Assembly (NCBI RefSeq): GCF_900100705.1
Contig: NZ_FNCH01000008.1
Span: 1 to 64,000, forward strand
Origin: Pedobacter terrae
GTDB lineage: Bacteria > Bacteroidota > Bacteroidia > Sphingobacteriales > Sphingobacteriaceae
Length of the DNA: 64,000 nucleotides
Direction: 5' to 3'
The notes beneath the pieces were generated by a model. That model was not told where the DNA came from and searched no databases. It saw only the letters and a list, made by a program, of their open reading frames with translations. Below are positions 1 through 64,000 of this stretch, piece by piece. Both the position numbers and the translations under genes were made by a program. How positions within the stretch are numbered: position 1 is the first letter of the stretch; every line of letters starts with the position of its first letter.

Positions 1-134
1 TTCACCCTGCCTTTTATTTAAACGCTTACTAAGCTTTCTTCTTGTAAGATATTTGAAAGAAGAAAAATCAGTTTGATAAACCAAAGGAGATGACGATACC
101 TTCTATTGAAATCTGCTATAACTTTGAGCGTCCG

Positions 135-216
135 TCACCTGATCCGATAGCTATCGGATTTATTTCAGGGTCTTACTGCTGAATAGTTGCTGAAATAAAT
201 TCAGCAGGACGATCTT
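135..216. repeat. Dispersed intergenic hairpin repeat
   Basis: The first 227 bases hold no gene. Two adjacent dyads are visible: an 18-base perfect palindrome at 142-159 (ATCCGATAG/CTATCGGAT) and a hairpin at 189-205 (GCTGAA, loop ATAAA, TTCAGC). The second shares its CTGAA-ATAAA-TTCAG core with a hairpin at 22218-22238, so this is a dispersed intergenic repeat rather than a gene-specific signal. It lies downstream of cydB and might fold in the 3' end of that transcript, but there is no T-tract typical of a terminator. Confidence 0.55.
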
Positions 217-227
217 GCAAAAAATCT

Positions 228-1232
228 CTACTCCTCTCTTTTCTGAAACTTATAAAACAAATATCCCAAAAAGGGCAAAATCAATACACTTCCCAATAAA
301 AGTGCTAAACCTAAACTGTAAATGGTTTTCTCTGGTCCGGCTGTTTCCAATAGCGAGATGGCATCTCCGCTCTTCAAACGGATAAAATTAGGAAAGTGGG
401 CATAACTAATAGCCAAAAGGATCATCGTTACCTGGAAGCCCGCTAAAACGCGCAAAATCTTGGTTTTCCCTTTAATCAATAGGTACCATAACAATATCAG
501 CGATAGACTTGCCAGAACAATGGCCGATAAACCTACATTACTTTTGAAAACCCAATCCATCAATGGAATTTTGTCGCGCTGTGCGGCAATAAACACCATT
601 GCACCAAAAACAACTGCTGCCACATTCATAAACATGGCTTTTTTAATAAAACGACGTTTATCATGCGCTTCTGTTGTTTCGCCGATGAGATAAATGGCGG
701 CGAGGAAACCGCAGAGTGAAACAGTAAAGAAACCTACAGCCACAGAAAACCAGTTTAACCAGCCCGAAATATAAGCTGTATAAAAATCAGTCGCCTGCGT
801 ATCAATATGACCAGAAATAAGACTTCCTGCAATAATTCCTAAAAATAAAGCAGTTACAAAGCTTGAATATCGAAATATCCGGTTGTATAACCATTGCATA
901 TCATCTTTTACGGCATCATAATGGCGAAATACGAAGGCCGTACCACGCGCTATAATCCCGATGAGCATAATGGCTAACGGGATATGCAGGTAAACCGACA
1001 TGGTGGTATAAATAAGTGGAAAACCTACAAAAAGGATCACAATCGCAATGATCAGCCACATGTGGTTGGCCTCCCACACCGGACCAATAGCATGATACAT
1101 GGTTTTGCGTGTTCTACTCCTATTTTTTGTGGAGGTAAAAAGCTCTATAATACCCGCACCAAAATCAGCCCCTCCCAATAAAAAGTAAAGCAGAATGGCC
1201 ATGCATAAAAATGTGATTACTACTTGTTCCAT
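228..1232 (-). CDS. cydB: Cytochrome bd ubiquinol oxidase subunit II
   Basis: CydB is the second membrane subunit of cytochrome bd quinol oxidase, a terminal oxidase with high oxygen affinity in the cytoplasmic membrane. The protein of about 334 residues is almost entirely hydrophobic with 8-9 predicted membrane segments. It shows the family motifs GGADFGAGI near the N-terminus and WEANHMWLI about 50 residues later. An upstream in-frame ATG exists at 1295, but the ATG at 1232 gives the normal CydB N-terminus (MEQVV) and is preferred; ATG 1235 is the neighbouring alternative. It lies about 110 bases downstream of cydA in the same direction, so the two are probably co-transcribed. No small cydX-like gene was recognised after it. 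Confidence 0.95.
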   Translation of the reverse strand: MEQVVITFLCMAILLYFLLGGADFGAGIIELFTSTKNRSRTRKTMYHAIGPVWEANHMWLIIAIVILFVGFPLIYTTMSVYLHIPLAIMLIGIIARGTAFVFRHYDAVKDDMQWLYNRIFRYSSFVTALFLGIIAGSLISGHIDTQATDFYTAYISGWLNWFSVAVGFFTVSLCGFLAAIYLIGETTEAHDKRRFIKKAMFMNVAAVVFGAMVFIAAQRDKIPLMDWVFKSNVGLSAIVLASLSLILLWYLLIKGKTKILRVLAGFQVTMILLAISYAHFPNFIRLKSGDAISLLETAGPEKTIYSLGLALLLGSVLILPFLGYLFYKFQKREE

Positions 1233-1344
1233 CATTATTTTTTTTTGCCCCAGATTTGCACAGATAGCACAGATTTCAAAGAAGTTATGCAACATGCATC
1301 AAAATTCTCATCCGTATTCATCCTTTTTATCTGTGGTTAATTAA

Positions 1345-2664
1345 TTATTTTGTTTCCTGATTATTATAGAGCACTGGCACCATTTTGATCTGCCGGTAAA
1401 GCAAAAACGTTACGATTATACTTAACGACACGTAAATGGCCGAGAAGATATAAAAGGAATACGCAATACCTGGCATTGGAGTTACCGCATCTTTAGTACG
1501 CATAACACCATAAATAATCCATGGCTGCCGGCCAACCTCTGTAACTACCCAACCAGCCTCCAAAGCGAGGTAACCTAGTGGTATGGCCACAACAAACAGT
1601 TTTAAAAGCCATCGCTTTTCTGTTAAAGGTTTCTTTTTTAAGAGAACGAAGAAGTAGGTTAATGATATTAGCAGTAATAATGTACCAATCCCAACCATTA
1701 TCTGAAAAGCATAATGGGTGATGGCTACTGGTGGATGTTCATTTTCCGGAATCTGATCCAGCCCTTTAACTTCAGCTTTAAAATCGCCATGTGCCAGAAA
1801 ACTCAATGCACCTGGAATTTTGATTGCACCTGTTACTGTTTTCTCTTTTTCATTTACAATACCGCCGATCAATAGCGGGGCTGGTTTTTCTGTCTTATAT
1901 AATGCTTCCATCGCCGCTAGCTTTGCAGGTTGGCGCTTGGCAACATCTTTTGCAGAAATATCGCCACTCAAGGGCTGTAATAAAGCAGCGACGCAGGCAA
2001 ATACAGCCGCTATTTTAAAGGCTTTTAAATGGAAATGGGCATTGCTGTTCCGCAAGATCATTAAAGCGTGTACGCCTGCCACAGCAAAGCCTGTCGCGGT
2101 AAATGCTGCTAAACACATGTGTAATGCCTGACTAAACCAGGCTTTATTGAACATGGCTTGTATAGGATCGATGTTAAGGTATTGTCCATTTACAAAATCG
2201 AAACCCGCCGGACTGTTCATCCAGGCATTGGCAGCAACTACCAATACGCCCGAAGCCAATCCGCTTACCCCTACTACCATGCCTGTAAACCAATGAAACC
2301 ATTTATTTAACTTATTCCAGCCGTAAAGGAAAAACCCAAGGGCAATGGCTTCGATAAAAAAGGCTGTCCCTTCGAGTGAAAAAGGCATTCCGAATATTGG
2401 TCCGGCATGGTCCATAAATTTGGGCCATAGCAGGCCAAGTTCGAATGATAACATGGTACCCGATACCGCTCCTGTAGCGAAGAATATAGCCACACCTTTA
2501 CTCCAGGCTTTGGTGAGGTTCCTATATACCTCATCATTTGTTTTAAGCCATTTATAGTGCGATACGGCCATAAAGAAAGGCATTACCATACCGATACAGG
2601 AAAAAATAATGTGGAAGCCTAATGATAAGGCCATTTGTGAGCGGGCTGCTATAAAATCATCCAT
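1345..2664 (-). CDS. cydA: Cytochrome bd ubiquinol oxidase subunit I
   Basis: CydA carries the haems b558, b595 and d of cytochrome bd oxidase and oxidises quinol. At 439 residues it is shorter than the E. coli protein (about 520) and belongs to the short Q-loop type. Visible family marks are His18 in GFHIIFSCIG (the haem ligand position equivalent to E. coli His19), the Q-loop stretch with AKLAAMEALYKTEKPAP, and the strongly conserved GRQPW motif near the C-terminus. The gene precedes cydB on the same strand. The operon stands alone, with no cydDC exporter genes nearby. Confidence 0.96.
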   Translation of the reverse strand: MDDFIAARSQMALSLGFHIIFSCIGMVMPFFMAVSHYKWLKTNDEVYRNLTKAWSKGVAIFFATGAVSGTMLSFELGLLWPKFMDHAGPIFGMPFSLEGTAFFIEAIALGFFLYGWNKLNKWFHWFTGMVVGVSGLASGVLVVAANAWMNSPAGFDFVNGQYLNIDPIQAMFNKAWFSQALHMCLAAFTATGFAVAGVHALMILRNSNAHFHLKAFKIAAVFACVAALLQPLSGDISAKDVAKRQPAKLAAMEALYKTEKPAPLLIGGIVNEKEKTVTGAIKIPGALSFLAHGDFKAEVKGLDQIPENEHPPVAITHYAFQIMVGIGTLLLLISLTYFFVLLKKKPLTEKRWLLKLFVVAIPLGYLALEAGWVVTEVGRQPWIIYGVMRTKDAVTPMPGIAYSFYIFSAIYVSLSIIVTFLLYRQIKMVPVLYNNQETK

Positions 2665-3237
2665 GGGCTGTAGATTTGAATGGTAACAAATATAGTTGTT
2701 AATGATTAAAGCCTATGGTAATTCAATGACGTTGAAAGGATTATTTTAAATATAGAACGTTTATAAATTGAAAATAGATTTTGAAGGCTTTGCCACAGAG
2801 ATACTTCATACTGGGAAAGTCATCCTGAGGAATAATTTATTGTATAAAAATCAATATAATGACGTATAATTGATTTCTTTTGCTATACACCATGGCCTTG
2901 CCTCGGCTCGCCGCAGCCGAAAGGCTCTTTCTTTTTGGCATCAAAAAGACCAGCGAAGCTAGCTTGAATGCCATTGAAAACATAAAAATACATGAGAAAA
3001 CAAAAAATGCCGGCTGAAAATTTTCTTTTGAAGCCAGTTGTAAGGCCAGAGCATTGCAGGCCGAAAAATTTGTTAGGCCGGATTTAAGTAGAACGGAGGT
3101 GCCGTGCTAAGGCCTAGTTGGATGGAAATGCGAAACCAGTTAAAATGCTGATTAATAATTTTTTTGCGAAATAACGTCAATGGTAGAGGTTAGAATTTTC
3201 AAATACATCGGAGCATTGATAACAGATATACAAGGGC
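2665..3237. other. Gene-free interval upstream of cydA
   Basis: No convincing coding sequence on either strand. The stretch near 2890-3110 is more GC-rich than its flanks and contains reiterated short words (for example ggccgaaa and caaaaaatgcc variants), which resembles a decayed dispersed intergenic element. A cydA promoter must lie in the AT-rich part just above 2664, but I could not pick a clear -7 box. Confidence 0.4.
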
Positions 3238-3334
3238 GTCATTTCGACCGCAGTGCCTGCCCGTACAGGCGGGGAGAAATCTTTTAAAATAGTTCAAAGA
3301 TTTCTCCATTTCGCTGCACTTCAGTCGAAATGAC
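3238..3334. repeat. Long inverted repeat, dispersed intergenic element
   Basis: An 11-base arm GTCATTTCGAC at 3238-3248 is matched by its exact complement at 3324-3334. Inside lies a second dyad (agaaatctttt / aaagatttct). The right half recurs with a few substitutions at 22520-22563 (TCTCC.TTTCGCT.CACTTCAGT.GA.ATGACG), which identifies a dispersed palindromic repeat. It lies 25 bases beyond the stop of the metallo-hydrolase gene and could end transcripts or stabilise 3' ends. It has no transposase and no obvious target-site duplication. Confidence 0.7.
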
Positions 3335-3358
3335 GACTTTTATTTTGGAATATGAGAA

Positions 3359-4258
3359 TTAAGCTCCCTTTAATTCATCATAAGCAGCAGTTAAGCTTCT
3401 TTCAATTCCTTCGCCCTTCCATTCAGGTGCATTTGGAATCGTAGTCGTTTTTAAAATGTCTTCTTTGCTTTTGCCAGCTTTAATTTCGCTACCTACAAAG
3501 GTTAAAAGGTTTTGAAGGTAAATTTGATAAGCTTTAATGTCGGTTTTATTTCCGGTTACTTTTTCCGGATCAAGGCTATGTCCCCAGATAAATAAAGTAT
3601 CGTTATCAAACTGGTTCTGGATCTTATCTAAAGCCGTAATCCAATTGCCAATATGTGCACCATTTTCCCTATCAATATATGGAAATTTACGGTTGAATAC
3701 CAGATCGCCTACATGCACAATGTTGGCATTTTCGAAATGATAAACCGCATCACCATTGGTGTGACCTGAGCCATAGTAGTAAGCTTTTATACTTTCATCG
3801 CCTACTTTAGCACTCCATTTAGTACCAAAAGTAGTGTCGGGCAGTAGTTGTTTATCTAAGTTATTTGCTTTCTCTGCTCCTCTTTTTTGGTTTACCAGTG
3901 AATTTTGGTGAGCAACCACTTTTTCAGCCAATCCTTTAAAAGAAATATTTCCCGCTGTATGATCGCCATGGTGATGTGTATTGATCAGGTATTTAAAAGG
4001 TTTTTCACCTAATTTTTTCAACTCATCAATCACATGAGGTGCCGTGGTTGGAAATTGCGCATCTACTACTACAAAACCGCTACTCGAATTTAACCAGCCA
4101 ATAGTCCCACCCTGCTCAGTAAATATACCTACATTATTACGAAGTGGCTTAAAATTATAAACGCGCAATAACTCTTGCTGTGCAAAAACATCTGTTTTAT
4201 AAATTGAAAGCAAGGCCATAGCAAGTGCCGAATTTTTAATAAAATTTCTTCTTTCCAT
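3359..4258 (-). CDS. Exported metallo-beta-lactamase-fold hydrolase
   Basis: A 299-residue protein of the metallo-beta-lactamase superfamily. The zinc motif HHHGDH is at residues 95-100, followed by a GSGH segment, HVGDLVF with the bridging Asp, and a late WGHS histidine, so the full metal site appears intact. The N-terminus ERRNFIK plus a hydrophobic stretch resembles a Tat-type signal peptide ending near VFAQ, implying folded export to the periplasm. The substrate is not known; the family includes beta-lactamases, lactonases and alkylsulfatase-like enzymes, and resistance should not be assumed. It follows a small-protein gene from which it is separated by a terminator hairpin. Confidence 0.85.
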   Translation of the reverse strand: MERRNFIKNSALAMALLSIYKTDVFAQQELLRVYNFKPLRNNVGIFTEQGGTIGWLNSSSGFVVVDAQFPTTAPHVIDELKKLGEKPFKYLINTHHHGDHTAGNISFKGLAEKVVAHQNSLVNQKRGAEKANNLDKQLLPDTTFGTKWSAKVGDESIKAYYYGSGHTNGDAVYHFENANIVHVGDLVFNRKFPYIDRENGAHIGNWITALDKIQNQFDNDTLFIWGHSLDPEKVTGNKTDIKAYQIYLQNLLTFVGSEIKAGKSKEDILKTTTIPNAPEWKGEGIERSLTAAYDELKGA

Positions 4259-4270
4259 TTGATATTAAGC

Positions 4271-4298
4271 TAAAAAACCACAGCAAATGCTGTGGTTT
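4271..4298 (-). terminator. Rho-independent terminator
   Basis: A perfect 10-bp stem AAACCACAGC / GCTGTGGTTT with a 4-base loop lies at 4275-4298. Read on the minus strand, the stem runs into TTTTTTAG. It therefore ends the transcript of the small gene at 4333-4536 just before the metallo-hydrolase start. Confidence 0.8.
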
Positions 4299-4332
4299 AA
4301 ATTTAATGATTTAAATGCTGAAATAATAACGA

Positions 4333-4536
4333 TTATATTCCTGCACCTGGCGTAGTACCTGGCTCATGCCCTGGACCAAATGAGTTATTCTTACGATCTT
4401 TATCTTTGTTAAACAGATTGGTAGCTACTTTAGATGACTTATTTTCATCTAAATTTCTATCTTCTTTAATATCTTCTGCTGTTTTATCCAGTAAATCGTT
4501 CTCAACAACTTTACCTTGTTCTTTATTTGTTTCCAT
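4333..4536 (-). CDS. Small hydrophilic protein, paralogue A
   Basis: A 67-residue, highly charged protein with no signal peptide or membrane segment and no recognised domain. It ends in a glycine/proline-rich tail, SFGPGHEPGTTPGAGI. The next small gene upstream (4705-4902) starts with the same METN and ends in a related tail (SFGNIHELGKLPGAMF), with 13 of 26 C-terminal positions identical. This paralogy is the main argument that both are real genes. A terminator hairpin follows directly. Function unknown; a stress-related or regulatory small protein is possible but nothing in the sequence shows it. Confidence 0.6.
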   Translation of the reverse strand: METNKEQGKVVENDLLDKTAEDIKEDRNLDENKSSKVATNLFNKDKDRKNNSFGPGHEPGTTPGAGI

Positions 4537-4704
4537 AATATTTGCAATTTGATATACAATAGGAACAAGCGAAAAATAAGATTGTTTTTAATAGTTGTTT
4601 TTGGAATGGCTTTTGGCGATTTAAATGCTGGTGACTCACATCCAAAACAGATGATGTTATGGTTGAGGAGCCACCAAACAAGAAAATGGAAATGACGTAC
4701 ACAT

Positions 4705-4902
4705 TTAAAACATCGCCCCTGGTAATTTCCCTAATTCATGAATATTCCCGAAAGAATGAAACTTCCTTTTATGAATTTTATTGAAATGGTTTGATGATTC
4801 GAATGAAAATGGATTAAGGATAAACTTGTAAATGTGTTTCCTTTCTTCATTTTGTTCGGATTTAGCGTTTTCCTGATGCTGATTGTTGCGATTTGTTTCC
4901 AT
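4705..4902 (-). CDS. Small hydrophilic protein, paralogue B
   Basis: A 65-residue protein starting at the METN methionine. An upstream in-frame start at 4947 would add 15 residues that do not match paralogue A, so 4902 is preferred. It is rich in Asn, Gln, Lys, Glu and His, lacks export signals, and ends in HSFGNIHELGKLPGAMF. The FNK...RK..SFG..HE.G..PGA spacing is conserved with the 67-residue protein at 4333-4536, about 170 bases away on the same strand. No domain is recognised. The pair looks like a tandem duplication that has diverged strongly outside its two ends. Confidence 0.5.
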   Translation of the reverse strand: METNRNNQHQENAKSEQNEERKHIYKFILNPFSFESSNHFNKIHKRKFHSFGNIHELGKLPGAMF

Positions 4903-5388
4903 GATGATATAAATTATTGAAAACCTGGCGGCTTTCAGGGTTAACAATTTTAATACCTGATAAAAAGCTTTTTAAAATTTGCCTAACCTTATACCATGGG
5001 GTGTTTGATAAGGTTTCTTACTGGAACGATAGGGTTAAATGGCCTAGAGTGCCTTATATTACGTTTAATTAAATATAGACTTAATTTTTGAGTTTTGCAA
5101 GTTATTTTTTGTGAGGCGGTGTGTTTAACAGTAGCTTTTTTTTTAAAAAAATCATTTTTTAGAAATCAGGTTCAGCATTGCTTAGGTTGGCACAGTCCTG
5201 CTCTCCACTTTACTACGCTTTGCTCCGTGTTCGTTCCGATCAGGTTTAGGTGGCACGGCCAGGAATACTATTTGGGGTTGCAGGGAGCGCATCCAATGTT
5301 TGGTGGCGCACCAAACACGATAGGGGTTCACCAAACGATTAGTAAGCTGCATCTGCTTTTCTAAAAACATCATTAAAATTTTGTTCAC
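4903..5388. other. Gene-free interval
   Basis: No supported gene. An apparent reading frame around 5182-5388 on the minus strand has the low-complexity, tryptophan/proline-rich composition of a translated repeat rather than a protein. The block 5175-5345 is GC-richer than its surroundings and contains short repeated words (caccaaac occurs several times), suggesting another dispersed intergenic element. Confidence 0.4.
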
Positions 5389-5417
5389 AAAAAAAGTCCC
5401 GACTTACACCGGGACTT
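5389..5417 (-). terminator. Rho-independent terminator of the cysteine desulfurase gene
   Basis: An 8-bp perfect stem AAGTCCCG / CGGGACTT with an 8-base loop lies at 5394-5417. On the minus strand it is followed by a run of seven T. It is 20 bases beyond the stop codon of the cysteine desulfurase gene. Confidence 0.85.
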
Positions 5418-5436
5418 CTTATTTGGCTTACGCTAT

Positions 5437-6585
5437 TTATGCCAATGCGTTTTGTTTCACTACCATTTTAACTTTTTCGATTACATAATCCAAATCCTCT
5501 TTAGTAGTATATTTACTAAATGAAAAACGTACTGAAGGACGGTTTGGATCGGCATTGATACCATTTAACACGTGCGATCCAATGTTAGAACCTGATGAAC
5601 AGGCACTACCGCCAGAAGCGCAGATCCCGTTGATATCCAAATTGAACAATAACATATCGGCCATGTCCATTTCCGGGAAAGAAACATTTAGCACAGTATA
5701 AAGACTTTTATCGGCATCGGTTTCGCCATTAAAAGCAATTCCAGGGATTTCGGTAATCAACTGTGTTTTTAAATAATCCTTTAAGCCCTGAATATAAGAT
5801 TGATGCTGCTCCATTTCTGCATAAGCAATTTCCAGAGCCTTCGCTAGGCCTACAATGCCATATACATTTTCGGTACCACCACGCATATTGCGCTCCTGAG
5901 CACCGCCATAAATCATTGGCGGAATTTTAATATTGCTGTTTACATATAAAAAGCCAACACCCTTTGGTCCGTGGAGCTTGTGTGCAGCACAAACAATAAA
6001 ATGCGCTTTCAGTTCTCGTACGTTATGCGGATAATGGCCCATGGTCTGAACGGTATCAGCATGATAGATGGCATTATATTTCTCGCAGATATCGCCAACT
6101 TTCACCATATCGGTCAAAGTGCCTAACTCATTATTGGCATGCATCAGCGAAACGAAAGTACGTTCGTTATTTTGAAGCAACACTTCTAAATGGTTGTAAT
6201 CGATATTTCCTTTTTCATCAATATTAACGAAACTCAACTTATCAATTTCACCATTTTTAAGCATAGTATTTAAAGTATGTTCAACGGCATGATGTTCTAT
6301 TTTTGAAGTGATGGCATGTTTGATGCCATAGGCTGAAATGCCGCAACGGATAGCGGTGTTATCAGCCTCAGTGCCTCCGGAAGTAAAAAATATCTCAGAT
6401 GGAGATGCATTTAGCAGGCCAGAAACAGTTTTACGGGCCTTCTCTACCAGCGTTCTCACTTCACGGCCAAGTGCATGAATGGCAGATGGATTACCAAAAT
6501 AGTTTTCCATCACGTTTGTCATTTCTGCGATTACTGCTGCATCTAAAGGCGTTGTGGCCGCGTTATCTAAATAGACCCTTTTCAT
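5437..6585 (-). CDS. Cysteine desulfurase (NifS/IscS family)
   Basis: A PLP-dependent enzyme that removes sulfur from L-cysteine as a protein persulfide for Fe-S cluster assembly and thiolation reactions. The 382 residues match the family length. YLDNAATTP stands at the N-terminus, the PLP lysine is Lys203 in AAHKLHGPKGVG, and the persulfide-forming cysteine is Cys329 in ASGGSACSSG, the short-loop IscS-like arrangement. The gene is monocistronic, flanked by a terminator downstream and a probable promoter upstream. No iscU, iscA or sufBCD lies nearby, so I cannot say whether it serves the main cluster pathway or tRNA thiolation. Confidence 0.93.
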   Translation of the reverse strand: MKRVYLDNAATTPLDAAVIAEMTNVMENYFGNPSAIHALGREVRTLVEKARKTVSGLLNASPSEIFFTSGGTEADNTAIRCGISAYGIKHAITSKIEHHAVEHTLNTMLKNGEIDKLSFVNIDEKGNIDYNHLEVLLQNNERTFVSLMHANNELGTLTDMVKVGDICEKYNAIYHADTVQTMGHYPHNVRELKAHFIVCAAHKLHGPKGVGFLYVNSNIKIPPMIYGGAQERNMRGGTENVYGIVGLAKALEIAYAEMEQHQSYIQGLKDYLKTQLITEIPGIAFNGETDADKSLYTVLNVSFPEMDMADMLLFNLDINGICASGGSACSSGSNIGSHVLNGINADPNRPSVRFSFSKYTTKEDLDYVIEKVKMVVKQNALA

Positions 6586-6613
6586 TTCTATGAATATTTA
6601 AAAGTTAGTGTTG

Positions 6614-6621
6614 CAAAGATG
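6614..6621 (-). promoter_or_regulatory. Probable -7 promoter box for the cysteine desulfurase gene
   Basis: On the minus strand the sequence reads CATCTTTG, one base off the Bacteroidota -7 consensus TAnnTTTG. It sits about 30 bases upstream of the ATG at 6585. No clear -33 TTTG partner was seen. Confidence 0.4.
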
Positions 6622-6713
6622 CCTGGTTAAGGGCAGCTTTGTTTAATGTTCTGGATTAATACAATGATTAAACCCTGAACAGTTATGCTTGATCCCAGAA
6701 TCCGTTTTAGAGA

Positions 6714-8099
6714 TTAAAGGTGTAATATTTCTTTAATATCGGAAATAATTTTGTTCGCCAAATTTTCGGCAATGGTTTCATTTTCTGCCTCACTGTAAAT
6801 CCTGATGATTGGTTCGGTATTAGAGCGGCGCAAATGTACCCAGGTTTTATCAAATTCTATCTTCAAACCATCAATGGTGCTGTAGGGCTGATTTTTATAT
6901 TTCTCTTCTACCTGTTTCAATAAATGATCGATATCCATTTCTGGCGTAAGGGTAATCTTATTTTTAGAAATGTGGTATTGGGGATAGCTTGCACGAAGTA
7001 CTGAAATAGATTTACCAAATTTAGCTAAATGCGTTAAAAATAGGGCAATACCAACCAAGGCATCTCTACCGTAATGCGATTCAGGATAAATGATACCACC
7101 GTTTCCTTCCCCACCAATAATGGCATTGGTCGCTTTCATTTTGTTTACCACATTTACCTCGCCCACAGCCGAAGCATTATAGGCTGAACCTGCTTTTTCG
7201 GTTACATCGCGTAAAGCACGGGTTGATGAAAGATTTGAAACTGTATTTCCTGGAGTGTTTTTTAATACATAATCGGCTACCGCTACTAGAGTATACTCTT
7301 CACCGAACATGCTGCCGTCTTCATTCACAAAACATAAACGGTCAACATCAGGATCTACCACAATACCCAAATCAGCATTTTGTTTCTGAACTTCTTTTGA
7401 TATTTCTGTCAGGTTTTCGGGCAGTGGTTCAGGATTATGCGGGAAATGCCCATCTGGCGTGCAATATAATTCTACTACTTTACTTACACCTAAGGCTTTT
7501 AATAAAGCTGGTATAAAAATACCGCCCGTAGAATTTACACAATCAATTACAACTTTAAAATCAGCTTTTTTAATCGCTTCCACATCAACCAATGGCAGGG
7601 CCAAAACCTTATCGATATGTTTTTGCAGGTAAGTATCATTTTTGATTACTTTACCTAGTTTATCTACCTCTGCGAAATCAAAATCAGCACTTTCTGCTAA
7701 ATCTAAAACTTCTTTACCGTCAGCATCACTAATAAATTCTCCACTTGCATTTAATAACTTCAAAGCATTCCATTGCTTAGGGTTATGGCTGGCGGTTAAA
7801 ATAATACCACCTCCGGCATTTTCATCAGGAACGGCTACTTCAACAGTTGGCGTGGTTGATAAGCCTAAATCGATTACTTCGATACCAAGGCCTTGTAAGG
7901 TTCCCATAACCAGATTATTCACCATCTGGCCCGAAATCCTGGCATCGCGTCCCAATACTATTCTTTTATTGCCTGTTTTGTTCACCACCCAGCTACCAAA
8001 GGCCGCTGTAAATTTCACAATATCAAATGGTGTTAAGCCGTTTCCAACACTTCCGCCAATGGTTCCCCGTATTCCTGAAATCGATTTTATTAGAGTCAC
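6714..8099 (-). CDS. glmM: Phosphoglucosamine mutase
   Basis: An alpha-D-phosphohexomutase that probably interconverts glucosamine-6-P and glucosamine-1-P for UDP-GlcNAc and cell-wall synthesis. The 461 residues carry all four family loops: the phosphoserine loop LTASHNPKQW with Ser104, the metal loop DPDVDRLCF, the sugar loop GEGNGGI, and the phosphate-binding RRSNTEPIIRIY. A related phosphomannomutase role cannot be fully excluded from sequence alone, but the early GIRGTIGG motif and overall length fit GlmM as found in Bacteroidota. Monocistronic, with its own promoter box just upstream. Confidence 0.9.
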   Translation of the reverse strand: MTLIKSISGIRGTIGGSVGNGLTPFDIVKFTAAFGSWVVNKTGNKRIVLGRDARISGQMVNNLVMGTLQGLGIEVIDLGLSTTPTVEVAVPDENAGGGIILTASHNPKQWNALKLLNASGEFISDADGKEVLDLAESADFDFAEVDKLGKVIKNDTYLQKHIDKVLALPLVDVEAIKKADFKVVIDCVNSTGGIFIPALLKALGVSKVVELYCTPDGHFPHNPEPLPENLTEISKEVQKQNADLGIVVDPDVDRLCFVNEDGSMFGEEYTLVAVADYVLKNTPGNTVSNLSSTRALRDVTEKAGSAYNASAVGEVNVVNKMKATNAIIGGEGNGGIIYPESHYGRDALVGIALFLTHLAKFGKSISVLRASYPQYHISKNKITLTPEMDIDHLLKQVEEKYKNQPYSTIDGLKIEFDKTWVHLRRSNTEPIIRIYSEAENETIAENLANKIISDIKEILHL

Positions 8100-8120
8100 T
8101 TCTTATAATTATTTGAGGTC

Positions 8121-8128
8121 CAAAAATA
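8121..8128 (-). promoter_or_regulatory. -7 promoter box for glmM
   Basis: The minus strand reads TATTTTTG, an exact match to TAnnTTTG, 22 bases upstream of the glmM ATG. The -33 element is not clear. Confidence 0.5.
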
Positions 8129-8401
8129 AGAAAAAAAACAAGATAGCTGTTATTTAAACCGAGCTGCAGGCATTAAATTACATAGTTTTTATATCTACCT
8201 ATACGATCAATTTTATAGAACAGTGTTAAGCCCCAAAACTAAATGTGTGTTTATTTAAATGTGTGCTTGATTTTTATAAATAATCTTTTCCAACTTTTAC
8301 GTAAGAAGTTGATTTGCTTGCAATAAAAAATCAATTCATAATATTCTTGCAACTTTATTGCATAAAAGCACATTCTACCTTTACTAGCGATTGTAAAACC
8401 T

Positions 8402-8409
8402 TATATTTG
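8402..8409 (+). promoter_or_regulatory. -7 promoter box for the methyltransferase operon
   Basis: TATATTTG matches the Bacteroidota consensus exactly. Transcription would start near 8416, which is 24 bases before the ATG at 8440. This excludes the longer reading frame beginning at 8314 and decides the start of the methyltransferase. Confidence 0.6.
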
Positions 8410-8439
8410 CATCTTTTTAAAGATACAAACGGCTTTTAT

Positions 8440-9171
8440 ATGCAACGCAAGTGGTTTCAATATTGGTTCAATTCGCCATATTATCATATTCTTTACCAAC
8501 AGAGAAATGATGCTGAAGCCGAATTTTTTATTGATAAGCTTACCGCCTTTTTAAATCCTAAAGCTGATGTTAAAATGCTCGATATTGCCTGTGGGAAAGG
8601 ACGGCATTCTATTTACCTGAATAAAAAAGGCTTCGATGTTACGGGCATAGATTTATCTGAACAAAGCATAAAGTACGCTAAGCAATTCGAAAACAGCAAA
8701 TTACACTTCCTTGTTCATGATATGCGCAAGTTGTTTTACATCAATTATTTTGATGTAGCTTTAAATCTCTTTACCAGTTTTGGTTATTTTGATACCGAAA
8801 AAGACCACGTAAATGCGCTTAAAACTTTTCGCAAGTGTTTAACCGCAGAGGGTATTTTGGTGCTGGATTATTTCAATACCGAGAAAATCATCCGCAATTT
8901 AAATTCCTGTGAAACAAAATCACTGGATGACATCACTTTTCACATCACTAAAAATGTTATCGATGGGAAAATTATTAAAAAGATCAATTTCGAAGATAAA
9001 CACAAAGTATATCACTTTGAAGAGCGTGTGCAGGCTTTTAGTTTTGAAGACTTTGAACGCATGTTGGGCAAAGCAGGGATGGTTATCGAAAAAACCTTCG
9101 GCAATTACGACTTAGCTGATTTCGACAAAAGCAGTTCAGACCGGTTAATTTTAATCTGTAAAAAAGCATGA
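8440..9171 (+). CDS. Class I SAM-dependent methyltransferase
   Basis: A 243-residue Rossmann-fold methyltransferase. Motif I is LDIACGKGRHSIYL, followed by VTGIDLSEQSI (motif post-I, ribose-binding acidic residue) and an FDVALNLFTSFGYF segment (motif IV region). The start at ATG 8440 is chosen because a promoter box lies at 8402-8409. The substrate is unknown; the combination resembles small-molecule methyltransferases of Methyltransf_25 type. Its stop overlaps the next start (ATGA), so it is translationally coupled to a PAP2 phosphatase and in turn to a ZIP transporter. Confidence 0.85.
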   Translation: MQRKWFQYWFNSPYYHILYQQRNDAEAEFFIDKLTAFLNPKADVKMLDIACGKGRHSIYLNKKGFDVTGIDLSEQSIKYAKQFENSKLHFLVHDMRKLFYINYFDVALNLFTSFGYFDTEKDHVNALKTFRKCLTAEGILVLDYFNTEKIIRNLNSCETKSLDDITFHITKNVIDGKIIKKINFEDKHKVYHFEERVQAFSFEDFERMLGKAGMVIEKTFGNYDLADFDKSSSDRLILICKKA

Positions 9172-9731
9172 TAGAAAGCATACAGCAGTTTGATGTAGAA
9201 TTGTTTTTGAAAATCCACCGCGGACTTTCAAACGGCTTTTTTGACTGGCTGATGCCGCTTATGCGCAACCGTTTCTTCTGGTCGCCACTTTACCTTTTTA
9301 TTGTTGTTTTTTGCATCAAACAGTATAAAAAACAAGGTTATTATATCATCGGAATGGCACTGTTTACCTTCGCCATGGGCGATTTAATTGCCTCGAGACT
9401 TGTAAAACCCTGGGTATCGCGTGTGCGGCCTTGCAATGATTTAAGTTTAGCCAACGATATTATTCATCGCGTACCTTGTGGAAGCGGTTTGAGTTTTCCA
9501 TCCGCGCACGCTACCAATCATTTTGCTATAGCTGTTTTTTTAATCTGCATTTTTTACAGCAGATGGAAACCTATTTTACCAATTGGCCTCTTTTGGGCTT
9601 TTATCATCAGTTTTGCTCAGGTGTATGTTGGCGTTCATTACCCTGTTGATGTAACTATCGGTGCCTTACTAGGCATAACAATAGGCATGATCTGTTCGAG
9701 AATATTTAAAAAATTACAACCTGATTTTTAA
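9168..9731 (+). CDS. PAP2-family membrane phosphatase
   Basis: A 187-residue integral membrane phosphatase of the type-2 phosphatidic acid phosphatase family. The three catalytic signatures are present: K.......RP in KPWVSRVRPC, PSAH in FPSAHATN, and the third motif in VYVGVHYPVDV. Five to six membrane helices flank them. Likely substrates are lipid phosphates such as undecaprenyl pyrophosphate or phosphatidylglycerophosphate; the sequence does not say which. The gene overlaps the methyltransferase by four bases and is 3 bases from the ZIP gene. Confidence 0.9.
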   Translation: MIESIQQFDVELFLKIHRGLSNGFFDWLMPLMRNRFFWSPLYLFIVVFCIKQYKKQGYYIIGMALFTFAMGDLIASRLVKPWVSRVRPCNDLSLANDIIHRVPCGSGLSFPSAHATNHFAIAVFLICIFYSRWKPILPIGLFWAFIISFAQVYVGVHYPVDVTIGALLGITIGMICSRIFKKLQPDF

Positions 9732-9734
9732 CCT

Positions 9735-10451
9735 ATGGAAATCTGGAAACTTTGCGTACTCTTTTTCTGTGCCTTTTTAGGCGGAACCGCTATCTTTTTG
9801 GTTAAAAGTGATAAATCTAAATTACTTAAACTGATTTTATCTTTCAGCGGGGCCTATTTATTCGCCATAACCGTTTTACATTTAATTCCGGATGCTTATA
9901 GCGGACCGGACAAATGGCAGATTGGCATTTTTATCCTGATTGGTTTCTTATTTCAAATCTTCCTGGAACAGTTTTCAGAAGGTGTAGAACACGGTCATAT
10001 CCATAAACATCACGATGGGCATGTATTTCCTTTTGGAATTATGATCAGCCTGTGTTTACATGCTTTTTTAGAAGGGATGCCACTAGCTAAAGAACAGCAT
10101 AACGAATTGATTTTTGGCATTTCATTACACCATATCCCCGCTGCTTTTGCATTGGCGAGTATATTGATGCAAAATCACTTTAAAAAAGGAAGCATTATAT
10201 TTTATCTTATTTTGTTTGCCATTATGGCTCCTCTTGGCTTTTATGTAAGTGTTGGGTTAAGCAACGGGACCATAGGTGGTTTAGATGCCTATTTTAATAA
10301 GATTATGGGGATTGTTATCGGTATCTTCCTACATATCTCTACTACGATCCTATTCGAATCAAGCGCTGATCATAAAATCAATACCCGCAAAATGATAGCC
10401 GTTTTACTGGGAATTGGTGTCGCATTAATCGGTTTTTTTACCGGGCACTAG
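9735..10451 (+). CDS. ZIP-family metal transporter
   Basis: A 238-residue membrane protein of the ZIP (Zrt/Irt-like) family, importing zinc or related divalent cations. A histidine-rich cytoplasmic loop (HGHIHKHHDGH) sits in the middle. Helix IV carries HAFLEGMPLA and helix V carries HHIPAAFALAS, the paired metal-binding helices of the family. About seven to eight membrane segments are evident. Last gene of a three-gene operon with the methyltransferase and PAP2 phosphatase; a functional link among the three is not evident. Confidence 0.9.
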   Translation: MEIWKLCVLFFCAFLGGTAIFLVKSDKSKLLKLILSFSGAYLFAITVLHLIPDAYSGPDKWQIGIFILIGFLFQIFLEQFSEGVEHGHIHKHHDGHVFPFGIMISLCLHAFLEGMPLAKEQHNELIFGISLHHIPAAFALASILMQNHFKKGSIIFYLILFAIMAPLGFYVSVGLSNGTIGGLDAYFNKIMGIVIGIFLHISTTILFESSADHKINTRKMIAVLLGIGVALIGFFTGH

Positions 10452-10521
10452 TTCAGTTTTCAGTTGGCAGTTTTCGGTTGGCAGTTTTCGGTTAATATTT
10501 AGCAGTTTTCAGTTGGCATTT
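10452..10521. repeat. Degenerate short tandem repeat
   Basis: About five imperfect copies of a 14-15-base unit, cagttttc(a/g)gttgg, follow the ZIP gene stop codon directly. This is low-complexity intergenic sequence with no coding potential. Confidence 0.7.
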
Positions 10522-10604
10522 AAACAATTAATCCTCTAGCCGTATTAAACGTTTAAATCGTTTATTTATTTAACATTTATGAAAAAACATCCATAAATTT
10601 AAAT

Positions 10605-11198
10605 ATGGATGAAATTGTAAATGAACCCGCCGTCGCTTATCAAAAAAGACATTACTCTATTGAGGAATACCTGGAGATGGAAAAAGCGTCTATGGTGAAA
10701 CATGAGTACTATCAAGGTGAGATATTTGCCATGTCTGGTGCCGGAGAGAACCATAATGAAATTTTCAGTAATGTTTTTGTGGAAATAGGCAGCAAACTTA
10801 AAGGCAAGCCTTGCAGGCCTTATGGAAGTGATAAACGAATGAACATTCCCGAGAATACATTGTTTACCTATCCGGATATTTCCATTTATTGCAATGGTTT
10901 AACACATAGCGATCTTGATGAAGATACCTCCATTTTACCAACTGCAATTATTGAAATCCTTTCTCCTTCAACCAAAAATTACGACAGAAATAAAAAATTT
11001 AATTTGTATAAAGATATTCCATCTTTAAAAGAATACATTATGATCGATTCGGAATCTATTTCTGTGCAGGCATATTACATTAATGAAGAAAAAAAGTGGA
11101 TACTGAGGGAGCATAAAGATATTTCTGATACTTTGACCTTTGTTTCGATGGGATTTGATATGGCACTAAGCGATATTTACTATTATGTTCGCTTTTGA
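10605..11198 (+). CDS. Uma2-family (DUF820) PD-(D/E)XK protein
   Basis: A 197-residue protein of the Uma2 / DUF820 restriction-endonuclease-like fold. The N-terminal [10 protein letters not shown]...[15 protein letters not shown] block is typical. The predicted metal-binding acidic residues are in YPDISIYC and in the following [17 protein letters not shown] segment. Biological role unknown; such genes are numerous in cyanobacteria and Bacteroidota and are often called putative endonucleases without proof. A 7-base inverted repeat (ATCCATA / TATGGAT, 10589-10595 and 10604-10610) encloses the start codon and could affect initiation. Monocistronic. Confidence 0.85.
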
Positions 11199-11273
11199 GA
11201 TAAATTTTTGATTTATCAACGCCTAACGGCAACCTATTTACAGCTCATTGGCAACTGGAAACTCTCAACTGAT

Positions 11274-11420
11274 TTACTTTTTCGCTTTCTTCTTGCCGTA
11301 ACTCCAAGGACAATGTTTGCATTTATTTTTACAACAATAACCACGTTTTAAATGGTAAGCTTCAGTAAAAACCATTAATCCATCTTCGTTAAAATAAAAA
11401 TCTTCGCCTTGTTTTAACAT
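11274..11420 (-). CDS. Small cysteine-rich protein (DUF5522-like)
   Basis: A 48-residue protein whose central part reads YHLKRGYCCKNKCKHCPWSYG, with four clustered cysteines (CC-x3-C-x2-C) and a basic lysine-rich tail. This matches the DUF5522 family of short bacterial proteins as I remember it. The cysteine spacing suggests zinc or Fe-S binding, which is inference. It lies about 120 bases downstream of the exonuclease gene on the same strand. Easily missed because of its size; the strong composition and family match support it. Confidence 0.8.
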   Translation of the reverse strand: MLKQGEDFYFNEDGLMVFTEAYHLKRGYCCKNKCKHCPWSYGKKKAKK

Positions 11421-11541
11421 AATTATTGAATGACAGAATCTTGAATGAGTGAATTATATGGTTGAATATTAAATGAGGAAATGTTTTTAATCATTTTCTT
11501 TATCGCCTCATTCAATCATTCTCTAACCCTATCATTCACTT

Positions 11542-12486
11542 TTAACCATTTAATATTTTAACCTCCAGTTTATCTTTAAAATAGTCTTTAAGCAGCTTAC
11601 CATCACCATGTAAAGTCCATACCTGCTTTGGATGAACCTGCTCTATGGTTTTTAGAATTGCGTCCCAATCGGCATGGTCAGAAATGTAAAGTGAAATCCC
11701 GTTTTGCTGTTGCAGGTTCTTCCACCCGGAGGCAAAGGCACGTACTACATTAATGGCTTTATGGTAACTGTGAAATACCATTGGCGGCACAATATAAACC
11801 TGATGCTCGTGGTTATTTTTCATCACCTTTCTATCATACATTTTGTAGTTTCCTACTTTCACACCATAATCTTCATAGATTTTAACAAAAGGCATGATAC
11901 TATGGTGAACCATAACATTCTTAGTAGGACAATGCTCGTTAAGCAACTGAATAATTCGCTGGCTTTTGCCCAACGCATACGCACCCAGCATGATATTCGC
12001 ATTGGTTTCGTTAAGCTTTTCAATTTCTGTTACAGGAGAAGGATGTTTGGTTTCCGGATTAGCAAAAGTGCTTTCTGTAATTAAAACATCAGCTTCTACA
12101 AATTCAAATGGCTCACAAGTATTATCCGGCTCGATCTTATAATCACCCGTATAAAGATATTTCACCCCCTTATATTCCATTAGTACCTGAGCGGAGCCCA
12201 AAATATGTCCCGCAGAATAAAAAGTAATGGTAACTTCTTTTATTTTGAAAGATTCATGATAACTTTTGGTAAAAAAATCAACCGCTGCAAATTTACGGTA
12301 CCGGTGTTTCATAAAAGTTGCAGTAGCAGCAGTACAATATACATTCTGACTTCCACCGATGGCATGATCGCCATGTGCGTGCGAAACCACGGCTTCTTTA
12401 ACCGGCTGTTGCGGATCGAGGTAAAAATCGCCGTAAATACAATATAAACCGGTTGGGGTAACCGTGATAAAATCTGCTAAAATCAT
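11542..12486 (-). CDS. Ligase-associated MBL-fold DNA exonuclease
   Basis: A 314-residue metallo-beta-lactamase/beta-CASP-type protein matching the DNA ligase-associated exonuclease family (TIGR04122). It carries the zinc motif SHAHGDHAIGG near residues 35-45, an HILGSAQVLME segment, YTGDYK with the bridging Asp, and a late SDHADWD histidine pair. Family members are usually encoded beside an ATP-dependent DNA ligase, a helicase and a second MBL phosphoesterase in a putative repair set. None of these partners is visible here, so this copy is separated from them or acts alone. coaE lies 45 bases upstream. Confidence 0.88.
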   Translation of the reverse strand: MILADFITVTPTGLYCIYGDFYLDPQQPVKEAVVSHAHGDHAIGGSQNVYCTAATATFMKHRYRKFAAVDFFTKSYHESFKIKEVTITFYSAGHILGSAQVLMEYKGVKYLYTGDYKIEPDNTCEPFEFVEADVLITESTFANPETKHPSPVTEIEKLNETNANIMLGAYALGKSQRIIQLLNEHCPTKNVMVHHSIMPFVKIYEDYGVKVGNYKMYDRKVMKNNHEHQVYIVPPMVFHSYHKAINVVRAFASGWKNLQQQNGISLYISDHADWDAILKTIEQVHPKQVWTLHGDGKLLKDYFKDKLEVKILNG

Positions 12487-12531
12487 ATTAGAATGAAGTG
12501 ATTTAAGGATGATACGATTGGAGAGAGATAA

Positions 12532-13149
12532 TTATAGATTGACTGGCTTATGAGTCTCAGCGGCCTTTAAAAATTGCTGATGCAAGGTCAATACCTGCTC
12601 GATGATGGACTGTTGTTCATCATTTACGATAAAATGATTGGCTAGTTTCGCTTTCTCTTCGTCATTAAGCTGTTTACCCATGCGGGCTTTAACCTGTTCT
12701 GCCGAAACCTCATCGCGTTGCATTACCCTTTTCAGCTTAAGTTCATACGGTGCAGTAACCAGGATAGTGGTATCACACATCTTATAAGAACCACTTTCGA
12801 AGAGCAGGGCGGCTTCTTTAAGTGTATAAGGGACATTTTGAGGTATAGTTTCTTCCCAGGCATCAAATGCCCTAAAAACTGCCGGATGAACCAATGCATT
12901 TAATTTAGCCAGCGCTTCTTCATTATTAAAAACAATACCTGCAATATGTTTATTGTTCAGTTTTCCATCTTCAAAATAACTTTCCTTTCCGAAAGCCGAC
13001 TTGATTCCTGCTACCAATACAATATCTTTGATCATGATTTCTTTGGCAACCGTATCAGCATAAAACACTGGAATACCCAATACTTCAAAAACCTTACAAG
13101 CCGTTGTTTTGCCACTTCCAATACCACCTGTTATACCTACTTTATACAT
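12532..13149 (-). CDS. coaE: Dephospho-CoA kinase
   Basis: The final enzyme of coenzyme A synthesis, phosphorylating the 3'-hydroxyl of dephospho-CoA with ATP. The 205 residues begin with the P-loop GITGGIGSGKTT, followed by the family motifs FYADTVAKE and HPAVFRAFDAWEE, with a basic LKRVMQRD lid. The start codon overlaps the stop of the ybbR gene (TAATG), so translation is coupled. This fits the conserved Bacteroidota order nusB - DUF1573 - yajC - ybbR - coaE. Confidence 0.95.
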   Translation of the reverse strand: MYKVGITGGIGSGKTTACKVFEVLGIPVFYADTVAKEIMIKDIVLVAGIKSAFGKESYFEDGKLNNKHIAGIVFNNEEALAKLNALVHPAVFRAFDAWEETIPQNVPYTLKEAALLFESGSYKMCDTTILVTAPYELKLKRVMQRDEVSAEQVKARMGKQLNDEEKAKLANHFIVNDEQQSIIEQVLTLHQQFLKAAETHKPVNL

Positions 13150-14096
13150 TATTTATCTACAATGAAATCTATTTTAGACGGGCTTACGTTTACCAGCTTA
13201 CAATAATCCGGAAATTCTGTGATCTTGACCGTAAACTGATGGTGCCCTAAATTTCTCCATTCATCAACATCAATAGTTGCGGTGATAAAGCTTTCATCAA
13301 CCTGATCGTAATTACTCAAAGCAACCAAAAACGTAACTTTAACTTTTTTTGGATAAAGTTTAATGCTGTTATAGCTTCGATTATTGGTAATTTTTAAAGG
13401 TACCTCGATGGTTTTCTCCGTAAATTCATCTACAGAGAGCTTAACTTCAACAGATGAAGGGTAAATGCTTACATTTTTATGAATGCTGTGCTGTAAAGCC
13501 ACCCGTGTAGTAATACTGCTTTGTATTTTATCCTGTTTAAGCGTATCGGTCGGCCAAAATGTTATTTTAGAAAGCTCTTCTAAAGGCCCGGCAACCTTTA
13601 CATAGTTAGGATTAAGGATAACATCGCTAGACATACCATATTGTTTTGCAAAACCCAATTTATCAATCAGTTTTACCGGAACTTTTTTTACGACGCGTTT
13701 AGTAAAATCGAAATATAGGGTGTCGGGTTTAACAGAAATTACCTTTTGTGTACTTTCTAACTGCCTGTTGATATTAAAAAGCTGATCAGAGAAAACGATA
13801 AAATCTTTGGTATTCAGCTGACTCAGGTTAACAGAAACAGAAGGTGGGCTGATTCTTAAACGGGCAAAAAGCAGTTGCCAGCCGGTTCCTTCTACCTGTA
13901 AATCTATCGTATCAGACTGTAAAGGATAAAAAGCTCTTTTGGTGGGACTATTTTTAAAAACCAATACCGTTTTGGCCACATAAACATACTTATTATTTAA
14001 TGCCATAAAAAGCCATGCAGCTATAGCCAGCAACAGGCAGGCGAATAAGCTGAATACACGTCTTTTTTCAATCTTCGTTAAGGTAATGAAGGGCAT
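13149..14096 (-). CDS. YbbR-like domain protein
   Basis: A 315-residue protein with one N-terminal membrane anchor (about residues 15-35) and a large extracytoplasmic part built from YbbR-like beta domains, recognisable by repeated V.V......P..V.V.GP segments. In Firmicutes the related CdaR regulates a di-adenylate cyclase; no cdaA-like gene is in this window, so that role is not transferred. Upstream lies yajC across a terminator, downstream coaE overlaps it. Confidence 0.82.
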   Translation of the reverse strand: MPFITLTKIEKRRVFSLFACLLLAIAAWLFMALNNKYVYVAKTVLVFKNSPTKRAFYPLQSDTIDLQVEGTGWQLLFARLRISPPSVSVNLSQLNTKDFIVFSDQLFNINRQLESTQKVISVKPDTLYFDFTKRVVKKVPVKLIDKLGFAKQYGMSSDVILNPNYVKVAGPLEELSKITFWPTDTLKQDKIQSSITTRVALQHSIHKNVSIYPSSVEVKLSVDEFTEKTIEVPLKITNNRSYNSIKLYPKKVKVTFLVALSNYDQVDESFITATIDVDEWRNLGHHQFTVKITEFPDYCKLVNVSPSKIDFIVDK

Positions 14097-14160
14097 AATA
14101 AATTAAATATGAACTGTAAGCCGGAAATATTATCCGAAATGCATTTAATCAAATGTAATA

Positions 14161-14193
14161 AAACAAAAACAGTCCCGAAAGTTTTCGGGACTG
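14161..14193 (-). terminator. Rho-independent terminator after yajC
   Basis: An 11-bp perfect stem CAGTCCCGAAA / TTTCGGGACTG with a 2-base centre (effective loop of several bases) lies at 14170-14193. On the minus strand it runs into TTTTTGTTTT. It separates yajC from ybbR even though the two are syntenic, so ybbR-coaE need their own promoter or read-through. Confidence 0.8.
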
Positions 14194-14214
14194 CACTTAA
14201 ATTTTATTAATTTA

Positions 14215-14535
14215 TTAGGCTTTAGGCGCTACTACTGCTTTGGTTGCATCTAAAGAAACTGCCGATTTATCGAAACGGATTTTCACACCACCTTCAACTT
14301 CAATTAAAAAAGTAGTATCATTCATATCTGCAATACGGCCGTGAATACCAGCTGTTGTTACGATTTTATCTCCTTTTTTTAATTCTTCAACCAATTTTTT
14401 GTGGTCTTTAGCTTTTTTAACTTGCGGACGGATCATGAAAAAGTAGAAAACTACCATGATCAGTACCATTGGTACAATTGTAGTTAGCATGTTACTACCA
14501 CCTGCTGCTGCCTGTAATATTACTGTTGATGTCAT
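14215..14535 (-). CDS. yajC: Preprotein translocase subunit YajC
   Basis: A 106-residue single-pass membrane protein that accompanies SecDF in the Sec translocon. The membrane helix covers about residues 18-38 and is followed by the family signature FFMIRPQVKKAKDHK and a cytoplasmic domain containing GDKIVTTAGIHGRI. The tail is rich in Ala, Lys and Val. secDF is not adjacent. Followed immediately by a strong terminator. Confidence 0.95.
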   Translation of the reverse strand: MTSTVILQAAAGGSNMLTTIVPMVLIMVVFYFFMIRPQVKKAKDHKKLVEELKKGDKIVTTAGIHGRIADMNDTTFLIEVEGGVKIRFDKSAVSLDATKAVVAPKA

Positions 14536-14597
14536 TTCTTATTTATTTGTTTTTATGAATTTTGATCATTATGGACGTGCCATAAAAACCGAAGCAT

Positions 14598-15056
14598 TTA
14601 TTTTTTTTCCAGCACCTCTCCTACCAAATGAACAGTGCTTACCGTTGGATTGGCATTTGATGTTACCGTTATGACCTTATCTTGCATGCCCATTTTGCCT
14701 TCGCTATTGAAAACCACGCTGATTACCCCTTCTTTACCTGGCAAAATAGGTTCGCCTGGTACCTGTGGAATAGTGCAGCCACAAGTTGCCGTTGCATTGG
14801 AAACGATGAGTGGACTCTTACCTGTATTTTTAAATTTGAAATCGTGCTTAACTTTTTCGCCTTGCGTTAATTTACCGAAATCGAAAATATCGCGTTCGAA
14901 AACGATAACAGGTGCATCTGCCGGGGCAACTTTAGCTGTTTTTGATGTATCATTACCGACTGAAACAGCTGAAGCAGTTTCGCTGGTTTGATTATTTGCA
15001 TTACGACATGCTACAAATGAAAGTGCAGCAATAGCCAGGATAAAAGTTCTTTTCAT
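14598..15056 (-). CDS. DUF1573 lipoprotein
   Basis: A 152-residue probable lipoprotein: signal peptide followed by the lipobox SFVAC with Cys17. The mature part is one DUF1573 immunoglobulin-like domain with FDFGKLTQGEKVKHDFKFKN and the characteristic CGCTIP cysteine pair. These domains are common in exported Bacteroidota proteins; the function is unknown. Two bases separate it from the nusB stop, so it is in the nusB operon. Confidence 0.9.
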   Translation of the reverse strand: MKRTFILAIAALSFVACRNANNQTSETASAVSVGNDTSKTAKVAPADAPVIVFERDIFDFGKLTQGEKVKHDFKFKNTGKSPLIVSNATATCGCTIPQVPGEPILPGKEGVISVVFNSEGKMGMQDKVITVTSNANPTVSTVHLVGEVLEKK

Positions 15057-15058
15057 TT

Positions 15059-16009
15059 TTAATCTTCGATTAATCCGCGACCGATCTTTTTAATGGTGTT
15101 GTTTTTCTTCAGATCGCCTAAAATTTTGTCTAAAATACCGTTAATAAATGAATTACTTTTCGGTGTACTGTAATCTTTTGATAACTCCAAATACTCGTTA
15201 ATGGTTACTTTAACCGGGATAGATGGAAAGTTTAACAGCTCGCAAATGGCCATTTTCATTAAAATAGTATCCATTAATGCAATACGTTCCGATTCCCAGT
15301 TTTTAGTCCGGTCAGCAATCATTTCCTGATATTTTGCATCGTTCTGCAAAGTATGAACAAATAAATCCTGAACGAATTTGCTATCCTCAACCCAATCAGC
15401 ACTAATTTCGGTCAGTTTATTTTTGAAGGGATCTTCGAAGGTAAAGTTTTTTAAGGTTTTGGCGACCATACCCTTCATCACTTCATGATCTACCTGCCAA
15501 TTGATGAATTTCTCTTCAAAAACCTGAATAATAGCCTGGTTTTTTAGGATAATTTTACGGAAAATGTATTTGATGATATCTTTTGATGATTCTAAACTTT
15601 CGTTCGGATCGGCCAGATAATCGGCATATTCTTTTGATGCTTTTAAAGAGTTGTAAACAGTTTTACGGATTTCCGGATCGAAACCCCAGTCTACTTTGTA
15701 TTTTTTAATTGCAGAAACATATTCGGGATTTTGCTGCAATAAAACGCTAAACTTATTGTGTAGCAATTTCATGTTGGGATTAATATCCTCTGCTGTTTTA
15801 ATAAACTTATTTGCGCGCTCTGCGGCGTCGTTAGCAGTAAATTCGGTAACTTCTACCATTAAAGATAACATCCAGATGTACATTTCGTACACGCTATCGA
15901 TGCTCTGCATTAAAGTTTTCAAATCACCTTTAATGTCTTTTTTGTCTGCCATGTGCCAAGCAAAAATATTTTGCAAAGCTTTGATTCTTAAGTGCCTTCT
16001 GTTTAACAT
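15059..16009 (-). CDS. nusB: Transcription antitermination factor NusB
   Basis: NusB binds boxA RNA with NusE/S10 and supports rRNA antitermination. At 316 residues it is about twice the E. coli length, which is normal for Bacteroidota: an extended N-terminal helical region precedes the conserved NusB domain in the last 150 residues. The C-terminal part shows LMDTILMKMAICELL..FPSIPVKVTINEYLELSKDYSTPKSNSFINGILDKI, split here across the usual two conserved helices. The N-terminus LNRRHLRIKALQNIFAW is also typical. Confidence 0.93.
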   Translation of the reverse strand: MLNRRHLRIKALQNIFAWHMADKKDIKGDLKTLMQSIDSVYEMYIWMLSLMVEVTEFTANDAAERANKFIKTAEDINPNMKLLHNKFSVLLQQNPEYVSAIKKYKVDWGFDPEIRKTVYNSLKASKEYADYLADPNESLESSKDIIKYIFRKIILKNQAIIQVFEEKFINWQVDHEVMKGMVAKTLKNFTFEDPFKNKLTEISADWVEDSKFVQDLFVHTLQNDAKYQEMIADRTKNWESERIALMDTILMKMAICELLNFPSIPVKVTINEYLELSKDYSTPKSNSFINGILDKILGDLKKNNTIKKIGRGLIED

Positions 16010-16059
16010 GAATGTAAGAACGAGTGTGGTTATTTAAAACCTGTTTTAATGATTATGAT

Positions 16060-17148
16060 TTAATATGACGATTTAATTTTTTTAATATCTGCAATCCGTT
16101 TCTCGGCAATCCGGTTTGCAGCAATGTTTGTTGAAATTTTTTCGGTTTTACTCAATTTAATTACACTACGTGTAGCATCGTAAATATTCTCGGTAAGCTG
16201 TACGGTACGTTTTTTACCAAAACCGGTTAACTCCGAATAGCAGGAAATTAATCCACCTGCATTGATCAGGTAATCAGGCGCAAATAAAATCCCTTTCTTT
16301 AAGAGTAATTCGCTATCTAAAACCTCATCTTTTAACTGGTTATTGGCGGAACCTGCAATAATTGCAAATTTCATTTTTTCGATGGTTCTGTTATTAACGG
16401 TAGCACCCATTGCGCATGGGGCATATACATCAGCATCAGTGGTAAATATTTTATCGGCCTCAATGGGTTTTGCTTTATATTTCCGGGCAACATAAGTTAA
16501 CTGTTCCTGATTAATATCGCTGATCAATACTTCTGCATTTTCTTTCCTTAACAGGGCGACCAGGTGTTCACCAACATTTCCAATACCTTGTACTACAATG
16601 GTTCTTCCGGCAAGCATATCTGTACCAAAAACCTCTTTAACACTAGCTTTAATACCTAAATAAACACCCTGTGCCGTAAAAGGAGCCGGATTGCCCGCCC
16701 CACCGATTGACTCGGGAACACCAGTAACATAATTGGTTTCCATACGGATATATTCCATATCGCGTGTATTGGTACCCATTTCCTCTGCGGTAATAAATTC
16801 GCCATTCAGGTTTTTAATAAACCTGCCATAGCTCCGCATTAAAGTTTCGGTTTTGTCTTTTCTGGAATCGCCGATAATAACCCCTTTTCCACCGCCCAGG
16901 TTCAACCCGGTTATGGCAGCTTTATAGGTCATTCCGCGGGATAAACGCAATGCATCTTCTAATGCTTCGCCTTCGGTACTGTAACTCCACATACGTGTTC
17001 CGCCTAAAGCTGGCCCCAATGTGGTATCGTGTATAGCAATAATTGCTTTTAAACCTGTATCTGGATCATTACAAAAAACCAATTTTTTATGCCCATAGGC
17101 ACTTAATTGATCTAGAATTGATGAATCTGACGGAGAATTTGCTGGCAT
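16060..17148 (-). CDS. Leu/Glu/Phe/Val-type amino-acid dehydrogenase
   Basis: An NAD(P)-dependent oxidative deaminase of about 362 residues, close in length to leucine dehydrogenase. Visible are the glycine-rich GLNLGGGKGVI with the substrate-binding lysine, FITAEEMGTNTRDMEYI, and the Rossmann motif GIGNVGEHL. The likely role is branched-chain amino-acid catabolism, though Leu, Val and Phe specificity cannot be told apart by eye. The frame extends to a TTG at 17175, but a TAATTTTG promoter box overlaps that position, so the ATG at 17148 is the start. Confidence 0.9.
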   Translation of the reverse strand: MPANSPSDSSILDQLSAYGHKKLVFCNDPDTGLKAIIAIHDTTLGPALGGTRMWSYSTEGEALEDALRLSRGMTYKAAITGLNLGGGKGVIIGDSRKDKTETLMRSYGRFIKNLNGEFITAEEMGTNTRDMEYIRMETNYVTGVPESIGGAGNPAPFTAQGVYLGIKASVKEVFGTDMLAGRTIVVQGIGNVGEHLVALLRKENAEVLISDINQEQLTYVARKYKAKPIEADKIFTTDADVYAPCAMGATVNNRTIEKMKFAIIAGSANNQLKDEVLDSELLLKKGILFAPDYLINAGGLISCYSELTGFGKKRTVQLTENIYDATRSVIKLSKTEKISTNIAANRIAEKRIADIKKIKSSY

Positions 17149-17172
17149 ATTGAACGTTCGGATAACCTGCTG

Positions 17173-17180
17173 CAAAATTA
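17173..17180 (-). promoter_or_regulatory. -7 promoter box of the dehydrogenase gene
   Basis: The minus strand reads TAATTTTG, an exact TAnnTTTG match. It places the transcription start near 17167, about 19 bases upstream of the ATG at 17148, and excludes the upstream TTG at 17175 as start codon. Confidence 0.6.
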
Positions 17181-17379
17181 AAATAAAAAACCATTATTAC
17201 ATCTATTTAACGAAACTATAACAAAATTAATTCGGACAGGATTAAATAAACTAAGTTGTTAACTTAAATTTAGGAAAAAATATGGGTTCGTGGAGATACA
17301 GGCCAGGGGCCTTGAAGAGAACCTTTAGGGTTAAACCAATACGAATAAGTAGTTATATTTTAGAAAAGCAGGTTCGGTA

Positions 17380-17660
17380 ATTTTAGGTTACTAAAGTCCC
17401 GCTCATCCGCTTCAAAGCCTCAGTTAGTACCTCACCTACGGGTTTTACGCTGCTATCGCCCGCCTGCAACTGGCAGTGGTTTAGCTGGCACAGGTTTCCG
17501 AAGTTTTAAAGTGCAAAGTGCAGGTAATCTTCCGAAATGTGATGTAGCGAGAACTCTGCGTTAGGGATTGTAAGGGTTCAGTACCGATCCTTTATCGGTA
17601 CCGCAGCGAAGCGGAGCCCTGGAAAGCCCGCCCCTTGCGCAGCTTGGGTAACGCCCAAAT
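17380..17660. repeat. GC-rich structured intergenic element
   Basis: About 280 bases of markedly higher GC content than the flanks, without any plausible gene. It holds a perfect 8-bp hairpin GTACCGAT-CCTTT-ATCGGTAC at 17581-17601, extended by an outer AGGGTTC / GAGCCCT pairing. Elements of this look (GTTAGGGATTG..., GGAAAGCCCG) recur in Sphingobacteriaceae intergenic regions in my recollection. It could be a non-autonomous repeat or an RNA of unknown function. The rest of 17181-17787 shows nothing recognisable. Confidence 0.45.
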
Positions 17661-17787
17661 AGTAAAGCCCTTAATTAGCCATACTACATCACAGTCTCCC
17701 AAACCTGTAAGGTTTGAAGAAGTGTCATTAATTTTTAAAGCTTAACCAATACACGACAAATATAATGTGCAAAATAACAAAATTAGC

Positions 17788-17795
17788 TAAGTTTG
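17788..17795 (+). promoter_or_regulatory. -7 promoter box of the ABC exporter gene
   Basis: TAAGTTTG matches TAnnTTTG. It lies only 6 bases before the ATG at 17802, so the transcript would be nearly leaderless if this box is used. Confidence 0.4.
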
Positions 17796-17801
17796 TAGGG
17801 A

Positions 17802-19592
17802 ATGAAACATTTACGCCGATTAAACAAATACTTTCTTAAATATAAATGGTGGATTATACCCGGAAGTATTTTCGTGGTGATTTCTAATATTTTTGGGGTC
17901 GTGCCTGCCCAGGTGATCGGCTATGCAGTAGACCTGATCGGCGAAAATATTCAGCTTTTTAACCTGTTTGATGGTTTCGACCGGCAGCCTATCATTTACG
18001 ATATATTTAGCAACAACCTTTTGTTTTTTGGTTTGCTGGTTATTGCACTTTATTTATTGCGCGGATTATTCCTGTTTTTTATGCGCCAAACCATCATATT
18101 AATGTCGCGGCATATCGAGTTTGACATGAAAAACGATATTTACCAACACTACCAGAAGCTTAGCTTAGGTTTTTACCGCCGGAATAACACTGGCGACTTG
18201 TTGAACCGGGCAACAGAAGATGTGACCCGGGTAAGGATGTACGTTGGCCCGGCGATTATGTACACGATTAACACTTTTGTTTTATCTCTGCTCGTCATCT
18301 GGTCGATGTTTGATGTGAATTCCAGGCTGGCCATCTATTGCCTGTTGCCCCTTCCCTTCCTTGTAGTCATTATTTATTATGTAAACACGCTGATCTTTAA
18401 AAAAAGCGGAAAGATACAAGAGCGTTTATCAGATCTGTCCAGCTTTGTACAGGAGCGTTTTTCAGGAATCAGGATTATTAAATCATATGTCCGTGAAGAT
18501 TATACCCGGAATATGTTCGAAATCCAGAGCAATGACTATAAAAGAGACTCGATGGGTTTAGTTAAAGTGTCGGCTTTGTTTTACCCTACCATGTTGCTAT
18601 TAATTGGATTAAGTACTATTTTAACCATATATATCGGCGGTATCCAGGTGATGAACGGTAGTATTACTGCGGGGAATATTGCCGAATTTATCATTTACAT
18701 TAACCAGTTAACCTTTCCCGTAACCATGCTAGGCTGGGTTACTTCTTTAATTCAGAGGGCTGCTGCATCGCAAAAAAGGATAAATGAGTTTTTAGATATC
18801 CCATCTGATATTCAATCGAACGAAACTGCAACGATGGAGCTTAACGGTAATATCAAATTTGATAATGTAAGCTTCACCTATCCGGACACAGGCATTGAGG
18901 CCCTGAAAAATGTGAGTTTTGAAATTAATAGTGGTGAATTCGTAGCCATTATCGGAAAAACGGGATCAGGAAAATCGACTTTGGCGAATCTGATGATGCG
19001 GATGTATGATGTAGAAAATGGCGCTATAGACATCGATGGAAAAAATATAAAGACACTAAACCTTAAGGGTTACCGCGGCCAGATTGGCTTTGTACCGCAA
19101 GAGGTTTTCCTCTTTTCGGATACCATAAAAAACAATATCGCCTTTGGTTTAGACGAAGTTACGGATGAAGAAGTGCATGAGGCTGCAAAAAACGCTTCGG
19201 TTTATACCAATATTATCGATTTCGAAGAAAAGTTTGAGACCATGCTGGGTGAACGCGGAATAACCTTATCTGGTGGGCAAAAACAACGGGTTTCCATTGC
19301 AAGAGCATTGATTAAATCACCTAAGATTTTAATCTTCGACGATTGTCTTTCGGCCGTTGATACCAGAACGGAGGAAGAAATACTTCAAAACCTTGGTAAA
19401 ATCATGGCCGGAAAAACAAGTATTTTAATTGCCCACAGGATTTCGACCATTAAAAATGCTGATAAGATCCTGGTACTGGATAACGGTAAAATCATTGAAC
19501 AAGGTACACATAATGAATTGCTTAGGTTAAACGGGAGTTATACGGAGCTTTATAATAATCAGCTTTTAGAGGAGGAAACCCGCACGATTTAA
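17802..19592 (+). CDS. ABC exporter, fused membrane and ATPase domains
   Basis: A 596-residue half-transporter of the MsbA/MdlB-like exporter type. Residues 1-310 form a six-helix membrane domain; the rest is the nucleotide-binding domain with Walker A GKTGSGKST, Q-loop VPQEVFLF, signature LSGGQKQR, Walker B ILIFDDCLSAVD and the switch histidine in LIAHR. The catalytic glutamate after Walker B is replaced by Asp514 (FDD instead of DE), as seen in the weak site of heterodimeric exporters, yet no partner gene is adjacent. Substrate unknown; lipids and drugs are both possible. Confidence 0.92.
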   Translation: MKHLRRLNKYFLKYKWWIIPGSIFVVISNIFGVVPAQVIGYAVDLIGENIQLFNLFDGFDRQPIIYDIFSNNLLFFGLLVIALYLLRGLFLFFMRQTIILMSRHIEFDMKNDIYQHYQKLSLGFYRRNNTGDLLNRATEDVTRVRMYVGPAIMYTINTFVLSLLVIWSMFDVNSRLAIYCLLPLPFLVVIIYYVNTLIFKKSGKIQERLSDLSSFVQERFSGIRIIKSYVREDYTRNMFEIQSNDYKRDSMGLVKVSALFYPTMLLLIGLSTILTIYIGGIQVMNGSITAGNIAEFIIYINQLTFPVTMLGWVTSLIQRAAASQKRINEFLDIPSDIQSNETATMELNGNIKFDNVSFTYPDTGIEALKNVSFEINSGEFVAIIGKTGSGKSTLANLMMRMYDVENGAIDIDGKNIKTLNLKGYRGQIGFVPQEVFLFSDTIKNNIAFGLDEVTDEEVHEAAKNASVYTNIIDFEEKFETMLGERGITLSGGQKQRVSIARALIKSPKILIFDDCLSAVDTRTEEEILQNLGKIMAGKTSILIAHRISTIKNADKILVLDNGKIIEQGTHNELLRLNGSYTELYNNQLLEEETRTI

Positions 19593-19610
19593 AATGTATT
19601 AAAATTGTAT

Positions 19611-19640
19611 TTTGAACTTTAAATATTTACTTTATATTTA
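19611..19640 (+). promoter_or_regulatory. Probable promoter of the DUF3276 gene
   Basis: TTTG at 19611-19614 is followed after 18 bases by TATATTTA at 19633-19640, close to the TTTG-N19-TAnnTTTG promoter type. The start site would be near 19647, about 25 bases before the ATG at 19672, and lies after the in-frame TTG at 19612. Confidence 0.45.
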
Positions 19641-19671
19641 CCGAAACCAAAAACCAACATCAATACCAACC

Positions 19672-19995
19672 ATGGGAGAATTCGACAACAAGGAAAGAGA
19701 AGAAGTTTTTTCAAAGAAAGTAAGAGCAGGGAAGAGAACTTATTTCTTCGACGTGAAGGCTACAAGATCGGGTGATTACTATTTAACAGTTACCGAGAGC
19801 AAGAAAAGATTAGAAGACGGTGTGTTTGTAAAACATAAAATCTTTTTATACAAAGAAGATTTCGAAAAATTTGCAGAAGGACTAAATGAAACTGTAGATT
19901 ACATCAAAACTCACCAGGATGTGGTTGAAAAACGTTATGAATATTCTGAAAATGGAGAACATAGCACCAAAGCAAGCGACGACTTTACTTTTTAA
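19672..19995 (+). CDS. DUF3276 (PUR-domain) protein
   Basis: A 107-residue protein of the DUF3276 family, which has the PUR-alpha-like fold associated with single-stranded DNA or RNA binding. The core reads VFSKKVRAGKRTYFFDV...SGDYYLTVTESKKR followed by a helix with EDFEKFAEGL. It is conserved across Bacteroidota and abundant in that phylum. The ATG at 19672 (MGEFDN) is preferred over a TTG 60 bases upstream because a promoter lies between them. Ends at a terminator shared with the convergent gene. Confidence 0.88.
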   Translation: MGEFDNKEREEVFSKKVRAGKRTYFFDVKATRSGDYYLTVTESKKRLEDGVFVKHKIFLYKEDFEKFAEGLNETVDYIKTHQDVVEKRYEYSENGEHSTKASDDFTF

Positions 19996-20012
19996 GTAAT
20001 TATAATTTCAAT

Positions 20013-20050
20013 AAAAAGCCTCCTGATTGTTAAAATCATGAGGCTTTTTT
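20013..20050. terminator. Bidirectional terminator
   Basis: A stem of about 12 bp with one mismatch (AAGCCTCCTGAT / ATCATGAGGCTT), flanked by A5 on the left and T8 on the right, separates the convergent DUF3276 gene and the membrane-protein gene at 20064. It can work on both strands. Confidence 0.82.
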
Positions 20051-20063
20051 TTATGGATGTATT

Positions 20064-20528
20064 TTATTTTATACCTACAGCGCTCACCGCTACTGCAAGA
20101 ATTAACATAAAATAACTTGCCAATAATATAATGGTTAGTATCCCCCAAAATTTAAACAGTGATTTTACATTCGCAACGGCATCATTTAAATTTTCCTGAT
20201 CGCCAAACAGCACACCTTGCTTGCCCTTAGCAGAAAAACGCAACAACAATAAACTTGGGTAAAAAAACAGTAAGGCCAGTAACAGGTAAAATATGGTAAT
20301 ACCTGTTGCGCCAATACCGGCCAATGGCCCCAATTGATTAAGCATTGCAGGATTTGCTGATATTGCAGCTCCTATTCCAAATGAACTTATGGTTAAAAAT
20401 GCAGAGATCACAAAACCTACAACCGATAAAAATCTGGCCCATTTACTCATATCGTAAAAATAGCTCCGCATTTCTTCGGTCACAATCAATTTTACTTCTT
20501 GAGGCACTTCATTTTCAAAATCTTCCAT
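20064..20528 (-). CDS. DUF5362-like membrane protein
   Basis: A 154-residue protein with an acidic N-terminal tail, then about three hydrophobic segments: residues 33-55, 68-95 and 125-150. The block MRSYFYDMSKWARFLSVVGFV resembles the DUF5362 family of Bacteroidota membrane proteins. No catalytic motif is visible. Role unknown. Its promoter region lies in the 200-base gap shared with divergent ychF. Confidence 0.65.
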   Translation of the reverse strand: MEDFENEVPQEVKLIVTEEMRSYFYDMSKWARFLSVVGFVISAFLTISSFGIGAAISANPAMLNQLGPLAGIGATGITIFYLLLALLFFYPSLLLLRFSAKGKQGVLFGDQENLNDAVANVKSLFKFWGILTIILLASYFMLILAVAVSAVGIK

Positions 20529-20612
20529 CTATCTCTATCTATTTTGGGCTAAACTTAGATAAAATATAGATTTGATACAAGAGCAAGGGTTTAAATAAAG
20601 GTTTTAAAAGCT

Positions 20613-20620
20613 TATCTTTG
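20613..20620 (+). promoter_or_regulatory. -7 promoter box of ychF
   Basis: TATCTTTG matches TAnnTTTG exactly. Transcription would begin near 20627, leaving a leader of about 100 bases before the ychF ATG at 20728. Confidence 0.5.
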
Positions 20621-20727
20621 CGCGGTTTTAGCGGAGATGTATTACGAAAATGTGAGATGGGTGACGTGATGGATAAAGCGATTACCGGCTGAAGACTGTT
20701 GACTAAAGACTTAAAGACTAATAAATA

Positions 20728-21828
20728 ATGGCATTACAATGTGGTATAGTGGGTTTACCAAATGTGGGAAAATCGACTCTTTTTAACTGTTTATCAAATG
20801 CAAAAGCGCAGGCCGCAAACTTTCCCTTTTGTACTATTGAACCTAATGTTGGTGTAATTACAGTTCCTGATGATAGATTAACCAAACTGGCAGAGTTGGT
20901 TAAACCAAACAAAGTGCAACCGAACACCATCGAGATTGTAGATATTGCCGGTTTGGTAAAAGGTGCATCAAAAGGCGAAGGCTTAGGAAACCAGTTTTTA
21001 GGAAATATCCGTGCGACGAATGCGATTATTCATGTTTTACGTTGTTTTGATGATGGAAATGTAATCCATGTAGATGGTTCTGTTGATCCGATCCGCGATC
21101 GCGAAATTATTGATACTGAATTGCAACTTAAAGATTTGGATACTGTTGATAAACGTATTCAAAAAGTTGAAAAAATGGCTAAAACAGGTGGCGATAAAGA
21201 TGCGAAACGTACTTATGAAATTTTAACTGTGGTTAAATCTCATCTGGAGAGTGGTAAATCGATTCGTACAGCACCATTAGCGCAAGATGATTTTGATTTT
21301 ATTGAAGATTTGGGTTTGCTTACGCAAAAACCAGTTATGTATGTTTGTAACGTTGATGAAGCTTCGGTAATTAACGGCAATAAATATGTTGATCTGGTTA
21401 GGGCAAACGTTGCGGATGAAAATGCGGAAGTTTTAGTGATCTCTGCTAAAATTGAATCAGAAATTGCTGAACTGGACAGCTACGAAGAGCGCCAGGAATT
21501 TTTGGCTGATTTAGGTTTAACTGAATCTGGCGTAAATAAATTGATCCGCGCTGCTTATAAATTATTAAACCTTTATACTTATTTTACTGCTGGTGTACAG
21601 GAAGTAAGGGCATGGACCATTACCAAAGGTTTTACAGCGCCTCAAGCTGCTGGTGTAATCCACACTGATTTTGAAAAAGGATTTATCCGTGCCGAGGTAA
21701 TTAAATACAACGATTTCGTAACCTTAGGTTCTGAAAATGCCTGTAAAGATGCTGGTAAATTGGGTGTTGAAGGAAAAACCTATGTAGTGGAAGATGGCGA
21801 CATTATGCATTTCAGATTTAATGTTTAA
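20728..21828 (+). CDS. ychF: YchF/OLA1-type ATPase
   Basis: A TRAFAC GTPase-fold protein that prefers ATP and binds ribosomes; implicated in translation and stress responses. The 366 residues carry G1 [10 protein letters not shown]3 [16 protein letters not shown], and NVDE in place of the canonical NKxD, which is the known reason for ATP preference. The C-terminal TGS domain begins around residue 280 and ends with [14 protein letters not shown]. Full length and intact. Confidence 0.96.
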
Positions 21829-21837
21829 GCCTGCCCC

Positions 21838-21858
21838 AAACCCCTAAAGGGGGTTTTT
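21838..21858 (+). terminator. Terminator after ychF
   Basis: AAACCCC-TAAAG-GGGGTTT followed by TT, 10 bases beyond the ychF stop. A compact 7-bp stem with a U-rich end. Confidence 0.7.
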
Positions 21859-21876
21859 AAAGTATTGATAGTATAG

Positions 21877-21901
21877 AGCCACTTGAAAGAGTGGCTTTTT
21901 G
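21877..21901 (+). terminator. Second terminator hairpin after ychF
   Basis: AGCCAC...GTGGCT stem at 21877-21896 followed by TTTTTG. Acts as a back-up to the hairpin 20 bases upstream. Confidence 0.65.
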
Positions 21902-21938
21902 TTTAGAGATCTTTGTCATGGCACAGAATCTATTAGTC

Positions 21939-21986
21939 AGAGTTGACAACTTTAATAACACGGTTACACGGAAAGTTGTCAACTCT
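21939..21986. repeat. 14-bp inverted repeat
   Basis: AGAGTTGACAACTT at 21939-21952 and its exact complement at 21973-21986 enclose 20 bases. It lies in a 750-base gene-free interval (21829-22575) made of dispersed intergenic repeats. No transposase and no target duplication were found, so an insertion sequence is not supported. Confidence 0.65.
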
Positions 21987-22217
21987 TCAAGTATCATAAG
22001 TGATTTTGCCACAGAAGCTCGGAAAACGCGGAAGATGTTACGCTGTCAGGCACAGTTAGTAGCGTAAGGAATTAACCACAGATGCGCACGGATAAACACA
22101 GATAATTAAGCGAAGAACTTCCTTTTTACCTTTTAGCAGCCATGCTGCCAATTAAACCCGTAAGCTTAAATGAACTAATATTTCTTCATTGGGAACAACT
22201 CTGAATATTAACTAAAG

Positions 22218-22238
22218 ATCCTGAAATAAATTCAGGAT
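22218..22238. repeat. Dispersed hairpin repeat
   Basis: ATCCTGAA-ATAAA-TTCAGGAT, an 8-bp stem with the same ATAAA loop and CTGAA/TTCAG core as the hairpin at 189-205. Both are followed by a GACGA word. This is a second copy of the same intergenic repeat family. Confidence 0.65.
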
Positions 22239-22493
22239 GACGAACACTAGAAGGTACAGAATACACAGAATTATATTTCTGCACCCAGCCTAAAATATTA
22301 GCAGCGAATTTGCCCTTTAAACCCGATTGACAGTGAAAGCGCCTGATCCTTCATCAGGCCTTGAACAGAAAGCGGGAACAAACGTTAAAAAGAACTTCTG
22401 CCCTTGCTTTTCAAACACAAAGAAATATTTCTGACGCAGAAAACACGGAAGAGGTTCGTAGCGACGATAAGCCGTAAGTTAAAATTTCGAGCG

Positions 22494-22563
22494 GAGTGCG
22501 ACTCCATTGAGAAATCTAAAAGATAGATCTCTCCGTTTCGCTACACTTCAGTTGAGATGACGA
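22494..22563. repeat. Copy of the long palindromic intergenic repeat
   Basis: The sequence TCTCC.TTTCGCT.CACTTCAGT.GA.ATGACGAC shared with 3302-3337 lies at its right end, again just downstream of a minus-strand gene stop (HAD hydrolase, 22576). Its left arm is more degenerate. The shared position 3' of genes suggests a transcript-end role. Confidence 0.6.
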
Positions 22564-22575
22564 CTTCTCTATCTA

Positions 22576-23190
22576 TTAAACCTCTAAGCCATAAGCGGCC
22601 AATTGCACTTTTGTATCCTCGTAGCTGCTGTGATGAATGCCTTTTAATCCCAAACCTTCGGCAACCTGAACAAATAACATCCGATCATCGATGTACAAAC
22701 TGGTTTCTACATCGCTCTGCGATATATCAATTGCCACCTTAAAAATATCGGCATCTGGCTTGCGGAAATGCACAAAACTGGATGACACAAAAAAATCGAC
22801 AAACTCATTCAGCTTGAAGGTATTAATGCGGTATTGGTTGAGTTCTCTACCTTCGTTGCTGATTACGGCTACCTTTAAGTGATATTTCTTTTTTAAATCG
22901 CAGATCAATTGAATCATTTCCGGATAAGGAAGCGATTTTTTGAACATGAATTCCTTAAAATCATCGTAGGTAAAGTTGCGCTTTTTGAAGAAAACAATAC
23001 GCTCCAGATATTCATCAAGCGTTAATTTACCCACTTCATAGGTATCGAACGTAAGGTGGTGGCGTTCTTCGAGATCAACAGAATCGAGGTCAAAAAGTAC
23101 AGAAGCCTCTCCTCTTGCATGCCTATCCCAGCCATTCGTTAACAAAACGCCCCCGATATCGGTAAAAAGTGTGGTAATTTTCTTTTGCAT
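22576..23190 (-). CDS. HAD-family hydrolase
   Basis: A 204-residue haloacid-dehalogenase superfamily phosphatase of the YihX/GGVL type. Motif I is FTDIGGVLLTNGW, where the second Asp of DxD is replaced by Gly as in the GGVL subgroup, motif II is AVISNEG, motif III is KPDADIF and motif IV is YIDDR. The helical cap lies between residues about 20 and 90. Substrate unknown, probably a sugar phosphate or nucleotide. It lies 9 bases downstream of mgtE on the same strand and is probably co-transcribed. Confidence 0.85.
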   Translation of the reverse strand: MQKKITTLFTDIGGVLLTNGWDRHARGEASVLFDLDSVDLEERHHLTFDTYEVGKLTLDEYLERIVFFKKRNFTYDDFKEFMFKKSLPYPEMIQLICDLKKKYHLKVAVISNEGRELNQYRINTFKLNEFVDFFVSSSFVHFRKPDADIFKVAIDISQSDVETSLYIDDRMLFVQVAEGLGLKGIHHSSYEDTKVQLAAYGLEV

Positions 23191-23199
23191 GATTTAAAT

Positions 23200-24576
23200 T
23201 TAAAGTAAGACGCCTTTTAGGATCAATACGGCGACACTGAAATAAATGACAATGCCGGTTACATCTACCATGGTGGCTACAAATGGTGCCGATGACGTTG
23301 CAGGATCGAGTTTCAGTTTTTTCAGGATAATTGGCATCATTGAACCGATTAAACTACCCCATAAAACAATTCCTACCAGGGTAAAGAATATAGTAGTTGC
23401 AATGAGAAGCCAGTGTGGCCCGTAATTATAAAGGTGTAATTCTTGCCAGGTTACAATGCGGACGAAACCGATTGTACCTAAAATGATTCCGAGTAAAGCT
23501 CCTGAAACCAGTTCACGACGCATCACACGCCACCATTCTGCAATGGTTACTTCGCCCAGGGCCATGGCCTGAATAATTAATGTTGACGCCTGGGAACCGC
23601 TGTTCCCCCCGCTGCTCATGATCAATGGAATAAAAAGAGACAATACCACTGCCTTTTCGAGTTCAATTTCGAAGTGTTGCATGGCTGTGGCAGTTAACAT
23701 TTCGCCCAAAAAGAGTACAATTAGCCAACCGGCACGTTTTTTTACCAGTTTTAAAATCGGGATATCCAGATAAGGCTCGTCTAAAGCTTCGGTACCCCCT
23801 ATTTTGTGCATATCTTCAGTATACTCTTCGTTGGCAATCCATAAAATATCATCAACGGTAACAATACCTAAAAGAATGTTGTTCTCATCTACCACAGGTA
23901 AAGCTACGCGGTTGTTCATCCTAAAGATGTTAATGGCATCTTCCTGAGGATCGTTTGCTTTTAAGGCGATGAAACGTTTATCGGTCAATTCGCCGATAAT
24001 AGCTTCAGGATCAGCGAGCAAGACCTCACGGATTCTGATATCATCCAGCAGTACACCTTCCTTATTAATTACATACACCACATCAATGGTTTCGGAATTT
24101 TTTCCATAACGCCTGATGTGTGCTAAAACCCTTGTGATAGACCATTCGGGTTTTACAGCAATGTAATCGGGTGTCATTAAACGGCCGATACTGTCTTCTT
24201 TATAACCTAAAAGTGCAAGCGATTCTTTACGTTCTTCGGGAGGCAAAAGGGTGATCATTTTTTTAACAACATCGCCTTTTAACTCGCTAAAAAGTGCAGT
24301 ACGATCATCAGGTGGCAGGTCTTTAATAATCTGATTAAGTTTATTGCCTGAAAGTTTTTTGATGATACGCTCCTGTGTAGGAAAATCCAGGATCCTGAAT
24401 ACATTTACAGCCCTGTTGAGTGATAAGGTTTCAATAAATTTAGCTGCATGTTGTGGGAGTTCATCTATCAGTTCTTCAACATCCGAAATATTCAGTTGAT
24501 CCAGATATTGCTTTAATGCTCTATCATTTTCTTTTTCAAGTAGTTCCTGAATTTCTTCCACAACCATTTCTTCCAT
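23200..24576 (-). CDS. mgtE: Magnesium transporter MgtE
   Basis: A Mg2+ channel of the inner membrane. The 458 residues show the usual order: N-terminal MgtE_N superhelix (about 20-130) with LPPDDRTALFSEL, two CBS domains (about 135-255) that sense cytosolic Mg2+, a plug helix, and five membrane helices from about 280 with the pore motif SGGNSGSQASTLIIQAMALGE (GNSGSQ). All parts are present. A near-consensus promoter box (CACCTTTG) is seen on the minus strand at 24625-24632. No Mg2+ riboswitch was recognised in the short leader. Confidence 0.95.
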   Translation of the reverse strand: MEEMVVEEIQELLEKENDRALKQYLDQLNISDVEELIDELPQHAAKFIETLSLNRAVNVFRILDFPTQERIIKKLSGNKLNQIIKDLPPDDRTALFSELKGDVVKKMITLLPPEERKESLALLGYKEDSIGRLMTPDYIAVKPEWSITRVLAHIRRYGKNSETIDVVYVINKEGVLLDDIRIREVLLADPEAIIGELTDKRFIALKANDPQEDAINIFRMNNRVALPVVDENNILLGIVTVDDILWIANEEYTEDMHKIGGTEALDEPYLDIPILKLVKKRAGWLIVLFLGEMLTATAMQHFEIELEKAVVLSLFIPLIMSSGGNSGSQASTLIIQAMALGEVTIAEWWRVMRRELVSGALLGIILGTIGFVRIVTWQELHLYNYGPHWLLIATTIFFTLVGIVLWGSLIGSMMPIILKKLKLDPATSSAPFVATMVDVTGIVIYFSVAVLILKGVLL

Positions 24577-24883
24577 ACACAGCTATTTATTTTGTTACAT
24601 GCTTAAACCTTAATTAACGGTTCGCAAAGGTGCATTTTTATTTCTTAAAAAGCCAACCTGCGCACCTAAAATCCGCATAGCAGAAAGCCTAATTTCAAAA
24701 TACAAGTGTATAAAGCCAAATCAGTGCAGGTTTGATAAATGAATTAATCATTTTTTAACCTAAAATATATCGGGTAAACAGATTTGCCCACACATCAAAT
24801 CTTATTGTACTTCCGGTAGTTTGTAGCGAACATTCATTTGGACATGTAGCTTAACACAATATCCTCTAACAAAAAACAGAAAA

Positions 24884-24891
24884 TAATTTTG
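24884..24891 (+). promoter_or_regulatory. -7 promoter box of the LytTR regulator
   Basis: TAATTTTG fits TAnnTTTG. The predicted start near 24898 leaves about 20 bases before the ATG at 24919 and excludes the in-frame TTG at 24889, which overlaps the box. Confidence 0.55.
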
Positions 24892-24918
24892 TATATTGTC
24901 ATATCTATTCTATCTCTC

Positions 24919-25659
24919 ATGAACAACACCATACCCTGCATCATTATTGATGATGATCAGTCAGCTATTGACATTCTTCAAGAATTCATCTCAGCATTTC
25001 CGAGGCTAAGGCTAGAACTCACCTATACCAAATCAATTTCAGCACTAAACGATATTACCATGTTGAAGCAAAGCCACATCATCTTCACGGATATCGACAT
25101 GCCTCATCTTTCAGGAATTAACCTCGCAGAAAATCTGAAAGGCGAACCACACAATATTATTTTTATTACCTCATACCCGGAATATGCGATCGAGGCTTTT
25201 AAAGTCAGGGCAAAGCATTATCTTCTTAAGCCCTTTGATCTTTCAGAATTTGCAAAAGTTGTAAATGATGTATTAAAAGAATGCTACGGGAGCCATAATT
25301 TCGAAGGAGATAGTGAAGATGTTTTCTATTTTAGAAAATCCAGCGATAAAAGCACCATATTAACTGTGCCAAAAAACGACATCATCTATATCCAGGGTTC
25401 AAATAACCATATCCATCTATACACGCCTACTGAAAATCATTCGGTTTATATGACCATTAAAGAGATGGAAGAAAAACTTAAATACCATACCAGCTTTTTC
25501 AGGGTACACAAATCTTACATCATCAATTCGGCTTTTGTAAAGAAAATTGAAGGTAACAAGATAAACCTCGGAAAGTATGAAGTATTGATGGCGGCACATT
25601 ACAAGGCAGCTTTCGCCAAGTTCATTGAAGAACGGTTTCTATTATCCGGCAGAACTTAG
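24919..25659 (+). CDS. LytTR-type response regulator
   Basis: A 246-residue response regulator: receiver domain (about 1-120) with the acidic pair IIDDDQ, the phospho-acceptor in FTDIDMPHLSG and the lysine in HYLLKPFD; then a LytTR DNA-binding domain (about 145-240) with IYIQGSNNHIHLY and FFRVHKSYIIN. In Bacteroidota such regulators usually sit beside a LytS/YesM-type histidine kinase, but no kinase gene is within reach here, so this is an orphan. Start chosen at ATG 24919 because of the promoter box. Confidence 0.92.
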   Translation: MNNTIPCIIIDDDQSAIDILQEFISAFPRLRLELTYTKSISALNDITMLKQSHIIFTDIDMPHLSGINLAENLKGEPHNIIFITSYPEYAIEAFKVRAKHYLLKPFDLSEFAKVVNDVLKECYGSHNFEGDSEDVFYFRKSSDKSTILTVPKNDIIYIQGSNNHIHLYTPTENHSVYMTIKEMEEKLKYHTSFFRVHKSYIINSAFVKKIEGNKINLGKYEVLMAAHYKAAFAKFIEERFLLSGRT

Positions 25660-25869
25660 CCTGAGCTGTGACGGTTGGTGGTTCGTCGCTGAAGATAATT
25701 AATCGAATTTGACACGTTAACATCAGAAAAGACTGATAGATAGATGCTTATCTCAGATACTGATCAAAATTCATAGCAGTTTCTTACCTAAACATTAATA
25801 GCAATAGATATAGCTGAATTTAACTGTATTTTTTTATTAAAAATGCCCAAAAAATAAGTTTTCAAATCC

Positions 25870-25877
25870 TATATTTG
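25870..25877 (+). promoter_or_regulatory. -7 promoter box of the tRNA gene
   Basis: TATATTTG matches TAnnTTTG exactly and lies 7 bases before the first base of the tRNA. Confidence 0.6.
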
Positions 25878-25884
25878 CAGCCTT

Positions 25885-25956
25885 GCTCCCGTAGTTCAAT
25901 GGATAGAATTATGGTTTCCGGTACCATCGATATGAGTTCGAATCTCGTCGGGAGCA
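25885..25956 (+). tRNA. tRNA-Arg (anticodon CCG)
   Basis: Full cloverleaf: acceptor GCTCCCG / CGGGAGC, D-stem GTTC / GAAT, anticodon stem ATGGT / ACCAT with loop TTCCGGT, and T-stem ATGAG / CTCGT with loop TTCGAAT. The anticodon is CCG, reading CGG arginine codons. The discriminator base is A and CCA is not encoded. A promoter box lies just upstream and a strong terminator 4 bases downstream, so it is a single-gene unit. Confidence 0.95.
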
Positions 25957-25959
25957 CTT

Positions 25960-25995
25960 AAGGAAACAACAGACCTATGTTGTTTCCTTCTTTTT
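25960..25995 (+). terminator. Terminator of the tRNA-Arg transcript
   Basis: A perfect 11-bp stem AAGGAAACAAC / GTTGTTTCCTT with an 8-base loop, then CTTTTT. It lies directly after the tRNA. Confidence 0.9.
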
Positions 25996-25996
25996 A

Positions 25997-26410
25997 TCCA
26001 ATAAAACTTTAAAACACAAATTGTTACAACATCCATAGCATGATGTTGGGGCTTTACTCACAAGTTTTATGATGCTCCATGCGGGAACAAGCACCTTAAA
26101 ATTACTTACTAAACACATCTACCATACAGGTACTAAAAAGAAAGTCCGTATGATTCATTTGGATTGTTGAATGCCAACATGATACAAACATTTAGCTTAA
26201 CTGGAATTTCGATGCATGAGGTCTGCCCTAATAAAAACTGGATATTGTGGCGTATCGAAAACAAGAAATCTATCATAATTAAAGCCTGCTCCCGATATAT
26301 TCTATGTTAATGATATGAATGTGCAACAGTTTCAATCAGTATCAGAAATTATGCCCAATAATTCATTATTAATGAAAAATTCAATTATAGTCAATTACAA
26401 TGATAATATA
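25997..26410. other. Gene-free interval
   Basis: About 410 AT-rich bases between the tRNA terminator and the zinc-finger gene. All six frames are broken by frequent stops and no RNA structure or repeat stands out. The position next to a tRNA is a common place for integrated elements, but no integrase and no repeated tRNA 3' end were seen. Confidence 0.4.
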
Positions 26411-26683
26411 CTAATAATCAACAACCTGATCATCGACATAACAATATAACCATCGCTCTTCTGGCTCTGAAGATATTACCACCGGATGGAATTCTGATTT
26501 GCAATGGTGCGACATGTGTTGCATTGGTGAAGAATCACAGCAAAGTGTAATACCACAGGTTTGGCAAGTGCGGAGATGTACCCACGCTGTCCCTCCTTCT
26601 ATACATTCTTCACAAACGTTGTTCTTTGATGTTTTTATTTCGGTGATTGTAGAAATGTGATTGCATACTGAGTAGTTTTCCAT
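26411..26683 (-). CDS. UBP-type zinc-finger protein
   Basis: A 90-residue protein consisting almost wholly of a UBP (BUZ/PAZ) zinc finger, the domain that in eukaryotes binds the free C-terminus of ubiquitin. Visible residues are Cys24 and Cys27, then WVHLRTCQTCG (Cys40, Cys43), CCDSSP, a histidine cluster at 57-60, HPVV and the closing EERWLYCYVDD. The start is ATG 26683, two bases after the upstream gene stop, so it is co-transcribed with the flavoprotein. A longer in-frame extension would overlap that gene and is rejected. Bacterial partners of this domain are unknown to me. Confidence 0.85.
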   Translation of the reverse strand: MENYSVCNHISTITEIKTSKNNVCEECIEGGTAWVHLRTCQTCGITLCCDSSPMQHMSHHCKSEFHPVVISSEPEERWLYCYVDDQVVDY

Positions 26684-26685
26684 AA

Positions 26686-27921
26686 TTATAATTTTGATAA
26701 ATATTGATGAACCTGCGTTACAGCCATCGCACCTTCCCCAACTGCAGAGGCTACTCTCTTTACAGAACCAAACCTGACATCGCCTGCTGCGAACGAGCCA
26801 GGTACACTGGTTTCCAAATGATATGGCGCTCTGTCTAACTCCCAGCACATTTTAAACGGGTCTAAATTTGCGAGATCGCTTCCCGTATATAAATACCCAT
26901 TTTTATCCCTACAAATTGCTGTTTCGGCAGCCCAGTCGGTATTTGGTTTCCCACCTATACAAATGAATAATTTAGATGTATCATGCCATGCCTCCGTCCC
27001 TTCCTGGGTGTTTACAATTTTTATACGTTGTAAGTAATGATCACCTTCCAATGCGGTTACCTCCGAAAAGTAGAGTACGAAAATATTTTTTATGGTAGCT
27101 ATTCTTTGAATCAGGTATTCGGAAAGCGTTTCGGCAAGATTGCCTTTTCTTATCACCATAAAAACGCGCTTGGCAAAACCAGAAAAGTATACTGCTGCCT
27201 GACCTGCTGAATTTCCGCCTCCAATGATGTATAGATCCTTATCCTGACAGAAAAAAGCTTCGCTTGCACCTGCTCCATAGTAAACTCCTTTGTGAAAAAA
27301 TCTTGTTTCATCCGGGAGATTTAGCCTGGCATACTCAACACCAGTAGCACATATATTTGACTTTGCCACTAGTTTTTCACCGCTTGCAAAATCAACATGT
27401 ATTTTACTATCATAAAAAGTAGCTTTAACACCTTCCTTTAGCAGTAGAATCTCAACGCCAAATTTCAGCGCTTGTTGCCGGGCACGTTCTGCAAGATTAG
27501 CACCTGAAATCCCTTCAGGGAAGCCAAGATAATTTTCTATCATTGAACTTGTACCAGCCTGTCCACCAATCGCTTCCCTTTCTATTAAAATTGTTTTCAA
27601 ACCCTCTGATGCCGCATAAACTGCTGCACTCAGCCCAGCTGGTCCCGCTCCGTAAATGGAAAGATCATACTCTTCATATTTCGGCTGCGTTATCCAGCCT
27701 AATTCACAAGCTATTTGTTCAATTGAAGGGTTTAAGATCACCTTCCCATCAGGAAACGCTATGACCGGATGATTTTCAGGATTGTCCAGTGTTGTTTTTT
27801 CCTGAGGTGAGTATTGGGTAACATCAAACCAATCGAAGTCGACTACACTACGCTTTAAAAAATCTCTTATAGGATAAATTTCCGATGAATCAGCTTTTCC
27901 GTATAGTCTTAATTTTATCAT
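26686..27921 (-). CDS. Thioredoxin-reductase-like FAD oxidoreductase lacking CxxC
   Basis: A 411-residue protein with an N-terminal glutaredoxin/thioredoxin-like domain (about 1-75, no CxxC) followed by a TrxB-like flavoprotein: FAD motif GAGPAGLSAA at 91-100, GGQAG at 119-123, NAD(P) motif YIIGGGNSAGQAA near 231, and the closing SVPGSFAAGDVR. The CATCDG redox disulfide of thioredoxin reductases is replaced by GVYYGAGASEA (about 212-222), so it cannot use the standard dithiol relay. A UBP zinc-finger gene follows after 2 bases. The electron acceptor is unknown. Confidence 0.88.
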   Translation of the reverse strand: MIKLRLYGKADSSEIYPIRDFLKRSVVDFDWFDVTQYSPQEKTTLDNPENHPVIAFPDGKVILNPSIEQIACELGWITQPKYEEYDLSIYGAGPAGLSAAVYAASEGLKTILIEREAIGGQAGTSSMIENYLGFPEGISGANLAERARQQALKFGVEILLLKEGVKATFYDSKIHVDFASGEKLVAKSNICATGVEYARLNLPDETRFFHKGVYYGAGASEAFFCQDKDLYIIGGGNSAGQAAVYFSGFAKRVFMVIRKGNLAETLSEYLIQRIATIKNIFVLYFSEVTALEGDHYLQRIKIVNTQEGTEAWHDTSKLFICIGGKPNTDWAAETAICRDKNGYLYTGSDLANLDPFKMCWELDRAPYHLETSVPGSFAAGDVRFGSVKRVASAVGEGAMAVTQVHQYLSKL

Positions 27922-28122
27922 AAATTTCCTATAGTGTAGATTGATTATACATTTGAGTCAGGCAACTACTTGAATTCAAAACCGTAATCACGCCAGCAAG
28001 CATCCTTAATTAAGTAATTTAAATTCAAGCACTTGAAGACAATAAGCGCATGATTCCATACGATAAAGTTACCAATATTTCTGCATAGCAGACAAATTAT
28101 GCAAGAACTTTGATAAAACTAC

Positions 28123-30570
28123 TTAACCCTTTATTTTATAAATCTTTCCTTTACTGGTTGAAAAAGTAGTGAGGTATCCATTTCCTGATTTAGTGACTTT
28201 TTGTTTAACGCCATCCACATGAATCTTATTGCTGGTTCTAATTACACAATTGCCACCATTTCCAGATCGGATCGATGCTGACTTTACTTTACCGGCATCC
28301 CATTCCATATCCACAGTAAAAGCGCCTCTGGCTTTTAGTCCGGATATTTTTCCGTTAGCCCATGCGGTTGGAAGTGCAGGCAATAGATGCAACTCATTAA
28401 GTTGACTTTGCAAGAGCATTTCTGTAATACCAGAAGTTGCCCCAAAATTTCCATCAATTTGAAATGGTGGATGCGCATCAAAAAGATTTGGATATAGACC
28501 GCCGCCTTTTGAAACACTTAAATCGCGCATTAAATCGCGAACCAATTTATAGGCATGATCGCCATCCAATAAACGGGCCCAAAAGTTGATTTTCCAGGCC
28601 AGACTCCAACCGGTTCCCTCATCCCCTCGCAGTTCAAGCGTTTTTTTACTTGCAGCAGCGATATTGGGATTGATTAATGGAGATATTTCCCGTCCCGGAT
28701 GTAAACCAAAAAGATGACTTACATGGCGGTGATGCGGCTCTACATCTTTCCAATCCTTGTACCACTCCTGCAAGTTACCTGCCTTGCCAATATGAAGCGG
28801 ATATAGTTTCGCTAATTTGGCTTGAAGTAGTTTTCTAAATTCCGCATCAATCTTTAATGCTTCAGAAGCTTCTATACAATTACGGAAATGGTCGCGAACG
28901 ATCGACATGTCCATCGTTGTTGCGATAGAGGTATTTGCCGGTTTCCCTTTATCGTCATAATATTCGTTTTCGGGCGAGAATGATGGAGCGGTAACCAAAT
29001 ATCCGTTTTTATCTTCTACCAGATAATCCACCAAAAATTCTGCAGCGCCTTTCATTACCGGATAAGCCTTTTTCAAAAAGTCTTTATCCTGGGTAAACCG
29101 ATAATGCTCATATAAATGCCGGCTTAGCCAGGGACCGGCCATATACCAGTTTGCCCATTTCGGGTCACCCTTACCTAAATCCCCTACCGGATTACTTAAG
29201 GCCCAGATATCGCTGTTATGGTGTGCTACCCAGCCCTTCATATGATAAAAATCTCTGGCAGTTTCTTTTCCCGTTATTGCTAAATCGTTGATAAATTTGA
29301 ATAATGGGTATTCCATCTCTTCCAAATTACTAATGGCAGCAGGCCAATAATTCATTTGAGTATTGATGTTAATGGTATAATTTGAGCTCCAGGGTGGTCG
29401 CATGGAGGCGTTCCAGATTCCCTGAAGATTTGCCGGAGGTCCGCCAGGACGTGAAGAACTGATGAGCAGATATCTTCCGTATTGGTACAAAAGTGTCTCG
29501 AATGCCGGATCTTTTACGCCTTTACTAAATCCAATCAAGCGCTCATTTGTGGGAAGTTTCGCATTTGCAACATTACTTGTTGAGTCCAGCGTAAATTTAA
29601 CGCGATTGAAATAACGCGAGTAATCGGCTACGTGCTCGGTAAAAAGTACTTTCCATGGTCGCTTAGTTACAGCTAAAAGATTATCGTTACTAATTTTAAC
29701 CTCATCCTTTCCCTCACTTACGGGGCATTTATCGAAACCATTAAAGCTAGTGGCGGCACAAATAAACAATAATACTTCGTCGGCATTTGTAACGTTCACT
29801 CCCGAAGTATCAGACCTTATGCTTCCACCTTTTGAAACAGCCCGAACCTGCATGGCTACCCGCATACCGCGGCAGTCTCCATCGTCATAGCTTACCGGCT
29901 TCGAATTATAATCAATATAATTGGGATCAACCTGTGATGGGGCTTTTCCTTTAAAAATAATACCATTGTTTCCATCTGCAGTTACAGCTCCTCTAAGCTG
30001 GCTACTTACACTGGCAAAAAAACTGATCATGCCGGGTTTATCCGCACTTAAGCGAATAACAATGGCCTTACCTGGGGCAGTGGCAATGATTTCGCGTTTG
30101 TAAGCCACTCCGTTTGCCTTAAAGCGGACGGTTGCTATACTTTCATCAATAGATAAGTCTCTTACATATTCCTCAAATTTTCCTGACCCAATATCCTGTT
30201 TCAACTTAAGATCGGCCATGGGTAAAAAAGATTGAGAATAAACCCCTTGCATTTTGCTGGCTTCTGTATTTGCCTCCTGGTAATTTTCATTTTTCAAAAG
30301 TAACTCACGGGTACGCATGAGGTATTCTGGTGCTTTGGGATTCACATTCGGTTTTACTGGTCCACCACTCCATAAAGTGGCTTCATTAAGCTGGAATAAT
30401 TCATTAGACGGATCGCCAAAAATCATTGCACCCAATAGGCCATTGCCAACAGGCAAAGCTTCAGTCCATTTTTTTGCCGGAGTATTGTACCACAATAAAT
30501 CATTTTTTTGTCCAAAACATCGAAAAAACAAACCGGAACAAATAAACAGACAAAATAAAAAACGAATCAT
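28123..30570 (-). CDS. GH95-family glycoside hydrolase, probable alpha-L-fucosidase
   Basis: An 815-residue exported enzyme with an N-terminal signal peptide (about 1-20). The start of the mature part, LWYNTPAKKWTEALPVGNG followed by LGAMIFGD...QLNEATLWSGGP, is the hallmark of family GH95, inverting alpha-1,2-L-fucosidases and some galactosidases. The (alpha/alpha)6 part contains RPGGPPANLQGIWN, QMNYWPA and the late DAHPPFQIDGNFGATSGITEML. It is a single gene without neighbouring glycosidases, so it probably acts on fucosylated plant or host glycans as an accessory enzyme. Specificity for fucose is from the family. Confidence 0.93.
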   Translation of the reverse strand: MIRFLFCLFICSGLFFRCFGQKNDLLWYNTPAKKWTEALPVGNGLLGAMIFGDPSNELFQLNEATLWSGGPVKPNVNPKAPEYLMRTRELLLKNENYQEANTEASKMQGVYSQSFLPMADLKLKQDIGSGKFEEYVRDLSIDESIATVRFKANGVAYKREIIATAPGKAIVIRLSADKPGMISFFASVSSQLRGAVTADGNNGIIFKGKAPSQVDPNYIDYNSKPVSYDDGDCRGMRVAMQVRAVSKGGSIRSDTSGVNVTNADEVLLFICAATSFNGFDKCPVSEGKDEVKISNDNLLAVTKRPWKVLFTEHVADYSRYFNRVKFTLDSTSNVANAKLPTNERLIGFSKGVKDPAFETLLYQYGRYLLISSSRPGGPPANLQGIWNASMRPPWSSNYTININTQMNYWPAAISNLEEMEYPLFKFINDLAITGKETARDFYHMKGWVAHHNSDIWALSNPVGDLGKGDPKWANWYMAGPWLSRHLYEHYRFTQDKDFLKKAYPVMKGAAEFLVDYLVEDKNGYLVTAPSFSPENEYYDDKGKPANTSIATTMDMSIVRDHFRNCIEASEALKIDAEFRKLLQAKLAKLYPLHIGKAGNLQEWYKDWKDVEPHHRHVSHLFGLHPGREISPLINPNIAAASKKTLELRGDEGTGWSLAWKINFWARLLDGDHAYKLVRDLMRDLSVSKGGGLYPNLFDAHPPFQIDGNFGATSGITEMLLQSQLNELHLLPALPTAWANGKISGLKARGAFTVDMEWDAGKVKSASIRSGNGGNCVIRTSNKIHVDGVKQKVTKSGNGYLTTFSTSKGKIYKIKG

Positions 30571-31104
30571 AGACTAATATTATGGATTAAATTTTAAAAA
30601 ATGACCTTTAACGACCGTAGGGTTTTCAATATTAAATTAAAATTCTGACAAATACTAAGGATTTAACGTAGATACTAGCGTTATGACCGATATAATAGGC
30701 AAAAAACTAAAATTTTTAACCGATTAAACTTTGAAAGTATTATTTGATCTGGGCTGGCCGCGGGGCCATCTACGCTTTCATCTGGAAATACAATCCGATA
30801 CGCAGTTTGTAGTGATATTCACCCCTAATAATCAAGCACATACAGCGCCTGCCGATAATAATGCAGTTGAAGAGTATTTATGTGCAGGGTACCAATCTCA
30901 AAAAGCGTTCGACTATGCTAAGGCTGATAACTGCGATACTTAATGACATTGAGCTAATACCGATACAAATGCGCAATCACCCTATATAGAATAATTCCAC
31001 ATTAAACAACTTACCAAGTTCATTTCAAAGCAAACCCTCGTATGCATTTCGGCATACAAGGGTTTGCTTGCATTATGGTTAACCCATCCTGGGATAATTA
31101 AATT
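30571..31104. other. Gene-free interval between GH95 and TlpA genes
   Basis: No supported gene. A 70-codon open stretch at 30731-30943 on the plus strand begins with TTG, has no promoter, and no family I can name with confidence; it might be a decayed fragment. The remainder is AT-rich with no obvious structure. Confidence 0.35.
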
Positions 31105-32280
31105 TTACCGTGACATCTCTATCATAGTTGAAAGTTCCCTGACCGCAGCATCATTTGGCCAAAGCAAACCCAACTCTTTGAAACGTATTTTGCCATTACC
31201 ATCAATAACAAACTTGGCGGGGATTCCACTAACTCCAAATGATGTTACCGCAGTATTTTTTTTCGCAACGGGATCTTTCAAATCCATGTACAGCGGTAAA
31301 TCCAGGTTGTGTGTCAATAAATAGTTTGTTGCATCAGCTTGTGGGCTTGGAGAGGTTTCCCAGGTATGTATAAACAGAAACTTCACATTCGGATCATTCT
31401 TATACTTTTTAACGAGCATTTGCATCGCGGGGAGCGATTTTTTACAGGGGCCACACCAGGTTGCCCAGAAATCAAGAATGATTGTCTTTCCTTTAAAGTC
31501 TGATAAGGATACTTCTTTACCATTGATATCTTTAACTTTAAATTCAGGTGCCTGCTCCGAAATCATTTTGGCTGCTATTTCTGATTTATACTTGTCATCA
31601 AACTGACTTATTAACGCTGCTAAGTAGGCATTTGAGTCTTTTTCAGGATGCACTTTTGCATAGGCATTTTTCAGTTCGGTCTTAACATCATCATTAGCCA
31701 GGCCTGATAAAACTGCTTTTTCCAGTTCCGGAAGCGCTTCCTGGTACCTGCCGGTTTTGCTCATCAAATAATAATACTGTGCGGTTAATCCTGCACTTTT
31801 TTTGGCTGCCTGCTCATAAACCTCCTTAATGGCGACAAAAGCTTTGTTATGGTCTCCCTTTTTATCCATCACCTGACTGTAAAGCTGTAATAAAAACAAC
31901 CGCTCCTCCCTGGCATTTGTCGGATTGTTTAATTCTTGCTGAACCAGCGTTTCCGCAGCTTTCAAATCATAGGCCATGATGCCCGTCGCAATTGTTTCGA
32001 CATACATGATCCGGGCTGTTTTGTCTATCTTATTGAAATAGGATAAAGCTTTGGCTGATTTTTTCGCAACTACAAAATTTTCAGCCATTGTGGCATAGTA
32101 CTGGCCAAAATTATCATTTTGATGCGCTTTAGAAAGGCGATTAAGGATGTCCTCTTTTTTTGAAAGATCGATAAAGAGTTTCATAGAATCGAGACTTGCC
32201 TGATAAGGTGGTTTTGCCTGCTGACTATATACCGATAAACCTGTAAACAGGAGCGCAATAAATACTGTTATTTTTCTCAT
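31105..32280 (-). CDS. Exported TlpA-family thioredoxin-like protein
   Basis: A 391-residue protein with a signal peptide (about 1-20), a helical TPR-like central region (about 30-235), and a C-terminal TlpA/ResA-type thioredoxin domain. The active site WCGPC has Cys276 and Cys279 in FWATWCGPCKKSLPAM, and a cis-proline segment (GVSGIPAKFVID) follows. It likely reduces or handles disulfides in the periplasm. As the last gene of the SusC/SusD locus it may service cysteine-containing cargo or locus proteins, which is inference from position. Confidence 0.88.
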   Translation of the reverse strand: MRKITVFIALLFTGLSVYSQQAKPPYQASLDSMKLFIDLSKKEDILNRLSKAHQNDNFGQYYATMAENFVVAKKSAKALSYFNKIDKTARIMYVETIATGIMAYDLKAAETLVQQELNNPTNAREERLFLLQLYSQVMDKKGDHNKAFVAIKEVYEQAAKKSAGLTAQYYYLMSKTGRYQEALPELEKAVLSGLANDDVKTELKNAYAKVHPEKDSNAYLAALISQFDDKYKSEIAAKMISEQAPEFKVKDINGKEVSLSDFKGKTIILDFWATWCGPCKKSLPAMQMLVKKYKNDPNVKFLFIHTWETSPSPQADATNYLLTHNLDLPLYMDLKDPVAKKNTAVTSFGVSGIPAKFVIDGNGKIRFKELGLLWPNDAAVRELSTMIEMSR

Positions 32281-32311
32281 TTTGATTAGATATTATAAAT
32301 CATTTTCTAAG

Positions 32312-33760
32312 TTACATTGGCAGATTTTGTCTGGCAGCGGCAATTTGCATAATTTCCCCAAAGCCTGTAAATTTCTTAGTGTACGTACCGTTATTAAATT
32401 CTCCCTGGGCATTGATGTCGAAATAATAAACTTCGCCCGCTGAACCATTATTCACACCAATCACCAGTTGTTTGCTGGTACTTCGTTTCATTTCGATATC
32501 TTTAATTACATACCCAGTCGGGAAAGTGTAGATAAGCCTTGCCGATTTAGCAAGCATGTCGTATAAATACACGTTATTTCCGGCGGTATAATAAAGTTGT
32601 TTTAAGATGGAAGAGGTTGCAAAGTTAGTGGCACTACCAATTTCCGGACTACTATCCATTTTTTGATTAATCCCAGGATGGGTACTGTTTCCATCCCCCG
32701 TTAAAGATAGTAAGTAGCGGCCATCGTTACCTTCCATAATATAATACCATTCAATTCCCTCTTGTGATAAGGTTGTTACGCCCCGGTCATAAGCGATCAT
32801 TTTTTTACCTACGTTTGCCATATCAAACGAGTTTGTTGTTAAAGGTGTTGCGGGTGCACGATCCAGAATTCTAGACAAATACGGCATCTGCATAAAACTC
32901 ATTGTGTTGTTGTCGTAGAAATAAGTCATACTATAATCGGCGGGGAATATGCCGGGGAATAAATTATAGTTACCAGGAATGCGCTGAGTAAAGGGTTTGA
33001 CATTGTCTGAGGTTGCACCGGAAAGCCCAACATATAAATTGCCGTCTGCCACTATATACTGTTCAAATTGTAAATTATTTATCATGAATACTGGGGCACT
33101 TTTAAACGGAAGTGGTGTAGCCAAACCCGGGAGTATCGAACTTTTGTCACCAAGATCCAGCCAGTCGTTCATGTTAAAACGATAAACATTTTGATCACTA
33201 AAGTAATAGAAGAAACCACCTTTCCCAAAATTATATAAGGCCAGTGCTTTACCTGGATAGGTTTTATTGTTTGCCACTTCCATAGGGTTGTCAAAAATGA
33301 TATCGTCTGTCCGAATCAAAGAAACTTTGCCTTTTCCATCTTTGTTATTGACAATATACCAACCATCAGGATAAACACCATTCACTGTGATGGTATATTG
33401 CTTTACTGTATAAATGCCATTTCTCTTGCTCGTTACTTTGTATATTACCGGATAAGTACCTGGGCTTAGTGTTACTTTGATGCGTAAATTTTTTGTTTTA
33501 GCAATTGTTGTTGTATCTGTTGCTGTATTAAGTTTCCAGCTATAAGTAAATGAATCACCTTCGGGCATTGTTTGCGCCAATGTTGGTGTGATGATCAGTG
33601 AATCCAGTTGAGGAACCGTAAAACTGGTTGTTGCATCGGTTATCTTAATGTCGTTGATTTGATCATATTTAAACGATTGATTGTCTTTTTTACAGGCCGA
33701 AAATGCCAGCATGATGACAATAAAAACCGGGCTGAGCTTTAAAAAGTATTTTAAATGCAT
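32312..33760 (-). CDS. PKD-like family lipoprotein
   Basis: A 482-residue surface lipoprotein with the lipobox FSAC, Cys23. Residues 40-130 form PKD/Ig-like beta segments (FTYSWKLNTATDTTTIAKTKN region) and the rest is a predicted beta-rich, propeller-like domain. It matches the PKD-like lipoproteins found next to SusD in many Bacteroidota TonB loci. A role in binding the imported ligand on the cell surface is likely from position. It lies between DUF4843 and TlpA genes with short gaps. Confidence 0.78.
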   Translation of the reverse strand: MHLKYFLKLSPVFIVIMLAFSACKKDNQSFKYDQINDIKITDATTSFTVPQLDSLIITPTLAQTMPEGDSFTYSWKLNTATDTTTIAKTKNLRIKVTLSPGTYPVIYKVTSKRNGIYTVKQYTITVNGVYPDGWYIVNNKDGKGKVSLIRTDDIIFDNPMEVANNKTYPGKALALYNFGKGGFFYYFSDQNVYRFNMNDWLDLGDKSSILPGLATPLPFKSAPVFMINNLQFEQYIVADGNLYVGLSGATSDNVKPFTQRIPGNYNLFPGIFPADYSMTYFYDNNTMSFMQMPYLSRILDRAPATPLTTNSFDMANVGKKMIAYDRGVTTLSQEGIEWYYIMEGNDGRYLLSLTGDGNSTHPGINQKMDSSPEIGSATNFATSSILKQLYYTAGNNVYLYDMLAKSARLIYTFPTGYVIKDIEMKRSTSKQLVIGVNNGSAGEVYYFDINAQGEFNNGTYTKKFTGFGEIMQIAAARQNLPM

Positions 33761-33771
33761 AATATTTTAAA

Positions 33772-34506
33772 TTAAGGGAACGATATCTCTTGACCGTTCT
33801 CATCTAACAATGGACCATTTGCAGCCTCGTAAGCGGCCAGCGCATTTCTCAGCGTCACGGGGAAGTTGAGCAGACCGTCAGATCCGATACTATCTAAAGA
33901 GAAATCTGTTATACCCAGTACTTTAACCATGAATTTATACTTTTCGGCGCTAAATTCCCCAAAATCCTCATCTAAAAGATCCCAATAAGCAGGTCTAACA
34001 TACATGCCGGATACATCAATCTTCAGATATCTAAAGTTTTCCTCCGTCTGGATAGTGGTGGTCGCGGGCGTTTGGCCGAGCGTACCTAAAGTAAAATCCT
34101 TGGTTTCAGCTGGCTCTAAAACGATTCTATAAACATGGCTTGCCATTCCAACAGAGTTGATCAGTACAAGTGGATAGTTAAATATGTAGACACCAGGCGG
34201 AATGGTCACTTCTTTTAGCTCAAAATCCACACCCGCTGTTGCAGTTGTTCCGGCAGCTGTTTTTAGCAATACGGTACGTGGCTGATCAGACAGCTTTCCT
34301 GTAAGCCTCAAAGGTATATACATCGTATCCCTTGTTTTTACAGTTTTTTGAAATGCAAAAGAGTAACTTCTCGTTGCTGTGGTATGTAATTGTTGGTAAG
34401 TGTAAGCAAAGAAGCTAACGCCATCTTTTCCTTGATAGGTTTCTACAGCTTCTTTTTTACAAGAAAAAAGCGTAAAGACCATCGTCACATATAATATATA
34501 TTTCAT
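33772..34506 (-). CDS. DUF4843 lipoprotein
   Basis: A 244-residue lipoprotein with lipobox LFSC, Cys16. The frame is open further upstream into the susD gene, but the ATG at 34506 gives a proper signal peptide (MKYILYVTMVFTLFSCKKE) and is the start. The body is beta-rich with PGVYIFNYPLVLIN and DFTLGT, fitting the DUF4843 family of SusD-associated proteins. Function in the locus is unknown; probably an accessory surface protein. 12 bases separate it from the downstream lipoprotein gene stop-start junction. Confidence 0.78.
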   Translation of the reverse strand: MKYILYVTMVFTLFSCKKEAVETYQGKDGVSFFAYTYQQLHTTATRSYSFAFQKTVKTRDTMYIPLRLTGKLSDQPRTVLLKTAAGTTATAGVDFELKEVTIPPGVYIFNYPLVLINSVGMASHVYRIVLEPAETKDFTLGTLGQTPATTTIQTEENFRYLKIDVSGMYVRPAYWDLLDEDFGEFSAEKYKFMVKVLGITDFSLDSIGSDGLLNFPVTLRNALAAYEAANGPLLDENGQEISFP

Positions 34507-34519
34507 AATACAAGTGTGA

Positions 34520-35950
34520 TTAATTAGCATAGTTTGGATTAAATTGAAGTTCGGAAGGCGGAATTGGGAGTATATATTGACTCTGTGCCATAGCAGGACC
34601 AAATTGCATTCTAGAAGCTTTAATACGTTTATAGTAAAAAAATAATTGTCCTTCTGCATAAAATTCCTTCTGATACTCCTTGGTAATCTCTCCTTTAAGC
34701 GTCGAAGCAGTGATCGTATTCGGTAAAACGCCAATTCCTCTGTTCAGGCGTACTGTATTTAAATAGCTTACGCCAATCGCAGGCGTTGATGCCGTTTCAG
34801 CCAGAATATAATACATCTCCGAAAGACGGATACCTGGTACATACTGATCGAGTAAATTATCGGTAATTGGGGTGGTAGAACTGGATGCCTGCCAGAATTT
34901 AGATGGGAACGGGACTCCTCCCTCCTGCTCAAGGCGAAACGCAAATCTAAAGTCTGAAGTCCCCCCATTGTTGGTTTCGTAAAGTGTACTAAAATTAGCG
35001 GCGCTACGTGTAAGCGTTTGGCTTGCAGCCCCCCTAAATCTAAAATAACGTTGAACGGTCGGCAATATATCCCTAACCCTGATCATAAATACCTGCTCGT
35101 TAAAATACAAGCGGTCACGTACTGTTAAACCCGAACTAACGGCACCGGCCGCAGCCTGGGTAACAAATGCATACTTACCCGAACTGATTACTACATTTGC
35201 GGCAGCAGCAGCGCCTGTATTATCGCCGCTATATAACATGATCCTTGCTTCCAGTGCTTTTACACCATAGTAATTTAATTTATTCCGCCTGGCACGTAAA
35301 TCGCTGGTCACAATCGGATCAACAGGTAACAGTAGACTTTCCGCTTCTTTCAGGTCGGCCAGGGCAAATTTAACCACCTCTGCAGTTGTTGCTGGGGGAT
35401 TTGCATTTTGGTTGACGTCTTTTTTGTAAGGGATGGCTTTTAGATTGGCACCCGCAGTATATTCAGGCCCAAACATCCGTAATAAATCAAAATGCAAAAA
35501 TGCCCTTAAGGCTAAAGCTTCACCACGTAATAGTGCGTACGAATTATTGGATAGCACAGATCTGTTTGCTTCTGTATTTGCAATTATTTTATTAGCTGCG
35601 GCAATTGCACTATAACTGGCAGACCAGATGGAATCGGTATAGCTTACGACTTCCGTTGAAGCGTAGTTCAGGAGTTGTGTCTGTTGCAACTGAACTGACG
35701 ATGCAGGATCAATTGTCGCATAATTTTGAGCAAGCGCGGAAGCGAAGCCCATGGAAAGGTTATCCCCATAGAGTTTGCTACTGGCAAGCTGGCCATATAC
35801 GCCTGATAAAGCCTGTTGAAAACCAACTTCTGAAGTAAACAGCTGTTCTTCAGATAGACTCGTTTTGGGTGTTACATCCAAAAATTTCTTACAACCGGAA
35901 AACATCGCAACTATTGCCAGGATTCCTATAATTAATGTTGTTCTTTTCAT
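34520..35950 (-). CDS. SusD/RagB outer-membrane lipoprotein
   Basis: A 476-residue ligand-capturing lid for the SusC channel. The signal peptide ends in the lipobox FSGC, Cys20, followed by KKFLDVTPKTSLSEEQLF, the standard SusD opening. TPR-like helices and the C-terminal RLSEMYYILAET and VRLNRGIG segments fit the RagB/SusD family. ATG 35950 is preferred over an upstream in-frame ATG at 35989 that would overlap the susC stop and destroy the lipoprotein signal. Nutrient specificity is not readable from the sequence. Confidence 0.93.
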   Translation of the reverse strand: MKRTTLIIGILAIVAMFSGCKKFLDVTPKTSLSEEQLFTSEVGFQQALSGVYGQLASSKLYGDNLSMGFASALAQNYATIDPASSVQLQQTQLLNYASTEVVSYTDSIWSASYSAIAAANKIIANTEANRSVLSNNSYALLRGEALALRAFLHFDLLRMFGPEYTAGANLKAIPYKKDVNQNANPPATTAEVVKFALADLKEAESLLLPVDPIVTSDLRARRNKLNYYGVKALEARIMLYSGDNTGAAAAANVVISSGKYAFVTQAAAGAVSSGLTVRDRLYFNEQVFMIRVRDILPTVQRYFRFRGAASQTLTRSAANFSTLYETNNGGTSDFRFAFRLEQEGGVPFPSKFWQASSSTTPITDNLLDQYVPGIRLSEMYYILAETASTPAIGVSYLNTVRLNRGIGVLPNTITASTLKGEITKEYQKEFYAEGQLFFYYKRIKASRMQFGPAMAQSQYILPIPPSELQFNPNYAN

Positions 35951-35975
35951 TGGGATATGAATATGTTTTTTGAAT

Positions 35976-38900
35976 TTAAAATCTTGCACTTAAACCAAAT
36001 GTATACTCTCTGGCAAAAGGATTATCTGTACCACGTTCTATTTCAATGGAGCTAAAGGTAGCCAGGTTGTTCGTTGTGGCACTAACACTTAGGTTCTGCA
36101 AGCCTAACTTTTTTACAAATGCGGTTTTGAACTGATAACTCAAATTAATGGAGCTGAGCTGAATGTTATTATCGCGCTGAACAAAACGTGAAGTAAGCTT
36201 TGTTGGTGTCGCAGAGGTTGTAATTCTACGGTATGGGCTCAAACTTCCAGGTCCAGTCCAACCCAGGTCATACGCTCTTCGGTCTACGTTGTTACGCGCA
36301 TCAACGGCCTCCACACGGTTTAATAACGTACTGTTATACAGATCAGCACCATAATTATAATTGAAACTGAAATTTAAGGCAAAACCTGCGTACAGGAAGT
36401 TTGAATTAATGGCACCTGTCCATTTTGGGCGTGTATCGCCAACATAGGTTTTATCATTAACATCCCACACAAAGGTTGGGGTACCATCTGCTTTCAGGTA
36501 AACTTCCTGGCCGGTAACCGGATCAATGCCTAGTGACCTCACCGCATAAATGGCCGTTGTCGATTGACCTTCAATAAACTGCGCATTTTCAACTGTCTGA
36601 TTAGGATTATTTGTATTCAATGCGGCGTTGAAGGCTTTAAGTTTATCAGAAACTTCTTTTAACACCGATTTATTAGTGGCTGCGTTCACAGAAACATTCC
36701 ATTTTAAGCCTTTACGAGGGTCAGATAGTATGGTATAACCGAGGTCGAGTTGTAATCCCCTGTTTTGAATTTTACCCAAATTTTCAGTGTAAGAAGGGAA
36801 ACCGGTGCTAGATGCCAGCGAAACTGTAGTCAGCGCATTCTGCGTTACTTCGTTATAAAATTCTGCATTAAAAGTTAAACGGTTGTCCAGAAATGCTGAA
36901 GCAATACCAATGTTAGACTTTAATACCTGCTGCCAGCTTAAATTCGGGTTTCCAAGTGCACCAGGAAAAGCACCTACCTCGCCGAAATAACCGGTCGATG
37001 TACCCAGGTTGTACCTAAATTGTGCGGCGTAAGGATCTTGTACAGATGTACCGGTAGAACCGTAACTACCGCGAATCCTCAATAGATTAACTGTTCTGCT
37101 GTCCTTAAGGAATTGTTCATTATTGATGTTCCATCCTAAACCTGCAGACCAGAAGTTACCAAATTTATTGTTTTCCCCGTAAGCAGACGAGCCATCTCTG
37201 GTATAGGTAAAATCAGTAAAATACCGGTTATCATAAGAATAATTTGCACTTCCTGTGTAGGAAAGGTTATTAATTGTACTTTCCGTTCCGGTAGGCCTGC
37301 TGTTTAAATACTGCGCAGCAAACAGGATGTTGTCCAGACGATCGAAAGGAAAACCCTGTGTAGATACATTATATGAATTTAAGTTTGTGCTGGCAAGCCT
37401 GAATCCTGCATATACCGTAACGCCATGCTTTCCAAAATTCTTGTTGTAGTTCACAGCACCTGTTCCGTCCATGGTAAAGGCATCACTATTGTCTTTCGAA
37501 TAGGAACCTCTCGCACTTAAATCTGCAACACCATTAAACCGGCTATCTAACGCAGAATAGAAGTTATCTATTGTTCCGTTTACTTTGGTAATGCCCAGTG
37601 CACCAGTAAACCACAAAGACTTACTATAGTCGTAACGAATAGTGGTGTTGTTTCTTAAATTAAAGTTCTTATTCCTGTTGTTGATAGTATTGTACTTAAT
37701 ATCCATTAATGGGTTTAAGACAACCGAACCTGCTACACCGAAGCCCAAATTGATGTTCTCCAGGTACTGGTTTATATTACCATTTTCATCGTAAGGTTTC
37801 CAGTATGGATTCAAAGCCAGGTACTGACTAAATTCTCCATAGGGCGAGTCATTAGAAATAACCTGAGTTGCAATCGTGTTGTTTTGGAAGGTTAAATTAT
37901 TGGTTTTATAACTTAATGTAAAACTTCCAGAATAATTTTTCCTATCCTGTTCTTTCATTACGCCCTGTAACAGATTTCCGCTGAAAGTAAGGTTGAAGGT
38001 CAAAGACTGGTCGCCGCCACGTAATGACAAGTTAGTTCTGTTGTTGATTCCTGTTTGAACGGGAATAGATTTCCAGTCTGTATTCACACCGCTCAAAACG
38101 GCTTTATATCGTTCTGCATTAATAGCCTGGCCTCTATAACTGTTTAGAAAACCTACACGACGTTCGAAATCCAGTTTTTCTGATGCATTCAGCATGTGGT
38201 ATACTGAAAGATCAGGGGATGATAAGGTTAAGTTATTGGTTATAGAAACCTCTACTTTTCCTCGCGGTGGGAGGATTGTTGTAACAACCATTACACCGTT
38301 ACCCCCACGAGATCCGTACATTGCAGTAGCAGAAGCATCTTTTAACAAAGTAACAGATGCGATTTGATTCATATCGAGGTCTACAATTGCCTGTAATGAA
38401 ACCTGGAATCCATCGAGAATAAACAATGGCGTATTGGGATTTCCAACAAGTTCTGAACCCAGGGTTGGGTAAGAAGTTTGTCCACGCATGGTAATTTCAG
38501 GTAGCGCATTGATGTTACCCCCAATCTTATTATTGGGAATGATTCTGAAAGATGGGTCGAGGGCGGCAATACCGGCAAATACATTTACCGGACTCACGGC
38601 TTTAAGCTCAGCTCCGGTCATGGTTTTAGCAGCTCCGGTATAAGTGTTGACTTTCCTGTCTACCATTCCTGTGATCACCGTTTCATTTAGCGTTAACTGA
38701 TCTTCCTGCATATAAATGGTATAATTCGAATTAGAGGAGATAGGCACCTCAACTGTCTTATAACCTATAAATCTGAACTCCAAAGATGTTGCACCTGCCG
38801 GGATGCTGATGGAAAACTTTCCATTCTTATCCGTCTGAACCGCAGACTTTGTTCCCTTGATAGATACCGTAACGCCCGGGATTGGCTTGTGTTCTTTGGC

Positions 38901-39296
38901 ATCGCCAACAAAACCAGAAATGACATCCAGGCTAGCCTTTACACCTGCTTTAATCACCACGGTCTGGTTGCGTATGGTAAAGTCTAAATTTTGTGCTGCA
39001 AAAATTTGCTTAAGCACAGCGGGCAATTCAGCATCTTTAACATTGATGGTTACGGGTATTGAATTTTCCAGTAAGTTGTCTGTATAAAAAAAATTATAAC
39101 CAGTTTGTTGGTTAAGTTCCTTAAAAACAGACCGAAGGGAAGCATTTGACTTGGTTAAAGTCACTTTTTGAGCGAGACTTGATGCACTTACCTGCATAAG
39201 GCACGCTATTATTATTACAATGGTTAGGCGCATGGTTAACAATAATTTGAGGTACAGCCGGTTAGGTATACCAAATTTCCTTGATTTTTGATACAT
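35976..39296 (-). CDS. SusC/RagA TonB-dependent transporter with STN domain
   Basis: A 1106-residue outer-membrane transporter. After a signal peptide ending near SLAQ come an STN (secretin/TonB N-terminal) signalling domain at about 45-115, a CarboxypepD-regulatory-like domain (about 120-205), the plug with SusC signature GNPNTPLFILDGFQ and ATAMYGSRGGNGVMVVTT, and a 22-stranded barrel ending in phenylalanine. The STN domain passes ligand signals to the FecR anti-sigma factor encoded just upstream. Thus the locus is a ligand-induced, sigma-controlled uptake system; its ligand is not predictable by eye. Confidence 0.95.
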   Translation of the reverse strand: MYQKSRKFGIPNRLYLKLLLTMRLTIVIIIACLMQVSASSLAQKVTLTKSNASLRSVFKELNQQTGYNFFYTDNLLENSIPVTINVKDAELPAVLKQIFAAQNLDFTIRNQTVVIKAGVKASLDVISGFVGDAKEHKPIPGVTVSIKGTKSAVQTDKNGKFSISIPAGATSLEFRFIGYKTVEVPISSNSNYTIYMQEDQLTLNETVITGMVDRKVNTYTGAAKTMTGAELKAVSPVNVFAGIAALDPSFRIIPNNKIGGNINALPEITMRGQTSYPTLGSELVGNPNTPLFILDGFQVSLQAIVDLDMNQIASVTLLKDASATAMYGSRGGNGVMVVTTILPPRGKVEVSITNNLTLSSPDLSVYHMLNASEKLDFERRVGFLNSYRGQAINAERYKAVLSGVNTDWKSIPVQTGINNRTNLSLRGGDQSLTFNLTFSGNLLQGVMKEQDRKNYSGSFTLSYKTNNLTFQNNTIATQVISNDSPYGEFSQYLALNPYWKPYDENGNINQYLENINLGFGVAGSVVLNPLMDIKYNTINNRNKNFNLRNNTTIRYDYSKSLWFTGALGITKVNGTIDNFYSALDSRFNGVADLSARGSYSKDNSDAFTMDGTGAVNYNKNFGKHGVTVYAGFRLASTNLNSYNVSTQGFPFDRLDNILFAAQYLNSRPTGTESTINNLSYTGSANYSYDNRYFTDFTYTRDGSSAYGENNKFGNFWSAGLGWNINNEQFLKDSRTVNLLRIRGSYGSTGTSVQDPYAAQFRYNLGTSTGYFGEVGAFPGALGNPNLSWQQVLKSNIGIASAFLDNRLTFNAEFYNEVTQNALTTVSLASSTGFPSYTENLGKIQNRGLQLDLGYTILSDPRKGLKWNVSVNAATNKSVLKEVSDKLKAFNAALNTNNPNQTVENAQFIEGQSTTAIYAVRSLGIDPVTGQEVYLKADGTPTFVWDVNDKTYVGDTRPKWTGAINSNFLYAGFALNFSFNYNYGADLYNSTLLNRVEAVDARNNVDRRAYDLGWTGPGSLSPYRRITTSATPTKLTSRFVQRDNNIQLSSINLSYQFKTAFVKKLGLQNLSVSATTNNLATFSSIEIERGTDNPFAREYTFGLSARF

Positions 39297-39425
39297 TAGT
39301 AGTTGGTTTGGTTAAACAGTCTCTGATGCGTTGGTCCGTAGCAAGACTGTGGTTGTAAATTGATTTTCAATCGAATATTCCAGACTATGATCAGGTCCCG
39401 GCAGTTAAACGGGGCCTGTTTTTTT
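39297..39425 (-). promoter_or_regulatory. Hairpin-rich leader of susC
   Basis: The space between fecR and susC holds three dyads: ACAGTCT / AGACTGT at 39316-39350, ATTGA-TTT-TCAAT near 39361, and CAGGTCCCG / CGGGGCCTG at 39392-39418. The last is followed by T7 on the plus strand, the terminator orientation opposite to the genes, which would stop antisense transcripts. On the sense strand these form leader hairpins. A promoter for susC should also lie here but no clear TAnnTTTG was found. Confidence 0.45.
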
Positions 39426-39503
39426 GGGAAGTTTTTCTTATCGTATTTTTTTCGTCATGTAGTTTGTTTAAAGGTTAAAAATTAGTTGATTATTCGTTAT
39501 TTA

Positions 39504-40697
39504 TTATTTGGATACATATACGGTTCTGCCTTTAATTTCAAAATGTGCTTCTCCGGTAGATTCGACGATTTCGAGAACCTTGGAGATTTTATCAAACCTA
39601 GAAACTTTACCACTAAACCGTTGATTGGTTTTTTCGCCGATGTAAACCACTTCTACATTATACCAGCGTTCAATCATTTTCATGATATTTTCAATGTGCT
39701 CACTTTCCACCACAAACTCGTTATTTTTCCAGGCCACAGCCAGGTCTGTATCTGTTTCATTAATCTGTATCCCTCCCCTGTAAAGTTTAGCCTGCTGTCC
39801 TGGTTTTAAAATCCTGGAGTCTCCCGATACAGATAACTTCACACTTCCCTCTAATAAAGTTGTTTTCTCTATTGCGTCATCGGCATAACTGCTGATGTTA
39901 AAATGAGTTCCTAATACTTCTACTTCCTGGCGGTCTGTTTTTACAATAAACGGGTGTTGTTTATCCTTCGCGACTTCGAAATATCCTTCACCACTCAGGG
40001 TAACTACCCGCTTTCCGTTTTGAATGAGGGAGGTGGCGTATGTGAGACTGGAAGCGGCATTTAAATACACAAGTGATCCGTCAGGCAGCCGTACCTGATA
40101 GGTTTCCCCACGAGCGGTAGACAGGGTATTGGTAGCATTAGGATCCGAAGCCTTTTCACCAACTTCGTACACCAGTTTGCCGTCGGCAGATTTAGTAATC
40201 ACTATCCCGGATTCTCTTCCTATTTCGCCTTTGGACGCATTTGCCAAGCTAACTTTCCTGCCGTTTGCAAGGGTAAGTACCGCACCATAACGCCCTGGCT
40301 TGATTTCATTTACAGCAATTTTAGAGACATCGGCAATCTTTTCTGGTTGTTTATTGAGAAAATAAAAACCGAGGTAGGCTACGGCTAAAACTGCAGCAAC
40401 AGCAGCGATTTTTAACCAAAGTCTGAGCATTTTATGTTTACCTTTGGGCACGGCTTGTGCTGATTGCTGAATCTGTGCAAACAAATCCTGGTCAACCTTT
40501 CCCAGTACCTTCGCAATGGCCAAATCTTTTTCATATTGCTCATCGTGAACCTCTAATGCGCCGATGATGAGATTTTTTAATACTTCCTGGTCTTCATCGA
40601 GTTGAAAATAATCCATCAGAAGTTGCGTTTCTTCAAGACTACAGGTATTATCCAGGTGTTTTTTGAAGAGTATATGGAGTTGTTCAGCTGTTTTCAA
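39504..40697 (-). CDS. FecR-type anti-sigma factor
   Basis: A 397-residue inner-membrane anti-sigma factor. Residues 1-90 are the cytoplasmic sigma-binding part, a membrane helix lies at about 92-112 (LKIAAVAAVLAVAYLGFYF), and the periplasmic FecR domain carries YQVRLPDGSLVYLNAASSL and GEGYFEVAKDKQHPFIVKT, followed by a DUF4974 domain that contacts the STN domain. The frame opens with TTG at 40697, the only start codon before the preceding stop; the next ATG would cut off the first 27 residues. Downstream of the sigma gene, upstream of susC. Confidence 0.93.
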   Translation of the reverse strand: MKTAEQLHILFKKHLDNTCSLEETQLLMDYFQLDEDQEVLKNLIIGALEVHDEQYEKDLAIAKVLGKVDQDLFAQIQQSAQAVPKGKHKMLRLWLKIAAVAAVLAVAYLGFYFLNKQPEKIADVSKIAVNEIKPGRYGAVLTLANGRKVSLANASKGEIGRESGIVITKSADGKLVYEVGEKASDPNATNTLSTARGETYQVRLPDGSLVYLNAASSLTYATSLIQNGKRVVTLSGEGYFEVAKDKQHPFIVKTDRQEVEVLGTHFNISSYADDAIEKTTLLEGSVKLSVSGDSRILKPGQQAKLYRGGIQINETDTDLAVAWKNNEFVVESEHIENIMKMIERWYNVEVVYIGEKTNQRFSGKVSRFDKISKVLEIVESTGEAHFEIKGRTVYVSK

Positions 40698-40791
40698 GGT
40701 TCAATTTTACAGCTAATACGGAGCTGAACAAAAATATCCTTAGTCTGTTAACAAGAAATTAACAATTAATTTCCAAAAACAGCGATCTGGA

Positions 40792-41391
40792 TTAAAAGCC
40801 TTTAAATAAAACAGCCAAAACTACTGAAATGGTAAATGCGGAAGAATCTTTAAAATACGTTTTAAGAAATCTATTGGCCTGCAGCATATGGCTACTAATA
40901 GTTTTGGCATTAATGCCCATAATCTGCTCTACTTCTTTATAAGATTTACCTTCTAATTTGCAGAGCGTAAAAACCATTTTACGCTGTGGAGGCATCAGGT
41001 TTATCGCATGTTGTAATTTTTCAGCATCTTCTTTACTCAGCAAATCTTCTTCAACGTGAAGATACAGCTCTGAACTTGAAGCAACCATTTTAGTTAATAA
41101 ACGTTTGTCTTTAGCTACTTTCCGAAAGTAATCATGTACCAGGTTTTCTGCTATACGAAAAAGATAAGATTTAAAAGATTTTTCGGGGTCAATCTGTGCC
41201 CGCACCTCCCATATTTTAAAAAAAAGCTCTTGCAGCACTTCTTTTACCAGGTCGTCAGATTTGAGAAGTTTGAATAAATTTCCGGCGATCCGAAATTTAT
41301 AGTTATTGTATAATATTTCAAATGCCCGCTCGTCACCATTTTTTAATTGAAGTAATAAAGACTTTTCATCGGTGTGATTAACATTGATCAT
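40792..41391 (-). CDS. ECF sigma factor, FecI-like
   Basis: A 199-residue RNA polymerase sigma factor of the extracytoplasmic-function class. Region 2 includes LKNGDERAFEILYNNY and VLQELFFKIWE; region 4 includes LPPQRKMVFTLCKLEGKSYKEVEQIMGIN followed by TISSHMLQA, the -35-recognition helix. A hydrophobic C-terminal tail is usual for this Bacteroidota type. It starts the sigma-fecR-susC-susD locus. A TATATTTG box lies almost at the start codon, implying a very short leader. Confidence 0.94.
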   Translation of the reverse strand: MINVNHTDEKSLLLQLKNGDERAFEILYNNYKFRIAGNLFKLLKSDDLVKEVLQELFFKIWEVRAQIDPEKSFKSYLFRIAENLVHDYFRKVAKDKRLLTKMVASSSELYLHVEEDLLSKEDAEKLQHAINLMPPQRKMVFTLCKLEGKSYKEVEQIMGINAKTISSHMLQANRFLKTYFKDSSAFTISVVLAVLFKGF

Positions 41392-41399
41392 TCGTCTGG

Positions 41400-41407
41400 C
41401 AAATATA
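41400..41407 (-). promoter_or_regulatory. -7 promoter box of the ECF sigma gene
   Basis: The minus strand reads TATATTTG, an exact match. A TTG lies 16 bases further upstream (41424-41426). Transcription would start within a few bases of the ATG at 41391, so the message may be leaderless. Confidence 0.5.
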
Positions 41408-41560
41408 CATTAACTTAAAAAGACAAGGTAGTTATAATTTTGGAAACGCAATAGCCCGTTTATTTAACTGCAGCTTTTTAGATCCAATCCAATGTTCCAG
41501 GCATTACGGACGAAATTATAAAACCACCTGGATACGCCTGAAAACGCTAAATTGATCAAA

Positions 41561-41662
41561 TCATTTCAACTGAACGTCATGCGGTATAAGCCAGCTTGAT
41601 GCCGGATTTTTATTTGATTCTTTATAAGCCATTACCCCCTCTGTGTGAACCGGAATGGCGTC
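41561..41662 (-). pseudogene. Remnant of a LysR regulator C-terminus
   Basis: Read on the minus strand, about 33 codons give IPVHTEGVMAYKESNKNPA...W.I.H..QLK and a TGA stop. This aligns without gaps to the C-terminus of the LysR regulator at 44486-45373 (IPINTEVVLAYKESNNNPA...W.I.H..QLKID), with about 20 of 32 residues identical. The nucleotide alignment is also ungapped over about 95 bases. No similarity to LysR continues upstream of the fragment. It is therefore the dead 3' end of a second lysR, on the same strand as the live one, upstream of the SDR-MarR-crtB operon. Confidence 0.8.
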
Positions 41663-41719
41663 AAGGGCGCGAGTCTTAGCTTATCAGTAATATGGTTATC
41701 GCTAATTGTTATGAAATAA

Positions 41720-41766
41720 TTTGTTTATTTATAAACCAAAACAATTAAATTTACGTATTTATAAAC
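41720..41766 (+). promoter_or_regulatory. Promoter with two operator-like palindromes
   Basis: GTTTAT-TT-ATAAAC is a perfect palindrome at 41723-41736. A related ACGTAT-TT-ATAAAC lies exactly 30 bases further (41753-41766), three helical turns apart. They overlap a TTTG (41720-41723) and a TAAATTTA (41746-41753), which form a -33/-7-like pair spaced 22 bases. The MarR-family protein encoded second in the operon is the obvious candidate to bind here. Confidence 0.55.
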
Positions 41767-41791
41767 TATATTAACATCCAAAAATCATCTC

Positions 41792-42511
41792 ATGCAATTC
41801 CAAAATAAAAACATACTCATTATTGGCGCAAGCTCTGGTATAGGCCTTGAGTTGGTTCACCTGCTTAATAGTGAAGGCGCAAATGTCTTTGCTGCATCGA
41901 GAAATCCTTCAGACAGCTGGCCAGAATCTATCCAATATATTAAGCTGGATGTAATGCTGGAAGCAGGGATCTTATCCGAAGTGCTACCTGCTGAACTACA
42001 TGGATTTGTTTATTGTGTTGGCAACATTAACCTTAAGCCTTTTTCCAGAATTACAGAAAACGACCTGATAGCAGATTTTAAACTTAATGTTGTTGGGGCA
42101 GCTTTGTCCATACAACAATCGCTTAAATCACTAAAAAGCGCTACAGCTGCATCCATCGTAATGATCAGTTCTGTAGCAGCAAGAACTGGAATGGCTTATC
42201 ATGCCAGCATTGCAGCATCCAAAGCAGCGGTAGAGGGATTAGCTATTTCTTTGGCGGCGGAGTTGAGCGGAAGCCAGATTAGGGTAAATGTTGTGGCACC
42301 TTCTTTAACTGATACACCATTAGCATCGAAACTACTCAATACCCCGGAAAAGATGGAAGCCTCTGCGAAAAGGCATCCCATAGGAAGATATGGATCAGTT
42401 CAAGACATCAGCAGCGCCATCAGATTTTTATTATCGCCAGAAAGCAGTTGGATAACAGGTCAGGTTATTCCCATTGATGGTGGCATGAGCAATTTAAAAA
42501 CAACATTTTAA
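41792..42511 (+). CDS. SDR-family oxidoreductase with atypical active site
   Basis: A 239-residue short-chain dehydrogenase/reductase. The NAD(P) motif GASSGIG is at about 12-18 and the catalytic serine region is MISSVAA (about 124-130). The usual YxxxK is changed: Lys144 is present in AASKAAVEGL, but the residue four before it is Ile140, and the nearest tyrosine is Tyr136, eight before the lysine (AYHASIAASK). Such HAS(V/I)AA(S/A)K variants exist among SDRs. The C-terminus keeps the SLTDTPLA and ITGQVIPIDGG motifs. First gene of the operon with MarR, crtB-like and TIGR03643 genes. Confidence 0.88.
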   Translation: MQFQNKNILIIGASSGIGLELVHLLNSEGANVFAASRNPSDSWPESIQYIKLDVMLEAGILSEVLPAELHGFVYCVGNINLKPFSRITENDLIADFKLNVVGAALSIQQSLKSLKSATAASIVMISSVAARTGMAYHASIAASKAAVEGLAISLAAELSGSQIRVNVVAPSLTDTPLASKLLNTPEKMEASAKRHPIGRYGSVQDISSAIRFLLSPESSWITGQVIPIDGGMSNLKTTF

Positions 42512-42565
42512 TTGTTAAACCAGCGCCGAAGAAACCGCATCTAAACTGTTCTAATCTAAAAAGAC

Positions 42566-43180
42566 ATGATGTACAATCTCATAAACGAACTATTATTATT
42601 GGTTAAAACTTACGAAAACACCGCTATAAAACCGAAAGATGATTTACAGGCTTTTCAAAAATGGATTAGTGAACATTCGGCAGACAATGCCTCATTACCT
42701 AATGTAGAACCTGACTGGAGCGGTAAAATAAGCGGACGATCTGCAGATAGTGTGATCAATACAACGCTTGTCCACCTTTACAGGTATGCAAAGATGCATG
42801 CAAAGGAGGCGATAGCAGAAAGTTCATTCTCTACCCCAGATGAATTCATTTACCTCATCAATCTGGTTTCGCACGGTGCAATGAGCAAAACAGACCTGAT
42901 TAAAGAAAATGTGCACGATAAGCCAGCAGGAACATTGATTATTAAAAGACTACTGGATAAAGGGTTTATCGAGCAAAAACCTTCAGGTATAGATAAAAGA
43001 AGCGTAATCATAGGCATTACGGAACAGGGAAATGATGAACTTAATAAATGTATGGATAAAATCCGCCTGGCATCGGCCAAAGTTACCGGTCCGCTAAATA
43101 ACGATGAAAAAATGAGGCTGATTGCTATTCTCAAAAAGCTTGAAGACTTCCATTACGAACAAAATTTTGAAAAGATTTAA
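42566..43180 (+). CDS. MarR-family transcriptional regulator
   Basis: A 204-residue winged-helix regulator. The DNA-binding part (about 95-170) shows LINLVSHGAMSKTDLIKENVHDKPAGTLIIKRLLDKGFIEQKPSGIDKRSVIIGITEQG, split between recognition helix and wing, as in MarR proteins; dimerisation helices flank it. The longer N-terminus (about 60 extra residues) is unusual for MarR and of unknown role. It lies between the SDR gene and the phytoene/squalene synthase gene and probably autoregulates the operon via the palindromes at 41723 and 41753. Confidence 0.85.
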   Translation: MMYNLINELLLLVKTYENTAIKPKDDLQAFQKWISEHSADNASLPNVEPDWSGKISGRSADSVINTTLVHLYRYAKMHAKEAIAESSFSTPDEFIYLINLVSHGAMSKTDLIKENVHDKPAGTLIIKRLLDKGFIEQKPSGIDKRSVIIGITEQGNDELNKCMDKIRLASAKVTGPLNNDEKMRLIAILKKLEDFHYEQNFEKI

Positions 43181-43190
43181 TTATCAATAA

Positions 43191-44027
43191 ATGAAGATAA
43201 TCTATGACAGCGTATCTGCGCAGTGCAGCAAAGTAGTTACCAAAAGTTACAGCACAAGCTTTTCATTGGGTATCCGTTTCCTAAACAAACGCCATCGGGA
43301 TGCCATTTATGCCATATATGGCTTTGTGAGGCTTGCAGATGAAATTGTAGATAGTTTCCACGACTATGATAAGGCCACCCTACTGTATAAATTTAAGAGG
43401 GATTGTGAAGAAGCTATCCACGATCAGATCAGTTTAAACCCGATCCTTAATGCCTTTCAACAGGTGGTAAACCAATACAAGATAAAAAAAGAACTCATTG
43501 AGCTCTTTCTGGAAAGTATGGAGATGGATCTTCATCAGCAAAAATATACTCCTGAAAAATATGACCGTTACATTCTGGGTTCGGCACAGGTTGTGGGCTT
43601 AATGTGCCTGCAGGTTTTTGTAGATGGCGATTCGGATAGTTATGAGCGTTTAAAGGAACCTGCGATGAAACTGGGTTCTGCTTTCCAGAAAGTAAATTTT
43701 TTGAGGGATGTGAAAGCAGATTTTTATTCCTTAAGCAGAAATTATTTCCCGGATATAAACCTGTCGGAATTTTCAAGAACTGAAAAACTTGTAATAGAAA
43801 GCCAGATTTCAGCTGAATTCGATGCTGCACTTTATGGTATAAAAGCATTGCCAAAATCATCACGCGGTGGCGTATACCTGGCATACGTTTACTACAGAGC
43901 ACTTTTCGAGAAGATAAAGAAGAAAACGGCAACCCAAATGATGAATGAGCGGGTTAGGATTTCCAATGGCCAAAAATTTATGCTGATGTTTGGCTCAGCC
44001 CTTAAAAGCAGATACAACAAAATATAA
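43191..44027 (+). CDS. Phytoene/squalene synthase family protein
   Basis: A 278-residue head-to-head prenyl synthase that joins two prenyl diphosphates. Both aspartate-rich motifs are present: VRLADEIVDSFHDY (first) and VNFLRDVKADF (second), with SRNYFPD after it as in phytoene synthases. The product may be phytoene (C40) or a shorter squalene-type compound; this cannot be decided without the chain-length-determining residues being modelled. No crtI desaturase or lycopene cyclase lies in the window. 10 bases from the MarR gene. Confidence 0.9.
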   Translation: MKIIYDSVSAQCSKVVTKSYSTSFSLGIRFLNKRHRDAIYAIYGFVRLADEIVDSFHDYDKATLLYKFKRDCEEAIHDQISLNPILNAFQQVVNQYKIKKELIELFLESMEMDLHQQKYTPEKYDRYILGSAQVVGLMCLQVFVDGDSDSYERLKEPAMKLGSAFQKVNFLRDVKADFYSLSRNYFPDINLSEFSRTEKLVIESQISAEFDAALYGIKALPKSSRGGVYLAYVYYRALFEKIKKKTATQMMNERVRISNGQKFMLMFGSALKSRYNKI

Positions 44028-44059
44028 CGGGTAAGTAAGAGCTGATAACAGATTAAAAA

Positions 44060-44332
44060 ATGACTAACATCGATTTACTTTCAGCTGTTGAAATTGACAG
44101 GATCATCGAAATGGCATGGGAAGACCGGACTACCTTTGATGCTATCTTTATACAATTTGGACTTAAACACCAGGAAGTGATCGTGTTAATGAGGAAACAA
44201 ATGAAAGCGTGCAGCTTTAAAATGTGGCGAAAACGGATGAATAATAAATCTACCAAACATGCTGTTTTAAAAGCTAATGCAATTTCACGTTTAAATGCGA
44301 CCGACAAAGGGCAATTTCAAATAATAAAATAA
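44060..44332 (+). CDS. TIGR03643-family (DUF2805) small protein
   Basis: A 90-residue protein with the compact pattern IDRIIEMAWEDRTTFDAIF, GLKHQEVIVLMRKQM and SFKMWRKRM, matching the TIGR03643 / DUF2805 family. The middle resembles a helix-turn-helix. In other Bacteroidota and cyanobacteria members often sit beside photolyase or cryptochrome genes, as I recall, which are missing here. It ends in a basic tail. Last gene of the SDR-MarR-crtB operon, so a link to light or oxidative stress is plausible but unproven. Confidence 0.85.
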   Translation: MTNIDLLSAVEIDRIIEMAWEDRTTFDAIFIQFGLKHQEVIVLMRKQMKACSFKMWRKRMNNKSTKHAVLKANAISRLNATDKGQFQIIK

Positions 44333-44485
44333 CCAAAAGGTAATTTGGCCGAAATGGAATTTACTACAGATTATAATATAATTTTAAGTAAAACTAAAAA
44401 TCCGGATGTTATGCAATATGCAAAAACCAGGAATTCATAAATTAATTGGAAAAAATCCTTTAAAAAATAGATATCGAAATGAAAA

Positions 44486-45373
44486 TCAATCAATTTTCAA
44501 CTGAGCATAATGGTTAATAAACCAATTTAATGCCGGGTTATTATTTGATTCCTTATAAGCCAATACGACCTCTGTGTTAATCGGGATGGATCCAAGCTCA
44601 ATAAAAGAAACTTTCAACTGGGCGTATTGCGTTTTTAACGATAGTGGCAAAATAGATACACCCAAGCCCGCTTCTACTAATTGCAGTATCGAGTGTACAT
44701 TGTTAGCTTCGTGGGTAATATCAGGACTAAAGCCCATTCTCTGGCAAATTTCTATAAGTTTCTGATTATACTGTGGGGCAAAATCTTTATTAAAGAAAAT
44801 AAACGGACTCTTGCTTAAAAAAGCAGCAAGTTCTTGCTGATTATCAATTTTGTGATCTGTACCGGCCAAAACCACCACAAAAGGATCGAAAAACAAGGAT
44901 TCTACTTTCAATTTATCAGATAACACAGGAGCTCTTAAAATCCCCACATCCAGGCCACCATGCTCCAGCGCGGTAATTTGGGCCAATGTAGGCACTTCGA
45001 ACAAACTCGTTTTGAGATAGGGAAATTCCTGATGCATTAATTTTAAAATTTCGGCCAGTTGCGATTGATAAACGGAACTGATATAACCAATCTTAAATTC
45101 ACCACTCACACCTTCATGAATTTTACGAACCACTTCTTTACTTTCTTCCAGCTTGGCAAACATAGTATCTATCTCATTTTTAAAGTATTTACCAGCGTTT
45201 GTTAAGGCAACCCGTTTATTATTCCGAAAAAACAACTGTACGCCAAGTTCTTCTTCCAATTCTTTAATCTGCCTGCTCAAAGGCGGTTGCGAAATAAAAA
45301 GTTTAGTGGCTGCTTTGGTAAAATGCAGTTCTTCTGCAACGGTTTTAAAATACAAAAGGTGTCTAAGTTCCAT
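44486..45373 (-). CDS. LysR-family transcriptional regulator
   Basis: A 295-residue LTTR: N-terminal winged HTH (MELRHLLYFKTVAEELHFTKAA...ISQPPLSRQIKELEEELG, residues about 1-60) and a periplasmic-binding-protein-like effector domain (about 90-290). Intact and full length. The C-terminal 33 codons have a degenerate second copy at 41561-41662. It is divergent from a methyltransferase gene, and a classic ATAC-N7-GTAT box lies directly before its start, so autoregulation and control of the methyltransferase are likely. Confidence 0.93.
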   Translation of the reverse strand: MELRHLLYFKTVAEELHFTKAATKLFISQPPLSRQIKELEEELGVQLFFRNNKRVALTNAGKYFKNEIDTMFAKLEESKEVVRKIHEGVSGEFKIGYISSVYQSQLAEILKLMHQEFPYLKTSLFEVPTLAQITALEHGGLDVGILRAPVLSDKLKVESLFFDPFVVVLAGTDHKIDNQQELAAFLSKSPFIFFNKDFAPQYNQKLIEICQRMGFSPDITHEANNVHSILQLVEAGLGVSILPLSLKTQYAQLKVSFIELGSIPINTEVVLAYKESNNNPALNWFINHYAQLKID

Positions 45374-45378
45374 ATCTA

Positions 45379-45397
45379 TAATACTTAAAAGGTATTA
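45379..45397. promoter_or_regulatory. LysR-type operator
   Basis: TAATAC-N7-GTATTA is a perfect inverted repeat with the T-N11-A core expected of LTTR binding sites. It lies 6 bases upstream of the lysR start and about 70 bases from the divergent methyltransferase start. Confidence 0.65.
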
Positions 45398-45464
45398 ATT
45401 TATGCAAAAATTGATATTTTACAAATATGATTAACAACGATAGCTTTACAAAAAATTAAAAGCA

Positions 45465-46187
45465 ATGAATAAGGATTATTCGCATAAAGCAACAAATGAG
45501 GAAATAAAGACAAGGTTCGACAGCGATGTAGAACGTTTCTCGAACCTGGATAGCGGTCAACAAACTACTATTGATGCACCACTTACCATGGAACTTTGCA
45601 CGGAGGCAGCCAAACACATTAATCCCAATGCAAAAGAACTATTGGATATTGGTTGTGGTGCAGGCAATTACACGTTAAAAATGCTCAGCAAAATCCCAAA
45701 CCTGAACTGTACACTCAACGATTTGAGTTTGCCCATGTTGGAACGTGCAAAAGACAGGGTATCGGCACAGACTACCGGAAAAATAACATTGATCCAGGAC
45801 GATATGCGTAACCTGAATTTGCCTGATAACCATTTCGATATTGTACTGGCCGCAGCAACCTTTCATCATTTGCGTACAGATGCCGATTGGGAAAATGTTT
45901 TCACCAAAATTTATAGAGCTTTAAAACCCGGTGGCAGTATCTGGATTTCGGACCTCATTGCACACGATTCAGTTTTGATTGATAAACTTTTTCAGGATCA
46001 ATACGGGGCTTACCTGGAAACACTTGGCGGTGAAACGTATAAACAAAAGGTATTAGATTATATCGAATATGAAGATACCCCACGCTCTCTGAATTATCAA
46101 CTGGCTTTGCTACAAAAAGTTGGGTTTAGTGTTACCGAGATCCTGCATAAGAACTGTTATTTTGCAGCATTTGGCGCAATAAAATAA
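45465..46187 (+). CDS. Class I SAM-dependent methyltransferase
   Basis: A 240-residue methyltransferase. Motif I is ELLDIGCGAGNYTLK at about 60-75, followed by CTLNDLSLPML, the acidic LIQDDMRNL and a motif IV-like FDIVLAAATFHHL, then LKPGGSIWISDL. The HHL and LKPGG features fit small-molecule or ubiquinone-type methyltransferases. Substrate unknown. Divergent from the LysR gene with an LTTR box between them, so probably its target. Confidence 0.88.
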   Translation: MNKDYSHKATNEEIKTRFDSDVERFSNLDSGQQTTIDAPLTMELCTEAAKHINPNAKELLDIGCGAGNYTLKMLSKIPNLNCTLNDLSLPMLERAKDRVSAQTTGKITLIQDDMRNLNLPDNHFDIVLAAATFHHLRTDADWENVFTKIYRALKPGGSIWISDLIAHDSVLIDKLFQDQYGAYLETLGGETYKQKVLDYIEYEDTPRSLNYQLALLQKVGFSVTEILHKNCYFAAFGAIK

Positions 46188-46402
46188 ATAGTAACCCTTC
46201 AGGGTAACATTTATACAAATAATCAAGCCCCATTAGCAATGCTGTAATCAACGCCAAAGCATATTCGTACTTTTTAACCAATTTATAGGAGCTTTAGACC
46301 TTTTTTGAAAGTGATTCTTGACCGAAATTTGCAGTCTAAATTTTATCAGAGCGGAATCATAATTAATTTGATTCCGCTGATCACTAACCCAAATTCATTA
46401 AG

Positions 46403-47092
46403 GTGGCTAATTATACAATCACATCAAACCCAAAAGGCTTTAAAACTGCTATTATACGGCTAATTGCCTATAGCGCATTCATTTTTCTGATTGCTGAATT
46501 TCTGAAATGGAACGTAAAACACGAAGCAGTAAGCAATAAGTTTAGTGAAGATTCTGCGGTAGAATATGTTCAGAGTATTTTGTTACTTTTAAGTTCAGGC
46601 ATTTTTCTCTATGCTTCTTTTAAGTATAAATCGCTATTTCCACTTTCTTTCGCCCTTTTTGCTTTTATGATGGCCTCTTTTATCAGGGAACAGGATGCTT
46701 TTTTAGACCAGCACGTGTATGATGGAGCTTGGCAAACCGGAGCATTTGGCCTGCTCTTGCTGGCAACTTTGCTTATTTACAGAAATAAAATACTCTTTTT
46801 CTCGAACTTAAATAATTTTGTAAACCAGTTCTCTTTTGGAATTTTATTATCAGGTATTGTAACTACTTATGTTTTTGCGCGCTTATATGGAAGAAAAGTT
46901 TTTTGGATGGCCGTTATGGAGGCGCAATATGCCCGTGATGTCAAAAATGTATCGGAAGAGTCTCTGGAACTTTTTGGCTATGCACTTATTTTTATTGCAA
47001 GCGTAGAGTTCTATCTATTCGCTAGTGCCAAAAACAGTGCAATAGCATTAAAAAAGCACCAAAGTCAAGAATCCTTACCCATTTCTGCCTGA
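46403..47092 (+). CDS. Unrecognised multi-pass membrane protein
   Basis: A 229-residue protein with about six hydrophobic segments (residues 17-33, 53-70, 75-95, 112-125, 142-165, 190-207). The conserved-looking stretch KNVSEESLELFGYALIFIA precedes the last helix. The frame begins with GTG at 46403; no ATG occurs for the next 90 codons, so GTG is the probable start. No domain is recognised. It stands between the methyltransferase and an S41 protease with no tight coupling to either. Confidence 0.65.
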   Translation: MANYTITSNPKGFKTAIIRLIAYSAFIFLIAEFLKWNVKHEAVSNKFSEDSAVEYVQSILLLLSSGIFLYASFKYKSLFPLSFALFAFMMASFIREQDAFLDQHVYDGAWQTGAFGLLLLATLLIYRNKILFFSNLNNFVNQFSFGILLSGIVTTYVFARLYGRKVFWMAVMEAQYARDVKNVSEESLELFGYALIFIASVEFYLFASAKNSAIALKKHQSQESLPISA

Positions 47093-47300
47093 TTTAACAT
47101 GAGTTCGGTTTAAGCGGACTGGCTTTGGCTTGTTTTGAGTAGAAATTGTCCGATAATCTAATAATAATAATGTCCGTTTCTTTTTTTAAGTATTTCGCTA
47201 TCCCGAATCCACGTTAATTATAAATTAACAGTATTCATTTGTTCATTTAACCGCTCTAGCTGAAGTTTAAAACTTAATACGCGCTTAACAATAGTAGTTT

Positions 47301-47308
47301 TAAGTTTG
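47301..47308 (+). promoter_or_regulatory. -7 promoter box of the S41 protease gene
   Basis: TAAGTTTG matches TAnnTTTG and lies 20 bases before the ATG at 47329, with AGAAGG as a possible ribosome-binding site between them. Confidence 0.5.
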
Positions 47309-47328
47309 TTGTTAAAAATCAGAAGGTT

Positions 47329-48729
47329 ATGAAAAAACGCTCTACTCACTTAAAAAGAATTGTTTATTACTGTTCTTATCTTATTATTCTGATCGTTTCC
47401 CTGCAATCCTGTAAAAAAGACAGCAAACAGCCCGATTATCCCGCTGGCAGTAATGAAAACATCAATACCTGGATACTCGACAGCCTAAAGCGTTATTACT
47501 ATTGGAATGAGCAGTTGCCTTCCGATCCAAATATCAGTTTATCGCCAAAAGATTTTTTTAATACCGTCCGCAATGCTTCCGATCGTTTCTCTTATATCAA
47601 TATCCCAAATGATGCCACAACCATTACCCCCAACAACCGGAACTTTGGGTTTGATTATGTAACCGTTAGCGACCAGAATAGTGCAAAAGTAATTGGGATT
47701 ATCAAACTGGTTTTAAAAGATTCTCCTGCATCAAGGGCGGGTTTAAAACGTGGAGATTACATCAGTAAGATCAATGGGAAAATTCTAACATCAACCAATG
47801 CACAGGCCTTGCAGGACGAAATTTTAAGCGGCGACCACTTTTCGCTTGGTCTGGCAGAGCAGAACAACAATGTATGGACAGATACTCGTACCGTAGAACT
47901 GACCAAAGGCATAATTCTCGATCAAAAAGAAATCAGTAAAGTGCTGGAAAGTGCTGGAAAAAAAATCGGCTACCTCTATTTTCTTGATTTTAATGGTGGT
48001 TTGGCCAGTTCATTGACTCCGGTTTTCAATAATTTCAAATCGGAAGGCATTACCGATCTGATTCTTGACTTACGCTATAATTCTGGCGGACAAGTAGCAG
48101 AAGCGGCGGCAATATGTGCCATGGTTGCACAAAATATAACTTACGATAAAGCATTCATCACCTATAAAGGCAATAAAAACGGTGGAACCAGAACAGAATC
48201 GATCGGCACTGCAGCTACTTTCGATCGAACGGTAAACTTCAATGTTTTGCTTCAGCAAAACCTGGGTTTAAGCAAGGTTTATATCTTGTCAACAGCTTCC
48301 ACTGCATCAGCTTCGGAAGTGATGATCAACAATTTAAAACCCTTTATCCAGGTGATACAGATCGGTGAAAAAACCAGGGGAAAAGATGAAGCATCCTTTA
48401 GGATATTTGATGCCCGAAACCCAAAACAGGTCAATTGGGAAATACATCCGATCGTTTATAAACTGTTTAATGCACAGGGAAGCGGGAATTACAGTGCTGG
48501 TATCCCACCAGATGTAGCTGTAAATGAAATTAATACTTTACCCCTGCTCCCATTTGGCGATCAGAACGATCCGCTGGTAAAGACAGCAATAGCAAGAATA
48601 AGCGGCAAAGTAACCAAAACCAGAATTGATCTTAACACAATGCTTTTGGGGGCTTTTCGTCCCGGAAATATTTTAATGGATTCGAGGGCCGAATCTGCGC
48701 AACAGGGCATGGTTATTACCCACCGCTAA
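47329..48729 (+). CDS. S41-family lipoprotein peptidase with PDZ domain
   Basis: A 466-residue lipoprotein, lipobox LQSC with Cys28, facing the periplasm or cell surface. A PDZ domain (about 110-190; SPASRAGLKRGDYISKING) precedes the C-terminal processing peptidase domain with DLILDLRYNSGGQ and the catalytic serine region STASTASASEVMINNL, the lysine following in the usual GEKTRGK segment. Thus a serine-lysine dyad tail-specific protease. The substrate is unknown. Monocistronic with its own promoter. Confidence 0.92.
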   Translation: MKKRSTHLKRIVYYCSYLIILIVSLQSCKKDSKQPDYPAGSNENINTWILDSLKRYYYWNEQLPSDPNISLSPKDFFNTVRNASDRFSYINIPNDATTITPNNRNFGFDYVTVSDQNSAKVIGIIKLVLKDSPASRAGLKRGDYISKINGKILTSTNAQALQDEILSGDHFSLGLAEQNNNVWTDTRTVELTKGIILDQKEISKVLESAGKKIGYLYFLDFNGGLASSLTPVFNNFKSEGITDLILDLRYNSGGQVAEAAAICAMVAQNITYDKAFITYKGNKNGGTRTESIGTAATFDRTVNFNVLLQQNLGLSKVYILSTASTASASEVMINNLKPFIQVIQIGEKTRGKDEASFRIFDARNPKQVNWEIHPIVYKLFNAQGSGNYSAGIPPDVAVNEINTLPLLPFGDQNDPLVKTAIARISGKVTKTRIDLNTMLLGAFRPGNILMDSRAESAQQGMVITHR

Positions 48730-48806
48730 ACAAGTCAGAAAAGGTCTTATTAGCTTAACATTAACTTTAAATGCAAGCTGTAATTTGCATCCGTTAACCG
48801 CTACTC

Positions 48807-49397
48807 ATGGAAAAGTTGGAAGATTTTAAAAATATAAAACTCCTGAATGCATTGAAAGCTTGAGATTCGGCCGCTTTTAATGAAATTTACCACAGGTACC
48901 GCCAAAAGATATTTGGTTATGCTTACCATTTTACCCGCTGCCGCGAAGAAGCCGAAGAACTTACACAAGATAGCTTTGTCAGACTTTGGGAAAACAGGGC
49001 TAAAGTAGATCCCGAAAAAAATTTCGATGCTTTTCTTTATACCCTGATCCGCAATAATTTTTTGGGCAGACTCCGTAAAAAAGCGAGAGAAAAAGCTTAT
49101 AGCTGCGAAAATTTAGTACAGGAGCAATCTTTTAATGCGATTGAAGATGAACTTGATGCGAAAGAATCGAAACAACTGGCTCATAAAGCGATAGAAAGTC
49201 TTTCTCCGCAAGTAAAAAAAATATACCTGCTGAGCCGTAATGACTACCATACCCATGAAGAAATATCGCAACTGATGGGCATTTCTAAAAACACGGTCAA
49301 CAATCACCTTAAAAAATCGCTGGGTATCATGCGAAAATACTTTAAGACTTATTCGCCAGAAACGATAATATCGTTGGTAGTAATGATATTTTGCTGA
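48807..49397 (+). pseudogene. ECF sigma factor interrupted by an in-frame TGA
   Basis: From ATG 48807 the frame reads a complete FecI-like sigma factor of 196 codons, broken only by TGA at codon 19 (48861-48863). The context NALKA-stop-DSAAFNEIYHRY fits LK.GD..AF..IY.RY, so the stop stands where glycine is expected; one G-to-T change (GGA to TGA) explains it. The rest is intact: EEAEELTQDSFVRLWENR in region 2 and SPQVKKIYLLSRNDYHTHEE plus the recognition helix in region 4. The first later in-frame start, TTG 49062, would lose region 2. A sequencing error must be excluded. Confidence 0.85.
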
Positions 49398-49862
49398 GCG
49401 GTTCGAGTAAGGCGTAGAGCGCGGAACATTGCGCGTTTGCAACCATGATCATCGCGACTGAAGCATTTTTTGGTTCTCGACTGCTTTGCACTTCGCTCGA
49501 AACGATGATAGCCAGGGAGATATTTCCATTAAATCTACTGGCCATTCATATCGATTTTTATACAATAAATTATCCCTGAAGATGAACAAGTCTCATTAAA
49601 TTTTTCGCGTTCCCGTGCCTTCGTGGCCAAATTAGCTTAAATTTTATTTGATCTTCTATCATTTAACCAACACGGAATTAAGAGCATTAAGCTTTAAAGT
49701 TAACGCCTAAAATACCCGCTAACCGTTCATTGCCAATTGATTATTGGTTATTAATTGACAATTAAATCCTCTTTTAAAAAAAATCTTCTCCCGTTATAGC
49801 TGTATGCCAAGTCTCGCGCATATATACAGTAGTGCGCAGCATAAAAGCTTACAAATATTAAA
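49398..49862. other. Gene-free interval between sigma and fecR
   Basis: About 465 bases without a gene, unusually long for a sigma-fecR junction. Near 49440-49515 it resembles the dispersed palindromic repeats (gcgactgaag ... cttcgctcgaaacgatgat) in degenerate form. No promoter box was clear before the fecR start. Confidence 0.4.
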
Positions 49863-50885
49863 GTGAAAGAAAACATTAAAATACTATTTGAACATTATTT
49901 AGCAGGAAAAACCACGCTGGAACAAGAAAAAATCCTGATGGAGTATCTGGCCGATCCGGCAAACGCAGATAGTGAATTTCATGGCGTAATGGAAAAGGCC
50001 TGGGCAGAACAAAAAAGCGAAACCGATCATTCCTTAACTGCTGTCCAAGGCCTGGCAGAGATATGGAATAAAGTTGAAGAACGCAAACCACAAATCAGAT
50101 CAAGCTTCTCTCTTTTAAAATATGCTGCAGCAATTGTAGTAATTATTTCTGCAGCGCTAGGCTGGTATACATTTAAGAACGCGCAACAACCTATACCAAT
50201 AGACGTTGCCTTTTTAAGTAAAACCACTCAAAAAGGCGAAAAAGTAAAATTGATTTTGCCTGATAGTTCTGTTGTATACCTTGGTACTGGAAGTAAACTC
50301 ACCTGGCCATCACATTTTGCTAAGGGTAAACTCAGAAGTATCCGATTAGAAGGTGAAGCTTTTTTTGAAGTAAAACATGATACCAAAAGCCCTTTTATAG
50401 TACATAGCGGTCAAATGCAGACCAGGGTTTTAGGTACTTCATTTAACATATATGCCTACCCTAAAGATGGTACTTTCAGTGTTGCAGTAAGAACCGGAAA
50501 AGTAGGCGTTTCAGAAAACCGTGATGGTAAATTAAAACATTTATCACTCCTCACTCCAGGAATGAAGTTATTATATCATTTAAAGGCACACGATTATACT
50601 GTAAGTAATGAGCGCATCACCGAAGTAAATGCATGGATTAAAAACAGCTTTGCTTTTAAGGATATAGCGCTGCCCAATATTTTTAAGTCATTAGAAAGGT
50701 ATTACAATGTGCATTTTGAACTGAAGACCAATAAACTAAACCAGTGCAGGTTTAATGCCACGTTTACTAACAAAAGTATTAGCGATGTAATGGAAGAAAT
50801 CCGTGTGATGAGCGGCAAAAAAATAAAATATAAAATAGATACTGCAAACAAAACAATAACCGTATGGGGGGAGGGCTGTCAATGA
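49863..50885 (+). CDS. FecR-type anti-sigma factor
   Basis: A 340-residue anti-sigma factor. Cytoplasmic part about 1-85, one membrane helix (about 86-105), then the FecR domain with VKLILPDSSVVYLGTGSKL and LEGEAFFEVKHDTKSPFIVHS, and a C-terminal DUF4974 domain. The start is GTG at 49863; it gives the typical MKENIKILFEHYLAGKTT opening and no ATG lies nearby. Its partner sigma factor upstream carries a nonsense codon, so this FecR may be without a working sigma unless another one serves it. Confidence 0.92.
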   Translation: MKENIKILFEHYLAGKTTLEQEKILMEYLADPANADSEFHGVMEKAWAEQKSETDHSLTAVQGLAEIWNKVEERKPQIRSSFSLLKYAAAIVVIISAALGWYTFKNAQQPIPIDVAFLSKTTQKGEKVKLILPDSSVVYLGTGSKLTWPSHFAKGKLRSIRLEGEAFFEVKHDTKSPFIVHSGQMQTRVLGTSFNIYAYPKDGTFSVAVRTGKVGVSENRDGKLKHLSLLTPGMKLLYHLKAHDYTVSNERITEVNAWIKNSFAFKDIALPNIFKSLERYYNVHFELKTNKLNQCRFNATFTNKSISDVMEEIRVMSGKKIKYKIDTANKTITVWGEGCQ

Positions 50886-51052
50886 TGAGTTAGCGATATG
50901 CTATAGCGCTGCAAAAAGCGCAATTAACCGGATTTATACCTACGAAAAACAAATTAAACCTCTTTCATGAACAAGGAGCCGGATTGCTCGAACAACCCAG
51001 CTCCTAAAACAAAAGTTTTTAACCCGTGAGAATTAAAAAACATCTTGAACCT

Positions 51053-54000
51053 ATGAAAATAGGATTTTACGACTATATAAAAGAATATTTTATCAATTTG
51101 GATTACCGCCCTATAGTAGCGATAATGGTATTGTGTACCTTTTTATTTAACCAGGGCATGGCAAGCAGCTTTGCGCAAACGCCTAAAGAAAGCGGTTTGA
51201 GTATTAATATAGCCGCTAAAAGTATACATGAAGCACTTTCATTATTAGAGGATAAAGCAGGGTTTTCCATCAATTACAACAGATCGATTTTTAGCCCGAA
51301 CGAAAAAATAAACCTTGAGGTAAAGAATATGCCACTTGAGTTAATCCTCAAGAAAATATTGTTGGGCACCAAAGTAACATATCGGTTTGCTGATGCCAAT
51401 ACCATATTGCTTTATAAATTACCAGATCCGGTAAAACCGGGCCGGATATCAGGAAAAATATTCGACGAAAAAGGTGAAACACTTCCTGGTGCTTCGATAA
51501 AAATTATCGAAACGGGTAAAGCTACCCAAACCGCCAGCGACGGAAGTTATAGCATCAACGCAGAACCTGGCACCTATACGGTAGAAATCAGTTATATTTC
51601 ATTTGTGACCCAACGCATCAGTGATGTGACGGTAAAGGCCGATAAAGCTACGCCTTTGGATATTTCTTTAAAACCCGATGCAAAAGGGCTTAAGGATGTT
51701 TTGGTAACCGCCACATACAAAAAAGCATCAGTTGAAGGCTTATTAACCCGTCAGAAAAATGCCTCCGAGATCAGTAATGGAATCAGTGCCGAACAGATTT
51801 CGAGAACACCAGATAAAAACATAGGCGAAAGTTTAAAACGCATTAGTGGGGTGAGTTCAGTAGATAATAAAATGGTTTTGGTACGCGGTATAGGCGAGCG
51901 TTACAATACTGCCCAGCTAGATGGCATTACCTTGCCAAGTACTGAGGCGCAAACCCGTAACTTCTCCTTTGATTTAATTCCATCTAATTTAGTTGATAAC
52001 GTAGTGGTGAGTAAAACCGTTACGCCAGATATGAGCAATAGTTTCGGTGGTGGTTTAATCCAGATTGCTACCAAAGACATCCCTACCGAGAATTTTATAA
52101 GTTTTACGGCAGGTACTGCTTATAACGATCAAAGTACAGGCAAAGATTTTTTAAGTCATAAAAGAGGCAAATATGATTATTTCGGTTTTGATGATGGCAG
52201 CAGAAAATTCCCAACAGATTTGCAGCATACCGAACCAACCGTTACACCAAATAACACACTAACGCCAGAGCAATATGCACAAAAGATAAAAGCCCAGAGC
52301 CAGAAATTTACCAACGACAACTTTACGATGTATAAATATAAAACGGCTCCATCGCAAAATTATCAGTTTACAATCGGAAGGATTATCAAAATAGATACCA
52401 CGAACAATAAAAAGCTTGGTGTTACAGGTTCATTAAATTACCGCAATACCCAGAACATTAACATTGTTGAACAAATTACCAGGAGTGAATGGAATATTAA
52501 TACGCAAAATAATGGAGGCAAATATATGTTTAATACCACTTTGGCGGCTATGCTTAATGTTGGATTACAGCTGGATAAAAATAAGTTTAGCTTTCGCAAT
52601 ACCTATTCGCACATATATAACAATGATTTGATGAGAATAGCTGGATACGATAACATAGATGGATATGACTTTTTTACAAAAGGATTAAAACCTAATGCCA
52701 TTACCGAAACTGATGATCCTACTTATACAGACCTTTTACAAAATAAGTTAAACGGCCAGCATCAGGTTGGCAAAGTGAAATTAGAGTGGAACTTATCACG
52801 TACATCAATAGATCGTAAAGAAAAAGACATGGGCATTACCACTCAAAATTTGAAGCAAATAGGTAATGATTATGAATATTTTTATCAGGCAAGCGGACAA
52901 AGAGAAGGATATATTAAACCTACCTCCCGACATAATTATAGCAATACAGAGCACCATTTTTCATGGGGCGGTGATGCAAGTATGCCCTTCAAAGCCGGCC
53001 CTTTAAGCAATAACATCAAAACCGGTTATTTTGGCATTCATAAGCAAGGCACATTAAATTGGGACATTGTTTCGCTGGTTCAGAATGCCAATATTCCTGA
53101 CAGTTTAAGGAATATCCCGATTGGGCAGATGATTGATCCAGCTAAAATTGGCGACAATGGCTACAATTACTTTATCAGTCCTTATTATTTAAATGGATAT
53201 CAAGGAAAAAGTATTACCCAGGCAGGCTACCTGATGTTAGATAATCGTTTCGCTGAGCAATTACGCTTAGTTTGGGGAGTTAGAGCCGAATACTATAAAT
53301 ACACTGAACTTCGTAACGATATAAATGTAAAAGGAACCAGTTCATTTTTACTACCGGACGAAAAAAAATGGCGTTGGTTACCATCTGCAAACCTAACTTA
53401 CAGCCCTACCAAAGAAATTAATATCAGGGCAGCATTTTCAAACGCTGTGGTACGACCTGAGCTGATGGATAACAGCCAGTTCTTTAGATATGACCCGATG
53501 TTCGATGCACTTTTAGGAAATGCAGGTATAGCCAGTACCCAAATTAAAAATTACGACTTTAAATTAGAGTGGTTTCCTGGTCTTGGCGAAATTATTTCTG
53601 CAAGTGCATTTTATAAAAAATTTGATAAGCCAGTTGAGTTAACCTATAGCCTATCCAACGGAGTTGGTTTATATTATATCAAAAATTCTGACGAAGCAAA
53701 AGTTTATGGTTTAGAGTTCGAATTGAGAAAAAATCTTGGTTTTATTAGCAGCAATAGCCTGCTATCCCGTTTAACGCTGTACAGCAACCTCACTTTACAA
53801 AAAGCAGATGTTGTGGGTACCTACAAAGCTACTGGGACTAATGGAGAAAGCATTAATGTAAGTTCCAAAACAAAAAGAAACATGTATGGCCAGGCACCTT
53901 ATCTGATTAACGCCGGCCTGCAATACCTGGATCAACATTTTGGCTTTAACGTTGCCTATAATAAATCAGGCCGTAAAACGACACTTGTCAGTCCCGAACT

Positions 54001-54298
54001 TCAGCGTATTGAATATGAAAGTCCAAGAGATCAGATTGATGCACAAATCAGTTATAAATTTTACAAAAACAGGTTTGAAGTGAAAGTTAATGCGGGTAAC
54101 CTCCTCAATAAAGCTTCAGTGATCTATAGAAATACAGGAAGTTATGAGAAAAACCCTGACTTTAATGTAAGTGCCGATTATAGCACACAATACGTTTTGA
54201 AGCCAGGTTTTACCGACAAATTTGAGGATGGAGATCAGATCATGTTTTCTCAAAAATTTGGACGCACTTATAGCACTTCTATTACCTATAATTTTTAA
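51053..54298 (+). CDS. TonB-dependent receptor with STN domain, not SusC type
   Basis: A 1081-residue outer-membrane receptor. The order is signal peptide, STN domain (about 55-125), CarboxypepD-regulatory-like domain (about 130-215), plug with RGIGERYNTAQLDGITLPST, and a long barrel ending in phenylalanine. It lacks the SusC signature, and no SusD follows; instead two lipoprotein genes do. The frame opens with GTG at 51026, but ATG 51053 is preferred. STN plus the upstream fecR indicate surface signalling. The ligand is unknown; a metal chelate or small peptide would fit this class. Confidence 0.92.
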   Translation: MKIGFYDYIKEYFINLDYRPIVAIMVLCTFLFNQGMASSFAQTPKESGLSINIAAKSIHEALSLLEDKAGFSINYNRSIFSPNEKINLEVKNMPLELILKKILLGTKVTYRFADANTILLYKLPDPVKPGRISGKIFDEKGETLPGASIKIIETGKATQTASDGSYSINAEPGTYTVEISYISFVTQRISDVTVKADKATPLDISLKPDAKGLKDVLVTATYKKASVEGLLTRQKNASEISNGISAEQISRTPDKNIGESLKRISGVSSVDNKMVLVRGIGERYNTAQLDGITLPSTEAQTRNFSFDLIPSNLVDNVVVSKTVTPDMSNSFGGGLIQIATKDIPTENFISFTAGTAYNDQSTGKDFLSHKRGKYDYFGFDDGSRKFPTDLQHTEPTVTPNNTLTPEQYAQKIKAQSQKFTNDNFTMYKYKTAPSQNYQFTIGRIIKIDTTNNKKLGVTGSLNYRNTQNINIVEQITRSEWNINTQNNGGKYMFNTTLAAMLNVGLQLDKNKFSFRNTYSHIYNNDLMRIAGYDNIDGYDFFTKGLKPNAITETDDPTYTDLLQNKLNGQHQVGKVKLEWNLSRTSIDRKEKDMGITTQNLKQIGNDYEYFYQASGQREGYIKPTSRHNYSNTEHHFSWGGDASMPFKAGPLSNNIKTGYFGIHKQGTLNWDIVSLVQNANIPDSLRNIPIGQMIDPAKIGDNGYNYFISPYYLNGYQGKSITQAGYLMLDNRFAEQLRLVWGVRAEYYKYTELRNDINVKGTSSFLLPDEKKWRWLPSANLTYSPTKEINIRAAFSNAVVRPELMDNSQFFRYDPMFDALLGNAGIASTQIKNYDFKLEWFPGLGEIISASAFYKKFDKPVELTYSLSNGVGLYYIKNSDEAKVYGLEFELRKNLGFISSNSLLSRLTLYSNLTLQKADVVGTYKATGTNGESINVSSKTKRNMYGQAPYLINAGLQYLDQHFGFNVAYNKSGRKTTLVSPELQRIEYESPRDQIDAQISYKFYKNRFEVKVNAGNLLNKASVIYRNTGSYEKNPDFNVSADYSTQYVLKPGFTDKFEDGDQIMFSQKFGRTYSTSITYNF

Positions 54299-54377
54299 AC
54301 CTACCATGAAAAACAATATAAATAAACTTAAACCTTCAAAAAGGAAAGGAGGAACAAAGTTTCCTGCATAGCCATAA

Positions 54378-54412
54378 AAAAACGAAAGGTTGTACTAGAA
54401 CCCTTCGTTTAA
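54378..54412 (+). terminator. Weak terminator or processing hairpin
   Basis: AAACGAAAGG (54380-54389) pairs with CCCTTCGTTT (54401-54410) with one mismatch. No long T-run follows, so it may be a partial terminator. The rest of the 374-base gap to the next gene shows only AT-rich sequence and a possible 21-codon frame at 54306 that I do not call. Confidence 0.4.
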
Positions 54413-54672
54413 ACCGATCATTTCTAGTGGAACGGCCAATCCAGGATAAACCTGAAATATTAAAAAAAACTGCTGTTAAAAGCCAAGGGCAGCCAACAGA
54501 TTTGCTTAGTTATCGATAAGAATACTAAGATATAAAAAACATCCAGTTTAGCGATATGTAAGCCTTTATTTCTATAAAAAATGAGGAATTATCTGCCCGT
54601 ACTTCTAAACAAACAAAAAATCAACCTTAAAAAACATGGATCATACCTATCAGGTCCTATGAAAACAAAAAA

Positions 54673-55980
54673 ATGAAAATGAAAAATTTCAAAAACTTAA
54701 TCGGTCTTTTATCAATTGTTGCTGTTTCTTTTACAGCTTGTAAGAAAAATGAAGGCGGTTCATCTGCATTTGGTAACCGCAGCACTTCAGCAGCAGATTA
54801 CTCACAGTCATCATTGCCAGTTGTGGCAGTTAGCGGAGACATTACCAGCTCTGTAACCTGGACAGCCGGAAACGTATACGAATTAAGTGGTATTGTAACG
54901 GTTAGAAATGGTGCAACGTTAACCATTCAGCCAGGTACCTACATCAAAGCATCAGCAAACACTCCAGGTGTACAAAACGGTGTATTGGTGATTGCCAAAG
55001 ACGGTACAGTCAATGCTGCCGGAACAGCTAATGATCCAATTGTATTTACCAGCCGTAACCTTTTAGATGGTAACGCCAGCACAACAGGTACTCCTGGTGA
55101 TTTTGGTGGTGTAATTATTCTAGGTAATGCAAAAATCAACGTTGGTGACAAACTAATTGAAGGTTTAGCAGATGAAGGTAAATATCATTATGGTGGTTCG
55201 AATGATGAAGATAACCGTGGTACTTTCCAATATGTTCGTATTGAATATGCAGGTTTCCAGTTAGCTCCAAATATCGAAGTTAACGGTCTAACCTTAGGTG
55301 GTGTAGGTAATGGTACTACTATCGATCACGTACAGGTTTCTTATGGTCTTGATGATGGATTCGAATTTTTTGGTGGTACAGTTAACGCTACTAACCTAAT
55401 TGCTTTGGCTTCTGATGATGATCAGTTTGATTTTGACAACGGTTTTACCGGATCATTGACTGATGCAGTTGCCATTGCCGATAAAAACTCCACACACAGT
55501 ACAAGCAGTGGTGCCAGCGATTCAAACGGTATCGAATCTGATAACAATGCACCTGGAGAAGATGCTACTTTTAGCTTATTACCTAAAACTCACCCAACTT
55601 TAACTAACGTAAGTGTTTTCGGAACTGAAAATACTGCTGGTATTGCTGGTTTAGGTTACCGTAATGGTATCCGCGAGCGTAGAGGTTCGGAAGTTACTTT
55701 GATCGACGTAATTGTTTCTGGTTATCCAAGAGGTATCGTTTTTGATGCTGACGCCAATGCAAGTCTTTCAGATCTTAATTCTACATCTGTTCACGGTTTT
55801 ACGAGCGCTGTTACAGCAGCAGTTGGTACTTATTTTGACGGTGGTGGCAACACTTTAGTCGTTAACGGTAGCAATGCAAGTGCATTTGGTGTAAGCCAAC
55901 CTTGGTACAACACTCCAGGTTCTCCATCTACAGTTACCCTTCCAAGCTGGGCAGCTACATGGTCAAAACTTGTATTCTAA
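54673..55980 (+). CDS. Beta-helix-like surface lipoprotein
   Basis: A 435-residue lipoprotein, lipobox FTAC with Cys23. The mature protein is rich in Gly, Thr, Asn and Asp with regularly spaced short hydrophobic strands (GVLVIAKDGTVNAAGTAND, GGVIILGNAKINVG, TFQYVRIEYAGF), a pattern of right-handed beta-helices. Acidic runs such as SDDDQFDFDNG could bind calcium. Codons are biased to GGT, GCT and AAC more than in neighbours, suggesting high expression. It likely works with the TonB receptor upstream as ligand binder in place of SusD; this is inference. Confidence 0.75.
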   Translation: MKMKNFKNLIGLLSIVAVSFTACKKNEGGSSAFGNRSTSAADYSQSSLPVVAVSGDITSSVTWTAGNVYELSGIVTVRNGATLTIQPGTYIKASANTPGVQNGVLVIAKDGTVNAAGTANDPIVFTSRNLLDGNASTTGTPGDFGGVIILGNAKINVGDKLIEGLADEGKYHYGGSNDEDNRGTFQYVRIEYAGFQLAPNIEVNGLTLGGVGNGTTIDHVQVSYGLDDGFEFFGGTVNATNLIALASDDDQFDFDNGFTGSLTDAVAIADKNSTHSTSSGASDSNGIESDNNAPGEDATFSLLPKTHPTLTNVSVFGTENTAGIAGLGYRNGIRERRGSEVTLIDVIVSGYPRGIVFDADANASLSDLNSTSVHGFTSAVTAAVGTYFDGGGNTLVVNGSNASAFGVSQPWYNTPGSPSTVTLPSWAATWSKLVF

Positions 55981-55994
55981 TTTTTTCTCCTCTT

Positions 55995-56035
55995 AATCAA
56001 AGAGACTGTACCCCAGTGGTATAGTCTCTTTGATT
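55995..56035 (+). terminator. Long hairpin after the beta-helix lipoprotein gene
   Basis: An 18-bp stem with one mismatch (55995-56012 against 56018-56035) and a 5-base loop. No T-run follows, so it is either an attenuating terminator or an mRNA-protecting hairpin that lets the lipoprotein be made in excess of the next gene. Confidence 0.65.
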
Positions 56036-56076
56036 ATAAAAACAGGATAAGCCTGTTTAAATGATAATTACCTAAT

Positions 56077-57177
56077 ATGAAACTAAAATTTTTTACTCTT
56101 TTCTTTTTTTCTGCAGCTATTACGTTAAGTTTTTCTTGTCGCAAAGCAGAACTCCTTCAACCAGAACCATCAAAAGTCATCCAGTTAAGTATTAGCGGAA
56201 ATACAGAGGTAGATCTGGAATACTTGTATAAAGATAGTGTGATAGCTGATACCAAAACTGGTACTACAAATAGTATCAATATTAAAACCCTGCTTACAGT
56301 AAAAGACCAAAATACTACCCTAAAGGTAAGAAAGAAGGGTACAGCAGAAATACTACTAACTAAAAACATTACTGCAACGCCTTTCGATCAAAGTATCAGT
56401 ATTTTTTACGATGGCAATAAAGTATACAACAATTCCATTACATTGGCAATTAAAAGTTATGCGCTATCCGGAGAGCTCGAATTTTTATTGGATGGAAATC
56501 TGTTCACTTCAGGAACAGGCGCTATCAATAAAGTATCCTCCATACTGATTGATAAGGGCACGACAAGAGAAATTACCATCCGCAAAAAAGGAGAAACGGC
56601 CATTTTACTTAAAAAAGTAATCGAATCAACAACGGCCCGGCAGAATATTGGTTTCTTCTTTGATGGAACCAATATAGTTGATAATGTAAAACTCGATCCT
56701 CCTGCTAATCCGGCCAATATGATGATCACTGCCAAATTTGAAACCACATTTCCAATTCAATTTAAAGGTGTTGATGTAGACCTTGTATTTTATACCAGGC
56801 CTTCATCTGCTGCGAACACAGTAGTTGGCACAAAAGTTATACCCGAAATTAGGTTTACCTTACCAAAAGATGGCTCTCTAAATTCCATTGAACTACCAGC
56901 ACTGCCTGGGCCGAATTATATTTACAGCTTCGATATTGTTGAAAAAGGCACCAATAACTATCCTTATAACGCTGGTACCCCTTTGATTATTAATGGTTAT
57001 ACACTTAAACCTAACGAAGGTAGAGTTACCTCGGCTTTTGCAACAGATGGATTCAATTTTCAGGCAGGAAAATCTAAATTGTTTGTAATTACAGACGCCA
57101 GAACATCGGTAGCGGCTTCAAAAACTATTTATGTGTCAGGTGGCAAATTAACAGACCTTTCACAATATTTTCAATAG
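56077..57177 (+). CDS. Lipoprotein with two tandem repeats
   Basis: A 366-residue lipoprotein, lipobox SFSC with Cys21. Residues 47-119 and 134-203 are two copies of one domain: LEYLYKDS ... KVRKKGTAEILLTKNI ... ISIFYDGNKVYNN against LEFLLDGN ... TIRKKGETAILLKKVI ... IGFFFDGTNIVDN. The C-terminal 160 residues form another beta-rich part. No family is recognised. As last gene of the sigma-fecR-TonB locus it is probably a surface partner of the receptor. Confidence 0.75.
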   Translation: MKLKFFTLFFFSAAITLSFSCRKAELLQPEPSKVIQLSISGNTEVDLEYLYKDSVIADTKTGTTNSINIKTLLTVKDQNTTLKVRKKGTAEILLTKNITATPFDQSISIFYDGNKVYNNSITLAIKSYALSGELEFLLDGNLFTSGTGAINKVSSILIDKGTTREITIRKKGETAILLKKVIESTTARQNIGFFFDGTNIVDNVKLDPPANPANMMITAKFETTFPIQFKGVDVDLVFYTRPSSAANTVVGTKVIPEIRFTLPKDGSLNSIELPALPGPNYIYSFDIVEKGTNNYPYNAGTPLIINGYTLKPNEGRVTSAFATDGFNFQAGKSKLFVITDARTSVAASKTIYVSGGKLTDLSQYFQ

Positions 57178-57223
57178 AGAAAATCAAAGGTGTTAAAACT
57201 ATTTATCATATCAACCTGAAACT

Positions 57224-57246
57224 AAAGGCAGGCATTTCCTGCCTTT
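57224..57246 (+). terminator. Hairpin after the repeat lipoprotein gene
   Basis: AAAGGCAGG-CATTT-CCTGCCTTT, a perfect 9-bp stem 47 bases beyond the stop, ending in CTTT-rich sequence. Probable terminator of the TonB locus, backed up by the next hairpin. Confidence 0.6.
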
Positions 57247-57356
57247 CTGCTATCAAAAAACTGGTAAACCGCTTATTTTGATAGCAGTACAATTTGGTGA
57301 TTAATCCCGCTAATGCCAGTTCTTTCGGTGTTCCTCAACCTGGTATGTGCATTTTC

Positions 57357-57391
57357 AATAGCGGCTATAGTAAAAAGTTATAGCCGCTATT
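57357..57391 (+). terminator. Second hairpin ending the TonB locus
   Basis: A perfect 13-bp stem AATAGCGGCTATA / TATAGCCGCTATT with a 9-base loop at 57357-57391, followed by TGT. It lies between the TonB locus and the next plus-strand gene. Confidence 0.6.
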
Positions 57392-57494
57392 TGTATCGTA
57401 GTTTATTGCAATAATCCAGATGTGATTTTTTTGCATTCCAATTCATTTAGACGTCATCACAATATTTCATAGCTTTACCGGCAAACAATACAAC

Positions 57495-57755
57495 ATGATG
57501 AATTTAGTGATGACGATCATTGGATGGTCTGGAGTAATATTCTGTACCTTAGGATATCTTTTTTTAAGCATGAAATTAATCCGCGCAGATTCGGTCTCCT
57601 TCCAGGCACTTAATATCATGGGTGGGTTATGTCTCGCCGTGACTGCTCTTGATACCCACGACCTTCCCAATGCAGCAGCAAATGTACTCTGGATGTCAAT
57701 CGGTTTATTCGCATTAAGCCGTCAGTTTAGCAAACGGGAGCAGAAACAACCTTAA
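57495..57755 (+). CDS. CBU_0592-like small membrane protein
   Basis: An 86-residue protein with three membrane helices (about 5-25, 32-52 and 58-78). IGWSGVIFCTLGYLFLS, DSVSFQALNIMGGLCLAV and NAAANVLWMSIGLFAL match the CBU_0592-like family of small bacterial membrane proteins. Function unknown. ATG 57495 and ATG 57498 are equivalent starts. Its 3' end overlaps the convergent tetR gene by 29 bases. Confidence 0.7.
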   Translation: MMNLVMTIIGWSGVIFCTLGYLFLSMKLIRADSVSFQALNIMGGLCLAVTALDTHDLPNAAANVLWMSIGLFALSRQFSKREQKQP

Positions 57756-58350
57756 CCGGCGATATACAAAGCGTAGCGTAGGCTTTTTGCTTATAATAAG
57801 CTAAACGTTCTGAATAAGCTTTTTTATCGCTTTCCATCGAAAGATAAAAATAAACCCCATCAACCATTACAAAAATAAAATCGGCAGCAACCTGCGGGTC
57901 ATCTACATTTGTTAAGCCCTGCGCGTTGCATTGTTCGATCATTTTTGTTAGTCCATTACGCAACGAATCCAGAATCAGCTTATATTTTAGCTTGATTTTT
58001 TTTTCCCTGAATGCCAAAGCATAAAAAGTATAAAATAAACCGTCATCAAAAAGCAGGTTCCATTTTTTTGAAAACAACATTTCTATGGTTTTTTGTAAAT
58101 CAGCTAAGCTTGCTTGCCCCTTATGTTTGATGGTATAGATTAACAAATACCGGTCGAGTATGTGGTCGATCAATTCATAAGTGAGTCCTTCCTTGGTATC
58201 AAAATAATGAATAATAAGACTTGGATTAATATCCATCACTTTGGCAATCTTGGCAATAGATGTATTTTCATACCCCTCTTTCTTGGCCACCTGGTAAAAT
58301 ACCTTAATAATTTCAAGTCTTCTGGTCTCTTTTAGGCTTTTGCGTCCCAT
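57727..58350 (-). CDS. TetR/AcrR-family transcriptional regulator
   Basis: A 207-residue repressor-type protein. The N-terminal HTH (residues about 8-55) reads RRLEIIKVFYQVAKKEGYENTSIAKIAKVMDINPSLIIHYF, split over three helices as usual, followed by a helical ligand domain. It is divergent from the small exported protein and SusC/SusD genes. A dyad at 58421-58438 lies between, making it a candidate regulator of that transporter locus. Confidence 0.9.
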   Translation of the reverse strand: MGRKSLKETRRLEIIKVFYQVAKKEGYENTSIAKIAKVMDINPSLIIHYFDTKEGLTYELIDHILDRYLLIYTIKHKGQASLADLQKTIEMLFSKKWNLLFDDGLFYTFYALAFREKKIKLKYKLILDSLRNGLTKMIEQCNAQGLTNVDDPQVAADFIFVMVDGVYFYLSMESDKKAYSERLAYYKQKAYATLCISPVKVVSAPVC

Positions 58351-58420
58351 CGTGCAGTTAATTTAATGCGGCAAACTAATCAAAAGTAGCTGGATTCTGC
58401 AAATTTATTTTGATTAATAA

Positions 58421-58438
58421 ATTGAATGAACGTTCAAT
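58421..58438. promoter_or_regulatory. TetR-type operator candidate
   Basis: ATTGAA-TGAACG-TTCAAT is an inverted repeat around a TGAACGTTCA core, which is itself palindromic. It lies about 70 bases upstream of tetR and about 100 bases upstream of the small exported ORF, in the divergent spacer. Confidence 0.55.
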
Positions 58439-58543
58439 TAATATATTAATTTACACTTAACTTATTCTTAATATGATATGTTCAATTTAGCGCCGCTGAA
58501 AAGCACCTATCATTCCAAAAACAAACAAAAAATATTAAGTAAA

Positions 58544-58765
58544 ATGAAAAAAAAGCTACCATGGATGTTCACCTCGCTGATCCTGTCCGCTAGCACATTT
58601 GCTCAAAGGATCACCATCAAACGTGTGGTCGCTAATGCAAAGATTGGGGAAACGATCCGTGCCTTAAATAGTGTGCTTATGTTAGGAATAGGCCAGCAGG
58701 GAACCGAATTGAACAAGGTCTCGATAAAAACATTTAAAACTTTAACTAACGAATTAGCTTTATGA
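58544..58765 (+). CDS. Small exported protein coupled to susC
   Basis: A 73-residue frame starting MKKKLPWMFTSLILSASTFAQ, a clear signal peptide, followed by about 52 residues of mature protein (RITIKRVVANAKIGETIRAL...). The ATG at 58544 is preferred to 58478 because it opens the signal peptide. Its stop overlaps the susC start (ATGA at 58762-58765), so translation is coupled. No family is recognised. It could be a real small accessory protein or the surviving N-terminus of a decayed longer gene. Confidence 0.5.
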   Translation: MKKKLPWMFTSLILSASTFAQRITIKRVVANAKIGETIRALNSVLMLGIGQQGTELNKVSIKTFKTLTNELAL

Positions 58766-61700
58766 AAAAAAGATTTACTTATGCATCTTTAGTTTGCCTG
58801 AAGAAGAGTTTATGGGTAACCTGCCTGTTTATTGTTATTTTCAATTCTGCCTTTTCTATTCCCAAAACGAATGAGAAGATTGTTTTAAAGCCTTCGGAGC
58901 AAAAAAGAATACCAGAAAATGCCAGAATTATTAAAGGCCATGTTACTGATGAAAAGAAACTTGGTATCCCCGGCGTATCAGTATTAATAAAAGGAACCAA
59001 TACCGGTACGGTTACTAACCAGGAAGGCGATTTTTCAATCAAGGCCAACGATGGCGATGTCCTCGTTTTTAGCAGTATTGGATATGTTAACAAAGAGATC
59101 ACAGTTGATCATTCGGATATGTACCAGATCATGATAACCGAGGATGCAAAAGCATTATCTGAAGTGGTAGTTACCGCTTTAGGTGTTAAAAAAGAAAGAT
59201 CAAAATTAGGTTATGTGGCACAAACGGTACAAGGCGAAAATTTAGTTAAAGCACGGGAGCCGAATATTATTAGTTCGCTTACGGGAAGGGTCGCCGGCCT
59301 TAACATTAGCAACTCAACTGATTTGTTTCAGGATCCTGGTATTTCATTAAGAGGCAGAAAGCCACTTATTGTTATAGATGGTATACCAGATCAATCTGCA
59401 GATCTTTTCCGTGTAAATGCAGATGATGTCGAATCTGTAACCGTATTAAAAGGTGCCAATGCATCTGCACTATATGGTTCTATCGGGCAAAACGGGGCCA
59501 TTATGATTACCACAAAACGTGGCAAGGGGAATAATCTCAGTATTGATGTAAATAGTTCTACGCAAATACAGCCAGGTTTTATCAGGATTCCGAAGGTACA
59601 AACAGAATATGGTGCGGGTTATAAGGGAAAATACACGTACGTTGATGGCTCAGGAGGAGGACAAGAAGGTTCCGGATGGATTTGGGGGCCAAAACTCGAT
59701 CAGCCAGACCCCACTACGCCGAGTGGTTTTTTTGAGACGCCTCAGTTTAACAGCCCGAGAGACCCGATTACGGGAAAATTGGTTCCGCTTCCATTCCTTT
59801 CAAGAGGAAAAAACAATGTAGAAGACTTTTTTCAAACCGGGGTAATTTCAAGTAATAACATTAGTATTACCCAAAGTTCGGAGAAAGGTTCTTTTCGGGC
59901 TTCAGCATCGCATATTTACCAAAAGGGTATTGTGCCGAATACCGATCTAAACAATAGTTCATTTAATGTTTCCGGCAATTATAAACTTTCAGATGCATTT
60001 ACAATCGATGCAAGATTAAATTACAACCGTCAGTTTACCAAGAACTTTCCTGAAACAGGATACGGACCCACCAACTATCTTTACAATCTGGTGTTATGGA
60101 CAGGAACCGATGTAAGCGTGCAGGATTTAAAAGACTATTGGGTGCCGGGCAAAGAAGGTATTCAACAACGTAATTATAATATCTCTTACTATAATAACCC
60201 ATATTTTCAGGCTTATGAATATTTGCGTGGTTATGATAAAGACAACACCTATGGTTCATTAAACCTGAATTATAAGATTAGTCCGGCTTTCAGTGTTCAG
60301 TTTAGAAATGGAATAAACACTTATGGCCTTAACAGGACCTATAAAGAACCAATGAGTTATATCGGCTATGGCAACAAATCCAGAGGACAGTTCACCGTTG
60401 CTACCCAAAACTATATTGATCTGGTTACCGATTTAATTGGAGACTACAACCATACCTTCAGCGATAAATTTAAGCTACACGCGCAGATTGGTGGTTCTAA
60501 TTATTATAGAAACCACAAATACGGTTCTACCAATACGGATGGATTAACCATCCCTGGTTTTTATAACCTTAGTAATTCTGCAAATCCCCTTCAGGGCAGT
60601 AATTTTGTTGAAGAAAGAAGAACAAGCAGCGTTTATGCGATTTTAGATCTGGAATTTTTAAATGCAATTTATTTAACTGCTACGGGCAGAAACGATATCA
60701 TTTCTACGCTCCCAACAAATAATAACAGCTTTTTTTATCCTTCAATAGGTTCATCTGTCGTTGTTTCACAGTTAACTAAATTGCCAGAATGGTTTAGCTA
60801 TTTAAAAGCACGTGGTTCGTGGTCAAGAGTTTCGAGCGGTACGCTTGGGGATGACACTTATACCTATGGTTATCTTCCGGCATTTGATAAAGGAACAAGC
60901 TGGAATAGTATACCCGCGCTCACTTTTGGCAGTTTGCTTAAACAGGCCAACCTTACCCCACAAACGTCAGACAGTTGGGAGATAGGCCTGGATACCAAGT
61001 TTTTCAAGAACAGATTAAGTGTTGAAGCCACTTATTACCAGACAAGTGACTTTAATAATATTGCTTCCCCGGATATTTCAATAACAAGCGGATATGGTAG
61101 CCAGTTGGTTAATGGGAACATTTATCAGCGTAAGGGAATGGAGTTTGTGGTTAATGGAACAGTGTTAAAAAACAACGATTTTCAATGGGATATGGCCATA
61201 AATTTAAGCAAATACCGCAGGTATTTGAAAGAAATTTATGGGGGTGCCGAAACCCTGGGTAATCTGCGTGTTGGCGATAGAACCGATAGAATCTATGGTT
61301 CCGTTTATCAGACCAACAGCCAGGGGCAGATGATCTACGGAAGCAATGGTTTTCCATTAAACGATAATTTTTCAAGATTTATCGGAAATGAATCTCCAGA
61401 CTGGACTTACGGCATTGAAAATACTTTTAATTATAAGAGTTTTACACTAAAGTTTCTGGTTGATGGGCGTATTGGCGGATTGATGTACTCGACAACCAAC
61501 CAGAAAATGTGGTGGGGCGGTACACATCCCGGTACACTTAACCAATACCGTATTGATGCCAACGCCGGAAAAGCGACATTTGTTGGTGATGGTGTTGTGG
61601 TAACCAGCGGAACGGCCACTTATGATGCTAACGGTAATATCATCAGTGATACACGTGTTTTTGCCCCCAATACCAAAGCTGTAAATTACATCGATTATAT

Positions 61701-61962
61701 GATCGAGACCAGTAATGGTGCCTATAATAACTACAACTTTTTTTCACAAACTTTCCTGAAGCTAAGAGAGGTTACATTAGGGTGGCAGGTACCCACTAAG
61801 CTGCTGGGTAAATCTTTTGTTAAAGGTTTAGATTTTTCAGTAGTTGGCCGTAATCTTTTATTGTTCTCCAAAATGCCAAATATTGATCCTGATCCTGCAA
61901 AAGATAACCTTCAAACGCCTTCAGCCCGTTCATTTGGTTTTAATGTAAACCTTAAATTTTAA
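58762..61962 (+). CDS. SusC/RagA TonB-dependent transporter without STN domain
   Basis: A 1066-residue outer-membrane transporter. Signal peptide about 1-32, CarboxypepD-regulatory-like domain about 55-130 (IIKGHVTDEKKLGIPGVSVL), plug with SLRGRKPLIVIDGIPD and ASALYGSIGQNGAIMITTKRG, then the barrel ending in NLKF. The usual STN domain is absent, so there is no FecR signalling; the nearby TetR is the likely control. SusD follows after 10 bases. Ligand unknown, but a phosphatase-superfamily gene comes next. Confidence 0.94.
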   Translation: MKKRFTYASLVCLKKSLWVTCLFIVIFNSAFSIPKTNEKIVLKPSEQKRIPENARIIKGHVTDEKKLGIPGVSVLIKGTNTGTVTNQEGDFSIKANDGDVLVFSSIGYVNKEITVDHSDMYQIMITEDAKALSEVVVTALGVKKERSKLGYVAQTVQGENLVKAREPNIISSLTGRVAGLNISNSTDLFQDPGISLRGRKPLIVIDGIPDQSADLFRVNADDVESVTVLKGANASALYGSIGQNGAIMITTKRGKGNNLSIDVNSSTQIQPGFIRIPKVQTEYGAGYKGKYTYVDGSGGGQEGSGWIWGPKLDQPDPTTPSGFFETPQFNSPRDPITGKLVPLPFLSRGKNNVEDFFQTGVISSNNISITQSSEKGSFRASASHIYQKGIVPNTDLNNSSFNVSGNYKLSDAFTIDARLNYNRQFTKNFPETGYGPTNYLYNLVLWTGTDVSVQDLKDYWVPGKEGIQQRNYNISYYNNPYFQAYEYLRGYDKDNTYGSLNLNYKISPAFSVQFRNGINTYGLNRTYKEPMSYIGYGNKSRGQFTVATQNYIDLVTDLIGDYNHTFSDKFKLHAQIGGSNYYRNHKYGSTNTDGLTIPGFYNLSNSANPLQGSNFVEERRTSSVYAILDLEFLNAIYLTATGRNDIISTLPTNNNSFFYPSIGSSVVVSQLTKLPEWFSYLKARGSWSRVSSGTLGDDTYTYGYLPAFDKGTSWNSIPALTFGSLLKQANLTPQTSDSWEIGLDTKFFKNRLSVEATYYQTSDFNNIASPDISITSGYGSQLVNGNIYQRKGMEFVVNGTVLKNNDFQWDMAINLSKYRRYLKEIYGGAETLGNLRVGDRTDRIYGSVYQTNSQGQMIYGSNGFPLNDNFSRFIGNESPDWTYGIENTFNYKSFTLKFLVDGRIGGLMYSTTNQKMWWGGTHPGTLNQYRIDANAGKATFVGDGVVVTSGTATYDANGNIISDTRVFAPNTKAVNYIDYMIETSNGAYNNYNFFSQTFLKLREVTLGWQVPTKLLGKSFVKGLDFSVVGRNLLLFSKMPNIDPDPAKDNLQTPSARSFGFNVNLKF

Positions 61963-61972
61963 TCTGAATTAT

Positions 61973-63430
61973 ATGAAAAAGACATTATATATTATATTCT
62001 TTGCCGCAATCGCACAAATGGGCTGCAAAAAATTTAGTGAGTTTCAGGTAGATCCGAACAAAACCACCGCTGCAACACCCGATCTGTTATTAAATGCCGT
62101 TGAGCAAAGTGCCTTCCAATCAACCAATACCGATGTAGCACTTGCTTCCCGTCAAATGATAAATACAGATGAAATTAACTTAAACCAGTATTATGGCTGG
62201 AATCGGGCAAGCTATGGCAATTATAATAATCTGCGCCAGGTAGTGAAGATGGAACAAGCTGCCATAAACCTGAATAAACCTCAGTATTTGCCACTTGTAA
62301 AGTTTTTTAAGGCCTGGAATTTTTTACAACTAACGCAAACCTTTGGCGATATTCCTTATAGTGAGGCTTTAAAAGCTGAAGAAGATATTGTTGCGCCAAA
62401 ATATGACAAGCAGGAAGACATTTACTTAAGTATTTTAAATGAGCTTAAAGCGGCCAACGGCATGATTGATGCAAATACTCCAGGTTTACAGGGCGACATC
62501 GTTTTCGGAGGGAATATATTACAGTGGAAACGCGTAATCAACTCGCTTTCTTTAAGGGTATTAATCAGTTTATCGGTTAAGGAAAACGACACCAGGTTAG
62601 AGATCAAAAAACGTTTTGCTGAAATTGTGAACAATCCAACGGATTATCCACTGTTTACGGGAAATGGAGACAATGCCCAGCTTAAATTTTACGATCTTCA
62701 GGGAAACCGCTATCCATATTTTAATAGCAATAGTATGCAGACTGCATACTATATGGATGAAACTTTTATCAATTTGTTAAAATCTTTACAGGATTCCCGC
62801 TTGTTCCGCTTTGCTGATAAAGCACCAAAATTCGCATCGCTTGCCGCAACAGATTTTAATGCGTACGGTGGCGGGAATGGTAGCGCACCAAAAGATGTGA
62901 ATAATGCCCGTACGCTTGCAGGAGAAGTTTCTAAAATTAACCCACGTTATTATAATAGCCCGGCAAATGAGCCAAGTATAGCCTTGGGTTATGCTGAGCA
63001 GCAGTTCATTCTTGCCGAAGGCGTTGTAAGGGGATGGATTTCCGGAAACGCAAATGAATATTATCAAAAAGGGATCAGGGCATCAATGCAGTTTTATAAT
63101 ATCGATGAGGCAACTATCAATAGCTATCTGGCACAAACAACAGTACAATTAAATGCTAATACAAATCCGCTGGCAAACATTATTACCCAAAAATACATCG
63201 CATCTTTCATGAATAGCGGCTGGCAGCCATTTTTTGAGCAGCGGAGAACTGGTTTCCCGGTTTTTGATACTACAGGAGCAGGAGTTTTAAATGATAAACG
63301 CATTCCAAAACGTTGGATGTATCCGGAATCTGAATTACGATTGAATCAGCAAAATATTACCGCCGCAATATCAAGACAGTACCCCGAAGGTGATAACATT
63401 AACGGGATAATTTGGTTATTGAAACCATAA
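61973..63430 (+). CDS. SusD/RagB-family lipoprotein (SusD-like_2 type)
   Basis: A 485-residue outer-membrane lipoprotein, lipobox QMGC with Cys18, followed by KKFSEFQVDPNKTTAATPDLLLNAV. This start and the LRQVVKMEQAA and TFGDIPYSEAL segments fit the SusD-like_2 subgroup that accompanies STN-less SusC proteins. It acts as the ligand lid on the SusC channel encoded 10 bases upstream. Intact, with C-terminal NINGIIWLLKP. Confidence 0.93.
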   Translation: MKKTLYIIFFAAIAQMGCKKFSEFQVDPNKTTAATPDLLLNAVEQSAFQSTNTDVALASRQMINTDEINLNQYYGWNRASYGNYNNLRQVVKMEQAAINLNKPQYLPLVKFFKAWNFLQLTQTFGDIPYSEALKAEEDIVAPKYDKQEDIYLSILNELKAANGMIDANTPGLQGDIVFGGNILQWKRVINSLSLRVLISLSVKENDTRLEIKKRFAEIVNNPTDYPLFTGNGDNAQLKFYDLQGNRYPYFNSNSMQTAYYMDETFINLLKSLQDSRLFRFADKAPKFASLAATDFNAYGGGNGSAPKDVNNARTLAGEVSKINPRYYNSPANEPSIALGYAEQQFILAEGVVRGWISGNANEYYQKGIRASMQFYNIDEATINSYLAQTTVQLNANTNPLANIITQKYIASFMNSGWQPFFEQRRTGFPVFDTTGAGVLNDKRIPKRWMYPESELRLNQQNITAAISRQYPEGDNINGIIWLLKP

Positions 63431-63511
63431 ATAAACAAACAACAGCACTGCCACTTTTGTCGGTGCTGTTGGTATTTAACCGCAGTTTCAAATTTCAGTA
63501 TAAAGCATCAA

Positions 63512-64000
63512 ATGATAAAAAAAATATTTTTCCTATCCTTGATTTTTGTTTCAGTAAGTAGCTGGGCACAGAAAATAAAGACCAAAAAAGTAGTATATGT
63601 TATTGCGGATGGTATTCCCGCCGATGTAGTAGAGCGTTTAGATCTGCCAAATTTTAAACGGATTATTTCCGCAGGTTCGTATTCCCGCATGCATGTGGGT
63701 GGCGATAAAGCCAGTTATAACGAAACGCCCACCATATCTGCAGTTGGCTACAACAGCTTGCTTACTGGCACATGGGTTAACAAGCATAACGTACCCGATA
63801 ATGATATTAAGGCCCCAAATTATAACTATCAGCATATTTTCAGACTCTTTAAAAACCAGTATCCTGATAAAAAAACAGCTATTTTCTCCAGCTGGACCGA
63901 TAACCGCACCAAATTGCTTGGAGATGGCCTTCCTGAAACCGGAAACTTTAAACCCGATTTTGTAGCAGATGGTTTCGAGTTGGATACTGCCCGCTTTAAA
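63512..64000 (+). CDS. Alkaline-phosphatase-superfamily protein (partial, runs off the window)
   Basis: The first 163 codons of an exported enzyme. The signal peptide ends near SSWAQ, then VVYVIADGIPADVVERL holds the first metal-binding Asp, and NETPTISAVGYNSLLTGTW contains the predicted nucleophile region of nucleotide pyrophosphatase/phosphodiesterase-like enzymes. The 3' end is beyond position 64000. It follows susD after 80 bases on the same strand, suggesting that the transporter locus handles a phosphorylated or phosphodiester substrate, which is inference. Confidence 0.85.
   Translation, partial: MIKKIFFLSLIFVSVSSWAQKIKTKKVVYVIADGIPADVVERLDLPNFKRIISAGSYSRMHVGGDKASYNETPTISAVGYNSLLTGTWVNKHNVPDNDIKAPNYNYQHIFRLFKNQYPDKKTAIFSSWTDNRTKLLGDGLPETGNFKPDFVADGFELDTARFK

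Follow-up and report, generated by a model that had tools for sequence, protein, structure and literature searches.

A probable null allele of an ECF sigma gene within a retained FecR and STN receptor module in Pedobacter

Introduction

What has become of a receptor-controlled signalling module when its sigma gene carries a stop codon and the genes around it are intact? This question is raised by a locus within the 64,000-nucleotide stretch of DNA analysed here (the window), which belongs to a Pedobacter genome of 5.76 Mb (G000, a draft assembly of 63 contigs). A FecI-like ECF sigma gene is interrupted at codon 19 by an in-frame TGA. It appears to be one component of a module of an S41 peptidase, the sigma factor, FecR, an STN receptor and two surface proteins (Table 1). 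If real, the lesion amounts to a knock-out made by nature, in which a single dedicated ECF sigma factor is lost and the anti-sigma regulator, the receptor and a promoter-like element are left intact. It would thus provide a clean case for asking what role FecR and the receptor play without their sigma factor.

We consider it probable that the module's ECF sigma gene has recently become a null allele in the window, with induction by the receptor signal lost. This is the best account of the locus; assembly error, leaky readthrough of the stop and use of another sigma factor of the cell are weaker rivals.

Table 1. Features of the sigma-FecR-receptor locus, in window coordinates.
Feature	Position	Strand	Basis
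S41 C-terminal processing peptidase, PDZ domain	47329..48729	+	profile matches; syntenic upstream of sigma in 20/20 relatives
Conserved block upstream of sigma: TTAACATTAACTTTAAA, then TAA-N-TTG; presumed sigma promoter, retained	48755..48788	+	alignment of 21 loci; promoter role inferred
ECF sigma (FecI-like) gene with internal stop	48807..49397	+	reading frame and profile matches
In-frame TGA at codon 19	48861..48863	+	sequence and comparison with relatives
Run of eight A in the V-K-K-I codons of sigma	49214..49221	+	sequence; seven A in G105 and G067
Promoter-like element TAGCTGT-N15-CATATATA upstream of fecR	49797..49826	+	upstream alignment and pattern search
FecR anti-sigma regulator, intact	49863..50885	+	open frame; FecR and FecR_C domains
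TonB-dependent receptor with STN signalling domain, intact	51026..54298	+	open frame; STN, plug and barrel domains
Surface lipoprotein-like protein, 435 aa, conserved partner	54673..55980	+	open frame, synteny
Lipoprotein-like protein, 366 aa, conserved partner	56077..57177	+	open frame, synteny

Results and Discussion

The interrupted sigma gene

The sigma frame begins with ATG at 48807, finishes with an ordinary TGA at 49395-49397 and gives 196 residues when read through, the codon-19 TGA being its sole internal stop. With this stop read as X, the product scored 139.4 bits against TIGR02985 (Sig70_bacteroi1; curated cut-off 126.4), and both Pfam region 2 and region 4_2 were found over their cut-offs. 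TIGR02985 also calls for an intact reading frame, which the TGA breaks. Pfam region 2 spans residues 27-94 and lies wholly 3' of the stop. Translation from the ATG at 48807 would end after 18 residues, ahead of region 2, so that no sigma factor capable of polymerase binding would be made. The genes from fecR onwards presumably form an operon, and this fecR-receptor operon would no longer be inducible by its own receptor signal. The signalling chain would thus be cut at its output.

The preliminary description had noted a single internal stop at a family glycine position, beside an intact FecR and STN receptor. Both observations are borne out: glycine occupies the position in 19 of 20 syntenic orthologues, and the two partner frames are open and contain the expected domains. 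All five other module genes are open in the window. The stop, its absence from 20 orthologues and the intact state of the other genes and upstream elements are direct observations. We infer that the living strain has truly lost this sigma and that its fecR-receptor operon is switched off.

The same description had also raised the idea of a phase-like off state, which the sequence context of the TGA does not support. No tandem repeat was found within 48500-49900, and the codon falls outside all three short direct-repeat families and the one inverted arm pair present there. Repeat-driven switching at the TGA was set aside on these grounds.

Comparison with other Pedobacter genomes

Sigma matches were obtained in all 145 Pedobacter genomes searched, the majority being paralogues. 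A close FecR match was restricted to 31 genomes (32 places), and a sigma match adjoined FecR at every one of these places, with a widest measured gap of 4.1 kb. This gap belongs to G095, where sigma and fecR are about 4.1 kb apart (L044:8770-12877, both genes on the minus strand as stored). Direct comparison as syntenic loci covered 20 of the 31 FecR places outside the window. The other 11 are more distant; the search listing gives them open sigma frames of 204-216 aa, stop-free within the match.

The order S41 peptidase, sigma, FecR was kept in all 20 syntenic relatives. The receptor, alongside FecR, and the 435-aa and 366-aa partners were also present in 19 of them; the contig of the remaining relative, G101, ends inside FecR. 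The 366-aa protein match in G114 is partial, with 31% identity across half its length. An ATG start and a recognisable N-terminus ahead of codon 19 were retained in 20/20 relatives.

Codon 19 itself was GGC in 14 of the 20 syntenic orthologues, GGA in three, GGG in two and GAC (Asp) in one. Comparison of this codon in sister strains had been proposed earlier; made here in relatives, it gave TGA in 0/20, and inheritance of the stop from a common ancestor is ruled out. The four relatives nearest to the window in the sigma tree (G113, G093, G068 and G041) all carry GGC, and the window therefore differs from them by two bases. The suggestion that a single base change from GGA had produced the stop is not supported by these four sequences; a single step from GGA would require an earlier silent change.

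Across the genus, the sigma gene was broken at three of the 32 places (21 inspected directly, 11 by listing) through two kinds of lesion. FecR was open at all three.

Sequence damage or assembly error

A sequencing or assembly error, with the sigma gene of the living strain intact, would be compatible with the draft state of the assembly (63 contigs), with the lack of a codon-19 stop in 20/20 relatives and with the intact partner genes. The window and 40 kb of its contig were checked for damage against a G113 contig of 74 kb. At a threshold of 60% identity, 65 G113 ORFs of 80 aa or longer could be matched; 55 of these proved full length, and the remaining 10 were flagged. The sigma gene was the sole flagged ORF with a true internal stop. 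A second, g5350, falls short by a few codons at its end; another six are contained in longer ORFs, and the last two form an overlapping opposite-strand pair that is mostly covered and stop-free. In the reverse comparison, 50 of 60 window ORFs were full length against G113. Eight of the 10 flagged here lie on longer ORFs, and two, the ORF at 58478-58765 and one near the end of the G113 contig, keep their flag. General sequence damage is rejected for the region compared, sigma being the one matched G113 ORF with a true internal stop.

Sigma region 2 was matched 38 more times elsewhere in the genome, in part by factors other than ECF, and no aligned region contained a stop. The clean state of these 38 matches and the lack of a true internal stop in any matched G113 gene but sigma argue against a poor assembly. 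The two-base difference from the nearest relatives also counts against error, because a single miscalled base would be insufficient unless one true change had come first. Together, these observations make error an unlikely explanation.

Selection on the window copy and age of the loss

Pairwise dN/dS of the sigma gene between the window and G113 was 0.09 (dS 0.26). Values for the window against its four nearest relatives were 0.078-0.106, versus 0.063-0.084 for the six pairs among those four intact copies. The slightly higher window values possibly reflect some relaxation before the stop arose.

Changes were assigned to branches by setting each differing base against the majority of three outgroup rows, a rough procedure that left three sites unplaced. 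The window branch received five synonymous and six nonsynonymous changes, two of the six at codon 19, and the G113 branch 18 and seven, respectively. With codon 19 excluded, five of nine window changes were synonymous, a weak excess over the neutral share, with p of 0.019 or 0.099 according to the share assumed. The resulting ratio of four nonsynonymous to five synonymous changes was not different from the 7:18 of G113 (p 0.43). Selective constraint on the sigma gene probably lasted through at least some of the window branch, which would imply a young loss; the TGA is probably young, as judged from small counts on a branch too short for dating the event.

Decoding of the interrupted frame

Leaky decoding of UGA could give some sigma product, and a low level might be enough for a regulator needed in few copies. 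The undamaged remainder of the frame and its low overall dN/dS are in keeping with this, as is the purifying selection seen in two other species on sigma copies with a broken frame. A recent null allele, however, would give the same pattern. TGA is moreover an ordinary stop in this DNA, where it closes five of the 35 conserved ORFs that reach 150 aa (TAA 27, TAG 3), and the RNA fold 3' of the sigma TGA showed nothing unusual (z -0.12). A search of the genome for SelB gave no match over the cut-off and eight weaker ones, and selenocysteine at this codon is rejected on that basis. We consider readthrough improbable on balance.

The two other species concerned are represented by G105 and G067, in which the run of eight A is shortened to seven (L057:6355-6375 and L058:6354-6374, respectively). 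This -1 change of frame ends the sigma product after 140 residues; no stop or frame break was found in the other module genes of either locus. The two sigma genes differ by 24 synonymous and eight nonsynonymous changes (dS 0.24, dN/dS 0.07). Eight synonymous and four nonsynonymous of these differences lie after the lesion, with neutral p of 0.0006 or 0.0095, depending on the assumption. Purifying selection has apparently acted on both sides of the lesion, to judge by these substitution counts.

Both genes read GTA AAA AAA TAT ACC TGA at this point, with the heptamer A AAA AAA phased as a -1 ribosomal shift would require. A_AAA_AAA is the heptamer of comparison in E. coli (excerpts of PMC5009743), and the length of A runs that is avoided differs among genomes (excerpts of PMC1088944). 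Folding after the A7 run was nothing special, with z of -0.58 and -1.07 versus -1.10 for the in-frame control L050.

G105 and G067 group together in the sigma tree with modest support (89/76). In the rpoB tree, for which 20 of the 21 genomes gave a match, G067 instead joins G095, and G105 joins G143. A grouping of G105 and G143 was not rejected by the sigma data (p 0.234); one of G067 and G095 was, weakly (p 0.037). Three origins of the A7 state are therefore considered: an allele shared by both genomes and maintained by selection, in which case recoding would be implied; two separate recent slips, the run being prone to mutation; or an assembly error in each genome.

Combining the two lesions, the sigma gene could be repeatedly frame-broken and yet leaky or reversible, through UGA readthrough in the window and through slippage or -1 frameshifting at A7 in the two relatives. 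Trace amounts of sigma would then be made, with decoding errors or an on/off allele acting as the gate of the receptor operon. We regard this as decidedly unlikely. With selection apparently on both halves of the G105 and G067 genes, rescue of broken Pedobacter ECF genes by slippage or frameshifting is nonetheless testable; otherwise, the window sigma gene is an ordinary young pseudogene.

Upstream elements and use of another sigma factor

Within the conserved block upstream of sigma, the TAA and TTG positions were invariant in 21/21 aligned loci. The element upstream of fecR is bipartite and separate from this block; its exact form occurred in 20 of the 145 Pedobacter genomes, once in each, and the reversed control gave one occurrence in all 145. 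Eighteen of the 20 copies are at the module locus, and two (G005 and G057) are elsewhere, in genomes without a close FecR match. The exact element was absent at 14 of the 32 FecR places; the four of these covered by the upstream alignment (G137, G088, G031 and G045) show variants of it. Spacing between sigma and fecR ranged from about 138 to 4108 bp in the 20 relatives and is 465 bp in the window. The conserved element before fecR and this variable spacing make a separate promoter for fecR and the receptor most likely, presumably one read by the module's sigma factor. Both upstream blocks are retained in the window.

G000 contains one exact copy of the fecR element, that of the locus itself. 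With up to two mismatches allowed, 18 sites were found (locus included) versus 14 for the control, and a wider regulon is thus unsupported.

The module would still work with its own sigma dead if the fecR promoter were read by a different sigma factor of the cell. The preliminary description had allowed for such a substitute, and the 38 further region-2 matches, not all ECF, and the intact FecR and receptor are in its favour. Yet the 16 paralogues listed from the same genome (E up to 1e-10) share just 25-33% identity with the window sigma. The single exact element, near-matches not clearly above the control and a sigma gene adjoining FecR at 32/32 places likewise point to a dedicated sigma, and we consider a substitute very unlikely.

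Restart at a usual start codon downstream of the TGA is rejected, since the first in-frame ATG, GTG or TTG is the TTG at 49062, by which most of region 2 has passed; a shortened working sigma from a rare start codon such as ATT 48885 would suit a region 2 that begins past the stop, at residue 27, but is hardly credible given this lack of usual starts before 49062 and the ATG and N-terminus kept in every relative.

Relation to known systems

The null allele favoured here sits in a module that resembles FecI-FecR-FecA signalling. The sigma passes TIGR02985 (stop as X), and a FecR with FecR_C and a TonB receptor with STN, plug and barrel domains are found beside it, as in FecI/FecR/FecA modules. 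It differs from such systems in that the sigma is interrupted and that sigma and fecR lie apart, fecR having its own promoter-like element.

The C-terminal processing proteases Prc and CtpA, which we take to be members of the S41 family, provide a second point of comparison. They act in cell-surface signalling of Pseudomonas (excerpts of PMC11637429), a role that fits an S41 gene beside the window sigma.

A closer match in gene content is PUSIII, or 'FI cluster', of Flavobacterium johnsoniae (Fjoh_3853-3859), the genes of which are induced by phosphate depletion according to excerpts of PMC8115612. The same excerpts list an S41 peptidase, outer-membrane lipoprotein-type proteins, a TonB-dependent transporter, a FecR-like regulator and a sigma factor, and the window module has these gene kinds. 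Unlike this content, scores against the NCBIfam models GFO_1088 (sigma, 96.4 of 130) and GFO_1087 (S41, 292.2 of 455) were below the cut-offs, and the tie of these models to PUSIII itself rests on gene kinds only. The comparison therefore indicates a likeness of content rather than PUSIII membership. By analogy with F. johnsoniae, the module may serve in phosphate scavenging.

With its single stop and its otherwise intact frame and module genes, the window sigma is also like recent point-mutation pseudogenes of regulators. It is unlike them in that the same gene is frame-broken in another way in two species, under purifying selection. A literature search of titles and abstract beginnings returned no report of a naturally broken fecI beside an intact fecR, which is no proof of absence.

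Partner proteins

The 435-aa protein had no Pfam, NCBIfam or PDB-sequence match, and the 366-aa protein no Pfam or NCBIfam match; both are presumably located at the cell surface. The 435-aa protein belongs to a widespread family: a sample of 198 genomes of the class contained relatives in 138, and a second match is present in its own genome (C20:34501-35595).

The first 1 kb of the receptor gene is 90% identical to G113 and the remainder 75-76%. The gene for the 366-aa protein is 74.5% identical to G113 and 93.4% to G093. The mosaic look of these two genes suggests allele exchange of the barrel part. The receptor gene of G093 (L041:8279-11553) is itself in two pieces, divided by a frame break that brings in a stop.
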